Part shown: positions 1-64,000 of the stretch, one piece after another
Numbering within the stretch: the first letter of the stretch is position 1
Layout of the letters: each line of letters opens with the position of its first letter
Assembly: GCF_002285795.1 (NCBI RefSeq)
Contig: NZ_CP022961.1
Span: forward strand, 1,860,001-1,924,000
DNA from: Plantactinospora sp. KBS50
Lineage (GTDB): Bacteria; Actinomycetota; Actinomycetes; Mycobacteriales; Micromonosporaceae
Reading direction: 5' to 3'
DNA: 64,000 bases
Position numbers and translations under genes: made by a program
The notes under the pieces: model-generated
What the model was told of the DNA's origin: nothing
The model's input: only the letters and a program-made list of their open reading frames with translations
Databases searched by the model: none

Positions 1-1
1 A

Positions 2-70
2 TTGCCCGCCGACTTCCGACGGGCGTATCGGCGGTTGGTGGAGTTCACCGGATGGCACCTTCCATCTTGA
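2..70 (+). CDS. C-terminal end of a gene entering from the left (partial)
   Basis: A reading frame open from the window edge ends at a TGA at position 68 and gives 22 residues ending in EFTGWHLPS. The composition (Arg, Tyr, Leu, Glu with G/C third positions) looks like actinobacterial coding sequence, and the frame converges on the DUF4142 gene that ends at 110. Too little is present to assign a family, and it could be a chance open frame. Confidence 0.3.
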   Translation: MPADFRRAYRRLVEFTGWHLPS

Positions 71-109
71 GGAGCTGGGACACGCGGACGGCCGCCGGGC
101 CGGTACGTG

Positions 110-985
110 TCAGCGAGGGCGGATGAGTCGAACTGTGCTGTAGGCGCCGGCGAGCACGGCGGCGCCGAGGACGATCCACACCAGACCGGGGTTGATGCGA
201 CCGCCGGAGCTGGAGTACAACGTGCCCTTCTTGGCCGTCTCCGCGGCCTGCGCGGCCGCGGCGGCCGGCGCCGGTGGAGGCGCCTGGGGGAGCGACTGGT
301 AGTCGACGAGCCCGGAACTCTCCAGCAGCGTCATGTGGGTCATGACGAAGGCATTGGCCTGGGCGGCGAGTTGCCGGACGACGTCGTTGCGGGTGCTCGA
401 CCGGATGATCCCGATGGCGGGGAAGATCTTGCCGTGCGCGGCCCGGAGCCGGTCGATGTAGATCCGGTCGAACTGGGGTCCGGAGGCCTGCTCCATCTCC
501 CGCAGCCAACCCTTCTGGTCGGTGTTGGGCTCGTCCGGCAGCGCGATGCCGAGTTGCTCGGCGGCCCTGCGGTCCATGGCGTCCAGCACCTTGTGCTGGG
601 GGCCGATCTCCTGCCCGATCTGCTTGATCCGGTCCGTGGTGCCCTTGTCGACCGCCATCTGACTGGCCGGCATCTCCCACAGGCCGGCCAGCCGCACCTT
701 GATGACGAAGTCCCGGTCGGCGGCGGTCACCGCGCCGTTCGGCGACGGGTCGCTCGGCAGCAGCTCGATGGGATTGGGCACCGGACCCTTCGGATCGGCG
801 GAGGCGCGGGCCGCCGGCAGGTGGCCGAGGGGGCCGCCGGCGACCGGCGGCACGGCCGCCGTGACCCGGTCCGCGGCGGCGGCGAGGCCCGGTGCGGCCA
901 CCAGCCCGCCGAGCAGAACGCCGGTCAGTCCGGTTACCGCCGCCGCCACCCATCGGGGGTGCCGGGAGGGACCGGTGGACGTCAT
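110..985 (-). CDS. DUF4142 family membrane-anchored protein
   Basis: 291 residues. An N-terminal hydrophobic stretch (about residues 10-35, ending in Ala-rich sequence) looks like a signal peptide. Residues 80-225 match the DUF4142 helical-bundle pattern: ADRDFVIKVRLAGLWE, then a helix with QIGQEIGPQHKVLDA and the DRIYIDRLRAAHGKIF segment. An Ala/Pro-rich spacer follows, and one membrane segment near residues 268-285 ends in a basic tail. Family members are exported and of unknown role. It is the last of four co-directional genes (sigma factor, anti-sigma factor, COG4315 lipoprotein, this gene), so control by that ECF sigma factor is a reasonable inference. The ATG is preceded by an AAAGGGTGAG ribosome-binding site. 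The upstream 180 bases are unusually A/T-rich and may hold its promoter. Confidence 0.8.
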   Translation of the reverse strand: MTSTGPSRHPRWVAAAVTGLTGVLLGGLVAAPGLAAAADRVTAAVPPVAGGPLGHLPAARASADPKGPVPNPIELLPSDPSPNGAVTAADRDFVIKVRLAGLWEMPASQMAVDKGTTDRIKQIGQEIGPQHKVLDAMDRRAAEQLGIALPDEPNTDQKGWLREMEQASGPQFDRIYIDRLRAAHGKIFPAIGIIRSSTRNDVVRQLAAQANAFVMTHMTLLESSGLVDYQSLPQAPPPAPAAAAAQAAETAKKGTLYSSSGGRINPGLVWIVLGAAVLAGAYSTVRLIRPR

Positions 986-1167
986 CGCTCACCCTTTCAT
1001 GTTGATTCTGATATTGCCGACCGTAGGTAATACACGAGGCCCCGGTCAACTTTTTACATTGGAGCTGACGATAATTTATGGCCGACTTAAGAATTGAATT
1101 CAGGATCAATTTTGATCCGCCGGCATCGTCCGTTCGGATGATGCCGGCGGATCGGCGTCCGGACGGC

Positions 1168-1824
1168 TCAGTAGGAGTAGTCACCGCCACCGGAGGCGCC
1201 CGACGCGCCGGACGGGGTGGCCTCGACCAGCGGCGGCGGCGCGACGGCCTTCGGTGGGGTCTTCGGCACGCAGGTCAGGTTCTTCTTGCCGTCCGGCGTG
1301 ATCACCCACCAGGTGTTGCCGACCCCCTGGCCCTTCCACTGGCCCGGCTTGGTGTCCCCGATGTAGCGGTAGACGGCCCAGCCGCCGACGGTGAGCTGCT
1401 TGGTGCCGTCCGGCCGGTCGATGGTGCCGATCCTGTCGTCGGTGACGCCCTGGAGGCGGGCGTTGCCGTCGGTGAGGGCCGGCGGCCAGACCCGGGCGCA
1501 GTCGTCGACGCAGTTGGACGTGGGCGGGTTGGCCGAGTCCTTGTCGAACCGGTAGAGCACCCAGCCCTCCTGGTCGGTCACCACGGCGCCCATCCGGGGC
1601 AGCTTCTTCGCGATCAGCTTCTCGGTGAGCGCGACGGTCTGGGTCCTGGGCGCGGCACCGGTGCCCTCGTCCGCGGCCGTCGCGGTGGGCGCCGCGGTGC
1701 CGCCCGCCGCGGCGACCTGCTGGGCGTCGCCGGTGGGGTTGTTCGGGTTGTACCCCGCGGGGGCACAGGCGGTGAGGGCTGCCAACGCCCCGGCGACGAT
1801 GACGGACCGCTTGATCAGTGCCAC
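1168..1824 (-). CDS. COG4315-type secreted lipoprotein (Lipoprotein_15 repeats)
   Basis: 218 residues from a GTG start at 1824. The signal peptide has a lipobox (LAALTAC), so it is predicted to be a membrane-anchored lipoprotein. Two copies of the secreted repeat of unknown function (PF03640, COG4315) follow. The first has GWVLYRFDKDSANPP, CVDDCARVWPP and the second has GGWAVYRYIGDTKPGQWKGQG. The paired Cys around residue 110 are typical of the family, which often lies beside ECF sigma/anti-sigma pairs. Its biochemical role is unknown; links to redox or envelope stress are inference. It lies 274 bases downstream of the anti-sigma gene on the same strand, so it probably has its own promoter. 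A longer in-frame reading to 2010 exists, but the GTG with its strong ribosome-binding site and the signal peptide fix the start. Confidence 0.85.
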   Translation of the reverse strand: MALIKRSVIVAGALAALTACAPAGYNPNNPTGDAQQVAAAGGTAAPTATAADEGTGAAPRTQTVALTEKLIAKKLPRMGAVVTDQEGWVLYRFDKDSANPPTSNCVDDCARVWPPALTDGNARLQGVTDDRIGTIDRPDGTKQLTVGGWAVYRYIGDTKPGQWKGQGVGNTWWVITPDGKKNLTCVPKTPPKAVAPPPLVEATPSGASGASGGGDYSY

Positions 1825-1827
1825 GTG

Positions 1828-1836
1828 CCCTCCTTT
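1828..1836 (-). promoter_or_regulatory. Strong ribosome-binding site that fixes the GTG start of the lipoprotein
   Basis: On the minus strand AAAGGAGGG sits three bases before the GTG at 1824. It is close to a full anti-SD match and places the start immediately before the lipoprotein signal peptide, against the longer upstream reading. Confidence 0.75.
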
Positions 1837-2098
1837 GTCGGGATCAGGTCGACCCGGAGTACGCGGGTCGATCGCCGCCGGATGAGGCAATAGACAGTGG
1901 ACAAACTCACAGCGAATCGTTGAACCTCGTGCGCCGCCCGTGCGTATACGAGTTGACGCCAATTTCCGGTTCGCGCTCGGAAGATCGTTCCGGGCGGCCG
2001 GAATCGCCATTCGCGCACGCTCAGCGTGATTCTGCGAATGCTCAGGGCAACAATTGTTCCGGGCGGGTCCCGCCGGCCGGTCAGAGCGGGCCGGCCGG

Positions 2099-2890
2099 TC
2101 AGAGCGGCACGGTCACCAGCGGCGTGGCGACACCCTTCTCGTCGATCGACTGCACCTGGATCCGATCGATGTCCTCCCGCGGCACCGCCGTGGCGGCCTG
2201 GAGCATCAACGGCATGCTCTCGCTCGCCGTCCCGTAGCCGGTCACCGGCACCGTCCAGGTGGAAACCACCTCGGCGCCGCCGCTGTGCCGCAACACCACG
2301 AGCCGGCAGTTGCGCGGCCCGGGCAGCCGGGACAGAGCGAAGGACAACTGCGTACCGAACGCCTTCGAGGCCAGGATGAGGTCGGCCCGTACCCCGGTGG
2401 TGTCGTCGGTGGCGGTGAGCTTCTCCCCGCCCTCCAGGTCCGGACCGCCGAAGCCCGGTCCGGGCTGACCGTCCACCCAGGTGTCGCCGGGGCCGGGGGT
2501 GGCGCTGGCCGCCGCGCTCGGCGGCGGCGGCGCCGCGGTCGTGCGGGCGGCGGACTGCCGGCCCACGGCCAGCGCGCCGCCGGTCGCCATCACCAGCACG
2601 ACCAGGCCGGCCGCGATGGCCAGCGTCTGGTGCCGCCGGGTGCGCCGCCGGCTGCGGGCCACCGTGACCAGCATCCGATCCAGCATCGCGTCGTCCGCGG
2701 GCTGCCGACCCACCGGTGGCAGGGCGTCCGCCTCGACCTCGCCGAGCAGGTCGACGACGGGCAGCAGACCCTCCAACTCCGCGGCGCACGCCCAGCAGCC
2801 CGCCAGGTGCTCCTCGAACCGCGCGGTGTCCTCGGCGTCGAGTACGCCGAGCGCGTAGGCACCCACGTCCCAGTGGTCGGCCCGGCTCAT
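2099..2890 (-). CDS. Anti-sigma factor with zinc-binding HxxxCxxC motif
   Basis: 263 residues. The N-terminal anti-sigma domain carries H28-x3-C32-x2-C35 (HLAGCWAC), the ZAS/zf-HC2 signature that binds and inactivates a cognate ECF sigma factor in the cytoplasm. One membrane segment (about residues 91-110) is followed by an exported domain of about 150 residues ending in VTVPL, similar in layout to RskA-type anti-sigma factors. The ATG overlaps the TGA of the upstream sigma gene (ATGA), which indicates translational coupling and identifies the partner. Regulated release of sigma by proteolysis of the membrane segment is known for the family but cannot be shown here. Confidence 0.88.
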   Translation of the reverse strand: MSRADHWDVGAYALGVLDAEDTARFEEHLAGCWACAAELEGLLPVVDLLGEVEADALPPVGRQPADDAMLDRMLVTVARSRRRTRRHQTLAIAAGLVVLVMATGGALAVGRQSAARTTAAPPPPSAAASATPGPGDTWVDGQPGPGFGGPDLEGGEKLTATDDTTGVRADLILASKAFGTQLSFALSRLPGPRNCRLVVLRHSGGAEVVSTWTVPVTGYGTASESMPLMLQAATAVPREDIDRIQVQSIDEKGVATPLVTVPL

Positions 2891-3570
2891 TCTGTCACCC
2901 CCCGCTCCTGAAGCGCCGAGCGCAGAGCCCGCAGCGCGTAGTAGACCCGGGACTTGGCGGTCCCGAGCGGCAATCCCAGCTCCGCGGCGGCCTCCGGCAC
3001 CGTGCGCCCCCGGAAGTACGTCGAAATGAGGATCTCCCGGTGCGGCTGGCTCAGCGCCCGCAGCGCGTCCGTCACCGTCATCGTCCGCAGCACCCGCTCG
3101 GTGTCGTCCGACTCCGCGAACGACTCCAGATCCCGGTCGTAGGTCTCGGTGGGCCGCGCCCGTTCGCTGCGGTGGTCGTCGATCGCGATCCGCCGGGCCA
3201 CGGTCACCAGCCAGGGCCGCAGTGAGGACTGGCCCTGTGCGCCGAGCCGGTGCGCGTTCCGCCAGGCCCGCAGCAACGTCTCCTGCACGATGTCCTCGGC
3301 GCGCTGGCGGTCCCCGCCGGTCAGCCGCAGCACGAACGACAACAGCGGGCCGGCGTGCTCCTCGTACAGCTGCCGGACGAGCTTCTCCGAATGGGCCGTC
3401 TCGGTGGAGCCGCTGGCGTGCCTGCCGGCGGCCGGTCGTGGCGTCACCGGGTCATCATTGCCGCCAAAGGCCCTTCCGTCGATACGTACCATCTGCCGGA
3501 TCGGACGCCGTGGTGCGGTGGCGAGCGTCCCGACCCGGACAGCCTGCCACCCGCCCGCTAGCGCGTACAT
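2887..3570 (-). CDS. ECF-type RNA polymerase sigma factor (SigK/SigL-like)
   Basis: Up to 227 residues. Region 2 is seen as LYEEHAGPLLSFVLRL...AEDIVQETLLRAWRN (about residues 69-103). Region 4 is ALSQPHREILISTYFRGRT...LGLPLGTAKSRVYYALRAL (about residues 170-215), giving a complete group 4 sigma factor. The gene overlaps the anti-sigma gene by four bases. The start is uncertain: a Met 26 codons in (3492, MVRIDGR) or another internal codon would give the usual length of about 190 residues, and the first 60 residues have no sigma similarity. The likely role is to direct transcription of the downstream lipoprotein and DUF4142 genes and of itself. Confidence 0.87.
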   Translation of the reverse strand: MYALAGGWQAVRVGTLATAPRRPIRQMVRIDGRAFGGNDDPVTPRPAAGRHASGSTETAHSEKLVRQLYEEHAGPLLSFVLRLTGGDRQRAEDIVQETLLRAWRNAHRLGAQGQSSLRPWLVTVARRIAIDDHRSERARPTETYDRDLESFAESDDTERVLRTMTVTDALRALSQPHREILISTYFRGRTVPEAAAELGLPLGTAKSRVYYALRALRSALQERGVTE

Positions 3571-3646
3571 CCGGACCTCCCGTCTGGCGTTCTGGCGCGG
3601 TTCGACCGGGCGCCGACAGTTGGTACGGACGGCGGGCCGTGCCGGA

Positions 3647-4500
3647 TTAAGGCTGCCGAAAGAAACCCACCGGCGGCGGGGTCGAGGGCCGGGCCGCCGC
3701 GTCGCGCACCACCGGATTGCCGCCGACGAACCGGTCCAATTCCGCCCCGGCCAGCACCCGTCCCGGGAACCAGTCCCCGGCCACCCGCCGGGTCAGCGCC
3801 GCGACCGGCGGGTCGACCCGGCCGGCGACCAGCACCAGGTTGCCGAACCGCCGGCCGCGCAGCACCGCGGCGTCGGCGACCAGGCAGGCCCGCGCAAACA
3901 CGGCCCGCACCGTCGCCACCTGCCCCGGGCGTACCGCAGCGGCGGCCCGTCGGCCACGTTCACCAGGTACGTCCCGGCCGGCCGGAGCACCCGGGCCACC
4001 TCGCCGGCGAACTCGACCGAGGTCAGGTGCGCCGGGGTCCGGTCGCCGGCGAACACGTCGGCCACCACCAGGTCGTACCCGGCGTCCCGGATGGTGCCCA
4101 GCACGGCGCGGGCATCGCCCACCCGGACCCGCAGCCGCGGGTCGGCCGGCCAGGGCAGCCGCTCGCGGACCAGGTCCACCAGGGCGGCGTCGTGCTCCAC
4201 GACCCGCTGGTGCGAACCGGGCCGGCTGGCGGCGACGTACCGGGGCAGGGTGAGCGCCCCGCCGCCGAGGTGCAGCACCCGCAGCGGCGTCCCCGGCGGG
4301 GCGATCAGGTCCACCGTGGCGGCCATCCGGCGCACGTACTCGAACTCCAGGTGGGTCGGGTCGGCCAGGTCGACGTGCGACTGCGGCGCGCCGTCCAGCA
4401 GCAGGGTGTACGAGCGCGGCCGGTCCGGATCCGGCACCAACTCCGCCTGCCCGCTGTCGACCTGCGCGGTCACCCGGTCGCCCGCCCGCCTCCGTGCCAC
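3647..4500 (-). pseudogene. Spermidine-synthase-like SAM-dependent methyltransferase-fold protein, frameshifted
   Basis: The first 190 residues show a spermine/spermidine synthase fold: LRVLHLGGGALTLPRYV (nucleotide-binding loop), VVEHDAALVDLVRERL, VGDARAVL and DLVVADVFAGDRTPAHL. The frame is then lost, and the remaining 90 residues (VRAVFARACLVADAAVL...GFFRQP) continue in another frame from about 3919. One added G in the G run at about 3923-3926 restores YARGQVATVRAVFA and a normal protein of about 284 residues. Actinobacterial homologues are usually annotated as fused-MFS or spermidine synthase-like proteins and need not make polyamines, since the substrate residues are not clearly those of SpeE. 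It is probably a single-base deletion or base-calling error rather than an old pseudogene, because both halves are well preserved. Confidence 0.75.
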
Positions 4501-4537
4501 GCCTCAGTCTAGGGCGGCCTCCCGGACGACCCCGCTG

Positions 4538-5520
4538 CTACGGCCGTGCCGCCGCCAGCCGCAGCGCGCGGTGCAGCAGCCGGCCGTCGCCGAGCAGCCC
4601 GCGCAGCCGGCGTTCCAGCCCGGCGATCGGGACGAGGTTCTGCGGCGCGCGGGGATCCTTGTACGCGGTGGAGGCGAACCGGGGCAGCGTCACCAGCGAC
4701 AGGTCGGCCAGCGCCACCGCCTCGCCCACCGGCAGGTCGGGGGAGCACTCCACCCGGACGATGCCGGCCCACGGCGCGCCCGCCGGGCCGGGCAGCCGCA
4801 GGTACCACGACCAGCCACCCCAGGCCGTACCCAGGTGGAACACCGGGCAGCGCTGTCCGGGTGCCAGCGCGGTGACCACGGCCGCGAGCCGGGCATCGAG
4901 GTACTGGCTGTGCTGGGTCTTGACGTACCCGATGGTGCGCGGCAGCTGGCGCCGGTTGCGCAGCGGGCCGTCCACCACCAGCAGGTCGGTGCCGGCCGGG
5001 CCCGCCGCGGCCGGGTCGTCGCCGTCGCGGGCCACGGCGGACACGTCGACCTCCAGCGCGGTCAGCGGACCCTGCACGGCCGCGGGCAGCTTGCTCTGCT
5101 CGCCCGGGGCCGCACCCGGTGCACCGGGTAGTGGATCCGGCCGGCCCGGATGTCCGTCGCGGACGGGCTCGCCGTGAACAGTCCCCGGGCCACCCGCGCG
5201 GCGGCCAGCTCGGCCACGCCGCGCCGCAGGTCGCAGCGGACCACCCCGGCCGCGTACGAGGCGGCCAGGCCCGGGTACGAGGTGCCGTCGGCCTCCCGGG
5301 TCCACAGCCCGGCGTCGATCCGGCGTACCCCGTCGACCAGCAGCACCACCCCGGGCGCCCGCACGTCGGCGGGCGGCACCAGCGGGCGCCATGCGGCGGC
5401 CGGCAGCTCGACGTCCGGATTGACCTGGGCGCTGCTCGGCGCCGCCGGCCCGGCGGGCGCGGCCTCGAAGGAGGCGCCGTACGCCGGATCCCAGGCGTCG
5501 ATGAACAGCTCGGTCGGCAT
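4538..5520 (-). pseudogene. nurA: NurA-like 5-prime to 3-prime nuclease gene of a HerA/SbcCD operon, frameshifted
   Basis: The N-terminal part (MPTELFIDAWDPAYG to HYPVHRVR) contains VVLLVDGVRRIDAGLW, matching the D-G-S/V first metal-binding motif of NurA. The rest (EQSKLPAAVQ to the end) lies in another frame and contains DLLVVDGPLRNRR, TIGYVKTQHSQYLD and the family ending DPRAPQNLVPIAGLE with LRGLLGD. Adding one G in the GGG run at about 5120-5126 joins the two halves into about 327 residues. The gene starts two bases after the sbcC stop and is the last gene of the herA-sbcD-sbcC-nurA unit. In archaea HerA and NurA form a helicase-nuclease that works with Mre11-Rad50 in end resection; a similar role here is inferred from family and context. 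The nuclease is expected to be functional if the shift is a sequencing error. Confidence 0.72.
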
Positions 5521-5522
5521 GC

Positions 5523-7994
5523 TCAGCCCACCCGCTCCACCCGGGCGGTACGGGCGTCCTTGTGCACCTCGAAGCGCACCGGCACCCGTTCGGCCAGCGC
5601 CGGCACGTGGGTGACCAGCCCCACCATCCGGTCGCCCTGGGCGGCGAGGTTTTCCAGCGTGGCGGCCACGGTGTCCAGGGTGGCCGAGTCCAGCGTGCCG
5701 AAGCCCTCGTCCAGCACGATGGACTCCAGGCTGGCCGACGTGGTGGACAAACCGGCCAACTGCTCGGACAGCGCCAGCGCCAGGGCCAGCGACGCCTGGA
5801 ACGTCTCCCCGCCGGAGAGCGTGCGCACCCCCCGTCGCAGCCCGGCGTCGTGCTGGTCGATGACGAAGAACTCGCCCTTGTCGTGCACCAGGTCGTACTG
5901 CCCGCCGGACAGCTCGCGCAGGATCCGCGAGGCGCCGTCCACCAGCAGGTCGAGCGCCTCGGCCAGCAGCCAGCGCTCGAAGTTGTTGGCCCGCAGGTGC
6001 CCGGCGAGCGCCCGCGCCACCCGGCCGGCCCGCTCGTGTCCGGTGTGCTGCTCGCGCAGCGCACCGGCCCGGTCCCGGCGCTCCTCGATCCGGCGCAGCT
6101 GCGCGCGGGACCGTTCCAGCTCCACCGCGGCGGTGCGGGCCGGATCCGCCCCGGCGGCCAGGCCGTGCCCGGCGAACAGGGACTCGATCTCCGCACGCAG
6201 CGCCGCCACCGCGGCGTGCGCCTCCTGGACGGCCCGCGCCGCGCCGTCCCGGTCGGCCCGCCGCCGCCGCGCCGCGGCGGCCGCGAAGTCGCACAGCGCC
6301 GACCAGGCCGCCGCCAGATCGCTCCGGTCCGCCGAAGGCGGCCCGAACCGGGCCAACCCGTCGCGTACGGCGTCGAAGCCGCGCCAGGCGGCCCGGACCC
6401 GCTCCTGCGCGGCCTCGGCGTCGCCGCGCGCCCGCCGAGCCTGCTCGCGGGCGGTCCGGACGGTCCCGGTCGCGGTGTCCAGCTCGTGCCGGAGCGCGGC
6501 CAGCGATTCCAGCTCGCGGCGCAGGGCGGCCGGCCCGGGGGAGTCGGCCACCCGGTCGGCCAGCGCGGCGAGCTGCCCGTCGAGGTGTTCCAGCCGGACC
6601 CGGACCCGTTCGGCCGCCCGGTCCAGGTCGGCGGCGACCCGCTCGGCCTCGCGTACCCGCTCGGCGGCCGTGTCGGCGGCGGCCCGGGCCGCCTCGCCGG
6701 CCTGGCGTGCCGTTGCCACGGCGGACCCGGCGGGCAGGTCGGGGACCTGGTGGACGGGCTGGGCGCAGACCGGGCAGGGTTCGCCCGCGGCCAGTTGGGC
6801 GCGCAGCCCCGCGGCCCGCTCGGCGACCTGTGCGTCCTGGTACGCCCGGCGGGCGGCCTCCAGGTCGGCGCTCGTGCGCTCGGCGGTCCGGCGGGCCTGT
6901 GCCAGCGCCGCCGCGGCGTCCTCGTGCCCGCGTTGCGCCTCGGCCAGCGCGTCGCGCAGCCCGGCGGCCTCGGCGGAGAGCCGGTCCCGCTCCTCGTGCG
7001 CCTGCACGAGCAGCCGCAGCGCCGCGGCGTCGCCGGCCGCGGCCAGCTCCCCGCGCAGCTTCTCCTCCCGCTCCTCGGCCTGGGTCACCGCGTTGTCGGC
7101 CTCCACCGCGGCGGCCCGGGCGGCGGTCACCGCGCCGGCCAGTTCGGCGGCGTCCGCGGGCGGCCGGATCCGGTCCAGCTCGGCGACCTCGGCGTCCAGC
7201 TCGGCCAGCGCCGCCTCGGCCCGGTCGGCGGCCTCCCGCGCGCCGGCCAGCGCCGGTGCGCCGGCACCGACCGCCTCGACCAGCGCGGCCATCGCGGTCA
7301 GCTGCGCCTGCGCGGCGGCCAGCGTCGCGTCGTCGGTGTCGGCGAGCCCGGCGAGTTCCTGGGCGACCACCTCCAGCTTCGCCTCCGCCTGGGTGGCCCG
7401 CGCGGTGGCCAGCCGCTGCACCCGTTCGTAGACGCCCAGGCCCAGCAGGTTCACCAGGATCTGCTGCCGGGTCGCCGGCCGGGCGTGCAGGAAGTCGGCG
7501 AACTGCCCCTGCGGCAGCACCACGCAGCTGGTGAACTGGTCGTAGGGCAGACCCACCGCCTCCAGCACCGCCGCCTCCATCTCGGCGGGCGTGCCGGCCA
7601 GCACCTCGCCGAGATCGTCCGGGCTCATCCCGGTGTCCAGCTTGGTGATGTCGAACCCGGGCGGCATCAGTTGCAGCCCGGCGTTGCCGGTCTTGGCGTT
7701 GCCCCGGGCGTCGCGCCGGACCACCCGGGTGGCCACGTAGCGGGCACCGGCGGATTCGAAGACCAGCCGCACCCGGGCCTCGGCGCTGGAGGGGGCCAGC
7801 GCGTTGCCGATGCCCCGGCTGCTGCCCCAGCGGGGCACCTGTCCGTAGAGCGCGAAGCAGATCGCGTCCAGCACCGTCGACTTGCCCGACCCGGTCGGCC
7901 CGACCAGGGCGAAGAAGTCCGCGTCGGTGAAGTCGATTGTGGTCTCGGCGCGGAACACGGTGAACCCGTGCAGGTCCAGGCGCAGCGGGCGCAC
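5523..7994 (-). CDS. sbcC: Exonuclease SbcC (Rad50-like SMC ATPase)
   Basis: 823 residues from a GTG that shares one base with the sbcD TAG stop (TAGTG). Walker A is GPTGSGKST at residues 32-40. A long coiled-coil region rich in Ala, Arg and Glu holds the zinc hook CPVC at about residue 405. The ABC signature is LSGGETFQASLALALALS and Walker B is IVLDEGFGTLD near the C terminus. With SbcD it forms the ATP-dependent complex that processes hairpins and blocked double-strand ends. The protein is shorter than Escherichia coli SbcC (1048 residues), which is normal for actinobacteria. Its position between sbcD and a nurA-like gene and downstream of a HerA-like ATPase suggests a larger resection machine. 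Confidence 0.93.
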   Translation of the reverse strand: MRPLRLDLHGFTVFRAETTIDFTDADFFALVGPTGSGKSTVLDAICFALYGQVPRWGSSRGIGNALAPSSAEARVRLVFESAGARYVATRVVRRDARGNAKTGNAGLQLMPPGFDITKLDTGMSPDDLGEVLAGTPAEMEAAVLEAVGLPYDQFTSCVVLPQGQFADFLHARPATRQQILVNLLGLGVYERVQRLATARATQAEAKLEVVAQELAGLADTDDATLAAAQAQLTAMAALVEAVGAGAPALAGAREAADRAEAALAELDAEVAELDRIRPPADAAELAGAVTAARAAAVEADNAVTQAEEREEKLRGELAAAGDAAALRLLVQAHEERDRLSAEAAGLRDALAEAQRGHEDAAAALAQARRTAERTSADLEAARRAYQDAQVAERAAGLRAQLAAGEPCPVCAQPVHQVPDLPAGSAVATARQAGEAARAAADTAAERVREAERVAADLDRAAERVRVRLEHLDGQLAALADRVADSPGPAALRRELESLAALRHELDTATGTVRTAREQARRARGDAEAAQERVRAAWRGFDAVRDGLARFGPPSADRSDLAAAWSALCDFAAAAARRRRADRDGAARAVQEAHAAVAALRAEIESLFAGHGLAAGADPARTAAVELERSRAQLRRIEERRDRAGALREQHTGHERAGRVARALAGHLRANNFERWLLAEALDLLVDGASRILRELSGGQYDLVHDKGEFFVIDQHDAGLRRGVRTLSGGETFQASLALALALSEQLAGLSTTSASLESIVLDEGFGTLDSATLDTVAATLENLAAQGDRMVGLVTHVPALAERVPVRFEVHKDARTARVERVG

Positions 7995-9297
7995 TAGTCG
8001 ACCTCCCCGTACAACTCGTCGAACAGCTCGCGCACGCCGTCCTCGGCGGCGCCCCGGCTGTCCAGGTACTCGCCGAAGAGCTGCCGGGGGGACCGGCCGG
8101 CCCGCTGCGCGGTCCGGGTGCCGGCGCCCGTGGCGACCAGGTCGGGATCGATGCGTACCTCCAGGGCGTTGGGCAGCAGTTCCTGCACCTCCTCCCGGAG
8201 GCCGGCCCGGGGGTCTCGCGGACGAACACCCGCAGCCAGCGCGCGGGCGCGCCGCCACCCTCGGCCGGCGCCCGCCCGTCCGGCGAGGCGCCGGCCGGCG
8301 CCTCCTCGTCCGGTCCGGCGTCGGCCGGCTCGTCCCCGGCCGGCGCCTGCTTGGCCGGCCCGTCCCCTGCTGGCTGCGCGGCCGGCTCGTCCCCGGCCGG
8401 CCCGTACCGCTCGGCCAGCCGGGTCAGGTCGGCCAGCGTGCCGCGGACCGTGCGCAGCGTCGCCGCCGCCGTGATCGGCACCTCGCGCATCTTGGCCGCG
8501 GAGCCGGCGGTGACCTCGACCAGGGTCACCGACGGCACGTTCTCCTCCTCACCGAAGTCCACCGCCAGCGGGCTGCCGCTGTAGCGCACCGGGCAGGGCG
8601 CGATCACCTGCTGCGCCCGGTGCAGGTGGCCGAGCGCCACGTAGTGCGCGGAGGTCGGGAAGACGGTGGCCGGCACGGCGTACCCGAGGACGGTGTGCGC
8701 CTCCCGCTCGCCGCCGCCGGCCTGCGCGCCCACCACCGTCAGGTGGGCGGTCACCAGGTTGACCCGGCCGGGCTCGTCGAACCCCTCGGTGAGCCGGCCC
8801 AGCAGCCGGCCGAGGTGGTCGGCGTAGGTCTGGGTCGCCTCGGCGGCGGTCAGCTGGTACATCTCGACGGCCCGCACCGCGTACCGCTGGGACAGGAACG
8901 GCAGCGCCACCAGCCGCCACGGCTCGCCGCCGGCGGTGCGCCCGTCGATGACGTGCTCGGCCGCGGCGTCCCGGACGCTGCCGCGCAGCACGATCCCGGC
9001 GGCGTCGGCCCACGGCCGCAGGGCGTCCAGCGCGGCGCCGTTGTCGTGGTTGCCGCCGATGGCCACCACGTCGGCGCCGGTGCCGCGCAGCGCCGACAGC
9101 GCCCGGGTGACCAGCCGGGTGGCGTCCGGGCTGGGCGCCGCGGTGTCGTACAGGTCGCCGGCCACGATGACCAGGTCGGGCCGCTCGGCGCGGGCCACCT
9201 CGATCACCTGGGCCAGCACGTCGCGGTGCTCCGCCAGCCGGTTCTGTCCCTTGAGGACCTTGCCGACGTGCCAGTCGGAGGTGTGCAGGATCTTCAT
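7994..9297 (-). pseudogene. sbcD: Exonuclease SbcD (Mre11-like nuclease), one frameshift
   Basis: The N terminus has all Mre11/SbcD phosphoesterase motifs: TSDWHVGK, VIVAGDLYD, IGGNHDNG, VTAHLTVVG and ALGHLHRAQ, then the capping region. A Pro/Ala/Gly/Glu/Asp-rich low-complexity insert (about residues 330-385, with repeated PAGDEPA-like units) is unusual. The last 65 residues (MQELLPNALEVRIDPDL to LYGEVD) lie in a different frame. One extra C in the C5 run (plus-strand G5 at 8209-8213) restores ETPRAGLREEVQELLPN. The ATG is one base past the HerA-like stop. Either a sequencing error or a recent mutation; both halves look under selection. The natural length would be about 434 residues. Confidence 0.85.
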
Positions 9298-9298
9298 G

Positions 9299-11062
<1,764 letters not shown>

Positions 11063-11302
11063 CGGGCCGGCCCTCCGTCCGCATGGTCATCGCACACCTG
11101 TTGCATCCTGCCCCACCAGCACGACCCGACGCCAAGCGACGCGGCGGGTGTCCGGCTACGAACGGTGCCGCGCGGCCACCTTTTTCGGCGCCGGGACTCC
11201 CTGCTGACGCTGCGGACACCCGGCGTCACCCCCCGCGGTCGGACCGGGTCGGTCCCGGTCGGCGGCTCGGTCCCGGTGGGCGGCTTGGTCCCGCTCGGCG
11301 GG

Positions 11303-12154
11303 TCAGTCCCGCTCGGCGTGGCCCCGGGCGCGGGCGTAGTGCAGCAGGAGCGAACCGTCGTCGCCCGTGAGGACCTGACGCAGCGCCATCGCCCGGGGCG
11401 GCGACGGTGGGCCGGCGGTGATCCGCCCGGCGCCGGGACCGGCCAGCACCGGGCTGACCGTGAGGCACAGCTCGTCGACCAGGTCGGCTCCGGTCAGCGT
11501 GCCGAACAGCTGCGGACCGCCCTCGCAGAGCAACTGGTCAAGGCCGCGGTCGCGCAGCGCGGCCAGCCCGGCGGCGAGGTCGACCGTCCCCGTGCCGTGC
11601 CGCAGCACGTCGGCCACGTCGTCCAGCCCGGGTGGCACGGCGGCGTCGGCCCGGGTCAGCAGGACCGGCCGGACCGGGGCGGCGGTGAAGACCGGCGCGG
11701 CCGGGTCGAGCCGGGCCGACCCGGACACGACGACCAGGGTGGGGTGTTCGGGCAGGCCGTTCGCCCGCCGCCACGCCTGGCCCGGCTCCGCCAGCCGGAA
11801 CGGGCCGTAGCCCTCGGTGCGCAGGGTGCCGGCGGCCACCACGACCGCGTCGGCGAGCATCCGCAGCAGCTCGAAGACCCGCCGGTCGGCGGCCGAGGAC
11901 AGCCCCGCCGAGTAGCCGGCCAGCTCGACCGCGCCGTCGGCGCTGCTGACGAAGTTCATCCGCAGCACCGGCCGGGCCGGCCGGCCGTACCCGGTGAGCA
12001 GCGCCGCGTCGTCGAGGCCGGCGTCGTGCGGCCGGGGGTCGTCCGCGCCGGCGTCGTGCCGCCCACCGCGGTCCGCGCCGGCGTCGTCCGGGCGGGCGGC
12101 CGACGGATTCGGCCGGATCGGCCAGATTCGTCGGATCTTTGCCAGCTCCGTCAT
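11303..12154 (-). CDS. RibD C-terminal domain reductase (pyrimidine reductase family)
   Basis: 283 residues from the ATG at 12154 (MTELAKIRRIW). The core follows the RibD_C/DHFR-like fold: VLRMNFVSSADGAVEL at the substrate strand, VVVAAGTLRTEGYGPFR, PTLVVVSGSARLDP, LDQLLCEGGPQLFGTL and ELCLTVSPVLAGPG. Such NADPH-dependent reductases act in riboflavin synthesis when fused to a deaminase. Stand-alone actinobacterial copies like this have uncertain substrates, and no other rib gene is nearby. An Asp/Ala/Gly/His-rich low-complexity stretch (about residues 20-50) separates the N terminus from the core. The start overlaps the stop of a 39-codon Cys-rich gene by four bases, so the two are translationally coupled. 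Confidence 0.82.
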   Translation of the reverse strand: MTELAKIRRIWPIRPNPSAARPDDAGADRGGRHDAGADDPRPHDAGLDDAALLTGYGRPARPVLRMNFVSSADGAVELAGYSAGLSSAADRRVFELLRMLADAVVVAAGTLRTEGYGPFRLAEPGQAWRRANGLPEHPTLVVVSGSARLDPAAPVFTAAPVRPVLLTRADAAVPPGLDDVADVLRHGTGTVDLAAGLAALRDRGLDQLLCEGGPQLFGTLTGADLVDELCLTVSPVLAGPGAGRITAGPPSPPRAMALRQVLTGDDGSLLLHYARARGHAERD

Positions 12155-12270
12155 TCGCTGGCCGGACCAGTGACCGGCGGCGTGGGTCCGGGGGTACGGT
12201 GCTGGCAGTCGCACCAGCGGCGTCCCCGGCAGTCGTCGTGCCGGCTCTCCCGGCACGCGCGGCAGATCAT
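12151..12270 (-). CDS. Small Cys/His-rich protein (39 residues) coupled to the RibD-type reductase
   Basis: A short frame starts with ATG at 12270 and reads MICRACRESRHDDC...WCDCQHR, ending in a Thr/Pro tail. It has five Cys (C-x2-C, then DDC and C-D-C) plus two His, a likely zinc-binding knuckle. Its TGA overlaps the next ATG (ATGA), a coupling arrangement that strongly supports translation. Similar short Cys-rich proteins sit before this reductase in related actinomycetes as far as I recall, but I cannot verify that here. Function unknown. Confidence 0.6.
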   Translation of the reverse strand: MICRACRESRHDDCRGRRWCDCQHRTPGPTPPVTGPASE

Positions 12271-12302
12271 GCCGGGAAGCCTATGCCAGAGATCGGGGGA
12301 GC

Positions 12303-12848
12303 ATGCCGCGTCACATCTACCAGCTCCGGGCGTCCCTCGCGGAGGTCAGGCCGCCCGTGTGGCGCCGGGTGCTGATTCCCGGCGGTTACACGCTGGACCG
12401 GGTGCACCGGGTCCTCCAGTACGCCTTCGGTTGGCTCGACTGCCACCTGCACTCGTTCGAGATCGACGGGGAGTCGTACGGGACGCCGGATCCGGACGGC
12501 GAACTGGCGCTGCGGGACGAACTGGATCACCGGTTGGACGCGGTCGTCGGCAAGGGCGGCCGGTTCCGGTACACGTACGACTTCGGCGACTGGTGGGAGC
12601 ACGACATCGTGGTGGAGGACGTGTTCGCCGCCGATCCGGACGAGCGCTACCCGATCTGCCTGGACGGTGAGCGGGCCGCGCCGCCGGAGGACGTGGGCGG
12701 ACCGTACGGTTACCGTCAGTTTCTGGCGGCGCTGGCCGACGAGGACCATCCGGAACACGCCGCGATGCTCGGGTGGGTCGGCCGGGCCTTCGATCCGGTG
12801 GCCTTCGACGCGGTCCGGGCCACCACGCTGGCCCGGCGGATGAGCTGA
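12303..12848 (+). CDS. Plasmid pRiA4b ORF-3 family protein
   Basis: 181 residues with the PF07929 pattern from the first residues: IYQLRASLAEVRPPVWRRVLIPG, then LHRVLQYAFGW-type sequence (RVHRVLQYAFGWLDCHLHSF), FRYTYDFGDWWEHDIVVE and YPICLDGERAAPPEDVGG. The fold is known (IS1096 TnpR-like) but the function is not. It is divergent from the small Cys-rich gene, with about 30 bases between starts, so they share a promoter region. GGGGAG four bases before the ATG is the ribosome-binding site. Full length and intact. Confidence 0.87.
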   Translation: MPRHIYQLRASLAEVRPPVWRRVLIPGGYTLDRVHRVLQYAFGWLDCHLHSFEIDGESYGTPDPDGELALRDELDHRLDAVVGKGGRFRYTYDFGDWWEHDIVVEDVFAADPDERYPICLDGERAAPPEDVGGPYGYRQFLAALADEDHPEHAAMLGWVGRAFDPVAFDAVRATTLARRMS

Positions 12849-13026
12849 CCCCCGGCCGACCGGGCGGATCGTTCCAGACGACCGGGTGACCGATTCCGGA
12901 CAGTTGGCCGGGGTCCGTGGGAGCCGCCCGGACACCCCGTTTCCGGGCGGGCCGATCCGCTGATGGCGACCCATGGGCCGGCCCCAAGGTACGACGTATG
13001 GGAGAAAGTCGATCAGGATCACGGAA

Positions 13027-13040
13027 TGGGAACGCTCCCA
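13027..13040. promoter_or_regulatory. CebR-like operator upstream of the GH1 gene
   Basis: TGGGAACGCTCCCA is a 14-bp near-palindrome differing at one position from the published Streptomyces CebR box TGGGAGCGCTCCCA. It lies 45 bases before the chosen GTG start of the beta-glucosidase and just before a TTGACG -35-like hexamer at 13049. A cello-oligosaccharide-responsive LacI repressor, encoded just downstream, is the likely ligand. Confidence 0.8.
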
Positions 13041-13084
13041 CAGAAGTCTTGACGGTGCGCATCGTCGACCGGCACGCTCAGGTG

Positions 13085-14518
13085 GTGACAAACCCAGCGA
13101 CCGATCAGCGCGTGCCTCTGCTTGGTGAGGAGCGGCAGCTCACCTTCCCGTCCGGCTTCCGGTGGGGCGCGGCAACGGCGGCTTACCAGATCGAGGGCGC
13201 GGTGGCCGAGGACGGCCGTACGCCATCGATCTGGGACACCTTCAGCCGTACCCCCGGAAAGGTCATCGAGGGGCACACCGGTGACGTGGCGTGTGACCAC
13301 TACCACCGGTATCGGGACGACGTACGGCTGATGGCGGACCTCGGCCTGACCGCGTACCGGTTCTCGATCGCCTGGCCGCGGGTGCAGCCCGGCGGTCGCG
13401 GTCCGGCCAACCCCGCCGGTCTGGACTTCTACCGGCGCCTGGTCGACGAGTTGCTGGAGCACGGGATCGAGCCCTGGGTCACCCTCTACCACTGGGATCT
13501 CCCGCAGCCCCTGGAGGACGCCGGCGGCTGGCCGGAACGGGACACGGCCGAGCGGTTCGTCGACTACGCCGTGCTGACCCACGACGCGCTCGGTGACCGG
13601 GTGCGGCACTGGACCACGTTCAACGAGCCGTGGTGCTCGGCCTTCCTGGGCTACGGCTCCGGGGTGCACGCGCCGGGCCGCGAGGACGCCGCGGCGTCGG
13701 TGCGGGCCGCCCACCACCTGATGCTCGGACACGGTCTGGCCGTGCAGGCCATGCGGGCGGCCCGCCCGGAGAACGAGTTCGCCATCACCCTCAACCTCTA
13801 CGCGGTCTCGCCGGCCGGCGAGACCGAGGCGGACGCCGACGCGGCCCGCCGGATCGACGGCCTGGCCAACCGGATCTTCCTGGACCCGGTGCTGCGCGGT
13901 GAGTACCCCGAGGACGTGCGCGCCGACCTGCGCGAGGTGACCGATTTCGACCACGTCCGCGAGGGCGACCTGGCCGCCATCGCCACCCCGCTGTCGATGC
14001 TGGGGATCAACTACTACAGCCGGCACGTGGTGGCCGCCGCGAACCCGGACGCGACGCCCGAGCCGTACTGGCGGGCGCCCTCCTGCTGGCCGGGCAGCGA
14101 GGACGTCCGGTTCGTCACCCGCGGTCTCCCCGTCACCGACATGGAGTGGGAGATCGACGCACCCGGCCTGGTGGAGACGCTGCGCCGGGTCCACGACGAG
14201 TACCCCGAGGTGCCGCTCTACATCACCGAGAACGGGGCCGCCTTCGTGGACAAGGTGGTCGACGGCGAGGTCGACGACCCGGACCGCGCGGCCTTCGTCG
14301 ACGTGCACCTGCGGGCCTGTCACGAGGCCATCAGCGCGGGCGTGCCACTCCGCGGATACTTCCTCTGGTCCCTGCTGGATAATTTCGAATGGGCGTGGGG
14401 GTACACCAAGCGATTCGGCATCACGTACGTCGACTACGAGAGCCAGCGTCGCATCCCCAAGTCCAGCGCCAGGTGGTACGCCGAGGTGATCCGGCGCAAC
14501 GGCCTGGCGGCAGGGTAG
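13085..14518 (+). CDS. GH1 beta-glucosidase
   Basis: 477 residues. The GH1 hallmarks are present: [19 protein letters not shown] at the N terminus, the acid/base in TTFNEPWC (Glu at residue 181) and the nucleophile in [10 protein letters not shown] (Glu at residue 382). [18 protein letters not shown] near the C terminus binds the -1 glucose. It hydrolyses cellobiose and cello-oligosaccharides to glucose in the cytoplasm, since no signal peptide is seen. I chose the GTG at 13085 because earlier starts would place the CebR-like operator inside the gene; the frame is open to 12917. Regulation by the adjacent LacI-type protein through that operator is likely, which would link it to the secreted GH9 cellulase further on. 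Confidence 0.93.
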
Positions 14519-14600
14519 CGACGCCGGGCGTCGATCCGGCCGGCGTTGACGGCGCGGCGGGACCGGCGCCGGGAGGCCGACGTCGGAGGAGCACAAGACG

Positions 14601-15644
14601 ATGGGTACGCGGAGCCGCTCGCTTGGGCGGCCGACGTTGGACGCCGTGGCCGCGCGGGCGGGGGTGGGCCGCGGCACGGTGTCCCGGGTCGTGAACGGAT
14701 CACCGCAGGTCAGTCCGGAGGCACGGGCGGCCGTGCAGGCCGCGATCGACGAACTGGGGTACGTCCCCAACCGGGCCGCGCGGGCGCTGGTCACCCAGCG
14801 CACCGACTCGGTGGCGCTGGTGGTCTCGGAGTCCGGTGACCGGGTCTTCGGCGAACCGTTCTTCGCGGGCATCGTCCGGGGCATCAGCTCGGCGCTGCTG
14901 GAGACGCCCATGCAGCTCTGGCTGGCCATGGCGCAGTCGCCCGCCGAGCGGGAACGGATGGAACACCACCTGACCAGCCAGCACGTCGACGGCGTGCTGC
15001 TGCTGTCGCTGCACGACGACGACCCGCTGCCCGCGCTGCTGGAACAGCGCGGCCTGCCGGCGGTGCTCGGCGGCCGGCCGGCCTGGATGCTCCAGCCGGG
15101 CGCGCCGCCGGCGTACTTCGTGGACGTGGACAACGTCGGCGGTGCGCGGCAGGCGGTGGAGTACCTGCTGGCCCGGGGTCGCCGGCGGGTGGCCACCATC
15201 GCCGGACCGCAGGACATGGGCGTGGGCCTGGCCCGGCTGGCCGGCTACCGCGCGGCCATCGAGGCCACCGGGGTGCCGATGGCCGAGCACCGCATCGCCT
15301 ACGGCGACTTCAGCGAGACCAGCGGCGCCGCGGCCATGCGTACGCTGCTGGCGGCCGACCCGCAGCTGGACGCGGTCTTCGCCGCCTCGGACCTGATGGC
15401 GTGCGGGGCGCTGCGGGTGCTGCGCGAAACCGGTGTCCGGGTGCCGGACGAGGTGGCGCTCGTCGGCTTCGAGGACTCGCCCATCGCCCGCCAGGCCGAC
15501 CCGCCGCTGACCACGGTCTTCCAGCCGGTGGAGGAGATGGGCCGGCGGATGGCCCGGCTGCTGGTCTCGCGCATCCGCGGCGAGGACCTGGAGGCGCCGT
15601 ACGTGCTGCTGGACACGCACGTGGTGCCCCGCGCCTCCGGCTGA
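14601..15644 (+). CDS. CebR-like LacI-family transcriptional repressor
   Basis: 347 residues. The N-terminal LacI helix-turn-helix is RPTLDAVAARAGVGRGTVSRVVNG, followed by the hinge helix VPNRAARALVTQRTDSVALV. A periplasmic-binding-protein-like sensor domain fills the rest (EPFFAGIVRGISSALLE, GFEDSPIARQADPPLTTV). The HTH and the VVSESGDRVFGEPFFAGIV segment are close to Streptomyces CebR, which is released from DNA by cellobiose. A GGAGGAG site lies 10 bases before the ATG. The two CebR-like boxes in the window, before the GH1 and GH9 genes, are its probable targets. Identification as CebR rather than another LacI member rests on remembered similarity plus those boxes. Confidence 0.88.
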   Translation: MGTRSRSLGRPTLDAVAARAGVGRGTVSRVVNGSPQVSPEARAAVQAAIDELGYVPNRAARALVTQRTDSVALVVSESGDRVFGEPFFAGIVRGISSALLETPMQLWLAMAQSPAERERMEHHLTSQHVDGVLLLSLHDDDPLPALLEQRGLPAVLGGRPAWMLQPGAPPAYFVDVDNVGGARQAVEYLLARGRRRVATIAGPQDMGVGLARLAGYRAAIEATGVPMAEHRIAYGDFSETSGAAAMRTLLAADPQLDAVFAASDLMACGALRVLRETGVRVPDEVALVGFEDSPIARQADPPLTTVFQPVEEMGRRMARLLVSRIRGEDLEAPYVLLDTHVVPRASG

Positions 15645-15703
15645 GCCGCCGGGCGGACGCCGCACCGGTCGCTGTGGCGCCGGGTGGGCGTCCCGTGGGC
15701 GGC

Positions 15704-15709
<6 letters not shown>
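15639..15709. terminator. Bidirectional hairpin between LacI and acyl-CoA dehydrogenase genes
   Basis: GGCTGAGCCGCC (15639-15650) pairs perfectly with GGCGGCTCAGCC (15698-15709), and GGACGCC (15655) pairs with GGCGTCC (15687). The outer arms include the stop codons of both convergent genes. No T-run follows, as is common in high-GC actinobacteria. Confidence 0.65.
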
Positions 15710-16921
<1,212 letters not shown>

Positions 16922-17971
16922 CTAGCTCTCCCCGATCCTGGCCAGCCCGCGTTCCACCAGCGGCGGCACGAGCCGGCCCAACTGCTCGAAACCCTCGCCG
17001 AGGGTCTGCCCGAGCGTGTGCCGGTAGTGGATGCCCTCGCAGATCACCGCGAGCTTGAAGCAGCCGAGCGCCACGTGCCAGCCCAGCGGTCCGACGTCGA
17101 CGCCGGACCGCTGGGCGTACCGCTGGATCAGCTCGGCCCCGCTGGGGAAGCCGGCGCGCGGCCCCAGCCCGTCCGCCACCGGGTTGCCCGCGGCCAGGTC
17201 GCTGTCCCCGAGCACGTCCCAGTAGGTCAGCAGCAGGCCGAGGTCGGTCAGCGGATCACCCAGGGTGGCCATCTCCCAGTCCAGGACGGCCCGGACCGCG
17301 ACCGGGTCGACCTGCGCGAGCAGGTTGTCCAGCCGGTAGTCCCCGTGCACGATCCGGCCGGGGCGCTCGGCCGGCACGGTCGCGGCGAGCCGGTCGCGCA
17401 GTTCCTCGATGCCGGGCAGCGGCCGGCTGCGGGACCGGTCGAGCTGGCCCGCCCACCGGCGCACCTGCCGGGCGAGGAACCCCTCCGGCCGGCCGAAGTC
17501 GGCCAGTCCCACCGCCTCGGGCGGCACCCGGTGCAGCGCGGCGAGGGTGTCCATCATGACCGTGGCAAGCTCGTGCCGTTGCCAGCCGGCCAGCCGGTCG
17601 GTCTGCCGCCGGCCGCGGTAGACCGTGCCGGGCACCCTGCTCATCAGGTAGAAGGGGGCGCCCAGCACGTCCGGGTCCGGACAGTGCAGCAGCGCCTCCG
17701 GCACCGGCACGTCGGTCGCGGCCAGCGCCGAGATCACCCGGTACTCCCGGGCCATGTCGTGCGCGGTGGCGAGCACGTGGCCCAGCGGCGGCCGGCGCAG
17801 CACGAACTCCCGGTCGCCGGCGGTGACCAGGTAGGTGAGGTTCGACCTGCCGCCCGGAATCAGCTGGGCGCGCGGCGCCGCGGCCAGCAGGTCCGGCCGG
17901 TGCCGGCGGAGGTGGTCGGCGAGCCGGTCGAGGTCCAGTCCGGCGGGGGAACCGGCCGGCCGCTCGTCCAT
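16922..17971 (-). CDS. APH-family kinase paired with acyl-CoA dehydrogenase
   Basis: 349 residues of the aminoglycoside phosphotransferase (PF01636) kinase fold. N-lobe: LIPGGRSNLTYLVTAGDREFVLRRPP. Catalytic loop: RIVHGDYRLDNLL with the H-G-D-x4-N motif. Metal-binding segment: VLDWEMATLGDPLTDLG. The YDT/WxxLGDPLxD pattern is typical of the ACAD10/11-associated subgroup rather than of antibiotic kinases. It is directly followed by the dehydrogenase with no gap between stop and start, indicating co-translation and a joint pathway. The likely reaction is phosphorylation of a hydroxyacyl-CoA hydroxyl before elimination; resistance to aminoglycosides is not indicated. Confidence 0.88.
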   Translation of the reverse strand: MDERPAGSPAGLDLDRLADHLRRHRPDLLAAAPRAQLIPGGRSNLTYLVTAGDREFVLRRPPLGHVLATAHDMAREYRVISALAATDVPVPEALLHCPDPDVLGAPFYLMSRVPGTVYRGRRQTDRLAGWQRHELATVMMDTLAALHRVPPEAVGLADFGRPEGFLARQVRRWAGQLDRSRSRPLPGIEELRDRLAATVPAERPGRIVHGDYRLDNLLAQVDPVAVRAVLDWEMATLGDPLTDLGLLLTYWDVLGDSDLAAGNPVADGLGPRAGFPSGAELIQRYAQRSGVDVGPLGWHVALGCFKLAVICEGIHYRHTLGQTLGEGFEQLGRLVPPLVERGLARIGES

Positions 17972-18144
17972 CCGACCAGTTCATGACAGCCGTGCGGCGC
18001 TGTCAACCCCGGATGATCTCCCTGCTCCGCAGGCCCTCCCACCTGGGCTTTGCGGCCGGGACACGTTCGTGCAACAGGAACGAAACGGTCACCCGGCAGT
18101 CTGGACTCCGGCGGTCCTGGGGGTGGATCGCGAAAGGGGACGAG

Positions 18145-18864
18145 ATGGTGTTGCGACTTCGGGTGAGCCTGCCCGATCGACCCGGGACGCTCGGCCAGGT
18201 TGCCCGAACCATGGGCGTGGCCGGGGCGGACATCGTCCAGGTTGTGGTGCTGGAGCGGCTGGGGGGCCGCGCCATGGATGACTTCACGGTGGTCTGGCCG
18301 GGCAGCATCCGGGTCGAGCGGCTGCTCGCCGGCCTGGCGGCCATTCCCGGCGTGCACGTGGTGGGGGTGTGGCGGTCGGTGGGGGCGCCGACCGGTGGCG
18401 GTGCGGATGCCGAGCTGCTGGCGCAGGTCGCGGCGAACCGGACGGACGGGCTGTCGACACTCGTCGACGCGGTACCGGGGCTGCTCGCCGCGGACTGGGC
18501 CGCGGTCGCGGTGGTGCCGGCGGACTGGGCGAGCCGACACCTCGACTCGAACGGCGGTGCCGGGGCCGAGGCGGCGCTCGCGTACGCCAGTTGGCGCGTG
18601 CCGGAGCCGCCCCGGATGCCCACGGTCACCCCACTGCGGGCCCGGGCCACCGAGGGCGAGGAGGGCTGGCACTACGCCGTGGCGCCGTTCGGCCGTGCCG
18701 GCCTGGTGCTGGTGGTCGCCCGCGGCGACGAGGACGGGCTGCCGGCGGCGGCCTTCCACGTCACCGAGGTGGACCGGATCGCCCAACTCGTTCGGGCCGC
18801 CGCGGTGATCCTCGGCGACCGACTGGATCTGGTGAGCGTCCCGCCGCTGGCGGGCGGGCGCTGA
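18145..18864 (+). CDS. ACT-domain protein of unknown function
   Basis: 239 residues from the ATG at 18145, with AAAGGGGA 9 bases upstream. The N-terminal ACT domain is clear: LRVSLPDRPGTLGQVARTMGVAGADIVQVVVLE, followed by a linker and a GAF-like or uncharacterized domain to residue 239. ACT domains bind amino acids or other small ligands; no enzyme domain is visible. It is divergent from the APH kinase gene and co-directional with a second ACT protein 400 bases downstream, which shares the same first-strand pattern (RPGYLSVL versus RPGTLGQV). The two may be related sensors in amino-acid or acyl metabolism; this is inference. Confidence 0.78.
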   Translation: MVLRLRVSLPDRPGTLGQVARTMGVAGADIVQVVVLERLGGRAMDDFTVVWPGSIRVERLLAGLAAIPGVHVVGVWRSVGAPTGGGADAELLAQVAANRTDGLSTLVDAVPGLLAADWAAVAVVPADWASRHLDSNGGAGAEAALAYASWRVPEPPRMPTVTPLRARATEGEEGWHYAVAPFGRAGLVLVVARGDEDGLPAAAFHVTEVDRIAQLVRAAAVILGDRLDLVSVPPLAGGR

Positions 18865-19266
18865 CGAAATACCACGGCCGGGGCCGGACGCGAGTCCGGT
18901 TGACCGGCCGGGGAGCCGCTACCCGCGTGGGGTGGGTGGTGGAGGTGGTGCCGACCGGGTCGCCCGCGCGGGGCGGGTGACGAGGTCGGTGGCCGGCCGG
19001 GCGATGGTGCCCGAGTCGGCCGGCTGGTGACCGGCATCGGTGGTCGGCGGTGGGCGATGGCGCCCACGTCGGCCAGGGTGGAAGGCCTGGACACCAGCAG
19101 GCCGGTCGGGTGGGTGGTGCCCAGGCTCGGGCCAGCCGGGTGGTGCACCCGGTACCGGCGGGCCGGTCGGATGGGTGATGCCCGCGCGGGGCGGGCGATG
19201 ACAACCGCGCGGGCGTCACCCAACACTTCTACCGAAGGTCTACCGGCGGTGGAAAGGGAGGCCGAC
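18865..19266. repeat. Intergenic array of short hairpin repeats
   Basis: The 402-base spacer between the two ACT genes holds at least five related short inverted repeats of the form GGGYGRTGRYGCCC: 18999-19012, 19050-19067 (GTGGGCGATGGCGCCCAC), 19111-19123, 19136-19152 (CCGGGTGGTGCACCCGG) and 19171-19184. Each could form a small hairpin of 5-8 pairs. No gene is evident in the spacer. The last 20 bases include the GGAAAGGGAGG ribosome-binding site of the next gene. Confidence 0.6.
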
Positions 19267-20373
19267 ATGGCACTGTGGCGGATCCGGGCGACCGTGGACG
19301 ACCGGCCCGGCTATCTCTCGGTGCTGACCGCGAGCCTGGCGCTGCGGTCGGTGAACATCCTGTCGGTGCAGGTGCACACCACCGAGGCCGGCGCGGTGGA
19401 CGACTTCCTCGTGGACGCGCCCGACGCACTGAGCGAGAAGGACCTGCTGGCGGCCGTGGAACGGGGCCGTGGCCAGGACTGCTGGGTGGCGCGTACCGAG
19501 GCCAAGGTGCTGATGGACCTGCCCACCCGGGCGCTGGGGCTGGCCCGCCGGCTGGTCCGCGATCCCGAGCGGCTCGACGTGGCACTGCGCGACCTGCTGG
19601 GCGCCACCGAGGTCACCTGGCGACCGGTACGCCCACCGGCTCCCCGTGGCGGCGACCCGGAGCAGCCCGAGCGGCAGCCGCGGCCCGGATTCGGCGAGAC
19701 GTCGATGGTGCTGGCCGACCCGGCGGGCGGCTCGTTCGAGGTGACCCGCGACGCCCCCGGGTTCACCCCGGCCGAGTACGCGCGGGCGCAGGCCCTCGTC
19801 GACCTCGCGGCGGCGGCCGCCGAGCGGGACCTCGACCGGGGTGTCGTGCTGCTGCCGGACGGCGCCGAGGTCGAGCTGCGGGCCGCGACCGCGAGCGACC
19901 TGCCGGCCGTGCGCCGGATGCACGACCGCTGCTCGCCGGACAGCCGTCGGCGCCGGTATCTCAACCCGGACCCGCCGGGCGACCGGCAACTGCACCGGCT
20001 GCTCGACCCGCCGCGCGGTGCCGGCCTGGTGGCCGTCGCGGACGACCCGGCCGGGGACGGAACCCGGGTGGTGGCGCTGGCCGGCCTGCTCGCCGACGGC
20101 GACCTGGCCGAGGCCGCGATCCTGGTGGAGGACGCCTGGCAGCGGCGCGGCATCGGCACCGCGCTGGCCCGCCGGCTGGTGACGCACGCCCGCCGGGACG
20201 GGTACGCGGCGCTGGTAGGGCACGCCACCGCCGGCGACGAGGCGCTGCCGCGGTTGCTCCGCCGGGTGGCCCCGCAGGCGCGTACCGACCGGGACGGGCA
20301 GGTGGTGACCGTGATGCTTCCGCTGGCCCTGGGCGCGCCGGCACCGGAAACGCCGGCCGCCGCCGGCGCCTGA
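19267..20373 (+). CDS. ACT domain-GNAT acetyltransferase fusion
   Basis: 368 residues. An ACT domain at residues 1-75 (IRATVDDRPGYLSVLTASLALRSVNILSVQVHTTEAGA) is followed by a middle region and a GNAT fold at about residues 205-350. Its acetyl-CoA loop is seen as EDAWQRRGIGTALARRLVTHAR (Q/R-x-x-G-x-G/A). ACT-GNAT fusions in mycobacteria and other actinobacteria are amino-acid-regulated protein or small-molecule acetyltransferases; Pat-type enzymes use cyclic nucleotide domains instead. The start is fixed by a GGGAGG site eight bases before the ATG. The substrate is unknown; regulation by an amino acid is inferred from the ACT domain. Confidence 0.85.
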   Translation: MALWRIRATVDDRPGYLSVLTASLALRSVNILSVQVHTTEAGAVDDFLVDAPDALSEKDLLAAVERGRGQDCWVARTEAKVLMDLPTRALGLARRLVRDPERLDVALRDLLGATEVTWRPVRPPAPRGGDPEQPERQPRPGFGETSMVLADPAGGSFEVTRDAPGFTPAEYARAQALVDLAAAAAERDLDRGVVLLPDGAEVELRAATASDLPAVRRMHDRCSPDSRRRRYLNPDPPGDRQLHRLLDPPRGAGLVAVADDPAGDGTRVVALAGLLADGDLAEAAILVEDAWQRRGIGTALARRLVTHARRDGYAALVGHATAGDEALPRLLRRVAPQARTDRDGQVVTVMLPLALGAPAPETPAAAGA

Positions 20374-20381
20374 GCCGCGGC

Positions 20382-23749
<3,368 letters not shown>

Positions 23750-23782
23750 CCACGGGTCCGACCCGCGTCACCCATTTTCGGT

Positions 23783-23820
23783 GAAGTTGGGGGGTCCGGC
23801 GACCCGGACCCCCCAACTTC
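23783..23820. terminator. Perfect 17-bp hairpin after the GH9 gene
   Basis: GAAGTTGGGGGGTCCGG (23783-23799) and its exact complement (23804-23820) are separated by four bases, 33 bases past the cellulase stop. Very stable and without a T-run, as usual in this lineage. Confidence 0.85.
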
Positions 23821-23888
23821 GCCGGCGGCGAGTCGACCCTGCCGACCGGTACGCGGACCGACCGCACGGCTACGGTGGGTTCCGCGGG

Positions 23889-24290
23889 ATGACGGGACCG
23901 GCAACCCTTGATGCCAGCGACCACGAAGGCTTCCTCGCCGCGCTCGGCCACGAACCGTCCGCAACGGACTGTGAGGGCTGGGCCGAGCGGCATGCGGGAC
24001 ATCCCGACCAACCCCGTGCCCTGGTCGATTCCGGGTGGCGGATGGCCCGCGACGGCGAGCACGAGGCGGCGCTGACGCTGTCCCGGCGGGCGGCCCGGAC
24101 AGACCTACGGCGAGTACGCCGAACTGCTCCAGCAGGAGGCCGCCGGGTACGCCGACGCGGGCGCCACCCGGGTGCTGATGGTCAGCGGGAGTCCCGCCGA
24201 CTACGAGGCGTACGCCACCCGGACCGGCCGCGATCCGGCCGATCCTTCGACCCGACGGCAGTACGTCCAGTGGTGCGCCGGCGCGGGCAG
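23889..24290 (+). pseudogene. Remnant of a TPR/SEC-C-type hypothetical protein
   Basis: The first 70 residues (MTGPATLDASDHEGFLAALG to EAALTLSRRAA) are followed in another frame by GQTYGEYAELLQQEAAGYADAGATRVLMVSGSPADYEAYATRTGRD in two parts ending QYVQWCAG. In actinobacterial relatives I recall these segments flank a set of TPR-like repeats and are followed by a Cys-rich SEC-C tail. Here the middle and the tail are absent, and the 3-prime end runs into the terminator of the opposite-strand protease. It is therefore most likely a decayed gene with an internal deletion. The family assignment is from memory only. Confidence 0.5.
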
Positions 24291-24297
24291 CGGTGGT

Positions 24298-24335
24298 GCC
24301 GTGGGCGCGGGGCGGGATGGCCCCGCGCCCACGGC
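24298..24335. terminator. Perfect 16-bp hairpin after the secreted protease gene
   Basis: GCCGTGGGCGCGGGGC (24298-24313) pairs exactly with 24320-24335 across a six-base loop. It lies 20 bases beyond the stop of the minus-strand protease and inside the 3-prime part of the plus-strand pseudogene. Confidence 0.8.
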
Positions 24336-24355
24336 GCCGGTCGGTCAGGACAGGG

Positions 24356-25921
24356 TCAGGACAACGTCAGTGCGGTGTCGTCGATGACGAACGAGGTCTG
24401 CAGGGACGCATCCTCGACGCCGGTGAACTTCAGGGCGACGGTCGACCCGGCGAAGGACGTCAGGTCGATGGTGCGGAGCTGGTAGCCGCTGGCGGCGTTC
24501 AGGTTCGAGTACGTGGCCACCGTCGTCGAACCCGCCTGGACGGTCAGCGTGTCGTACGCCCTGGTCGAGGTGGTCTCCGAGGTGTCGATGTGCAGCCAGT
24601 AGGTCAGGGTGGCGTGGCAGCCGGCGGGGATGGCCACCGACTGCGACAGCGTGTCGGTGTGTGAACGGCCGTACCCGTCAAGCCATGCCTTGTAGGAGCC
24701 GCCGTGCGCCGGCTGGCCGGAGGAGGTGGTGATGACGCCGGAGGTCGCGGTCCACGACGCCGAGCCGGACTCGAAGCCGGGGTTGCCGAGCTTCTGGCCC
24801 GAGCAGTTGCCGCTGGGCGAGCCGACCGACCAGCTGAAGCTGGCCGTACCGGTGGCGCCGGTGGTGTCCCGCACGGTGACCGTGGCGGTGGTGCTCTGGA
24901 CCACCGTCGGCGTACCGCTGATCAGGCCCGTGCTGGCGTTGATCGACAGGCCGGTGGGCAGGCCGGTCGCGCTGTAGGTCAGGGTCTGGCCGCTACCGGA
25001 GGAACTGGCCTGGATCTGCAGGCTGGTCGGCACTCCGGTGGTGGAGCTCTGGCTGCCCGGGTTGGTCACCGTCACCGTGTTGCCGCTGCCCGGGGGTTTG
25101 GTCAGCATGCATCCGGCGATCGACAGGTCGATCGTGTTGGCGGAGTTGAGGCAGGTGTTGAACCAGTAGACCTGCTGCCCGTAGCTCTGGCCCTGGTACG
25201 CGTGCGTGGTGCCGTTCGCGTCGACCTCACACGGGTTGTTCAACGTGCACATCTGGCCGTTGTCGTTCCCGGTGTTGTTGATGCCGACCACGGCGCCGCT
25301 GTTCAGGTCGACGATCGGCGAACCCGAGGTCCCGTGGGTGGTGTTGCATCCGCTGCTGTAGCGGATCGAGTCGTGCCAGGTCCAGGCGTCCTCCCGGAGG
25401 GTTGGCACGAAGCCGTTGATCGAGCAGTTCCAGATCTGCTTCCAGTAGCTCGACGGGATGAACATGTTGCTGCCGTCGACCGGGTGGGTGTTGGCGATGG
25501 TCAGCGCGGTCACCCCGTAGCTGGACCGGATGGACGCGAACGTGGTGTTGAGGCGGTAGAGCGAGACGTCGGTGTTGGTCATCGTCGCGTAGAGCAGCAT
25601 GTCGGCGCGCACGGTGCCCAGGGAACTTCCGGTGGAGCTGAGAAGGGTGCCCGATCGGGTGCTGGACCGGTTCTGCAGCACCACGCCGGCCCCGGGCATT
25701 CCGCCCTCGTAGCAGTGGCCGTTGGTCAGCATCAGGGCGCGGTCGCTGTCCACCGAGGTGGGGTACCGGACCAGGGCGGCCGAGCAGTTGCTCAGGGCGA
25801 TGGTCGCGTTCAGGCTGGCCGCCTGGAGGGTGTCGGCGGCGGCTGGGCGGGCAGGACCGCCGCTGATCGCGGCGGTACTGAGCACGAGTGCGCCAAGGGT
25901 GATGGCGATTCGTCGGAACAT
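24356..25921 (-). CDS. Secreted trypsin-like serine protease with Ig-like and jelly-roll modules
   Basis: 521 residues from the ATG at 25921 with GGAGCC upstream. The signal peptide runs through RPAAA. The S1-type triad is visible: His in [12 protein letters not shown], Asp in [10 protein letters not shown] and Ser in [10 protein letters not shown]. Cys pairs suggest an exported fold. After about residue 270 an Ig-like putative module follows ([14 protein letters not shown] to [21 protein letters not shown], He_PIG-like). The C terminus from [17 protein letters not shown] to [10 protein letters not shown] is a carbohydrate-binding-like jelly roll. Such proteases degrade extracellular protein. 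The gene converges on the GH9 locus, so a secreted polymer-degrading cluster is plausible, although no CebR-like box is seen before it. Confidence 0.87.
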
Positions 25922-26038
25922 GGAGGCTCCAGAGGGAGTGGGGGTTGACGCCATGAGCTTATGGCCGATCTTGCTCCCAATGAAGACCGTGAATTTAATG
26001 CGGATCTCCGCCGCCTATGCGGATAAATCCTCCGTCGC

Positions 26039-26455
26039 TCAGCCGGTGCTCTCGCCGTGTTCGACGCAGCGCGCGCTCCAGCCGGTCGGCACGACCTGCA
26101 CTTTCATCCTTCGGCGGCAGTGCGGGCAGAACCGCGGCGGCTCCAACTCGCGGGCGGCCCGGCAGCCCGCGTGCGCCCCGGCGTCCGCCGGTTCCCCACA
26201 CCGGTCGCACCACACCGGGGCACCCGACCCGGTCGCGCCGCCGCCCGACCCGGTCGCGCCGCCGCCCGACCCGGTCGCGCCGCCGCCCGACCCGGTCGCG
26301 CCGCCGCCCGACCCGGTCGCGCCGCCGCCCGACCCGGTCGCGCCGCCGCCCGACCCGGTCGCGCCGCCGTGCGGACCGGCGGGTGCGGCGGGTGCGGCGG
26401 GTCCGGCGTCCGCGCGACCCGGACCGGCCGCACCCGTCGGTGCAACAGTGGACAT
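26039..26455 (-). CDS. bsaP: Biotin synthase auxiliary protein BsaP with a repeat-expanded N terminus
   Basis: 138 residues. The conserved C-terminal half ([17 protein letters not shown], then [20 protein letters not shown] and [11 protein letters not shown]) matches BsaP, the small Cys-rich protein recently shown in mycobacteria to supply the auxiliary iron-sulfur cluster of biotin synthase. Five to six conserved Cys are present. The N-terminal half is seven exact copies of the heptapeptide GGATGSG, encoded by a 21-bp tandem repeat, and is probably an unstructured tail unique to this strain. The gene starts 15 bases after the bioB stop, so it is co-transcribed with its partner enzyme. Confidence 0.85.
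26223..26369. repeat. 21-bp tandem repeat, seven exact copies, inside bsaP
   Basis: The unit CCCGACCCGGTCGCGCCGCC plus G is repeated seven times without a mismatch (147 bp). It stays in frame and encodes GGATGSG units on the minus strand. Identity between copies points to recent slippage expansion and likely length variation between strains. Confidence 0.95.
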
Positions 26456-26470
26456 CGTCGCTCCGTACCC

Positions 26471-27466
26471 TCAGATGGTCGCCGAGAGGGCCTTGACCGG
26501 CATCTTCAGGTCGTCCAGCAGCTCCAGGTCGGCGGTGGCCGGCCGGCCCAGCGTGGTCAGGTAGTTGCCCACGATGACCGCGTTGATCCCGCCGAGCAGC
26601 CCGTCCCGGGTGCCCAGGTCGCCCAGGGTGATCTCACGGCCGCCCGCGTACCGCAGGATGGTCCGCGGCATCGCGAGCCGGAACGCGGCGATGGCCCGCA
26701 GCGCGTCCTTGCCCTCGACCACCGCACGGTCCGCGAACGGCGTGCCCGGCCGCGGGTTGAGGAAGTTGAGCGGCACCTCGTGCGGGTCCAGCTCGGCGAG
26801 CTGGGTCGCGAACTCGGCCCGCTGCCGCACCGACTCGCCCAGCCCCAGGATGCCGCCGCAGCAGACCTCCATGCCCGACTCGCGGACCATCCGCAGCGTC
26901 TCCCAGCGCTCCTCGAAGCTGTGCGTGGTGACCACGTTCGGGAAGTACGAGCGGCAGGTCTCCAGGTTGTGGTTGTACCGGTGCACGCCCATCTCCACCA
27001 GGTCGTCGACCTGCTCCTGGGTGAGCATGCCCAGCGACGCGGCCACCTGGATGTCCACCTCGGCCCGGATCGCCGCCACGCCCTCGCGCATCTGCTTCAT
27101 CAGCCGCGCGTCCGGGCCGCGCACGGCCGCCACGATGCAGAACTCGGTGGCGCCGGTCTTGGCGGTCTGCTTCGCCGCCTCCACCAGCGACGGGATGTCC
27201 AGCCACACCGACCGGACGGGGGAGGAGAACAGCCCGGACTGGGAGCAGAAGTGGCAGTCCTCGGGGCATCCGCCGGTCTTCAGCGACACGATGCCCTCGA
27301 CCTCGACCTCCGGCCCGCACCAGCGCATCCGCACCTCGTGCGCGAGCTGGAGCGCGGCCGGCAGGTGCTCGTCCGGCAGCTGGAGAATGGCGAGCACCCC
27401 GGCCTCGTCGAGGCCGACCCCGTGCTCCAGCACCTGCCCGCGAGCGTGGTCAAGGATTTCTGGCAT
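26471..27466 (-). CDS. bioB: Biotin synthase
   Basis: 331 residues from the ATG at 27466. The radical-SAM motif C-x3-C-x2-C is CPEDCHFC with the preceding [11 protein letters not shown]. Other BioB marks are [59 protein letters not shown] and [11 protein letters not shown]. It inserts sulfur into dethiobiotin to form biotin. The downstream bsaP supports use of the actinobacterial BsaP-dependent cluster pathway. The gene is divergent from bioF with a 102-base intergenic region that must hold both promoters; no clear BirA or BioQ operator was recognised there. Confidence 0.95.
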
Positions 27467-27568
27467 GGTCCGTACCCTACAAGGCCGCCGCCGGTCGCCG
27501 GTGCCGCCGCGCTCCCCGGTCCGGTCGGGGCCGGATGGTACGTTCCGGACGCGGAACGGAGGTGGCGG

Positions 27569-28834
27569 ATGGCCGACTGGTTGACGGCACTCGATCGGCG
27601 CGCCCAACTGCGCGCCCGGGCCGGGCTCAGCCGGCGACTGCGTCCGCGCGGCGCCACCGACCCCGTTGTCGATCTGGCCGGCAACGACTACCTCGGCCTG
27701 TCCCGCCACCCCGAGGTGCTGGCCGCGGCCGGCCGGGCGCTGCCCGCGTACGGGCTGGGCGCCACCGGTTCCCGCCTGGTGCGCGGCAGCACCGACCTGC
27801 ACGCGAGCCTCGAAACGAGCCTGGCCGACTGGCTCGGCGCCGGACGCGCCCTCGTCTTCTCCTCCGGCTACCTGGCCAACCTGGGCGCCGTCCGCGCGCT
27901 CGTGCGGCCGCGGACCCTGCTGGTCTCCGACGCGCACAACCACGCCTCGCTGATCGACGGCTGCCGGCTGGCCGGGGCGGAGACCGTGGTCACCCCGCAC
28001 AACGACGTCGCCGCGGTCCGCGCGGCGCTGGCCGCGGCACCCGACCGGCCCGCGGTGGTGGTCACCGAGTCGATCTTCTCGGTGGACGGCGACCGGGCGC
28101 CGCTGCGCGAGCTGCACGCCGCGGCCCGCGAACACGGCGCGCTGCTGCTGGTCGACGAGGCGCACGCGCTCGGCGTACGCGGTCCGGGCGGGGCCGGTGA
28201 GCTGGCCGCGGCCGGCCTGTCCGGCGCGCCGGACATCGTGATCACGGCCACCCTGTCCAAGGCGCTGGGCGGCGCGGGCGGCGTGCTGGCCGGCCCGGCC
28301 GAGCTGGCCCGCCACCTGATCGACACCGGACGGACCTTCATCTACGACACCGCGCTGCCGCCGGCGGTGGCCGCCGGGGTGCTGGCCGCCGCCGGCCGGG
28401 CACGCTCGACGGCCGGCGACGGGCTGCGGGCCGAGTCGGCCGACCGGGCGGCGACCGCGGTACGCCGGCTGCGGGCCGCCGGGTTCGAGGTGCCGGCGCC
28501 GGACGCGGCGGTGATCTCGGTGACCGCGCCAGGTCCGGAGGCCGCGGTGGCCTGGGCGGCGGCCTGCCTGGACCGCGGGGTGGCGGTGGGCTGCTTCCGG
28601 CCGCCCTCGACACCGGACTCCCGGTCCCGGCTGCGGTTGACGGTGAACGCCGGGCTTCCCCGGGCCGACTTCGACCGGGCGATCGAGGTCATCGTGAGCT
28701 GCGCGCCCGCCGGCACCGCCGCGCCGGCGCGGGCCGCCGGTCCGGACGACACCGCCGGTCCGGACGACACCGCCGGTCCGGACGACACCGCCGGGTCGGA
28801 TGCCGGCGCGCTGGCACGGGCGGTGGCGCGGTGA
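27569..28834 (+). CDS. bioF: 8-amino-7-oxononanoate synthase
   Basis: 421 residues from the ATG at 27569 with GGAGGTGG upstream. PLP-enzyme features: [86 protein letters not shown] and [14 protein letters not shown] containing the PLP-binding Lys. It condenses pimeloyl-thioester with alanine. An extra C-terminal tail after about residue 385 holds three exact GPDDTA repeats (18-bp units at about 28739-28795), absent from typical BioF of about 385 residues. The stop overlaps the bioD start by four bases. Confidence 0.95.
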
Positions 28835-29568
28835 CCGGCGAGGGCGGCGGCTGGCGCGGCCCGGTGCTGGTCACCGGCACCGACACCGGAGTCGGCAAGA
28901 CGATCACCACGGCGGCCATCGCCGCCGCGGCGCAGGCCGCCGGGCTGCGGGTGGCGGTGGTGAAGCCCGGCCAGACCGGTACGGCGACCGGCGAACCGGA
29001 CGACGTGGAGACGGTGACCCGGCTGGCCGCGCCGGCGACCGGACGGACCCTGTCCAGCTACCCGGATCCGCTCGCCCCGCTCGCCGCGGCCCGGGTGGCC
29101 GCCGCGGAGCCGCTGGAGCTGTACGCGGCCGTTGACGCGATCCGGGAGGAGTCCGACAAGCACGACCTGGTGCTGATCGAGGGGGCCGGCGGCCTGCTCG
29201 TGCCGATGGGCCTGCGGCCCTCGGGCGAGCCCTGGACGGTGGGCGACCTGGTCGTCTCCCTCGGCGCGCCGGCGGTGGTGGTGGCGCGGGCCGGGCTCGG
29301 CACGCTGAACCACACCGCGCTCACCCTGGAGGCGCTGGAGCGCCGGGCGGTACCCGCCGGGGTGGTGCTGGGCGCCTGGCCGGCCGCGCCGGAGCTGGTG
29401 CACTGGGCCAACCTGACCGAGTTGGTGCCCACCCTGCTCGGCGTGCTGCCCGAGGGCGCCGGCGGGATGGACCCGGGCGTGTTCCGGCGGTCGGCCTCCG
29501 GCTGGCTCACCCCGGCGCTGTACGGCGTGCTGGACGACTGGCGGGCGTGGGCCGAGGGCGTGCACTGA
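28831..29568 (+). CDS. bioD: Dethiobiotin synthetase
   Basis: 245 residues from a GTG overlapping the bioF TGA (GTGA). P-loop: [17 protein letters not shown]. Other signature segments: [25 protein letters not shown] and [21 protein letters not shown]. It makes the ureido ring of dethiobiotin from DAPA, CO2 and ATP. No bioA is found in the window, so that step must be encoded elsewhere. Confidence 0.94.
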
Positions 29569-29579
29569 CCGCGGCGGCG

Positions 29580-29740
29580 CCCGCACCGGACCGGCGCGCG
29601 GCCGGACGCGCCGGACGCCGCTCGCGCGGACGCCGCTCGCGCGGACGCCGGACGCGCCGGACGCCGCCCGCGCGGACGTCGCTCGCGTGGATGGCGCCTC
29701 AGCGGCGGTCGCCCGCGCGGACGTCACTCGCGCGGATGCC
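29580..29740. repeat. Irregular GC-rich direct repeats between bioD and the P450 gene
   Basis: Units related to GACGCCGCTCGCGCG recur about eight times with drift (GCGGACGCCGCTC, GCCGGACGCGCC, GCGGACGTCGCTC, GCGGACGTCACTC). They occupy the whole space between the two convergent genes. No coding sequence or clean hairpin was recognised. Confidence 0.6.
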
Positions 29741-29743
29741 GCC

Positions 29744-30904
29744 TCAACGGCGGATCACGAAGGCGTCGGGCATCCGGAACGAGAGGTTGTCCGGGCAGCG
29801 GGGCGCCCGCACCACGCTGGTGCCGGCCAGCAGCGGCGCCGCCCCGGCGACCACCACCGCGGCCTCCATCCGGGACAACTGCGCGCCCACGCACCGGTGC
29901 GCCCCGGCACCGAACGCCAGGTGCCGGCGCGAGCCGCGCTGACCGGGCCGGAACTCCTCCGGCGCGGCGAACGCCTCGGGATCACGGCCGGCGCGGGCCA
30001 GCCAGAGCACCACGCTGCGGCCGGCCGGCACCGGGGTGCCGTCCAGTTCGGTGTCCCGCGCGGCCACCCGGCGCCAGGTCACGATCGGCGGCACCAGGCG
30101 CAGCCCTTCCTCCACCACGTCGGCCACCGGCACGGTCCCGGCGGCCAACCCGGCGAGCACGGCCGGCTCGCCGTGCAGCCGGTGCAGCAGCAGGGTGAGG
30201 AACTGGGAGGTGGTCTCCTGCCCGGCCACCAGCAGGAAGAACAGCGCACCGACCACCACGTCCACCGGGTGCCCCGCCGCCCGCAGCCGCGCGGCCAGCC
30301 CGGGACCGGTGCCGGCGAACTCGCGCAGCAGCGCCGCGAACCGGCCGACCGTGGCGGCCAGGTCCCGCTGCCGGTCCGGGCTCACCGGCGCCCAGAACAG
30401 CTCCAGCGCGGACCGGGAGAACTCCTTCACCACCGCCACCCCGGCCGCCGGCAGATCCACCAGGCGGGCCAGCACCAGCAGCGGCAGGTCGGTCGCGAGG
30501 TCGGCGTACAGGTCCACCTCCCGGCCGGCGGCCAGCCGGGCGGTCAGGCCGGCGACCCGCTCGGCCACCAGCCCGGCCAGCCACGGCTGCTGCGCGGCGA
30601 CCCGGGCCGGGTGCAGCGCGTCCGCCACCGCGGCCCGGATGTCCGGATGCGACGGCGAGGAGTTGTTGGCGAGCGTCGGCGGCAGCCGGAAACCGTGCCG
30701 GGCCAGGATCCGCAGCGCCGGCACCGGAATCGGGGTGAGCGCGTCGAGCGCGTTGTCCGGCCGGAAGGTGTCGGGGTCGGCGAGCACCCGGCGGACCAGC
30801 GCGTGCCGGGTCACCAGGGCGTGCTCGACGCCCACATGGTCGGTGACGGCGGCGACGCCGGGCCACGACCGATCGGCCGGGGCGTCCCAACTGCGCAACA
30901 GCAC
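29744..30904 (-). CDS. Cytochrome P450
   Basis: 386 residues. I-helix FFLLVAGQETTSQFL (A-G-x-E-T-T), K-helix region VVEEGLRLVPPIV with E-x-x-R-like geometry (E-G-L-R) and heme ligand loop FGAGAHRCVGAQL with the Cys thiolate ligand. It is a soluble class I bacterial P450 that needs ferredoxin partners, none of which is encoded nearby. It lies 10 bases downstream of a methyltransferase gene on the same strand. The substrate is unknown. A BioI-like role in making pimelate for the adjacent biotin genes is conceivable but unsupported, because the genes are on opposite strands and relatives of BioI cannot be recognised by eye. Confidence 0.9.
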   Translation of the reverse strand: MLLRSWDAPADRSWPGVAAVTDHVGVEHALVTRHALVRRVLADPDTFRPDNALDALTPIPVPALRILARHGFRLPPTLANNSSPSHPDIRAAVADALHPARVAAQQPWLAGLVAERVAGLTARLAAGREVDLYADLATDLPLLVLARLVDLPAAGVAVVKEFSRSALELFWAPVSPDRQRDLAATVGRFAALLREFAGTGPGLAARLRAAGHPVDVVVGALFFLLVAGQETTSQFLTLLLHRLHGEPAVLAGLAAGTVPVADVVEEGLRLVPPIVTWRRVAARDTELDGTPVPAGRSVVLWLARAGRDPEAFAAPEEFRPGQRGSRRHLAFGAGAHRCVGAQLSRMEAAVVVAGAAPLLAGTSVVRAPRCPDNLSFRMPDAFVIRR

Positions 30905-30913
30905 CGGCAGACC

Positions 30914-31588
30914 CTAACCAGTGGGTCGCGTCCGCGGCGGACGCAGCCGCCACACCGTGGTGGGCTTCACCCGTACGCTCTCCAACGCCGGCGGCACCGG
31001 CACCTCGTACCCGGCGACCCGGTCGAACCGCTCCCGCGGCAGGAACGCCCGGTCCGGGTCGCCCACCAGCACGGTGGCGCCGTCGTGAGCGGCCCGCAGC
31101 AGGAACCGGATCACCCGTTCCGCCATGGCGGCGCTGTAGAAGACGTCCCCCGCGAGCACCACCTCGGCGTCGCCGGCATCCCCGGCGAGCAGATCGGCCA
31201 GTTCCGCCCCCACCCGTACGCCGTTGGCGGCGGCGTTGAGTTCGATGGCGGTCACGGCGCGCGGGTCCACCTCGACGGCCCGGACCCCGGCCGCGCCGGC
31301 CCGGGCCGCCGCGACCGCGACGAGGCCGGAGCCGGAGGCCAGGTCCAGCACCCGCCGGTCGGCGACCACGGCCGGGTGGTCCAGCACGTACCGGGCGAGC
31401 GCCTGGCCACCGGCCCAGGCGAACGCCCAGAACGGCGGCGGCTGCTCGCTGCGGAACTCACCCTCGGTCAGCTCCCACAGCCCGATCGGCTCGTCGGCCT
31501 GGTGCAGCCTGATCTCCGGGACGAAGGCGACCGGTGCGAGCCGGGCGTTCCGGCGGACGAACGCCGTGGTGGAGTCGGACACGGTCAC
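30914..31588 (-). CDS. Class I SAM-dependent methyltransferase (ETFB-KMT/PrmA-like)
   Basis: 224 residues. The SAM-binding loop is RRVLDLASGSGLVAVAAARAGA, followed by VRAVEVDPRAVTAIELNAAANG and VVLAGDVFYSAAMAERV with an acidic-loop D-V-F-Y. The PPPFWAFAWAGGQALARYVLDH segment is characteristic of the nicotinamide/ETFB-lysine methyltransferase group (METTL20-like), whose bacterial members methylate lysines on electron transfer flavoprotein beta or ribosomal proteins. It is probably co-transcribed with the P450 gene. The substrate cannot be told from sequence. Confidence 0.83.
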   Translation of the reverse strand: MTVSDSTTAFVRRNARLAPVAFVPEIRLHQADEPIGLWELTEGEFRSEQPPPFWAFAWAGGQALARYVLDHPAVVADRRVLDLASGSGLVAVAAARAGAAGVRAVEVDPRAVTAIELNAAANGVRVGAELADLLAGDAGDAEVVLAGDVFYSAAMAERVIRFLLRAAHDGATVLVGDPDRAFLPRERFDRVAGYEVPVPPALESVRVKPTTVWRLRPPRTRPTG

Positions 31589-31631
31589 CGATTGTGCCCT
31601 GCCGCCGGCCGGCCCCGGCGGAGCCGTCCAG

Positions 31632-31687
31632 GGACGTGTTCCAGCGGACGTGTTCCAGCGGACGCGTTCCGGCGGACTTGTGCCGGC
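31632..31687. repeat. 14-bp direct repeats upstream of the methyltransferase gene
   Basis: Four tandem units of GGACGTGTTCCAGC (two exact, then GGACGCGTTCCGGC and GGACTTGTGCCGGC). They resemble in style the repeats at 29580-29740 on the other side of the P450/methyltransferase pair. Their position 45 bases before the start codon could make them regulatory or simple slippage products. Confidence 0.65.
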
Positions 31688-31918
31688 GGACCTTGCCCGG
31701 CCGCGGGCGTCGCCCGTGCCGACGTCACCCTGAGTGGTGGCGTCACCGGTTCACCACGGGTCGTGAAAATGGGTCCGATCATTGCCGCTGGGTGCGGAGA
31801 ACGCCATCTTTCCGCGCCCGGTCGCAGACCCTAGCGTTGCGGGAAACGCGGCGGTGCCGTGCCCGGCGCCCGGCCGGTGCGGCCGCCGCGTCCGGTGTGC
31901 AGGCGTGAGGCGGTGGCA

Positions 31919-32863
31919 ATGGTGTGGCGCAGGCCGGTCCGGCTGATGGCCGTGCTGATCGCGGTCGGCATCGGGCTCGGCATCGGGCTCGGCATCGGGC
32001 TCGGCGTCGCCGGGGCGCCGACCGCGGCGCGGGCCGCGGTCGGGGACAGCGTCCGGATCGAGGCGCCGCGGTTCGCCGCCGGCAGCACCAGCACGGTGGC
32101 CGCGGTGGCCGCCACCACGGCGGCCGGCGACTGCCGCCGGGTGCGCTGGTCGCTGCTGCTGCGGGTGACCGGCATGCGGCTGGACCAGGTCCAGGTGCAG
32201 CGGTTCGAGGACGACGGGGACTTCCCGGTCCAGACCCGCGCCGACGGCAACTCGCTGCGGCTGACCGACCAGCAACCGGACCCCGGGGCGCTCTGCCGGG
32301 GACGTACCGTCACCGCCCGTTACCGGCTGGCCTTCGCGCCGGACATCGCGAACGGGCGGGTCACCCTCCAGGCGGAGGCGTCCGACGGCAGCCAACAACC
32401 CGTCGGCCGGGCCGCGGTGACCCGGGACGTACCGGGATCGGGCCTCGCCGCGCCGGCCCCGTCGGTCCCGTCCGCCACGCCGGCGGCGACCGCGGCGGCC
32501 ACCACCGCGCCGGCCGCGACCGCCAGCACCGGCTCCCCGACACCGACGCCGTCCCAGGAGTACGCGACCGACCTGCCCCTGGACGAGCCCGAGGAGACGG
32601 ACGAGACCCCCGCGGCGGCCGAGGTCGACAGCGGTACCGGCGCGGGCGGTTCCACCCCGAAAGCGGCCGGCTTCAGCGGCGTACAGGCGTCCTTCGTCTT
32701 CGGCGGTCTGCTGCTGGTGCTCGGCCTCGGCCTGTTGCTCGGGTTGCGGCGGCTGATCAGCACGGACCGGGCCGCCGCCGATTCCGGGCTGGCCGGGGCG
32801 GGCGCGACCGGCGGGGTGCCGGCTCGCAACCGGCAGCGGCGCCGCCGCAGCGACGTCTGGTAG
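31919..32863 (+). CDS. Secreted, C-terminally anchored hypothetical protein
   Basis: 314 residues from the ATG at 31919 (MVWRRPVRLMAVLIAVG); an earlier Met at 31859 is possible. The signal peptide contains a GIGL repeat encoded by 12-bp units. The mature domain has two Cys (GDCRRVRW and GALCRGRT) and beta-rich sequence. An Ala/Thr/Pro stalk, an acidic stretch (LPLDEPEETDET), a membrane helix (FVFGGLLLVLGLGLLLGL) and a basic tail RRRRSDVW follow. The layout is that of a wall-spanning surface protein. No family recognised. Confidence 0.7.
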   Translation: MVWRRPVRLMAVLIAVGIGLGIGLGIGLGVAGAPTAARAAVGDSVRIEAPRFAAGSTSTVAAVAATTAAGDCRRVRWSLLLRVTGMRLDQVQVQRFEDDGDFPVQTRADGNSLRLTDQQPDPGALCRGRTVTARYRLAFAPDIANGRVTLQAEASDGSQQPVGRAAVTRDVPGSGLAAPAPSVPSATPAATAAATTAPAATASTGSPTPTPSQEYATDLPLDEPEETDETPAAAEVDSGTGAGGSTPKAAGFSGVQASFVFGGLLLVLGLGLLLGLRRLISTDRAAADSGLAGAGATGGVPARNRQRRRRSDVW

Positions 32864-32904
32864 CGCCGCCGCCGCGCGGCCCTTCTCGCTGCGACCCGGC
32901 GGGG

Positions 32905-35415
32905 CTAGGACAGCTCGCGCTTGAGCGCCGTCGCCAGACGTGGGGCGAGGGTACGGGCGTAGGTGGCGGTCAGGCCGCCGCCACTGCCGTAGACGAGGGT
33001 CTCGCCGATCACCGGGGCACACCGGGACGTCGGGCAGATCGCGTCGTTCAGGTCGATCATGCTGACGTGCCGCAACCCGCTCGCCGCCCGCTCCTGCGCC
33101 TCGCCCGCGCCGGACCCCAGCGCCGTCGTGCGCGAGGTGGTGCACCGGGTCAACCGCCGCGTGTTCTCCCCCACACACTCCGGTACGTCGATCGACGGGG
33201 TCGGCGTGTCGCGGAGCACGACAAGCGGCCTCTTCTCGGTCGCCAGGGCGGACCACATCCGGTGCTGCCCGTCCGCCGCGGCCCGCACGGCACGGTCCCC
33301 GGTCAGCGTCCGGCCGTCGACCACCGGCGTGAACCGGGCGTTGGTGGTGATGACAAGCGACGGCCGGTCCCCGGGCAGGGCGGCCCGCACCTTCCCGTTC
33401 CACTCCGTGCACTCCGGGTACGCCCGATCGGCGTCCGTGGCGCCGGCCCGCGCCACCGAACCCAGGGTGAGCGGGCAACCCTCCTTCAGGTACGTCACCA
33501 GGCGCCAGCCGTTGGTCCGGATCACCTCCTGGAGCGCGGGCAGCCAGGCGGCGGCCCGCGCGTCGCCGACCAGCGCCACCGTGAACGTCGCCTCCCGGTC
33601 GCCGTACCCGCAGGACGCCGCCGCGCCCTCGGCCATCGGCGCCACGCAGTCGTGCCGGTAGGCGTCCGAGACGTCGGCCCGGGCGGAGCCGGGCTCCGGA
33701 ACGATCCTCGCCACCCGGTCGACCGGGGTGCCGTGCCGGTCGTTGCGCGGCTTGCTGCCCAGCACCGCCGCGCCGGGCGGCGCGTCGGCGTCCGGCCCCG
33801 CCGGGTCGTCGCCGTCCGCACCGACCGATGTGGACACGCTGGGACTCGCCGAGCCGGCCGGCAGCACCGCCGAGGTGGGCAACGTCGCCGAGGTCGACGG
33901 CCAGAGCGCAAACTGGAACAGCAGCCCCGCCGCGGCGGCCACGCTGGTGCAGACCGCACCCAGGTGCAGCGCGCTGTGCGGCTGCTCGACCAGCACCGGC
34001 GACCGGCGGACCGGGTTCTCGACGTACCGGTGGGTCAACATGGCGGGTACGACCGCGGCCAGCACCACGGCCAGCGAGGCGACCGGGCCGAGCGGGCCGA
34101 ACAGGACGCCGGCCACGACGAGCAGCGGCCAGTGCCACAGGTAGAGCGGGTACGCGATGGCGCCCAGCTCGCGCAGCGGGCGCCGCCGCAGCAGCAGCGC
34201 CGGACCGCCGGCACCGATCCGCCCACCGCCGGCACCGATCCGCCCACCGCCGGCACCGCCCGACCCGCCGGCGCCTGCTGTTCCGCCGCCGGCGAGCAGG
34301 GCCGCGGTGCCCAGCGCGGGCACCAGTGCCGGCCAGCCGGCGAAGCCGTCGGTGCCGCCGAGGGCGCCCGCCAGCGGTACGGCCGCGACCACCGCGGCCA
34401 GTCCCGCCCAGGCCAGTGCCGTGGCCGCGGTCCGGGACAGCCGTCCGAGCCAGGTGCCGAGCAGCGCCACGCCGCCGCCGAGGGCCAACTCCCAGAACCG
34501 GGCGGTGCTGGCCAGGTACGCCCGCGCCGGCTCGCTCGCGGCCAGCGACACGGACCAACCGAACGAGGCCACCGCCACCACGCCCAGACCGATCAGCATG
34601 CGGATCTGCCACAGCCGCGGGCCGGCGGTGAACCGGCCCGCGCCGAGCAGGGCCAGCGCCAGCACCAGCGGCCAGATCAGGTACGCCTGCTCGGCCACCC
34701 CGAGCGCCCAGTAGTGGCGCAGAATGCTCGGATCGCCGGTCGGATCCTGCCCGGCGAGGCGCCAGTTCAACACGTACAGGCCGGCGGCCATCGCGTCCCA
34801 CCCGGTGCCCGACCAGCGCTCCCGGGGCAGGAACAGCCCGGTCAGCAGCAGGCTCACCAGCAGCACCAGCAGTGCGGCGGGCAGCAGCCGGCGCGCCCGG
34901 CGCGCGTAGAACGCCAGCGGGTCGATCCGACCCGCCCGCTCCAGGTCGCTGGCCAGGACACCGGTGACCAGGAAGCCGGAGACCACGAAGAAGACGTCGA
35001 GTCCGACGAACCCGCCCGGCAGCAGGCTCGGCGCCGCGGCACCGACCAGAATCACCAGGACGGCGAGCCCCCGCAGGCCCTCGATGTCGGCGCGGAAGCC
35101 GAAGTGGAGACCGAAGCCGTTCGGACGGTCCGCCTCGTCGGGACTGTCCGGTCCGGCCGAGGTGGCGGTGCTGGTCGCGGCGGTGCTGGTCGTGGCGGTG
35201 CCGGTCGTGGCGGTGCTGGTCATGGCGCGCAGGTCGGGTCGGTCGGCCCGCCATCCCGGCTCGCCGGGCTCGGTGTCCGGCCCGGGCTCGGTGTCCGGCC
35301 CTGGCTGGGTGTCCGGCCCGGCCTGGCCGTCAGATCCGGTCTGGTCACCGGGTCCGGTCGGGGCGCCGGGCTCGTGCCGGTCGCCGGGTCCGGTCCGGGA
35401 ATCCAGTCGTTTCAT
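32905..35415 (-). CDS. Acyltransferase-3/SGNH fusion membrane protein lacking catalytic residues
   Basis: 836 residues. A long low-complexity N terminus (TEPGPDTEPG and TSTATT-type repeats) precedes the acyltransferase-3 domain (FRADIEGLRGLAVLVILVG, GGFVGLDVFFVVSGFLVTG, WALGVAEQAYLIWPLVL, about ten membrane helices). An exported SGNH-type domain follows. Proteins of this type O-acylate surface polysaccharides. Two active sites are altered. The His ten residues after the GLR arginine (R-x10-H) is Ala. In the SGNH domain the usual G-D-S-H-A block reads VGDARAAAW, and the C-terminal D-x-x-H before LTATYA reads GSGGG. It may be a pseudoenzyme with a scaffold or transport role. The start could also be downstream, for example at the Met of MTSTATT. 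Confidence 0.85.
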   Translation of the reverse strand: MKRLDSRTGPGDRHEPGAPTGPGDQTGSDGQAGPDTQPGPDTEPGPDTEPGEPGWRADRPDLRAMTSTATTGTATTSTAATSTATSAGPDSPDEADRPNGFGLHFGFRADIEGLRGLAVLVILVGAAAPSLLPGGFVGLDVFFVVSGFLVTGVLASDLERAGRIDPLAFYARRARRLLPAALLVLLVSLLLTGLFLPRERWSGTGWDAMAAGLYVLNWRLAGQDPTGDPSILRHYWALGVAEQAYLIWPLVLALALLGAGRFTAGPRLWQIRMLIGLGVVAVASFGWSVSLAASEPARAYLASTARFWELALGGGVALLGTWLGRLSRTAATALAWAGLAAVVAAVPLAGALGGTDGFAGWPALVPALGTAALLAGGGTAGAGGSGGAGGGRIGAGGGRIGAGGPALLLRRRPLRELGAIAYPLYLWHWPLLVVAGVLFGPLGPVASLAVVLAAVVPAMLTHRYVENPVRRSPVLVEQPHSALHLGAVCTSVAAAAGLLFQFALWPSTSATLPTSAVLPAGSASPSVSTSVGADGDDPAGPDADAPPGAAVLGSKPRNDRHGTPVDRVARIVPEPGSARADVSDAYRHDCVAPMAEGAAASCGYGDREATFTVALVGDARAAAWLPALQEVIRTNGWRLVTYLKEGCPLTLGSVARAGATDADRAYPECTEWNGKVRAALPGDRPSLVITTNARFTPVVDGRTLTGDRAVRAAADGQHRMWSALATEKRPLVVLRDTPTPSIDVPECVGENTRRLTRCTTSRTTALGSGAGEAQERAASGLRHVSMIDLNDAICPTSRCAPVIGETLVYGSGGGLTATYARTLAPRLATALKRELS

Positions 35416-35496
35416 GGCGGTCCATCCTCGCGAGCTTGTCCGGTGGGGTGGCCGTACCGGTCAACGATCGCGGGGCGGTGGAAGGGACGTACCGGA

Positions 35497-36117
35497 TCAG
35501 GCCAGGTCGGCCGGCTCGATGCCCAGCTCACGGGCGGCGGCCAGCCGGATCCACTCGCCGAGCTGCCGCCGGCTGATCACCCGGTCGTGCACCGACACCT
35601 GGATCGCGAGCCCGTCGATCAGCGCGTTGATCCGCCAGGCGGCGCCCGGCGGGTCGGGGCAGGTGAACGTGCCATCCTGCACGCCGGCCGAGATGACCTC
35701 GGTGAGCGTTTCCTTCCACCGCAGGTCCAGCCGCCGGGAGACCTTCTCCAACTCCGGAGTGCGCAGCGACTCCGCCCAGCCGTCGATCCACAGCGCCCAG
35801 GAGGTGGACCGGCCGCTCGGCGCGTACAGCTTGATGATCCGCTTGAGCTTGGCCAGCGGCGGCGTGTTGGACCGGATCACCGCGTCCAGCCGGGTCAGGT
35901 CCCGCTCGGCGGCGTACGCGAAGGCCCGTGCGAGCAGCCGTTCCTTCGTCGAGAAGTGATAGAAGACGAGGGCCTGGCTGACGCCGGCCGCGTGCGCGAC
36001 GTCGGCCGTACGCGTGTTGGCCAGGCCACGCTCGATGATCACGTCGCACGCCGTGCGCAGCAGCGAATCAAGGCGGACCTCTGCCGCACGTCTCGTCACG
36101 CGGCTACGGTAATCCAT
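35497..36117 (-). CDS. TetR-family transcriptional regulator
   Basis: 206 residues from the ATG at 36117 (MDYRSR); a Met four codons earlier is possible. The N-terminal HTH is IERGLANTRTADVAHAAGVSQALVFYHFSTKERLLARAF, a standard TetR DNA-binding domain. The C-terminal part resembles the BetI-like ligand domain (SWALWIDGWAESLRTPELEKV, INALIDGLAIQV). It is 81 bases upstream of the acyltransferase-like gene on the same strand and may control it. Ligand unknown. Confidence 0.88.
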   Translation of the reverse strand: MDYRSRVTRRAAEVRLDSLLRTACDVIIERGLANTRTADVAHAAGVSQALVFYHFSTKERLLARAFAYAAERDLTRLDAVIRSNTPPLAKLKRIIKLYAPSGRSTSWALWIDGWAESLRTPELEKVSRRLDLRWKETLTEVISAGVQDGTFTCPDPPGAAWRINALIDGLAIQVSVHDRVISRRQLGEWIRLAAARELGIEPADLA

Positions 36118-36533
36118 TGATCCGGACACGGGGAGTTACCGAGGGCGGTGTTGGGCTATGACGAAGAGTCAACAATCGGACACTTCGCAATGCAACGTTC
36201 GGACTCCTCCATCCGTTTGATATCGAGATCGCTGATTCTCTGGTAGGGGATTCGGCTGCGAATCCAGGCGTCGGGGCGTGCCTCTTGTTGATCGTGGGGC
36301 CGGGGTGGTTCCGGTGATCGTTTCGGGCCGCCCGAAGATCGATTGGCCGAACCCCGGTCGGGCGTGTCGATCTCCACGCCCGGATCCCGTCCTGATCCCG
36401 TCCGGATCATGTGCGGATCGGCCGGTGGGCGGAGGCTCGCGGTCCGGACGCGCGGGACGCCGACCCCGAGTTGGCATCCGCCGCCGCACTCGGCTAAAGT
36501 TCTGATCCGTCGCCGGGGAACGCCCGGGGATGT
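36118..36533. other. Intergenic region before the tRNA cluster; no gene seen
   Basis: About 415 bases with lower GC in the first half and several degenerate repeats of GATCCCGTCC/GGATC. No convincing frame, tRNA or strong hairpin was found. It must hold the tRNA promoter near its right end. Confidence 0.5.
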
Positions 36534-36606
36534 GCGGACGTAGCGCAGCTGGTAGCGCATCACCTTGCCAAGGTGAGGGTCGCGGGTTCGAATCCCGTCG
36601 TCCGCT
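36534..36606 (+). tRNA. tRNA-Gly (anticodon GCC)
   Basis: 73 bases. The acceptor GCGGACG pairs with CGTCCGC, the D-arm region is AGCGCAGCTGGTAGCGC, the anticodon stem is CACCTTGCCAAGGTG, and the T-loop is GGTTCGAATCC. CCA is not encoded. First of three clustered tRNA genes. Confidence 0.96.
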
Positions 36607-36640
36607 CGGAGATGCCACCATGCACGTCGGGGGCAACCTC

Positions 36641-36711
36641 GGTGGAGTGGCCGAGAGGCGAGGCAACGGCCTGCAAAGCCGTGTACACGGGTTCAAATCC
36701 CGTCTCCACCT
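36641..36711 (+). tRNA. tRNA-Cys (anticodon GCA)
   Basis: 71 bases. The acceptor GGTGGAG pairs with CTCCACC, the anticodon arm is ACGGCCTGCAAAGCCGT, and the T-arm is CGGGTTCAAATCCCG. CCA is not encoded. The 34-base gap to tRNA-Gly implies a common transcript. Confidence 0.96.
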
Positions 36712-36725
36712 CGGCAACCAGACGA

Positions 36726-36797
36726 GGGCGATTGGCGCAGTGGGAGCGCGCTTCCTTGACACGGAAGAGGTCACTGGTTCAAACCCAGTATCGCCCA
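36726..36797 (+). tRNA. tRNA-Val (anticodon GAC)
   Basis: 72 bases. The acceptor GGGCGAT pairs with ATCGCCC, the anticodon arm is CTTCCTTGACACGGAAG, and the T-arm is CTGGTTCAAACCCAG. Being last in the cluster and followed by an integrase remnant, its 3-prime end is the likely attachment site of an integrated element. Confidence 0.96.
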
Positions 36798-36821
36798 CAG
36801 GTTATATAGGCAGTTGGAGCG

Positions 36822-36857
36822 GCCCGTTGCTGGATATCCGGTAACGGGCTTTCTGTT
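36822..36857 (+). terminator. Rho-independent terminator of the tRNA cluster
   Basis: GCCCGTT (36822) pairs with AACGGGC (36843-36849) across a 14-base loop and is followed by the T-rich TTTCTGTTGTT. It is one of the few terminators here with a T tract, 25 bases past tRNA-Val. Confidence 0.85.
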
Positions 36858-36957
36858 GTTCGGGGCCTTACGCGGGGAGCATCTGGGGAGCGGGGCCGCT
36901 CCCTGGGGGTGACAGCTTCCGTTAACGGATTGTCCTGCTCCCAGGTGAGCACTTCCT

Positions 36958-37290
36958 AGTGGGAAGTGTTGTCACCTTGGGGTCGGGGTGTGCGTTCCCA
37001 GCGTGCTTGCAGTCTGTCGACGAGGCGTTGCTCGACGATGGGGCTGACGTGGCTGTAGATGCCTCGGATGCCGGGTAGGCGGTGGCCTAGTCGCTTGGCT
37101 TGGGCGACCTCGGGCACGTCGTCTTCGATGAGCCAGGTCTTGTGGCTGTGTCGAAGGTCGTGGAAGTGGAGTCCGCGGATGATGGCGGGGATGCCGTTGG
37201 TGGGGTTGCCGTCGGTGGCGGGTCGCCAGTGGCGGCGGTGGAAGCTGGAGCGGCGGTGCAGTCCTCCGGAGTGTGGAAGCGCTCGCCCGA
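36958..37290 (-). pseudogene. C-terminal remnant of a tyrosine integrase
   Basis: One minus-strand frame ending with TAG at 36958 reads GLHFHDLRHSHKTWLIEDD, VAQAKRLGHRLPGIRG, IYSHVSPIVEQRLVDRLQ. This has the tyrosine-recombinase box II pattern H-x-L-R-H, the LGH motif and the nucleophile Tyr in IYSHV. It is the C-terminal third of an actinobacterial phage or ICE integrase. Upstream of about 37290 no integrase similarity continues in any frame, so the N terminus has been lost. Location directly after a tRNA-Val gene is the classic integration arrangement, so this marks the left end of a former integrative element. Conceptually translated by hand; no start codon is available. Confidence 0.75.
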
Positions 37291-37727
37291 TGGCCTCTGG
37301 CCTCGACAGACACCTGTCCGGGGGAGAGCGCTTCCGAGACTAGGAAGTCCTGCTCCCAAGGGCGGGCGCTTTTCGAGTGTGGAAGCGTTAGTTTCTTCAA
37401 CCTCGGCGTTCAGGAGGAGGGCCGATGCGGCTCGACGGGTGGCGACCGAGCCTGCAGGAGTTCCTGGCCTGCGTTGCGTGGCCGGCGTCGCGGTGGTCGA
37501 ATCTCGTACTGTTGATCCTGCCGGTGGGTGCTGTACCTGAAGCCGCCTCAGGACTATGCCGCGTCTGTGATCTGCAGCAGCAGTGGGACGAGTAGGCCAG
37601 CCCAGGGCCCGCTGCGCCATCGTGACTCGCCCGCCCGCCCGCCCGCCCGGCCGCAGCCGGCAGCACGGTAGACACGCTGGCCGGTCCGTTTGCGAACGGC
37701 GACTGGGGCGGTGAATTATGGACCGCC
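37291..37727. other. Island left-border region with small repeats; no gene seen
   Basis: Contains two copies of GAGTGTGGAAGCG (37269 and 37376 areas) with CGCTTCC in opposite orientation between them. A (GCCC)n tetranucleotide run lies at about 37626-37645. No supported coding frame. The last 60 bases must hold the start signals of the AlbA_2 gene. Confidence 0.45.
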
Positions 37728-38963
37728 GTGACAACTCCGCGTCCTGGCTGGGAACCTGCGTCGTACGCCGAAGCGGTCGACGACATCAACAACGGCAAGG
37801 TCTTCGAGCACCACTACCTTGAGCTGAAGACCGAGTACAAGCCCAGTCAGAACGAGGAGATGCGCGGCGACATCGCGTCCCTCGCCAACGACAGCGGCGT
37901 CCTGGTCGTCGGGGTGGAGGAGAACAAGGCGACGCGGAAGGCGACCAGGCCGACGCCGGTCCCGCTCGCCGGCATCATCGAGCGGGTGGAGGACGCCGCC
38001 CGCGCGCTTGACCCGCCGCTGCACGTCGAGTGCCACGTACTGGCTGACCCCGACGAGCAGACCCGCGGCATCGTGTTCATTCGGGTCCCGGTGAGCCCGC
38101 TCGCCCCGCACCAGGCGAACAAGCGGTACTACGGCCGCGACGAATGCTCCACGTACCGGCTGTCCGACGCCCAGGTTGAGGCGCTGATTCGTCGACGCAC
38201 CATGCGGGTTAGCCACATCGCGGCCGCGCTGTCGAGCCCGGATGTGTTCGGGGAGCTGGCGCCGACGGGACGTCTCGCGGTGGTGGCGTATCCGACGGGG
38301 AACCATAACGACGAGCTTCTGGCGGATTTTCAGGCCCCGGCCGGCTACTACCGGTGGCTCGACGAGCAGGCCGAGAAGGCAACAGCTGCCGTCGATCGGC
38401 TCGCGGATGGCGCTCCCACGCTCGGCCGATTCGTCGCGCACGCGTGGAATCCCACACGCGGATGGGCAAGCACACCCGAGCGCTGGCCCGCTGGTGTCGG
38501 CCGGATCACGCGACCGCGAAACGACGGGGAAGGCACGCGAGGTTACCTCGTCGTCTACGAGTCCGGCGCGGTGCACTTCGCGGTGGACAACCTGGTACAC
38601 CCGGAGTGGAACATCCAGCCGGCGCGCTCGGCGTTCGACTGGATGAAGATGTGGACCTCTTCGATGTGGACGGCCTGCATGGTGCGCCAGGTTTGCCGGT
38701 CGGCCGGGCTGACCGATACCGGCGTAGACATCGGCGTCCGAGTCGATGCCATCGACGGCGCACTTCCCGAAACCTTGCAGGTTGAGCAGGACACATTCAG
38801 ACGCATGGCGATACGCAATGACGTCGTGGCCTGGGAGGGAGGGACATACCAACGCACCGCCCACGTGTCCGCAGCGGAGGCGAAGAAGGACCTGACCTGC
38901 ATGGTGCGGACCCTGTTCGGCCAGCTGATGCGGTCTACAGGACTCGGCACGGTCGTGCCATAG
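37728..38963 (+). CDS. AlbA_2 (Schlafen-type) domain protein
   Basis: 411 residues from a GTG at 37728. Residues 15-160 match the AlbA_2 DNA/RNA-binding domain of PF04326: HHYLELKTEYKPSQNEEMRGDIASLANDSGVLVVGVEE, then VECHVLADPDEQTRGIVFIRVPVSPLAPHQANKRYYGRDECSTYRL in several parts. The domain is found in putative helicases, Schlafen nucleases and phage-defence proteins. The C-terminal 240 residues (AAALSSPDVFGELAPTG to the end) are not recognised. They contain Trp-rich segments and no obvious NTPase motif. First full gene of the island. A defence or regulatory role is inferred from context only. Confidence 0.7.
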   Translation: MTTPRPGWEPASYAEAVDDINNGKVFEHHYLELKTEYKPSQNEEMRGDIASLANDSGVLVVGVEENKATRKATRPTPVPLAGIIERVEDAARALDPPLHVECHVLADPDEQTRGIVFIRVPVSPLAPHQANKRYYGRDECSTYRLSDAQVEALIRRRTMRVSHIAAALSSPDVFGELAPTGRLAVVAYPTGNHNDELLADFQAPAGYYRWLDEQAEKATAAVDRLADGAPTLGRFVAHAWNPTRGWASTPERWPAGVGRITRPRNDGEGTRGYLVVYESGAVHFAVDNLVHPEWNIQPARSAFDWMKMWTSSMWTACMVRQVCRSAGLTDTGVDIGVRVDAIDGALPETLQVEQDTFRRMAIRNDVVAWEGGTYQRTAHVSAAEAKKDLTCMVRTLFGQLMRSTGLGTVVP

Positions 38964-39045
38964 CCCACACGGCCCGTCCGTCCATCGGAACGACCTGACC
39001 TACACCAGGCTGGCCGCGCTGCTGCTCGCCAACAAGCCTCCCCCG

Positions 39046-39242
39046 GTGGAACGACGCCGGATCGGCGTACCGGCGCGAGCCAGGCACGAAGACGTCACCG
39101 GAGCGCGGACCGTCGCGCAGGCCGACCAGCACGGCCAACTTCCAGTATGGCGGTCCGCGGTGATGTCACCGCCCTGCTCCGCAGCAACCAGGTAGCCGGG
39201 CCACTTCGTCGGCACGAACCGGACCGGGGCGCCGGCCGGCAA
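39046..39242 (-). pseudogene. Tn3-family transposase fragment
   Basis: Two adjacent minus-strand frames together read VRFVPTKWPGYLVAAEQGGD followed, after one missing base near 39140, by WKLAVLVGLRDGPRSGDVFV and GSRRYADPASF. The L-R-D-G-x-R-S-G-D-V-x-V-P-G-S-R-R-Y-A-D block is a hallmark of Tn3 TnpA. Similarity stops abruptly on both sides, so only about 65 residues of the roughly 1000-residue enzyme survive. The rest of 38964-39489 holds no gene I can support. Confidence 0.7.
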
Positions 39243-39489
39243 CGAGCGGTAACGTCATCGTTCTGCCGGGTCACAGCCACGGGGGCGAACGGTAGGTTAC
39301 GGACAGCCTGGCCCGGTGACGACCCGTCCGTCTGCGAGGAAGCCGATCCCACCGCCACGTTCGACTCAACCTGGCCTTACCTGGCCCGGTCACCGAGGAT
39401 CCGTGAGTAAGACGCCGTGTCGCGGGCTCCTACCGGAGCCAGTGCTTGTCCTGACCCATCAACCGGGTGGGGCCTGGGACGGCTGCCGA

Positions 39490-40785
39490 TCAAGTGTGGA
39501 GGGTGCCGGTGTGCAGGGCCAAGGCAAGGCGGGGTGCGAGGCTCCGCACCGCAGTCCTGTGGTGTGCCCGCGCAAGTTCCTGAGCGAGCCGACGGAGGTC
39601 CACGCGGATTGTGGCGGAGTCCGCACGGGCGAGGGCCTCTAGGACGGGCTCCGCCTCGAGACACGCCCGCTCGGTCTCTCCTGCGGCGGCCAACGCAAGC
39701 GCCCACCGAGCCGTGTAGCGGGCTCTTGCACGGTGCGCGTGCGCGGGGATACGACGGATCGCGGCATCGAACAGTTCGACCGCTGCTGCCGGACGTCCGA
39801 GATCATGGAGGCACCAGGCGGTCGCGAGGGTGACCGGATCCTCGACGGTTGACGTGCCGATCATGGGTTCGCCGTCTTCGCTGGGCACGTTCAGCAGGTC
39901 GCGGGCGCGGTCGAGAGCCCTCATGCAGGCGTCGTAATCACCGGCGATGGCATGTCCTTGGGCTTCACGTTGCGCGGCCAGTCCACGGATTCTGGGATTT
40001 TGCGTCTGCTCCTGGGCTAGGTGCGCAAGTTCGACGGTGCCGGGGGCATTGTGTCGATACATCGTGATCAGCGCCTGCCGGACAAGTGCGTACGCTGCGA
40101 GGTCGTGGTATCCGGCTGCCTCGGCGAGGTCGCAAGCGTGATCTGTCCACCACATCGCCGCCCCGTCGTCGCCGGCTTCTTGGGCCATCCAGCCCGTGTA
40201 CTCGGCGAAGCGCGCGGCGAGGGTGAGTATGCGATTCCGGTCGTCGGACCTCGCCTGCGGCGCCATCACTCGGAGGGCGTTAGTCTGCGCGATCAGCATA
40301 GGGATCAGTGCCGCTGGTGCGATCGTCTGTCCGAGACGGCGTGACTCCTGAAATATCGTCAGGAAGGTGGGTAAGGTTTCGCCTTCGGTGTGACGTGGGC
40401 CGGAGGTCGGCTCCAGCGTCCACGTATACACGGTGGCTACCCCGGTTGTCTGGGGGCCTTGCCGGTGCCGGCCACTGAACTCGCTGTATCCGTCGGGGCT
40501 GAGACCCATCGTCCAGACGTCCGCCGTACCCGCCGGAGGAGGCGAGGGGCTCGGCGACGCCTCCGGCGCGAGCGCGGCCAGGGCTCCACGAGCGTCCAAC
40601 TGCGCGTCGCACCTGCGCGCCAGATCCGGGCTCGGAATCTTCAATCCATTCTCGATCTTGCTGAGGTAGCTCTTGCTGTAATGAACCATCTGGCTCAGTT
40701 CCGTGAGTGACAGGCCAGCGTTGTTGCGACGTTCCCGTAACGCCCTTCCGAATGACTTTGTGTCTTTTTCGACGCTTCGAGGCAT
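39490..40785 (-). CDS. XRE-family regulator with TPR-like C-terminal region
   Basis: 431 residues. The N-terminal HTH is FGRALRERRNNAGLSLTELSQMVHYSKSYLSKIENG in two parts, the usual Cro/C1 fold of actinobacterial regulators. From residue 160 on, helical repeats (ALIPMLIAQTNALRVMAPQ, YALVRQALITMYRH, GLAAQREAQGHAIAGDYDACMRALDRA, ARYTARWALALAAAGETERA) look like TPR units that would bind a ligand or partner. Divergent from the TIR operon and separated from it by a small membrane-protein gene, so it probably regulates that system. An N-terminal fragment of a similar regulator (57851) stands divergent from the second TIR gene. Confidence 0.85.
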   Translation of the reverse strand: MPRSVEKDTKSFGRALRERRNNAGLSLTELSQMVHYSKSYLSKIENGLKIPSPDLARRCDAQLDARGALAALAPEASPSPSPPPAGTADVWTMGLSPDGYSEFSGRHRQGPQTTGVATVYTWTLEPTSGPRHTEGETLPTFLTIFQESRRLGQTIAPAALIPMLIAQTNALRVMAPQARSDDRNRILTLAARFAEYTGWMAQEAGDDGAAMWWTDHACDLAEAAGYHDLAAYALVRQALITMYRHNAPGTVELAHLAQEQTQNPRIRGLAAQREAQGHAIAGDYDACMRALDRARDLLNVPSEDGEPMIGTSTVEDPVTLATAWCLHDLGRPAAAVELFDAAIRRIPAHAHRARARYTARWALALAAAGETERACLEAEPVLEALARADSATIRVDLRRLAQELARAHHRTAVRSLAPRLALALHTGTLHT

Positions 40786-40903
40786 CTCGTCTCCCGTTGC
40801 CTAGGAAGTAACTGGCTGGGCAACAACTGTCCGCTGGCCCCGCGACGCTGCATGCTGCTATTAGCGACCTGCTGGCGTGAGCCTACAGGAGGCATTCAAC
40901 TCG

Positions 40904-41389
40904 ATGGAAGAGCTGGTGGCGGTGATCCATATCAACGATTGGACGACGATGGCGGCGAAGCTCATTGGCCTTGGCTTGATACGACGTTGTGGTGCGGTCG
41001 CTCTTGGCATCACCGCCGGCTCGGTTGCCCTATGGTGGCCCGAACTGGCATCCGCGGTCGCGTTCGGCTGGATGGCCGCAGCAGGCGCGGTCGTCGGGGC
41101 ACGACCGAGGACCGGAGGTTCCGGGATACCAGGCGGCGTGTCCCGTTTCCCTCTCTGCGGGCAACAGGCACCGGCTGGACTTCCCCCCTCTGCGAGCCGA
41201 TCATCCATAGGTGTGCCTTCGTCCGGGCAGGCTGAGCGTTGGCGCATACCCAAGTGGACGCCTGGGGGTATGTTACCGGGTGCCAATCCGCGGCCCCTGG
41301 AACAGATGCGAACCCACCTCGGGAGTAGAACGCAATGGCAAAGGTTTTTATCAGCTATCGGAACAATGACGATCCATCGGCCGCCGTGA
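40904..41389 (+). CDS. Possible small membrane protein upstream of the TIR gene
   Basis: 161 residues from the ATG at 40904, with AGGAGG 11 bases upstream (a GTG at 40877 is also in frame). Two hydrophobic stretches (about residues 15-45 and 48-70: LGITAGSVALWWPELAS, AVAFGWMAAAGAVVGA) could be membrane helices. The remainder is Pro/Arg/Ser-rich and not convincing. The frame overlaps the TIR start by 55 bases. Homology unknown; the real product may be shorter or absent. Confidence 0.35.
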   Translation: MEELVAVIHINDWTTMAAKLIGLGLIRRCGAVALGITAGSVALWWPELASAVAFGWMAAAGAVVGARPRTGGSGIPGGVSRFPLCGQQAPAGLPPSASRSSIGVPSSGQAERWRIPKWTPGGMLPGANPRPLEQMRTHLGSRTQWQRFLSAIGTMTIHRPP

Positions 41390-41925
41390 TGCTGGCTCAG
41401 AGTATTGACCAGCGACTAGGAGAGGCTGCATCCTTCCTGGATAGTAAGTCAATTCCACTCGGAGCCGATTTTCGGCCAACGCTGTGGGGTCAGCTCGCCA
41501 GATGTGTAGCGATGGTTGTCGTCATTGGTCCCAGATGGCTCGTTCCCGACGCGGATGGCGAACGCCGCGTAGATCGCACTGACGATTTCGTACGGCAGGA
41601 AATCGAATTCGCTCTCCAGATCGGACTTCCGATCATTCCTGTGCTGGTGGGCGGCGCTACGAAGCCTTCCGACGGCGTTCTGCCGGAGTCGCTCGCCGCG
41701 CTCGAGCACCGCCAGTACCTCACTCTGCGTCATCGGAGTGCGGACCGGGACCTCAGATGCCTGCTCGACCGACTCGAGGAGCTTGTCGTGGCGAGCAGCG
41801 GTCCCGGCGCCGGCGCCAAGCAGTCGGACAAACCACCTGCGGCCGGTGGTATTACCTTCAACGGCCGTGTACGAGTGGGCGGAGACATCGTCAACGGCTC
41901 CAAGTACGTGACCCGGGATGAGTGA
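41335..41925 (+). CDS. TIR-domain protein, first gene of a three-gene conflict-like operon
   Basis: 196 residues. Residues 1-150 form a bacterial TIR domain: KVFISYRNNDDPSAA, box-2-like DSKSIPLGADFRPTLWGQL, MVVVIGPRWL, and DDFVRQEIEFALQIGLPIIPVLVGG with the candidate catalytic Glu at 89 (VRQEI). Bacterial TIRs of this kind cleave NAD+ or make cADPR-type signals. After a Gly/Ala/Lys spacer the protein ends in GGITFNGRVRVGGDIVNGSKYV, a short beta motif. A variant of that motif is found near the N terminus of the next gene product. The gene overlaps the next one by eight bases. It has TIR_2-type relatives in actinobacterial NTPase-linked immunity modules; a toxic effector role is inferred. Confidence 0.88.
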   Translation: MAKVFISYRNNDDPSAAVMLAQSIDQRLGEAASFLDSKSIPLGADFRPTLWGQLARCVAMVVVIGPRWLVPDADGERRVDRTDDFVRQEIEFALQIGLPIIPVLVGGATKPSDGVLPESLAALEHRQYLTLRHRSADRDLRCLLDRLEELVVASSGPGAGAKQSDKPPAAGGITFNGRVRVGGDIVNGSKYVTRDE

Positions 41926-44152
41926 GGGGCCGGGTCCCACTGCGGACGACCCTGGACCGGACGCGGGGGCCCCAGGCCGGGAGACGGCCACCCCTGCCGG
42001 CACCGAGAACGCGGCCCCAGGCGTGGGCCGTGAGACCGGCGGCGCGGGCGGGGTGAACGGTCGCGCCGGACCGGCCGGTATGGGAACCTCGCTGGGCGAC
42101 GCGACGACGACTGACCCTGGAGGCGCGACTCGGCGTCAACAGTGGTTGGAAGAAGCTGAACGGGTGCTGATTCAGGGCGACCTGGTCGGCGGCGACAAGT
42201 ACATGATCTCTTTCGGTCGGAGCGAGACACCCGCGCGGATGCGCCGTCTGTCTCCCCTGTTGCTTGAGGCGGCCCGCGTCGCGTTCGTACCGCCCCGAGA
42301 CATGGGGAAGTTGCTGGCCGACTTCAAGGCCCGAAGCACCTCCCTCCTGCAGGCCCCGGCCGGCCACGGCAGAACGACTCTCGCAATCAGGCTGCTGCTG
42401 GAGGCAGCCCAGGACACGATCTACGTTCTGGATCCAGCCGTGGATCTCGCGCAGCTCGCCGATGCAATCGAGGTGGAACAGCGGCAGCCCGACGACCGGC
42501 TCAGGGGCGCCGGACTCGTAGTCGAGCCCGAGGCGGCGACGCCTGTCTCCGGGCGTCAACTGCGAAACCTGGACCACCTCCTCATGGAGGCTAAGGCTCG
42601 GCTCGTCATCATCGTCGGGCCCGATACCCGGCTCGCGGACGAGGAGGCGCTCGACCACCGCCTTCCAGCGTTCGACCCCCCGACGCATCGGGCAATTGTC
42701 GAGAGCCATCTGCGCTGGCGCCTCGGCTACCGGGCGGAGCAAGTGCTTGACCAGGACGGGATGGGCCCGGCCATCGACGACCTGGTGCCGCAGCTGCCGC
42801 GCAGGCGGGCAGCTACTTTCGCCGAACTCGTCCAGCGCGCCACCGAAGACGGCAAGACCAATATAACGCTCGTGCGAGACAGGATGGCGCGACGGAACGC
42901 CGACGACTTCACCATCTGGCTCGACGGGTTCACCGACCGCGAGGACATCTGCTTCGCCGTCGCGCTTGCGGTACTCGACGGGATGCCCCACCAAACGGTG
43001 ACGGAGGCGGGCAGAGTGCTGCTGTCGGAACTAGACACCACGAGAAACAAGCCGACAGACCTCAGTCGGGCCGGTGCCGGGGACCGGCTGGACGAGTTCC
43101 GCGCGTGCCAGCGGGAGGTGTATGCCCGAGACTCCTTTGGCCGCACCGTCGTCCACGCCGTCGAATATTCCGAACGGACATATCCCCGGCGCGTCATCCA
43201 GCACTTCTGGGGCCGATCCGGATTCACCGAGGCCATCACCGCCTGGTTGCTCGAACTGGCGTCGGCCAAGGAACAGCCGGAGCGCGTCCGGATTCGCGCT
43301 GCGACAGCCCTCGGGCTACTTGCCATCCAAAACTTCGACTATCTGCACCACCGCATGTTCGCCCCCTGGGCCCGGGACGACGACAACCTTCGGCGCGAGG
43401 CGGTCGCGAACGCCCTACGGGTGCCAACGACGACCGCCTCCACGGAGGCGAACGTCATGCGTCTCGTCGAGGAATGGCACGGAGGAGTCCGAGGCAGTAC
43501 GCAGACGCAGGCAACGGCGGCCCGTGCCTACGGCGTGAGCCTCGCCTCGAGCAACCCGACGTGGTTGATCGACCGGCTCGGCAGGCTTGCCGTCATCGAC
43601 AAGCACGAGGTCAGAACCTCTGTAGGACGCAGCCTCTCCGATCTCGCCGGTCGGGATGACTGCCGCCTCGCAGGCCCGATCATGATGACTCTGTGCGACT
43701 GGTTGCCCAACTACCGGCGCGAACCGGCAGCGCAGTGGGCATTCCTCGAAGCGGCACTGTCGCTGATCGCCGAGATGGGTGACGACGATCGCGGAGCGCC
43801 GAAGTTGTGGCCGGTCCTGCTCGTCCTTGCAGACCGTGACCAAGGGCTGCGGGTCAGGCTGCGTCTCTTGTGGGCAGATGCCCTAGAGTCCTGGACCTTC
43901 GGCGACGCAGCCGCCGCGGCCCTCACCGACTGGGCCGTCATGGCGGAAAAAAACCAGACGATGCGACGGGCATTCACATATCTGATCGGCGCAATACATC
44001 AGCAGTCCGAGCGGATGCAGCACATCGTACGCCATCTGGTCGAACAGTGGCACAGCCCTGATCACCTACAACCACTGACAACTACCGCGACCGCCGTCAA
44101 AGGCTACCTCGACCAGCTAGAGACTAACACCACGAACCTGGAGCAGACGTAA
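41918..44152 (+). CDS. Large P-loop NTPase with HEAT-like helical region, partner of TIR
   Basis: 744 residues (an internal Met at 55 could be the start). A Gly/Pro-rich N terminus leads to VLIQGDLVGGDKYMISFG (residues 84-100), matching the motif at the end of the TIR protein. The P-loop is LLQAPAGHGRTTLAIRLLLEA (147-153), with Arg where Lys is usual. IYVLDPAVDLAQLADAIE and ARLVIIVGPDTRLADEE follow as strand motifs (Walker B-like, without the usual DE). The region 300-740 is alpha-helical with repeat-like blocks (RIRAATALGLLAIQNFDYLHH, DDDNLRREAVANALRVP, EVRTSVGRSLSDLAGRDD), like HEAT repeats in STAND-type sensors. It overlaps TIR by eight bases and the next gene by one. A sensor/switch role is likely; the exact NTPase class is not settled. 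Confidence 0.75.
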   Translation: MSEGPGPTADDPGPDAGAPGRETATPAGTENAAPGVGRETGGAGGVNGRAGPAGMGTSLGDATTTDPGGATRRQQWLEEAERVLIQGDLVGGDKYMISFGRSETPARMRRLSPLLLEAARVAFVPPRDMGKLLADFKARSTSLLQAPAGHGRTTLAIRLLLEAAQDTIYVLDPAVDLAQLADAIEVEQRQPDDRLRGAGLVVEPEAATPVSGRQLRNLDHLLMEAKARLVIIVGPDTRLADEEALDHRLPAFDPPTHRAIVESHLRWRLGYRAEQVLDQDGMGPAIDDLVPQLPRRRAATFAELVQRATEDGKTNITLVRDRMARRNADDFTIWLDGFTDREDICFAVALAVLDGMPHQTVTEAGRVLLSELDTTRNKPTDLSRAGAGDRLDEFRACQREVYARDSFGRTVVHAVEYSERTYPRRVIQHFWGRSGFTEAITAWLLELASAKEQPERVRIRAATALGLLAIQNFDYLHHRMFAPWARDDDNLRREAVANALRVPTTTASTEANVMRLVEEWHGGVRGSTQTQATAARAYGVSLASSNPTWLIDRLGRLAVIDKHEVRTSVGRSLSDLAGRDDCRLAGPIMMTLCDWLPNYRREPAAQWAFLEAALSLIAEMGDDDRGAPKLWPVLLVLADRDQGLRVRLRLLWADALESWTFGDAAAAALTDWAVMAEKNQTMRRAFTYLIGAIHQQSERMQHIVRHLVEQWHSPDHLQPLTTTATAVKGYLDQLETNTTNLEQT

Positions 44153-45207
44153 TGGCACGTGGATTCCAGCCAATCATTCGCTCGACACCTATCGCCTGGC
44201 CCGGCTGGCAGCGTACCCCTGACTCACGACCAGGGGTGGCCATCGTGTACTCGAACGCCGCGGGCGAGGTGACCGACCCGAAGACCGTCCGCTTCACATG
44301 GAGGCGCCAGGCATCGCTATTCGCCTGGACGCGACACGAGATAGACGTGGCCGATCACCGGCGGATCGCGAAACTGGGCGGACTGGACCTGCCAACCGCA
44401 AGGCACGCCCATCATCTGGAGGCGACACTGAATATCGGATTCCGAGTGACGGATCCGGCCGAGGTGGTACGCCGCAATATCACCTATGGCGCCTCCGCGA
44501 TCCTCAACTACGTCACAGACGCGCTGAGGGCCACGGTCCGGGAATTCGAAATCGATGAGGCACACCTCGCCGAGGAGCGGTTCAACCACGAACACGCCGA
44601 CGGTATCGCCCTTCCTGAAGGAATCAGAATCTACCACGTCAGCGCACAGCTCGCCCCCGATCTCGCCGCACGTCAGTACCTGGCTGACCGCAGAGATTCG
44701 CAACGCCATAGGGAAATCGAAGCCGAGCGGCACGAGCAGGCCAAGCTCGCCACCATGCGAGCAAACGAGATCCGGAGAATCGAACATCGCGGCGAGCTGG
44801 AAAGACACAAAGAAGCCCTTTCGGCACTTCGTGGACTGGACCTGGACCCCTACCAGCTACTACTCGCGCACGTGGCCGAAAATCCGAAGGACGCGGAAGG
44901 GACCTTCGACCTCATCATGCAGGTCTGGAAGGCTGGAATCGATCGCGATGAAGCACGCGACGTGCGCTCGTCGGAGCTACTGACATATCTCATCGAGAAA
45001 GGCGTGATGCAGGCCGTCGACATCGAGCGGTTCAGGGACGAGCTGACCGATCGTATCCGTGAGGCAGTGTCACGCAAACGCCCTACCCCTGCTGGCTGGA
45101 CGGAACCTCCCGTTCTCTCGCCGGTGAAACTGGGACCCGCGAGTACGGTGCCCCCGCCCCGGCCCGGCGCCGACGGCTCGTCAGTCAACGGAACCCGAAG
45201 TCTCTGA
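44152..45207 (+). CDS. SPFH/Band-7-like protein with coiled coil
   Basis: 351 residues. The ATG shares one base with the preceding TAA. Residues 30-200 resemble an SPFH (stomatin/prohibitin) domain: beta-rich TVRFTWRRQASLFAWTRHEIDV, LEATLNIGFRVTDPAEVVRRNI, then AILNYVTDALRATVREFEI and EGIRIYHVSAQLAPDLAARQYL. A charged coiled coil follows (about 190-240: HREIEAERHEQAKLATMRAN). No signal peptide or membrane helix is evident, so it would be a cytosolic or peripheral scaffold. SPFH proteins oligomerise in rings; linking one to a TIR/NTPase pair is uncommon. The family call is by pattern only and should be treated as tentative. Confidence 0.6.
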   Translation: MARGFQPIIRSTPIAWPGWQRTPDSRPGVAIVYSNAAGEVTDPKTVRFTWRRQASLFAWTRHEIDVADHRRIAKLGGLDLPTARHAHHLEATLNIGFRVTDPAEVVRRNITYGASAILNYVTDALRATVREFEIDEAHLAEERFNHEHADGIALPEGIRIYHVSAQLAPDLAARQYLADRRDSQRHREIEAERHEQAKLATMRANEIRRIEHRGELERHKEALSALRGLDLDPYQLLLAHVAENPKDAEGTFDLIMQVWKAGIDRDEARDVRSSELLTYLIEKGVMQAVDIERFRDELTDRIREAVSRKRPTPAGWTEPPVLSPVKLGPASTVPPPRPGADGSSVNGTRSL

Positions 45208-46289
45208 GCCTCGATCCACCGAAGCGGTTCGTCATGAGCGCGGTTGAATAATTTCGGTATTGGGTGATTCCGGGGCAGTGGGAGTCGGCCGATTACGTGA
45301 TCGGCTTGCTCCGGGGTAACTAATCAGGTCAGCTGGCTGCGGGTATCCATGGTCGGCCGGACGCCAGTTGGATGAGTGCGTCGAGCTGGTTGATGCCGTG
45401 TTTGCCGGCGGTGGCGAGGTAGGAACGCAGGTGGCAGAAGTGTTCGGCGCCGGTGAGGGTGCGCATGGCGCCGGAGATTTTCTGCCGGACTTTGACCATG
45501 CGGACTTCGCGTTCGGCGGCGTTGTTGTCGAACGGACATCGCCGAGGGTCCTGAGCGAAACGCAGGTAGTCGTCGATGCGTTCGCGCATCCTGCGGGCCA
45601 GGGCGTGCAGCTTCTTGCCGATCGGGGTGAGTTGACCGGCGTGGTCCTTGACTCCGATCAGCGCGGCGTGCCGGAACGACGCGACACCGGCGGCGAGAAT
45701 ATCGGCCGGGATGTGGTCCTCGCCAGCGAGGATGGCGGTCTCGGCGGCGGTTTTGAGGGCCAGCAATGAGCCTTTTCCAACCTGATCTTGCAGGTCAGTC
45801 CGGGTCGGCAGGGGTGCTGATCGATGAGGGCGAGGCTCCAGGTAGGACAGCAAATCGACCAAGACCCGATGCCCCGACCGGGAGCCTCGCCATGCTGTCC
45901 TACCCTGCCACGATCCCGTTGTCCAGCCAGGCCCTGAACCACCTCGCCGAACGCATCCGCGGCCACCGCCAGCAGCGCAGATCCCGGTGGAGGCGGCTGA
46001 CCCCGGGCCGCCAGGCACTACTCGCCCTGGCCCACCTGCGCAACGGCGACACCTACACCCGCCTCGCCGCCGGCTTCGAGATCGGCGTCGCGACCGCCTG
46101 GCGCTATGTTCAAGAAGCAATCGCCCTGCTCAGCGCTGCCGCCGAGGACCTGGACACCGCCATGCGGCGCATCCGGCAACTGGCCTACGCGATCCTGGAC
46201 GGCACGCTGATCCCGATCGACCGGGTCGCCGACCAGAAGCCGTACTACTCCGGCTGTGAGAATCTCTGTATGCCGCCTCGGGGTTCGGT

Positions 46290-46430
46290 CTGACCCGTAC
46301 TCTGGTTGGCCCTGTCGGTGCCCTGTGCTTGATCTGTCGACCGGGTTCTGTGGCGGTGCTTGCTGCCGCCGAGCCGGCGTGGCGTGTCCCGATAGGGGCC
46401 TTGCCGTTACAAGGCACCGTCACAGTCCTG
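46290..46430 (+). ncRNA. Candidate bridge RNA of the IS110 element
   Basis: The left non-coding end contains four segments that fit the bridge RNA model described for IS621. TACTCTGG (46298-46305) resembles the left target TACTCCGG (one C/U change, tolerated as a G-U pair). TGTGCTTG (46324-46331) is the exact complement of the right target CAAGCACA (47599-47606). ATAGGGGC (46392-46399) equals the element's own right end (47589-47596). TCACAG (46420-46425) is the complement of the left junction CTGTGA (46254-46259). The order target-loop then donor-loop is as expected. Boundaries are approximate. Confidence 0.72.
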
Positions 46431-46488
46431 ACCGCGGGCGCCGGCCCGGCGACGGCCACCGTTTCCGTTCCTCGATGAGAGAGCAGCC

Positions 46489-47583
46489 GTGACCATCATG
46501 CCGCAGGAAGGCCAGACTGAGACCGGCGACCACGAGGTGGTGTTGGGCGTCGATACCCACAAGGATGTGCACGTCGCGGTCGTGCTGACCACGTTGGGTG
46601 TGCTGCTGGCCGGTCGAGACTTCCCGACGACGAAGTCGGGCTACCGCGACATGGTGATGTGGGCACGCTCTTATGGCCCGCTGCGTCTGGCCGGGGTTGA
46701 GGGCACGGGATCGTACGGGGCAGGGCTGACCCGGCTGCTACGTGCAGCGGGCGTGCATGTCATCGAGGTCAATCGGCCGGACCGGTCCGTGCGGCGCCGG
46801 CGCGGCAAGAGCGATGCGGTGGATGCCGAGGCCGCCGCCCGGGCCGTCCTCGCCGGAGATGCGACCGCGCTGCCGAAGACCGCCGACGGGCTGGTCGAGG
46901 CGATGCGGATCTTCAAGACCGCGAAAGATTCGGCGGTCAAAGCCCGTGTCCAGGCCATCAACCAGCTCAAGGCCATCGTGGTCACTGCCGAGCCCGCACT
47001 GCGTGAAGCCCTCGCCTTGCTGAATACTTCCCGGCTGGTCGCGCGATGCTGCCAGCTCGACGTCGATGCCCAGGACGCCGTCACTGCGGCAAGCTTGTAC
47101 ACGCTACGACAGCTCGCCCGCCGCATCCAGCACCTCGAGACCGAAATCCGCGATCTGCAGCACCGCATCGCGGGCGCGGTGCAATCCACAGCACCAGAAC
47201 TGCTGCGGATCAGCGGCGTCGGCCCCGACACAGCCGCCACGCTACTGATCGCCGCCGGCGACAACCCAGGTCGGCTTGCCAGCGAGGCGTCCTTCGCCGC
47301 CCTTTGCGGAGTCAGTCCAGTCGAGGCGTCCTCGGGCAAGACCCAACGTCGACGACTCAACCGCGGAGGCCACCGCCAAGCCAACGCGGCGCTGTACCGA
47401 GCCGTGCTCATCGGACTGCGCTGGAACCCGAGAACGCGGGACTACATGCAGCGACGGACCGCCGAGGGTCTGTCCAAACGCGAGATCATCCGCTGCCTTA
47501 AGCGGTACCTCGCCCGCGCCATCTACCGGATCATCATCGCCTCAATGACCCCGACAACACCGCCACAGCCCTCTACGGCTTGA
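46489..47583 (+). CDS. IS110-family transposase (DEDD recombinase)
   Basis: 364 residues from a GTG at 46489. The RuvC-like DEDD domain starts VVLGVDTHKDVHVAVV (first Asp), followed by LAGVEGTGSYGAGLTRLL (Glu) and RRRGKSDAVDAEAAARAVL (Asp pair). The C-terminal Tnp domain has LLRISGVGPDTAATLLIAAGD and FAALCGVSPVEASSGKTQRR with the conserved Ser. Full length for the family and undamaged. It recombines donor and target using a guide RNA made from the element's left end. Confidence 0.95.
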   Translation: MTIMPQEGQTETGDHEVVLGVDTHKDVHVAVVLTTLGVLLAGRDFPTTKSGYRDMVMWARSYGPLRLAGVEGTGSYGAGLTRLLRAAGVHVIEVNRPDRSVRRRRGKSDAVDAEAAARAVLAGDATALPKTADGLVEAMRIFKTAKDSAVKARVQAINQLKAIVVTAEPALREALALLNTSRLVARCCQLDVDAQDAVTAASLYTLRQLARRIQHLETEIRDLQHRIAGAVQSTAPELLRISGVGPDTAATLLIAAGDNPGRLASEASFAALCGVSPVEASSGKTQRRRLNRGGHRQANAALYRAVLIGLRWNPRTRDYMQRRTAEGLSKREIIRCLKRYLARAIYRIIIASMTPTTPPQPSTA

Positions 47584-49158
47584 CATACATAGGGGCATCA
47601 AGCACAAACGTCACGGCGTGAACGTGCAGGTCATCGCGGATGCGGCAGGGCGTCTCGTCTGGGCATCGGCCGCGCTGCCCGGTTCAACGCATGACCTGAC
47701 CGCCGCCCGCACCCACGACATCATCGAAGCCTTGACCAGCGCCGACGTGATGACCTTCGCGGACAAGGGCTACCAGGGCGCCCGCGGCAGCCTGCGCACC
47801 CCATTCAAGCGGCGCCGCTTCCGGCCGAAGCTGTCACGCCGGCAGAAGGCGGTCAACCGGGCGCACGCGAAGATCCGCGCCCGCGGTGAGCGCGCGATCG
47901 CCACGCTCAAGACCTGGAAGATCCTGGTCAAGCTGCGCTGCTGCCCACGCCGCGCCACCGCGATCGTGCAGGCCATCCTCGTCCTGCACCACGTCGAAGC
48001 CGCCCGCTACGCAGGATGAAAAAGGCTCAATGCCCGGATGCCTTGTTCAGCCCAGGTCGCTGCCGGGTCGAGTTCACCCGCGGCGACGAGCTCGCGTAGC
48101 AGATGCGAGCAGCACAACGCGTGAGTCACGTTCGGGTAGCAGTCATACGGCGCCCACGCGTCGTGCACGGCGATCCCGGCGAACACCGGCAGGACCCCGC
48201 CGGCGTTCATGGCCTCCCGGCCCCGTTTCGGGTGCACGTAGAGCAAGCTGTACTTACCGGTCGACGCGGAGTGGACCCAGTGCAGGCGGCCCGCGACCCT
48301 GAACCCGGTCTCGTCGAAATGCACCAGCTGAGCGCCGGCCAGAGCGGCACGCAGGGCGGCGAGGAAGTCACCATCGAGCCGGCGGGCCGCGCGGGCGGCC
48401 ATCGCGGCGACGCTGCCTTGCGAGATCGGCACCCCGAACAGATCCGCGACCGCCTGCGCGACACGTTTCTGCGCCCCGAACTGCGCGACCAGCAGATACA
48501 CCACCACGGCGGTCAGGCGAGGTCCGTACTGCACCGGCGCGTCCACGCCCTGCGGGGCCTTGCCGCAGGTCACCGTCGCGCATCCGCAACGGCGAGCCAC
48601 CAGATGATGCTCGACGACGCGGGCCTTCACCTCGGGAATCTCGAACACCTGACGGCGTGTCACCGCCACGACCGTGGCGTCGGCGAGCCCGTCACCACAC
48701 CCGGCACACACGGCCGGCTCATGCCGCACGATCTCGTCCGGGACCTCGACCTGCCGCAGGGTGCGTCCCTCATGCCCGCCCTGGCCACCCACGCGCCGCC
48801 CCGAACGACCCCGCAACGACTTCGGTGAGGGCTTGTCCAAACCCTGCGCCGAGGGCGGCATGTTCGAGTTCCGCGGGGTCTGACCCAACCGGCGCCGCAA
48901 CTCAGCGTTCTCCGCTTCCAGGGCCTCGATCCGGACATCACGCGCCGCGACAGCCTTCTCCAACGCGACGAGCCGCTCCAACAACTCCACGATGGACGGC
49001 ATCTCGGGCATCCTGACATCCTGCCCGACCACCCCACCAAGATCAAACCAGCGTACGACCAACGACCTGATTAGTTACGCTCCGGGGTGGTCGGTGGGGG
49101 CTGGGGTGGGGTTCGTGGCCTGTGGGTGGGCCGCCTGGTTTCGGTTGGTATGAGGTGC

Positions 49159-50589
49159 TTAGCCGGGTGCCGGTTGGACGGCGGTGAACAGGTTGTCGAA
49201 CGCGGCCTGCCAGGGCCAGTGTTCGGGTAGGTGCAGGTGGATGGTGCGGGCCCGGTGCGCGAGGCGGGCGGCGATGGTGATGATTCGGGCCCGGATGGTC
49301 GCGGGGCGTGCGGTCTTCCAGGTGCCGGCGGCGAGGTGCCCGGCCGCGCGGGTGAGGTTGTGGGCGATGGCGGCGCAGGTCAGCCAGGCGTCGTTCGCGG
49401 AGAATCGGCCTGAGGGCAGGTGGGCCAGGGGGCCGGCGATCAGGTCCGCGTTGACTTGCTCGATGATCGCGTGTTGACGGTGCTGGGCTTCGGCCTGCAC
49501 GAGGGTGTAGGGGCTGTCGGTGAACACGGCGTGATATCGGTAGTCGGGTAGGAGTTCTTCCTGGCCCGGGGCTTGAGCTGGGTCGTCGCGGCGGATGCGG
49601 CGCACGATCAGCCGGGCGGTGACGGCGTGCCGGGTGCCGGCGAACGCGGTGTAGCGGGTTTCGGCGATCTGCGCGTCGGAGATCCACCGTTGCTCGTCTT
49701 CGTCCCAGACCGCCTGCGGGTACTTGATGTCGACCCACTGGTCTTCGCTGATGCCTGCGCAGGCGGTACGGATCTTGGCGTCGATGCGGGTGGTGACCGA
49801 GAACCGCACCTGATGGCGGCGGCAGGTGGTGATGACGGTCTTGGCGTAGAACGCCGAGTCGGCCCGCACCACGATCTCACCCGACGCGCCGCAGGCCCGG
49901 GCGGTGCCGATCGTCTCGGCGATCATGCTGGCAGCGCCCTTGCCGGAACCGGTGTTACCCGAACGCAGCCGGGTAGCAGCGACCACCGGCGCCGACAGCG
50001 GTGTGGACACCGTCGCGATCAGGGGGTTGTAGCCGCGCAGCCAGACGTTGTAGCCGCCGACCTTGGCGTGACCGAACCCGATGCCCTGCTTACGCTTGCC
50101 GTAGACCCGCCGCAGCATCGAATCGATGTCCACAAAGGTCAGCACGTCCGCGCCGGCCAGCAACGGCACCCGGGCGGCCAGGCCGATCAACGTCTGCCGG
50201 GCCGCGGCCTGCAACTGCCGCACATGCCCATGGGTGAACGTGCGCAGGAACGAACCCAACGTCGAGGGCGCGTACACGCTGGTGAACAGTGACCGCATGC
50301 CACCATGCCGAGCCACGTCGAGGTCGTCGATGCTGTCCGCGCCGGCGCACATCCCGGCCACGATCGTGGCGACCTTACCGGCCGGGTTCGCGCCCCTGTC
50401 CGTCGGCACCCTCACCCGAGCGGCGACCGCATCGTGCAGACCGGCCTGCTCGGCAAGCCGCATCACCGGCACCAGCCCGGCACACGACACCAGATTCGGA
50501 TCATCGAACGTCGCGGCCGTCACCGGCGCGTCATAGCGTAATCTCACCTGCGAGGTGCCCTCTCGAACCGGACGGTAGAAGCTTCGCAA
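49159..50589 (-). CDS. IS1380-family transposase
   Basis: 476 residues. DDE motifs: first Asp in VLTFVDIDSMLRRVYG, second in IVVRADSAFYAKTVI, Glu in HRQHAIIEQVNADLIAGPLAHLPSG with the Y/H-rich region RYHAVFTDSPYTLVQAE. The C-terminal NDAWLTCAAIAHNLTRAAG is typical of the family. The real start may be the Val of VRLRYDAPVT. The element ends were not identified. IS66 lies directly on one side and a group II intron starts 20 bases past the other, so its own terminal repeats may be damaged. Confidence 0.88.
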   Translation of the reverse strand: MRSFYRPVREGTSQVRLRYDAPVTAATFDDPNLVSCAGLVPVMRLAEQAGLHDAVAARVRVPTDRGANPAGKVATIVAGMCAGADSIDDLDVARHGGMRSLFTSVYAPSTLGSFLRTFTHGHVRQLQAAARQTLIGLAARVPLLAGADVLTFVDIDSMLRRVYGKRKQGIGFGHAKVGGYNVWLRGYNPLIATVSTPLSAPVVAATRLRSGNTGSGKGAASMIAETIGTARACGASGEIVVRADSAFYAKTVITTCRRHQVRFSVTTRIDAKIRTACAGISEDQWVDIKYPQAVWDEDEQRWISDAQIAETRYTAFAGTRHAVTARLIVRRIRRDDPAQAPGQEELLPDYRYHAVFTDSPYTLVQAEAQHRQHAIIEQVNADLIAGPLAHLPSGRFSANDAWLTCAAIAHNLTRAAGHLAAGTWKTARPATIRARIITIAARLAHRARTIHLHLPEHWPWQAAFDNLFTAVQPAPG

Positions 50590-50609
50590 CTCCTATCCTT
50601 CCAGCTCAG

Positions 50610-52540
50610 GTGTGCCACGCGCGCGGAAGGAGATCTATGTAGGTAGATTTTCGGAAGCGGTGCTGCGTGGAAGATGAGGGTTTGGCCCCTCGGAGTCGCC
50701 CTGTGGGGGGAGGCTTCAAACCGCCACCTGCTGCGTTGGCTGAAGACCGTCGTGGTGAGCGAGGTGGAAAAGGCGCTGTTCAAGTGTCAGGTGGGGATCG
50801 AGAAGGCGTTGTGTCACAGCCTGTGAAGTGTCGAAAGGGAGAATGGTCGACATCGAAACCGGGGCATCTGATCTGCTCTGGGATGAGTCTGGCGGCTACC
50901 CACTTACTGGCCAGGTGGTGTCCGGCATATAGGCGGCGCGAGCTCGATCTGCGGCTTTCACGTGGAACGTGGGAAGGCGGAGCCGATACGGCTGTCCGGG
51001 TGATCGGGCGGCGAGAGGGAGCGTTCCGACCGGTAGCTCCGGGAGGGGCTGAGTACCGATGCGGCGACGCTGGCGGACTGGCCCGTAGTAGTGGTGAAGC
51101 TCCTGCTTGACGCGGTGGGGGTGGAGCGAAGGGGCCAGGTCATTCGTGGTTCGGAGATTCGATCAACCGGGCCCGGTTCGGGTCGGGGAGGAGTCGGGTG
51201 GCCGAGCAGCAGTCACCAGGCAAGCCGTTCGAGATCTCCAAGATGGAGGTCTGGTGGGCGTGGGAGAAGGTCAGGGACAACAAGGGTGCCGCTGGGATCG
51301 ACGGACAGTCGATCGCCGATTTTGAGCAGGATGTGCAGAACAACCTGTACAAGATCTGGAATCGGATGTCGTCGGGGAGCTACTTTCCCCCGCCGGTCAA
51401 AGCGGTGGAGATCCCCAAGGCCGGGGGCACCAGGACGTTGGGGGTGCCGTCGGTGGGGGACCGGGTAGCGCAGACCGTGGTCGCGGCGAGGCTGGAAGCG
51501 CGGATGGAGCAGATCTTCCACCGCGACTCCTACGGCTATCGTCCTGGCAGGTCGGCGCTGCAAGCAGTCGAGCGGACCAAGGAACGCTGCTGGCGGATGA
51601 ACTGGGTGGTGGACATGGACATCGCTAAGTTCTTCGACAGCGTCCCGTGGGATCTCGTGGTCAAAGCCGTGGAGGCCAACACCGACCAGCCGTGGATCAT
51701 CTTGTATGTGAAGCGGTGGCTGGCCGCGCCGATGGTCACCGCGGACGGGACCGTGATCCGTCGGGAGCGGGGAACCCCGCAGGGTTCTGCGGTATCACCC
51801 GCGCTGGCGAACCTGTTTCTGCACTACGCGCTGGATGCGTGGCTGGCACGGACGTTCCCGGACGTCGAGTTCGCCCGCTACGTCGACGACGCGGTGGTGC
51901 ACTGTCGCACCGAGGCCCGTGCCGTCCAGGTGCGGGACGCGATCGCCGAGCGGATGCGGCAGGTGGGCCTGCAACTGCATCCGGACAAGACCCGGATCGT
52001 CTACTGCCAGGACAGCAACCGGCGAGGCTCGTATGAGCACACATCGTTCACGTTCCTCGGTTTCACATTTCGGCAGCGTGGAGCACGTAACCGGCGGGGC
52101 CAGACCTTCAACGGGTTCCTACCGGCGCGCAGCGACGCGGCCCAGATGAAGATGAACGCGACGGTGCGCTCGTGGAAGCTGCACTACAAGACGAACTTGA
52201 CCCTTGCCGATCTCGCGCGCTGGATCAACCCGATCGTGCGGGGTTGGATGCAGTACTACGGAGCGTTCTACCGCTCCAAACTGCACCCGCTCCTGGAACG
52301 CATCAACGCCTACCTGATGCGCTTCCTCCGTCGGAAGCTCAAACGGCTGCGGAGCAAGAAGAAGGCCCTCCAGCACTGGCGACGAACCGTCGAGAAGCGA
52401 CGGAGCCTGTTCGCCCACTGGAGATGGGTCACCTCGCTCTCCACCGTCTGGTGATCAGGATGACAAGAGCCCGGTGAGCCGAGAGGTTCACGCCGGGATC
52501 TGTGGGAGCCGGAGGGTGAGACTCCCTCCGGCCACCCGAC
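50610..52540 (+). mobile_element. Group II intron with maturase
   Basis: The likely 5-prime end is GTGTGCC at 50610 (GUGYG rule) and the 3-prime end is CCGAC at 52540 (AY rule). A domain V-like hairpin (GAGCCCGGTGAGCCGAGAGG through CCGGGATCT, about 52466-52501) and a domain VI-like stem (GGAGCCGGAGGG with CTCCCTCCGG) follow the maturase gene. The intron lies 20 bases upstream of the IS1380 transposase and right against an inverted-repeat unit at 52542. Boundaries are inferred from rules, not from alignment. Confidence 0.8.
51198..52454 (+). CDS. ltrA: Group II intron reverse transcriptase/maturase
   Basis: 418 residues from a GTG at 51198. RT blocks: WEKVRDNKGAAGIDGQSIADFE, VKAVEIPKAGGTRTLGVPSVGDRVAQ, DSYGYRPGRSALQAVE, VVDMDIAKFFDSVPWDLV, GTPQGSAVSPALANLFLHYALD and the catalytic FARYVDDAVV. 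Domain X follows with SWKLHYKTNLTLADLARWINPIVRGWMQYYG in parts. No HNH endonuclease domain is present, as in many bacterial intron C-type maturases. It splices the intron RNA and copies it at new sites. Appears intact. Confidence 0.95.
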   Translation: MAEQQSPGKPFEISKMEVWWAWEKVRDNKGAAGIDGQSIADFEQDVQNNLYKIWNRMSSGSYFPPPVKAVEIPKAGGTRTLGVPSVGDRVAQTVVAARLEARMEQIFHRDSYGYRPGRSALQAVERTKERCWRMNWVVDMDIAKFFDSVPWDLVVKAVEANTDQPWIILYVKRWLAAPMVTADGTVIRRERGTPQGSAVSPALANLFLHYALDAWLARTFPDVEFARYVDDAVVHCRTEARAVQVRDAIAERMRQVGLQLHPDKTRIVYCQDSNRRGSYEHTSFTFLGFTFRQRGARNRRGQTFNGFLPARSDAAQMKMNATVRSWKLHYKTNLTLADLARWINPIVRGWMQYYGAFYRSKLHPLLERINAYLMRFLRRKLKRLRSKKKALQHWRRTVEKRRSLFAHWRWVTSLSTVW

Positions 52541-52541
52541 A

Positions 52542-52639
52542 GGGCACCTTCTATATCCAGGGTCCCGTCGAACCGACCCTCATCGGTGGATCAAGGCTGA
52601 GCGTCGTCAGCATGTCCATCCTGGATGCTGAAGGTGCCC
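52542..52639. repeat. 98-bp unit with 20-bp imperfect terminal inverted repeats (MITE-like or terminator)
   Basis: GGGCACCTTCTATATCCAGG (52542-52561) and CCTGGATGCTGAAGGTGCCC (52620-52639) pair over the outer 10 bases exactly and most of the inner ones. The unit sits between the group II intron 3-prime end and the end of the System 2 lipoprotein gene. It may be a short non-autonomous element or the distant stem of an operon terminator that attracted the intron. Confidence 0.5.
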
Positions 52640-52845
52640 AGCTGTGTGCGAGCCGGCGGGGATCTCGCGGTACCGATCGGGCCCTTACCATCTGACCCGG
52701 TTGGAGGGAGTTCCGTTGGCGGTGACCCAATGTTCGCCCGGGTCACCTGAGTAGCAGGCTTGTTCCGTGGAGGCCGCCCCGGAACCATCGGTACGCATGG
52801 TGAACGTCTTGAAGCCGCCCGGATCGGCGGTGTCCCGGCACACTA

Positions 52846-54005
52846 CAGATCTTGAATGGTCAGGTTCGTCCGATGTGGTCTGTGTGACGGCTTGGGGTTC
52901 GGGTAGATCGATGGGATGAGGTATCCCGATGGAGGTGGGTTGTCCGCGCGGGGGCGGGCGAAGCGTGAGGCGGTGCGGCGGGAGGCGGCCGGGTGGTTCG
53001 CCGAGGACGTGTCGGTGCCGGAGATCGCGCGCCGGTTGCGGGTGTCGCAGACGGCGGTGTACGGGTGGCGTAAGCGGTGGCGGGCCGGTGGTGAGCAGGC
53101 CCTCGCGTCGAGGGGGCCTGGTGGGTCTCGGTGTCGGCTGGATGAGGGTCGGCTGCGGCGGCTGGCCGAAGCCCTGGAGCAGGGGCCGGCGGCGCACGGG
53201 TTCGGTAGTGATCAGCGGTGGACCCTGGCCCGGGTGTCGGACCTGATCGCCCGGATGTTCCGCACCCGGTACACGCTGCGCGGCACGGCGAACATCATGT
53301 ACCGGTTGGGTTGGTCGGTGCAGGTACCGAAGCACCGCGCGGTCGAGCGGGATGAGGCCGCGATCATCACGTGGCGGCGGGAGACGTGGCCGGCGGGAAA
53401 ACGGTAGCGGCGCAGCGGCAGGCGTGGCTGGTCTTCGAAGACGAGGCCGGTCAGACGCTGCGCCCACCGAAGGCACGCACCTGGGGACGACGCGGGCACA
53501 CCCCTGTGGTTCCGGTGTCGGGCAAGGGCTCCGGTCGCGTCTCGATCGCCGGGCTGACCTGTTACCGGCCCGGCGAACGGTCCCGGCTGATCTACCGCAC
53601 GATCACCCACCGCGGCCGCAAGAACGAACGACGCAGCTTCAGCGAACGCGACTACATCGCCCTCCTCGACGCCGCCCACCAGCAACTCGACGGGCCGATC
53701 GTGCTGATCTGGGACAACCTGAACACCCACATCAGCGCCGCCATGCGGCAGATGATCGACGCCCGGGACTGGCTTCACGTCATCCGGCTACCCGCCTACG
53801 CCCCGGACCTCAACCCCACCGAAGCCGTGTGGTCCCACCTCAAACGCAGCATCGGCAACCTCGCCGTCAACGGCGTCGACCACCTCCAAGCGATCATCAA
53901 ACACCGACTCAAGAGCATCCAGTACCGCACCGACCTACTCGACGGCTTCCTCGCTCACACCGGCCTGACCCTCGAACCCGACACAACCTGACCATTCAAG
54001 ATCTG
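52846..54005 (+). mobile_element. IS630-family element
   Basis: 1160 bases with terminal inverted repeats beginning CAGATCTTGAATGGTCAG at both ends (52846 and complement at 54005), at least 21 bp perfect. TA dinucleotides stand immediately outside (52844-52845, 54006-54007), the IS630 target duplication. It carries a complete frameshifted transposase gene pair and interrupts a lipoprotein gene. Confidence 0.95.
52916..53991 (+). CDS. IS630 transposase made by programmed -1 frameshifting
   Basis: The first frame (52916-53407, 163 residues) has the helix-turn-helix VPEIARRLRVSQTAVYGWRKRW and the second helix-turn-helix region LRGTANIMYRLGWSVQVPK. The DDE part lies in the overlapping -1 frame (to 53991): WLVFEDEAGQTLRPP, PIVLIWDNLNTHISAAM and LPAYAPDLNPTEAVWSHLKRS. 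The heptamer G-GGA-AAA at 53395-53401, in the correct X-XXY-YYZ phase and six bases before the first-frame stop, is the probable slippage site. All three catalytic residues are present, so the element looks active. Confidence 0.9.
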
Positions 54006-54780
54006 TAGCGTCACATCCGACCTCGCCGGAAAGTGACGCAGCCGCACCACGTACCAGTAGCCGGCATCGGCGGCGGCCCCCTGGGCGAGGATGACCTGCC
54101 CAGATGCGCTTTCGGTCCACCGGACCCGGTTGGAGGCGGTGCCGTTGGCGGTGACCCAGTGCTCTGCGCCTTCCCCGGAGAAGCATGCTCGCTGGGTCGA
54201 GGCTATTCCGGAGTTGTCGGTGCGCATGGTGAAGGTTTTGAAGCCGTCTGGGTCTGCGCTGTCCCGGCAGATCACGGTGACCTCTGACCTGGCTCGGAAC
54301 CCGCGCAGCGTGACGATGTACCAGTAGCCGGACGGCGCAGCCGCACCCTGCGCGACGAGTACGCTGGCCGCAGAGGGTGAGCCGGATGACTGGACCCAGC
54401 GAACCCGGTTCGATTCCTGTCCGTTGGCAGTGATCCAGTGTTCCTCGCCTTCGCCCGAGTAACAGAACGACTCCGATGCTGCAATACCTCCGTCGTCGGT
54501 CCTGAGGGTTCCGGTCTTGAAGCCATCGGGGGTGATGCTGTCGCGGCAGACGACGGTGATGTCGGACTGCGGCGGAAACCCACTGAGGCTGATGGCGTAG
54601 TAATAGCCCTGCTCTGCGGCAGGCCCCTGAGCCAACTGCACCGCAGACAGCCCTTGGGCTGGGGTTGGGGCTGACGACGGCTCGACCGTTCGCTCGCGGC
54701 TGCAACCGCCGAGCGCGAACGATGCCAGCAGCGCCGGGACCAGGATGCCGAAGGCGTGGCGGGCAACGACAAGGGCGTGG

Positions 54781-56177
54781 CTACCATTGGACGTGGTTGG
54801 ATTCGACTCCGTTCGCCCGTACCCAGTGGTCTGGGTGGTCGCCGGAATAGCAGTAACTCTGGGTGAACGCGTGACCATTGCCGTCGGTTCGCAGGCTGAA
54901 TGTGTAGAAGCCGCCGGGGTCGACTGAGTCGTGGCAGGTCACCGTCACGCTCGTGTGCGGGGTGAAGGCGTTCAACGTGATCGCGAAGCGGTAGCCGGCC
55001 GGCGCTGTCGGTCCTCTCGCCAGATGGACGGCAGGGGGCGGCGGAGGTGGGGGTGGGGCTGGAGGAGCCGGCGGCGGCGGAGCCGGGGGACTGGGGCGTT
55101 CGGCTCACCGGACCAGGTCACGTGGTTCGACTCGACGCCGTTCGCCGTGACCCAGTGATCCGGCCCGTCGCCCGAGTAGCACTGGTTAGTCGTGCTGGCG
55201 CCTCCATCGCTGTCGGTGCGCAGGGAGAACCTGTAGAAGCCGCTGGGCGAGACGCTGTCGTAGCACGTGACGCTGATGGTGCTGCTGGCAGGAAAGCCGC
55301 GGAGAGTGACCGCGTACCGGTATCCCTTCGGCGCCGCCGCACCTCTCGCGAGCCGGACCATCGGGCTGTCCGTCCTACCTGTTCCCGGCGTACGGGGCGC
55401 TGCGGCGAGCTGCTCGGGAGCAGCGCCGGTCGCAGCTGGTTCGTCACCTGGCGAGGCGCCCCACAGCACGCTGTTCGAGTACCAGTCGTCGACCGACACG
55501 GTGTGCTTCCCGTTCACGGCGGAGTAGCAGCCGCTCTCGCTGTGGGCGTCGCCGTTCGCGTCGGTCCGGATCGGGTAGCGACGGAATCCGACATTGTCCG
55601 GTAGGAAGTCGGTGGGAGTGTCGTCCTCCGAGTCGAAGCACCGTACCTCGACCGCAGTGTGCGGACGCAGTCCACGTACCGTGACCGAGTACCAGTAGCC
55701 CTGTTGCGCGGCGGGTCCGCGTGCGAGAGTGACCGTCTGACCGGCCTCCGGAATGAGTGGGTAGCGGGTTCCGATCTCGGTCATGCCTTCCCGCTGGCTG
55801 CATCCCGGCAGCTCTTGGGGCGGTGTCTTGACCAGGGCAGCGTATACGTAGCCGGAGGAACCGACGTATCGTCCGTCAATCTTCGTTACCAGGTACCACC
55901 GGTTGAGACCCGGATGGTTGTCGGGGTCGGCGACCTGCCCACCTGTCCAGCACCGGACGATGACGACGGTGCCGTTGTCGGGCTGGTCGAGCACGACGCA
56001 GGTCGCCTTGGTGCACTGACGGAGGTTCACCCAGCCGAGATCCGAGTTGAGAACCGCACGGTGTTCGGTCGGAGTGGTCCCCTGGCGTGCCCTTACGAGG
56101 TCCGTGCCGAACAGCAGTACAGCAAGGATCGCGACCATGACGGCGACTGGAACCGTGCGGGCGGTGGTGATCTTCAC
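54781..56177 (-). pseudogene. Exported protein with SH3-like and repeated Cys domains, one frameshift
   Basis: N-terminal signal/anchor (VPVAVMVAILAVLLFGTDLV), then an SH3b-like domain with VNLRQCTKATCVVLDQ and SSGYVYAALV. Three copies follow of the repeat found in the next gene (ARGPAAQQGYWYSVTVRGL, LARGAAAPKGYRYAVTLRGF, then LARGPTAPAGYRFAITLNAF with CYSGDHPDHWVRANGVESNH). Between copies two and three the frame breaks in a C5 run (plus-strand G5 at 55085-55089). One more C would read NAPVPPAPPPPAPPAPP, a proline-rich linker, giving about 465 residues. The ATG is 18 bases after the TIR-cyclase stop. Probably an extracellular sensor or ligand-binding partner of that protein. Confidence 0.75.
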
Positions 56178-56195
56178 GTCCGCTCCTTGATGGGA

Positions 56196-57674
56196 TCAGC
56201 AGTCCGGTACATTGGCATCTACCCTCGTGCTCCCGCCCGTACCGGGAGCATCGCCATTGGCGAAGGTGTCGGATGGCGCGTACAGGCCCCGCCACTCTTT
56301 GCTCTCAAGGCGGTACCAGTACAGGACGCTTGTCATACCGCCGACGGTGTTTTGAACCTTGCATGAAACGTGAACTGAGGTGCCGAATGGGATGCGGCCG
56401 GTGTCTGCGGGAGTGCCGTTCACGTCGCTGAAAACCGGCGTGCCCGCTCGGTTGTCCGTGAGCTGAACGGTCGTTCCTCCCGGCGGGCGCGGGTCGGGGC
56501 GACCGTCGAGCAGGATGAAGGCGAGCGGAACGAGAAGGCCGAGGCACGCACCGAGCCCGATCGTCACCCGCCACGGCCAACGCCGACGCGACACCGGTCT
56601 CGGACCCGACCCGTTCCGTACCCACGCCTTGGTTGTCCGGTGACCAGTTGCCTTGACGTCGACAGCGGCGAAACTGTTCGGATCCATGTCGCGGTGTCCG
56701 GGTCTGACCACCGTCTCGTACAGGCCATCGGAGACGATCAGGGCGACCCGTGCCCGAGGCCGGGCCGCCAGTACGTCGGCGAGAGCGGCGGCCGTGACCA
56801 ACCGGTCGGCGACGGCCAAGGCGGCGCCGGCCCAGCCATGCGGGTCCCGGCTCGCGATTCCGAGGTGGATAGCGACCCGAAGACGCACCTCGTGGCGCCC
56901 AGCCGCGGGCAAGTCTGTCAGCCGCTTCTCCAGCGCGTCCAGGTAGTCCACCAAGATGGCAGCGGGCGAAGTTGATCCGGGTACGAACAGGTGGACCCCG
57001 CCGAGGTAGTCCTGTACCGAGAAGTCGCTCCATGGCAGGCTCGCGTCGGCGGCCGCGAGGAGCAACTGCTCGTACATCGTCGCGCGTAGGGCGCCCTGCT
57101 CCGGGTCGGGTCGGTCGACAAACCTGTCGATGCGGATGGCGACCACGGTGTACTGACCCTCGCCGCTGTTGATCTGTCTGATCGGTGGCGGCGGGGGCGT
57201 CCCGCCCACCTGGCTACCGATGATCCTCGCGATCTGGTCAGCGAGCGTGTCCAGGTCCCGATGGGCAGTCCGAACGTCGAGTCGGATGTACTGGCGGTAC
57301 GCCAACTCCCGCAGGTCGCGAGGCAAATCGTCCACAGACGGTAGGGGTGTGTCACCGACCAGCACAGGCACGACGTCCAAGCCGAACCGCAGGGCGTTAG
57401 CGATCTCTAGACGTACATAGTCGTCCGGCATATCCAGCCGACGGACGCCGTCCTGCTCGGCGGACAACCACCTCTCACCGATCACGGCGAGCAGGACATC
57501 GGACTCCTTCAGCGCATGCCAGAGCTTCGACCGGAAATCCGCGCCAAGCGGGATGCTGCGGCTGTCCCGGAAGACCGCCTCGTCCCCGAAACGGGCTCGC
57601 ATCGATTCGTCGAGCAGTATTGCAACGGCAGCTTGATCCGACTTGCGGTAACTGACAAAGATCCGGGACGCCAT
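56196..57674 (-). CDS. Membrane TIR protein with nucleotide-cyclase-like domain and extracellular SH3-like domain
   Basis: 492 residues. Residues 1-155 are a TIR domain (RIFVSYRKSDQAAVAILL, SRSIPLGADFRSKLWHAL, VLLAVIGERWL, DDYVRLEIANALRFGLDVVPVLVG, candidate Glu 90). Residues 175-352 resemble the class III cyclase-like domain of actinobacterial conflict proteins: YTVVAIRIDRFVDRPDPEQG, LPWSDFSVQDYLGGVHLFVPG, EVRLRVAIHLGIASRDPHGWAGAALAVADRLV and ARVALIVSDGLYETVV. The metal-binding Asp pair of active cyclases is not clear, so it may only bind nucleotide. A membrane helix (369-389) leads to an exported domain with two Cys and VLYWYRLESKEWRGLYAPSD. An inside-TIR, outside-sensor layout is inferred. 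Confidence 0.82.
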   Translation of the reverse strand: MASRIFVSYRKSDQAAVAILLDESMRARFGDEAVFRDSRSIPLGADFRSKLWHALKESDVLLAVIGERWLSAEQDGVRRLDMPDDYVRLEIANALRFGLDVVPVLVGDTPLPSVDDLPRDLRELAYRQYIRLDVRTAHRDLDTLADQIARIIGSQVGGTPPPPPIRQINSGEGQYTVVAIRIDRFVDRPDPEQGALRATMYEQLLLAAADASLPWSDFSVQDYLGGVHLFVPGSTSPAAILVDYLDALEKRLTDLPAAGRHEVRLRVAIHLGIASRDPHGWAGAALAVADRLVTAAALADVLAARPRARVALIVSDGLYETVVRPGHRDMDPNSFAAVDVKATGHRTTKAWVRNGSGPRPVSRRRWPWRVTIGLGACLGLLVPLAFILLDGRPDPRPPGGTTVQLTDNRAGTPVFSDVNGTPADTGRIPFGTSVHVSCKVQNTVGGMTSVLYWYRLESKEWRGLYAPSDTFANGDAPGTGGSTRVDANVPDC

Positions 57675-57850
57675 GGACTCCGGTCCCCCCTTCGGACACG
57701 TCGTAGAGTGTCATCGCTGCCGACCGCGTCGCAAGACGGATGTTCTTCCTTCTCGAAAGAGACAACAGGAAACCTCGCATGGCCGATCATCAAGGCAAGG
57801 CGGCCGTCAAGGTCTCGACGTAGCACAAATGATCGATCATCGTTGACCGG

Positions 57851-58015
57851 GTGGACAACGATCGGAAATCACAAGATCGTGATTGGGCGGCAGAAGCTGA
57901 GCCGATCTCGTTCGGCGCGGAGCTGCGTAGGCGACGCATCGCGGCGGGACTTTCGCTCACCCAGCTCGGTGACCTGACCCACTACAGTGAAGTGATCTCA
58001 GCAGGGATCCGGTAG
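57851..58015 (+). pseudogene. N-terminal fragment of an XRE-type regulator cut by an IS
   Basis: From a GTG at 57851 the frame reads SFGAELRRRRIAAGLSLTQL and GDLTHYS, then leaves the family pattern exactly where the IS5-like element begins (57992) and ends at TAG 58013. The sequence parallels GLSLTELSQMVHYSKSYLSK of the regulator at 39490. It stands divergent from the TIR-cyclase gene, 176 bases away, so it was probably that operon's regulator. The rest of the gene was not found on the other side of the element. Confidence 0.75.
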
Positions 58016-58221
58016 GTATCGGTATTCGAAGTGGGTGAGGTGGAGGGCGGCGCGGACGATGTTGCCGGTTTGTCGTGGGCTGGCGGTGGTGTGTCGCAGA
58101 GTTCGCCAGCGGCCGGTCAGGATGGCGAAGCCGCGTTCTCCGAGGCATCGCATTGATCGGAGGATCGCGTTGTGTGCGCGGTTGTCGACCGCGAGGCGGT
58201 GGCCGTCCGGTAGTTGTCAAG

Positions 58222-59394
58222 TCAAGTTGAGACGGTTTGTGCCTGCTGGGTTGGCTGGTTGATCCAGGCCTGCTCGGGCAGCTTCGGGGCGCGTGGCCGA
58301 CGGGTGAACCGGTCCGGGTGAGCGGCGTGGGCGGCGTCGAGGGCGCGTTGGCGGTGCTCACGAACCTGCTCCGCGGTGCCGTAGTGCACCGACGCCGGGG
58401 TGTGCCAGCCGATCCCGGAATGCCGATGCTCATGATTGTAGGCGGTGAAGAACCCGTCGCAGAACGCTCTCGCGTCGGCGAGGGACCCGAACCTGGCCGG
58501 GAAGTCCGGCACATACTTCATCGTCTTGAACTGCGCCTCCGAGTACGGGTTGTCATTCGACGTCCGGGGTCGGGAATGCGACCGGAGGACACCGAGGTTG
58601 ACGAGCATCTCCGACACCGGCTTCGACACCATCGCGCCACCACGGTCGGCGTGGATCGTGTGCGGCTCGATCCCGTTACGGCCGATCGCGGCGGCGAGGA
58701 AGTCACGGGCCACGACCGCGTCCTCGGCGGCCGCGACCAGCCAACCCACGACGTAGCGGGAGTAGATGTCGATGATCACGTAGCATCGGTACCAGACGCC
58801 CTTCACGTGCCCCTTCAACGCGGTGATGTCCCAGGACCACACCTGACCGGGCCCGGTCGCGACCAGCTCCGGCCGTACCCGGGGTGGGTGGGTCGCCAGC
58901 CGGCGTCGTTCCCGACTCTGACCGGCCGCACGCGCGATCCGGTACATCGTGGACATGGAGCAGTGGTAGCGGCCCGCGTCGAGTTCCCGCGCCCACACCT
59001 GAGGAATCGCCAGATCGGCGTAGCCGGGCGAGTTCAACACCGCGAGGACCCGGTCACGTTCGGCCGTGCTGAGCGTCCATGGTGGCGGGGTCCGGGGCAG
59101 CCACGGCCCGTGTCGCGGTCCGACCGGCCGCGCCCGCCGGTAGTGGGTCGCCCGCGAGGTCCCCGCCAACGCGCACGCCCGCTGGACCGGGACATCCGCG
59201 TCGCGCAGCTCGGCGAACGCGGCGGTCAGGATCTCCTCGGCGGGTTGTCGTTGTCCGCGCTCCCGGAGAGTTCTTCCAAGAGCGCGTGCGCTTTTCCCAT
59301 GATGTCCAACGCCATCCGGGTCTTTGTCAGGTCCGCCCGCAGTTTCTCGTTCTGCTGGCGCAGCTTCTCCAACTCGATCTGGTCCGCGGACTTT
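58222..59394 (-). CDS. IS3 transposase OrfB (integrase core)
   Basis: The DDE integrase part includes GPGQVWSWDITALKGHVKGVWY (Asp), IIDIYSRYVVGWLVAAAEDAVV, EPHTIHADRGGAMVSKPVSEM (Asp) and SNDNPYSEAQFKTMKYVPDFP (Glu), with HEHRHSGIGWHTPASVHYG. It is expressed by -1 frameshifting from OrfA. The A5 tract complementary to 59392-59396 is a possible slip site, and I used it to set the left limit; no clear internal start is seen. Looks intact. Confidence 0.85.
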   Translation of the reverse strand, partial: KVRGPDRVGEAAPAERETAGGPDKDPDGVGHHGKSARALGRTLRERGQRQPAEEILTAAFAELRDADVPVQRACALAGTSRATHYRRARPVGPRHGPWLPRTPPPWTLSTAERDRVLAVLNSPGYADLAIPQVWARELDAGRYHCSMSTMYRIARAAGQSRERRRLATHPPRVRPELVATGPGQVWSWDITALKGHVKGVWYRCYVIIDIYSRYVVGWLVAAAEDAVVARDFLAAAIGRNGIEPHTIHADRGGAMVSKPVSEMLVNLGVLRSHSRPRTSNDNPYSEAQFKTMKYVPDFPARFGSLADARAFCDGFFTAYNHEHRHSGIGWHTPASVHYGTAEQVREHRQRALDAAHAAHPDRFTRRPRAPKLPEQAWINQPTQQAQTVST

Positions 59395-59675
59395 TTCACC
59401 CGTGGCGCAGAGGGGGCGGCGGTATCCGTTTTCCCGCCGCTGTCGACGTGGCCGAGGTGCCCGGCGTTGCGGGCCCGTGTCCATTCGATGATGTGTGACG
59501 AGTACAGGCCTTCCCGGCGCAGGATCGCGCCTTTCTCGCCGTTCGGGGCGTTCTCGTACTCGGCGACCATCGCGAGCTTGTACTCCGGGCTGAAGACCCG
59601 CCGCGACGGCTTCGGCGCCGGGTCGGCCCCGCTGCCGGTGGCCGGCTGCTTGCCAGATGAAGTGGACACGTACAC
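59226..59675 (-). CDS. IS3 OrfA (helix-turn-helix protein)
   Basis: 149 residues from a GTG at 59675. RRVFSPEYKLAMVAEYENAP and GAILRREGLYSSHIIEWTRARN form the HTH_Tnp_1 DNA-binding region, followed by a leucine-zipper-like helix (ADQIELEKLRQQNEKLRADLTKTRMALDIMGK in parts). It overlaps OrfB in the -1 frame. Complete for the family. Confidence 0.88.
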   Translation of the reverse strand: MYVSTSSGKQPATGSGADPAPKPSRRVFSPEYKLAMVAEYENAPNGEKGAILRREGLYSSHIIEWTRARNAGHLGHVDSGGKTDTAAPSAPRVKKSADQIELEKLRQQNEKLRADLTKTRMALDIMGKAHALLEELSGSADNDNPPRRS

Positions 59676-60523
59676 AAGGATCTCCGATCCCCGTCCTCAG
59701 GTCAGCACCCCACTCACACGGGGTGTCTCACACCATCCTGACCGAGAGGGGTCGGCGGGTTGCTTGTACGGGGTGTGGATGCCCTGGCCAGTGCCTTCGT
59801 AGCCGGAGTCAGCCAGGGTCGGCAGGTGCAGGTGGGAGGCGGCCCCGGTAGAGGGCGCCGGTGATGTCCAACTCCTGGGCGCAGGTCAGGTCGTGCAGGT
59901 GTCCCGGCATCGCGTCCGCGGTCCAGATGGGTAGCCCGTCGGGGCGCATGACGGCTTGGATGTTCGCGCCGAAGTCGCGGTGTTTTCCGGAGTACCAGGC
60001 GTCGATGGTGTCGCCCTTGACCGACAGGGTGGTCTCGGCCAGCCGGTCGGTGTCGAACAGCTTCCCGTCCAGGATCACGTGTGACCAGCCGTCGGCGGCA
60101 ACCTGCTTGAGGGCGTCGTGCAGGGTCGGTGTCTGCGCCGCGAGGACGCGCACGGCCTCGGCGACGTACCGGTACGCCGTGGCCCTGGATACCCAGAATC
60201 CGGCGGCGAGGGTGGTCTTGTCCTCACCCTTGCGGAACCACACCAGTACCAGAAGCGCCTGGTAGAAGCAGGTCAACGCCCTGGTACGGCGGCGGGTGCC
60301 GACCGCCCGACGTTCGGCGCGCAGCAGCCGCGCGACGTGCTGGACGAGTTCCCTTGGGACGTCGAGCCTGGCAGAATAGGTGATCACGTGGAGCCCTCTC
60401 GAAGACTGGATCTTGTCGCAAAGACCTGTCTACCGATGGCTCCACGCCTACTTCCAGCACCATCCGTTATGGACTGCTATGCCCGTGTCGGTCGCATCGA
60501 CGCCGCGACTTTGCTGAGATCAC

Positions 60524-60941
60524 CTCAATGTGGCCGGTCCCCGCTGCGGCAGTTGGCGCGGCGCCCGTGCCGCCGAGGGAGACCGCGAGCCTTTGTAGCT
60601 ACCCAGACCGGTACGACCTGGCGACCGTCGGCCGGACTCCTTCCGCCGAAACAACGGAGTGTCGCCGGAGAGTCGTGTGACGTGGTTCGGCGTTGGGGCG
60701 GTCTGCTGGGGTGTGCGGGCGCCGGTCACTGTGTGCTTATCGGATCATCACTGGGGAGGGCTGGTGCGGTCGAGTCGGCGTCCACCGATCGTCTTGCAGT
60801 TCTCACTTTTGATCATTGCGGTCTTGTTGGAGATTGTGACAAATTTTGTCACCAACGGGGACGGGTCGCCGTTGACGGAGGGCCTTCGCCGCTGCAACCC
60901 AGCCGATGCCCGAGCGGACGTTTCGCCGTTATCGTTGACCG
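60524..60941. other. Right edge of the IS region; no gene seen before the AraC gene
   Basis: About 418 bases. GC-rich up to about 60760, then noticeably A/T-rich. No supported coding frame. Contains the palindrome at 60836. Confidence 0.5.
60836..60852. promoter_or_regulatory. 17-bp palindrome upstream of the AraC-type gene
   Basis: GTGACAAATTTTGTCAC has two exact 8-base arms around a single T and lies in an A/T-rich stretch 90 bases before the AraC-type start. The form suits a dimeric repressor rather than an AraC protein, which usually binds direct repeats. Confidence 0.6.
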
Positions 60942-61895
60942 GTGATCGGCAATCTTGAGACGTTCCAGGACGAGCTGGCCGCCAGCGGGTTTCCGCCGCT
61001 GGCCAACAAGCTCGCCGGGGCCGACTTCCGGGGCCGGATCGCCGTCCATGACCTCGGACCGCTGCGGCTGGTCTCACTCGACACGCCCGAGAGCGCCTGT
61101 ATCGGGCGGGAGCGTGACGCCTCCGACGGCGCGAACCTGGCGGTCAAGGTGATGGCCCGGGGCCGGACGCGGATCGAGCAGGGGCGCGGCGACGCCGAAC
61201 TCGGGCCGACCGACCTGGTGCTGCTCGATCCCACGCGTACGCTGCGGTTCGAGAGCACCGCCGCGGCGCACGTCACCATTCTGGTTCCGCGCCGGGAGCT
61301 TCGGATCCGGCCCGCGCAGCTCGACCGGCTCGTCGGCGAACGCATCGACGGCAGCCACGGTCCGGGCGCTCTCGTCTCCGTGCTGGCTCGGGAGTCGGCG
61401 CGGTCGGCGACGGAGTTCCGTGAGGCGGAGGCGTTGCGGTCGGCGGCGGCCGTCATCGAGCTGATCGCGGTCGCGCTGGAGGCCCGGCTGGGCGACGAGC
61501 GATCGGTCCCGGACGAGCGGCTGCGGAACCGGATCGCCGGCTACATCGAGACCCGGCTGGCCGATCCCGATCTGTCCCCGCTGGGCATCGCCGCCGCCCA
61601 CCACATCTCCGTACGCCGGTTGCACAAGCTGTTCGAGGACCAGCCGCTCACCGTCGCGGCCCTGATCCGGCGTCGCCGCCTGGAACGCTGCCGGGCCGAG
61701 CTGACCGGAGGCGGACGTACGGTCACCGCCGTGGCCGCCCGGTGGGGTTTCTCCGATCCCACTCATTTCAGCAAGCTTTTCAAGGCGACGTTCGGCTACA
61801 ACGCCCGCGCACTGGTAACCAGCAACCGTGCGCGGACGACCAAGACGCGCACGGCCGGCCCGGAACAGGATTGTGGTGATCAGGGCAGGCAATAG
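60942..61895 (+). CDS. AraC-family transcriptional regulator
   Basis: 317 residues from a GTG at 60942. The N-terminal half is a cupin-like sensor (AraC_binding_2 type: VSLDTPESACIGRERDASDG, DLVLLDPTRTLRFEST). The C terminus is a double HTH: LSPLGIAAAHHISVRRLHKLFEDQPLTVAALIRRRRLERC and TVTAVAARWGFSDPTHFSKLFKATFGYNA in parts. It is followed after 14 bases by a cupin gene and then a dehydrogenase, which it probably controls. Confidence 0.9.
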   Translation: MIGNLETFQDELAASGFPPLANKLAGADFRGRIAVHDLGPLRLVSLDTPESACIGRERDASDGANLAVKVMARGRTRIEQGRGDAELGPTDLVLLDPTRTLRFESTAAAHVTILVPRRELRIRPAQLDRLVGERIDGSHGPGALVSVLARESARSATEFREAEALRSAAAVIELIAVALEARLGDERSVPDERLRNRIAGYIETRLADPDLSPLGIAAAHHISVRRLHKLFEDQPLTVAALIRRRRLERCRAELTGGGRTVTAVAARWGFSDPTHFSKLFKATFGYNARALVTSNRARTTKTRTAGPEQDCGDQGRQ

Positions 61896-61909
61896 CGACG
61901 GGAGAAGTC

Positions 61910-62371
61910 GTGGCGAAGGTGAACATCGTCCGCCCCGGTGAGGGCGAGATCCTCGGCAGCGGGGCGCAGCAGATCCGGATCCTGGAGAACGGCGAGCACA
62001 CCGACCATCGGCTGGGGTTTGCCGAGGTCACCATTCCGCCGGGCACCCCGAGCCCGTTGCAGCATCGTCATGCCCAGCATGACGAGGGCTTCTACGTCCT
62101 GGCGGGAACCTTCCGCTTCACCGTCGGCGAGGATCAGTACGACGCCGGGCCGGGCACCTGGGTCATCGTGCCGACCGGGGCGCCGCACACGTTCGCCAAC
62201 ATCGGCGACGAGAACGCCGTCATGCTGAACACGTTCACGCCGGATTTGTACGTGCAGTATTTCCGCGACTTCAAGGCCATGATCGATTCCGGGCAGCCGG
62301 TCAACGCCGAGACCATGCGACCGCTGTGGAAGAACTACGCCACCGAGATCTCGAACGAATACGCCTCGTGA
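61910..62371 (+). CDS. Cupin-domain protein
   Basis: 153 residues from a GTG at 61910. Cupin motif 1 is PGTPSPLQHRHAQHDEGFYVLAGTFRF (G-x5-H-x-H-x-x-E-like) and motif 2 is PGTWVIVPTGAPHTFANIGDENA. The four likely metal ligands (three His, one Glu) are present. A small monocupin of unknown substrate. Its TGA overlaps the GTG of the next gene (GTGA). Confidence 0.87.
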   Translation: MAKVNIVRPGEGEILGSGAQQIRILENGEHTDHRLGFAEVTIPPGTPSPLQHRHAQHDEGFYVLAGTFRFTVGEDQYDAGPGTWVIVPTGAPHTFANIGDENAVMLNTFTPDLYVQYFRDFKAMIDSGQPVNAETMRPLWKNYATEISNEYAS

Positions 62372-63282
62372 AGCGCCTTCAGTACGACCGCTACGGCGGC
62401 CCGGAGGTGATGTCGCTCGCCGAGTTCGAGCCGGCGCGCCCCGGTCCGGACGAGGTTCTCGTCCGCGTCCGGGCGGCGGCTTCCAACGCGCTGGACTGGA
62501 AGATGCGCAACGGCGAGATGAAGTTGCTGACCGGTCGCTCCTTTCCGCGGGCGATGGGGCACGACTTCGCCGGAGTCGTCGAGGCGGTCGGCGCCGGTGT
62601 CACCCGCCTGAAGGTCGGCGACGCGGTACTCGGCGGGGCTCGGTTCCGGCAGGCGGGGGCGTTCGCCGAGGCGGTGACGGTCCCGGAGAAGGCAGTCGTG
62701 CTCAAACCGGTGGACCTTTCGTACGAGCAGGCCGCCGCGCTGCCGACCGTGGGCGTGACCGCCCGTCAGGCCCTGGCGGAGGTCCGGCCCGGGCAGGCGG
62801 TCTTCGTCAACGGGTGCCTGGGCGGGGTGGGCCGGGCCGCCGTGCAGTTCGCCCGGGCGCGGGGAGCCTCGGTCGCCGGCAGTTGCCGCGACACCGCGAC
62901 GGACGAGGCCCGCGAACTCGGCGTCGATCCGGTCGTGGGTTTCGGTTTCGCCCCGGCGGTCCTCGCCAGACGGTTCGATCTCGTTCTCGACACGCCCGGC
63001 GTGCTTTCCTCCGCCGCGGCCCGAAGGCTGCTGAAGCCGGGGGGAACCATCGTCGACATCGTTCCGACCCCGGCCAAAATGATCAGGAGTGTGCTGCCCG
63101 GCCCGTTCCGGGCGATGATGGGCCGGCTGGTCACCGCCGACCTGGCGGAGGTGGCCCGGGTCCTGCGCCTGCCCATCGCCCGCACGGTCCCGTTGGCCGA
63201 GGCGATTGCCGCCCTGACCGAGTTGGAGCGTGACCGGCGCCCGAAGGGCGGCAAACTGGTCATCACCATGGCCGGAAGCTGA
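62368..63282 (+). CDS. Zinc-independent medium-chain dehydrogenase (quinone oxidoreductase-like)
   Basis: 304 residues from a GTG at 62368 overlapping the cupin stop. MDR features: KRLQYDRYGGPEVMSLAEFE, SNALDWKMRNGEMKLLTG, GHDFAGVVEAVGAGVTRLKVGDAVLG and the Rossmann loop FVNGCLGGVGRAAVQFARARG. The structural-zinc Cys cluster is absent, as in NADPH:quinone reductases and enoyl reductases. Forms an operon with the AraC and cupin genes. Confidence 0.9.
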   Translation: MKRLQYDRYGGPEVMSLAEFEPARPGPDEVLVRVRAAASNALDWKMRNGEMKLLTGRSFPRAMGHDFAGVVEAVGAGVTRLKVGDAVLGGARFRQAGAFAEAVTVPEKAVVLKPVDLSYEQAAALPTVGVTARQALAEVRPGQAVFVNGCLGGVGRAAVQFARARGASVAGSCRDTATDEARELGVDPVVGFGFAPAVLARRFDLVLDTPGVLSSAAARRLLKPGGTIVDIVPTPAKMIRSVLPGPFRAMMGRLVTADLAEVARVLRLPIARTVPLAEAIAALTELERDRRPKGGKLVITMAGS

Positions 63283-63399
63283 ACGGGCCGAGCTACGTAC
63301 ATTTCGTGGTGGGAATGTCGATGCGCCGCAAAGGGTTCGGCCCTGTACGGACGGTAGAGCGTCTCCCCCCTCGGCCACGTGCAGGATCAGGCGGTGTTC

Positions 63400-63801
63400 A
63401 TGAGCGTTGTCGACAGCCCGGAGGGCCTGGGTAAGGCGATCCGAAGTGGATCCAACGAGATCGAGATTTCGTACAACATCAAGACGACGGTGGTTTCTCT
63501 GCGTGCCGTTGGTCCCGTCGCCTGGGGTGTGGCGGCCGGGGCGATCGTGGCCGCTGTCATTGCGATCCTGTCGACCCCGTCGGCGGCCGCGCTCACCGGC
63601 GGACCGGGCGCCGTCGGCACCGCGGGTGGCGCCGCGGCGGCGCTCGCCGTACTGAGTGGAATCGTCGGCGCGGCGACCGCTCGGTTCCTGGTGAAGGTTG
63701 CGGTGGCGGCCCGCGACCCCAAGGCGGTGTCCCGCCTCCGCAAGGACTACGAGCCCGTTGACCGCTCGGGGCGCTACTACCTGCGGAGGATCGGCAAGTG
63801 A
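63400..63801 (+). CDS. Small two-helix membrane protein, hypothetical
   Basis: 133 residues from the ATG at 63400 (a GTG at 63379 is also in frame). Two hydrophobic segments: VGPVAWGVAAGAIVAAVIAIL and GTAGGAAAALAVLSGIVGAA. The ends are charged (SRLRKDYEPVDRSGRYYLRRIGK). No family recognised. Overlaps the next gene by four bases (GTGA). Confidence 0.65.
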   Translation: MSVVDSPEGLGKAIRSGSNEIEISYNIKTTVVSLRAVGPVAWGVAAGAIVAAVIAILSTPSAAALTGGPGAVGTAGGAAAALAVLSGIVGAATARFLVKVAVAARDPKAVSRLRKDYEPVDRSGRYYLRRIGK

Positions 63802-64000
63802 GCGAGCGTCCCAAGGACAAGGACAAGGACAAGGACCGTGACTGGGCCACCTGGGCCCTGGCCGCGGCGGCGGTCGTGGTGGCGTACGTCTCCACCCGGC
63901 GCCCCCGCCCGTTCCACTCGTTGGTCGACAGGGGCGTCGCCCGGCGTTGTCCGCACTGTGAGGTCGGGCTCGGCCAGGATCACCTGACCCGGTGCGTCGA
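63798..64000 (+). CDS. Membrane protein with zinc-ribbon-like Cys motif (partial, runs off the window)
   Basis: From a GTG at 63798 overlapping the previous stop. An acidic/basic KDKDKDKD tract (six-base AAGGAC repeats), a membrane helix (WATWALAAAAVVVAYVS) and RRCPHCEVGLGQDHLTRC with C-x2-C and a later H/C pair. The first 67 residues are visible; no stop before 64000. Family not recognised. Confidence 0.65.
   Translation, partial: MSERPKDKDKDKDRDWATWALAAAAVVVAYVSTRRPRPFHSLVDRGVARRCPHCEVGLGQDHLTRCV

Follow-up and report, generated by a model that had tools for sequence, protein, structure and literature searches.

In Plantactinospora sp. KBS50, one gene encodes a full-length membrane protein made of an acyltransferase-3 (AT3) domain joined to an SGNH domain. 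By descent this protein belongs to the AT3-SGNH family, and it is without that family's catalytic features. The gene lies within a stretch of 64,000 nucleotides of contig NZ_CP022961.1 that was analysed as a whole (the window). With modest confidence, we interpret its product as a conserved pseudoenzyme of the cell envelope, which would have lost its AT3 chemistry first and its SGNH triad later, and which would now act by binding or as a scaffold. Part of this loss is common to its nearest relatives, which selection still maintains; a non-enzymatic function in the envelope is therefore probable, most likely that of a binder or scaffold.

Replaced catalytic residues in a full-length protein

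A reading of the DNA made from its letters (hereafter the sequence-only reading) had described a full-length protein with intact helices and both active sites lost. Its coordinates, strand and frame were right (Table 1), and the 836-residue product matches two Pfam models above their cut-offs: Acyl_transf_3 (PF01757) with 79.7 bits (cut-off 31) and the AT3-type SGNH domain (PF19040) with 74.6 bits (cut-off 27). The three motif changes that had been named, R-x10-H to R-x10-A, GDSHA to GDARA and the loss of D-x-x-H before LTATYA, can be read directly in the translation (R115-x10-A126, G617-D-A-R-A621 and S811-G-G-G814) and hold in alignments. Beyond these, further near-invariant AT3 positions are changed (Q233R, S237A, E241A, F244A, T305A and S421A), such that H126, S237, E241, F244, T305 and S421, positions of the presumed former acyl-CoA site, have all become alanine. 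R115 of R-x10-H is kept, as are the arginines of the RXXR region (R172, R173 and R176). According to PMC7448272, the mutations H25A, S412A and H590A in OafA of Salmonella leave less than 1% of the signal, and D587A leaves 10%. Because the matching alanine mutants of OafA (His, Ser, His) fall to this level, the KBS50 protein is unlikely to be an acyltransferase of known kind.

Table 1. Positions of the AT3-SGNH gene and its features in the window
Feature	Position	Strand	Remarks
Putative AT3-SGNH pseudoenzyme gene, 836 aa	32905..35415	-	ORF and translation; GC3 0.92-0.93
Low-complexity N-terminus, residues 1-95, three tandem-repeat arrays	35131..35415	-	
AT3 membrane domain, residues 109-460	34036..35091	-	PF01757; helices in AlphaFold2 model
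Residue 126, Ala replacing catalytic His of R-x10-H	35038..35040	-	
Residues 237-241, Ala237 and Ala241 replacing near-invariant Ser and Glu	34693..34707	-	
SGNH domain, residues 598-828	32932..33624	-	PF19040; all eight near-invariant Cys columns kept
Residues 617-621, GDARA replacing GDSHA, nucleophile Ser619 to Ala	33553..33567	-	
Residues 811-814, SGGG replacing D-x-x-H, before LTATYA	32974..32985	-	

In-frame tandem repeats are present in the gene, with 21-bp units at window positions 34204-34258, in a loop of the membrane domain, and with 15- and 18-bp units at 35162-35398, in the N-terminus. At its contig end, the relative in L214 carries a repeat with a different sequence. A plasmid search returned 13 records, none of which covers 80% of the query.

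AlphaFold2, run on residues 95-836 with 60 relatives, gave a model with a pLDDT of 89.4 and a pTM of 0.87, and the corresponding values for the intact relative L153 are 92.7 and 0.90. The alignment consisted mostly of intact relatives, and thus the model indicates a sequence that could adopt the fold and is not proof of folding; with this proviso, it agrees with the AT3 HMM match in upholding the intact helices. Below an E value of 0.001, Foldseek has a single match, which is also its best one: the OafB periplasmic domain (6se1, E 1.9e-4). The membrane part has its HMM match and a confident helical model, but no PDB match at E 0.001 in Foldseek, and a sequence search of the PDB with the protein returned nothing at E 0.01.

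Relatives were drawn from three sources, namely a scan of genome contigs (the best 80 of at least 571 relatives), a survey of 81 genomes of the family, 44 of which matched at E 1e-15, and a survey of 300 family genomes, 65 of which matched at E 1e-38. Longer loci were taken for most matches of the 81-genome survey and for all matches of the 300-genome survey. Residue counts cover 204 distinct related ORFs, the query excluded. At position 126, 7 of the 201 relatives with a letter there have a residue other than His: the six full-length genes of a lineage from another genus (g40) and L032, which is out of register at its N-terminus. Eight of the 204 ORFs are without Ser at position 619, namely five g40 genes of full length, the g40 piece L214 at a contig end, L160 of genome G027 and one L227 fragment, and His is missing at position 814 in 1 of 201 (L160). 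The changes in the KBS50 protein therefore exceed what chance would give. The His of GDSHA (H in 165, K in 26 and other residues in 13 of the 204) and the Asp of D-x-x-H at position 811 (missing in 23 of 201) both vary among relatives, and these two are therefore weaker signs than the sequence-only reading had supposed. Loss of E241 was dropped as proof of inactivity, since Gln occupies this position in 37 of 201 relatives. Within the KBS50 genome, R-x10-H is retained by all five remaining AT3 proteins, as judged by eye from their translations.

Several relatives depart from the common pattern in other ways. L166, L167, L259-L270 and others have GDSK for GDSH, with Ser and His kept, and most of this group have a D-x-x-H motif without its Asp (RGGSH). 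The AT3-SGNH copy L227 (G304:C2:2554500-2572500) is apparently split into pieces, and the second G304 copy, L228, is whole. AT3 proteins at L008:7947-10949 and G013:C1:131212-132780 seemingly carry two SGNH domains in a row.

We defined 97 near-invariant columns from 66 relatives (the 76 tree rows minus the query and nine degenerate rows); these references were unscreened for complete motifs and include one group without Asp811. Five catalytic columns (R115, H126, E241, S619 and H814) were picked by us from the motifs. The KBS50 protein has lost 13 of the 97 columns (V122, H126, V139, I150, Q233, S237, E241, F244, T305, P359, S421, S619 and H814), with losses at four of the five catalytic columns versus 9 of the 92 others (p 0.00095). 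None of the eight near-invariant cysteine columns is lost, and P359 is the sole loss among the Gly, Pro and Trp columns. The six g40 genes have lost 15 to 20 columns, and five of them attain p 0.05 for the catalytic share (p 0.19 for L158; values uncorrected for several tests). L160:7516-9672, from another genus, has lost four columns, three of them catalytic (E241A, S619P and H814N; p 0.00027), and it keeps the AT3 His and is the only PF19040 protein in its genome. The two second copies of group g10 have lost 10 and 11 columns, with p 0.43 and 0.46 for the catalytic share; they keep H126 and the SGNH triad and have lost S237, E241 and E242. Alanine is the replacement in 8 of the 13 lost near-invariant residues of the KBS50 protein versus 16 of 80 other conserved changes (p 0.004), a surplus that is a curiosity in a GC-rich genome and is left out of the evidence.

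Descent and selective constraint

In a tree of 76 rows, the KBS50 protein groups with the six g40 genes (bootstrap 85, SH-aLRT 98), and support for this grouping is 91/90 in a tree of 31 rows with the motif regions masked. Both results are below the tool's safe limit and the KBS50 branch is long; g40 is thus to be read as a sister lineage with moderate support. The AT3 residues His126 and Glu241 are lost in all six full-length g40 genes and the SGNH Ser in five of six, with Ser, Thr, Gly or Asp at position 619 across the lineage. The clade also has a member that is not fully dead, the copy of G039 (L158), in which the SGNH triad is intact. At many of the AT3 acyl-CoA-site positions that are stripped in the KBS50 protein, g40 residues are mostly small, and the CoA-site arginines are not always kept (L216 is without R115 and R173, and L217 is without R176).

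In a free tree, the second copies of g10 fall together with intact copies of that group (99/99), and an AU test did not reject a single clade of these copies, the KBS50 protein and g40 (p 0.157). Three independent losses are therefore likely rather than shown.

Under a codon model, the six g40 genes have an omega of 0.230 (AT3 0.249, SGNH 0.197) and three intact groups have values of 0.118, 0.067 and 0.064, such that purifying selection on g40 is weaker than on intact relatives (0.23 versus 0.06-0.12). A branch model, applied to 15 chosen rows on the 76-row tree topology, gave an omega of 0.171 for the KBS50 branch, 0.239 for g40, 0.259 for the g40 stem, 0.26 for the g10 second copies, 0.213 for L160 and 0.147 for the rest. 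An omega of 1 was rejected on the KBS50 branch (2dlnL 95.1, p 1.8e-22), for each domain of that branch (AT3 p 5.1e-12, SGNH p 3.7e-9) and within g40 (AT3 p 2.3e-54, SGNH p 1.1e-54). The test within g40 carries more weight, since none of its six genes has the AT3 His. The KBS50 branch is saturated, with about 4 neutral changes expected per codon, and late relaxation is therefore invisible on it.

These results bear on the earlier proposal that selection keeps a non-catalytic function, such as the regulation of a partner acyltransferase. Its first part is supported, in that the protein is full length, neutrality is rejected, the losses fall on catalytic columns and the AT3 losses are common with g40; the partner-regulator role is not. 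The same reading held that close homologues with all catalytic residues would speak for strain-specific decay, and here the outcome is divided: the g40 sister lineage is AT3-dead too, but intact homologues are found at up to about 53% identity. The top homologue stands at about 53% identity in a comparison where the window's genus is represented by one genome. Strain-specific decay as the sole account is set back by the AT3 loss in all six full-length g40 genes under purifying selection, with the exception of the last SGNH losses of the KBS50 protein.

Possible roles and the surrounding locus

The starting point of the pseudoenzyme reading would be an AT3-SGNH O-acyltransferase at an old chromosomal locus. 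In a first step, which probably predates the split of the window's genus and g40, the membrane domain would have lost its acyl-transfer chemistry (His126, Ser237 and Glu241), and in a second step the window's lineage would have lost the whole SGNH triad too. The protein would no longer move acyl groups and would still sit in the membrane with its SGNH domain outside. There it may bind an envelope glycan via the SGNH domain, and possibly CoA via the kept R115 and R172/R173/R176, or it may serve as a scaffold. We extend this reading to the bacterial family only tentatively: its AT3-SGNH enzymes may have turned non-catalytic repeatedly, probably on three occasions and in part at a single syntenic locus, and with the acyl-CoA site stripped the protein would be a receptor, scaffold or conduit.

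Decay of the gene is an unlikely alternative. Constraint would have been weak since the death of the AT3 domain, the full loss in the window's species would be late decay, and the ORF would still be open by chance. The omega of the degenerate clade, at two to four times that of the intact groups, is consistent with this account, as is the split copy in G304. The gene also appears dispensable, as many family genomes either lack it or have it in a very diverged form (65 of 300 match at E 1e-38), and the comparison reaches homologues up to about 53% identity only. However, neutrality is rejected on the KBS50 branch (p 1.8e-22) and in g40 (p about 1e-54 per domain), structural invariants are retained while catalytic ones are lost, and the codon-position signature is strong (GC3 0.92).

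It is improbable that the protein is still an acyltransferase or esterase that works through other residues. Such altered chemistry has a parallel in GWT1, a member of the same TmAT superfamily that is an enzyme without the catalytic His (PMC12423673). Moreover, some g40 members have Ser or Thr at position 619 together with D-x-x-H, L158 has the whole SGNH triad, and Glu241 and Asp811 vary in presumably active relatives. Against this, the SGNH domain of the KBS50 protein has neither nucleophile nor base, His126 is gone, and single alanine mutants of OafA at matching sites are inactive (PMC7448272).

Genes near the KBS50 copy recur at other loci of the family. The window's aminotransferase (bioF-like), bioD-like, P450, methyltransferase and surface-protein genes recur beside the G055 copy, the P450 and methyltransferase genes at the copies of G009, G075 and G099, the surface-protein gene at those of G009 and G075, and the methyltransferase and TetR genes beside the intact copy L223. 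G075 has a same-strand tandem of two AT3-SGNH genes (L154:7852-12371), one intact and the other AT3-degenerate, and at this site G009 has an intact copy only and G055 a degenerate copy only. An operon partner was rejected, since no neighbour gene unique to degenerate copies was seen at the compared loci. An M36 peptidase gene adjoins the copies of G009, G055, G075 and L223 and is absent beside the window's copy; in two g40 loci (L156 and L214), members of its BLAST cluster are found at a greater distance.

PF19040 proteins were searched for in 12 genomes, of which 11 have a degenerate copy and the twelfth, G009, has an intact one. In six of the 11 (G000, G085, G099, G111, G127 and G027, the window's own included), no PF19040 protein was found besides the degenerate copy; the G111 copy is without Ser619, and its AT3 start lies beyond the contig end. 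A further PF19040 protein accompanies the degenerate copy in the remaining five (G039, G065, G120, G055 and G075). The regulator of a partner acyltransferase suggested by the sequence-only reading is the least probable role, since the sole PF19040 status in six of 11 genomes, the window's included, rules out a partner AT3-SGNH enzyme as a general account and no neighbour gene is common to degenerate copies alone, even though the tandem pair of G075, the further PF19040 protein in five of 11 genomes and the five other R-x10-H proteins of the window's genome, which make a partner elsewhere possible, would fit it.

Other features of the window were recorded in passing. The gene at 31859-32863 (+) encodes a protein with a signal-like start and a C-terminal membrane helix (by eye) and no Pfam match, which is 57-59% conserved over about 104 residues near the AT3-SGNH locus in three g10 genomes. 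Three tRNA genes (36534-36798) stand beside a stretch of lower GC3 (37728-45204), which contains a gene of AlbA_2/Schlafen type (37728-38960), one with an HTH (39493-40785) and one with a TIR domain (41335-41922). The last of these has a weak ThsB-like PADLOC match and is followed by ORFs of 744 and 351 residues without a Pfam or PADLOC match. This stretch is a possible tRNA-linked defence island. A reverse-transcriptase gene at 51198-52451 (+) matches the PADLOC RT model with 227 bits.

Comparison with known systems

No report of non-catalytic AT3-SGNH proteins was found among the papers listed in searches of the open-licence literature of PubMed Central. If the pseudoenzyme reading is real, the g40 series and the fully dead KBS50 protein would present a natural order of losses and could show another use of this fold in the envelope. 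A caution follows for annotation, in that not every PF01757/PF19040 protein should be labelled an O-acyltransferase.

By the description in PMC12423673, GWT1/PIGW of the TmAT superfamily is likewise without the expected catalytic His, but it is an enzyme of a different family from the KBS50 protein. The sole NCBIfam model matched is that of SucT (NF058601), over residues 91-829, and the score of 265.1 bits against a cut-off of 1275 shows that the KBS50 protein is not a member. SucT is reported (PMC10503756) to be an acetyltransferase/succinyltransferase of mycobacterial envelope glycans. L153 of G009, an intact protein from a genome of the same bacterial family, is 51% identical to the KBS50 protein, has both domains and likewise has P450, methyltransferase and surface-protein genes nearby, but unlike the KBS50 protein it has all catalytic motifs. 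OafA and OafB, the AT3-SGNH O-antigen acetyltransferases of Salmonella, have the same two-domain order, the SGNH fold matches that of OafB (6se1), and the R of R-x10-H and the RXXR region are likewise present. However, the decisive OafA residues H25, S412 and H590 (numbered as in PMC7448272) are all replaced in the KBS50 protein.
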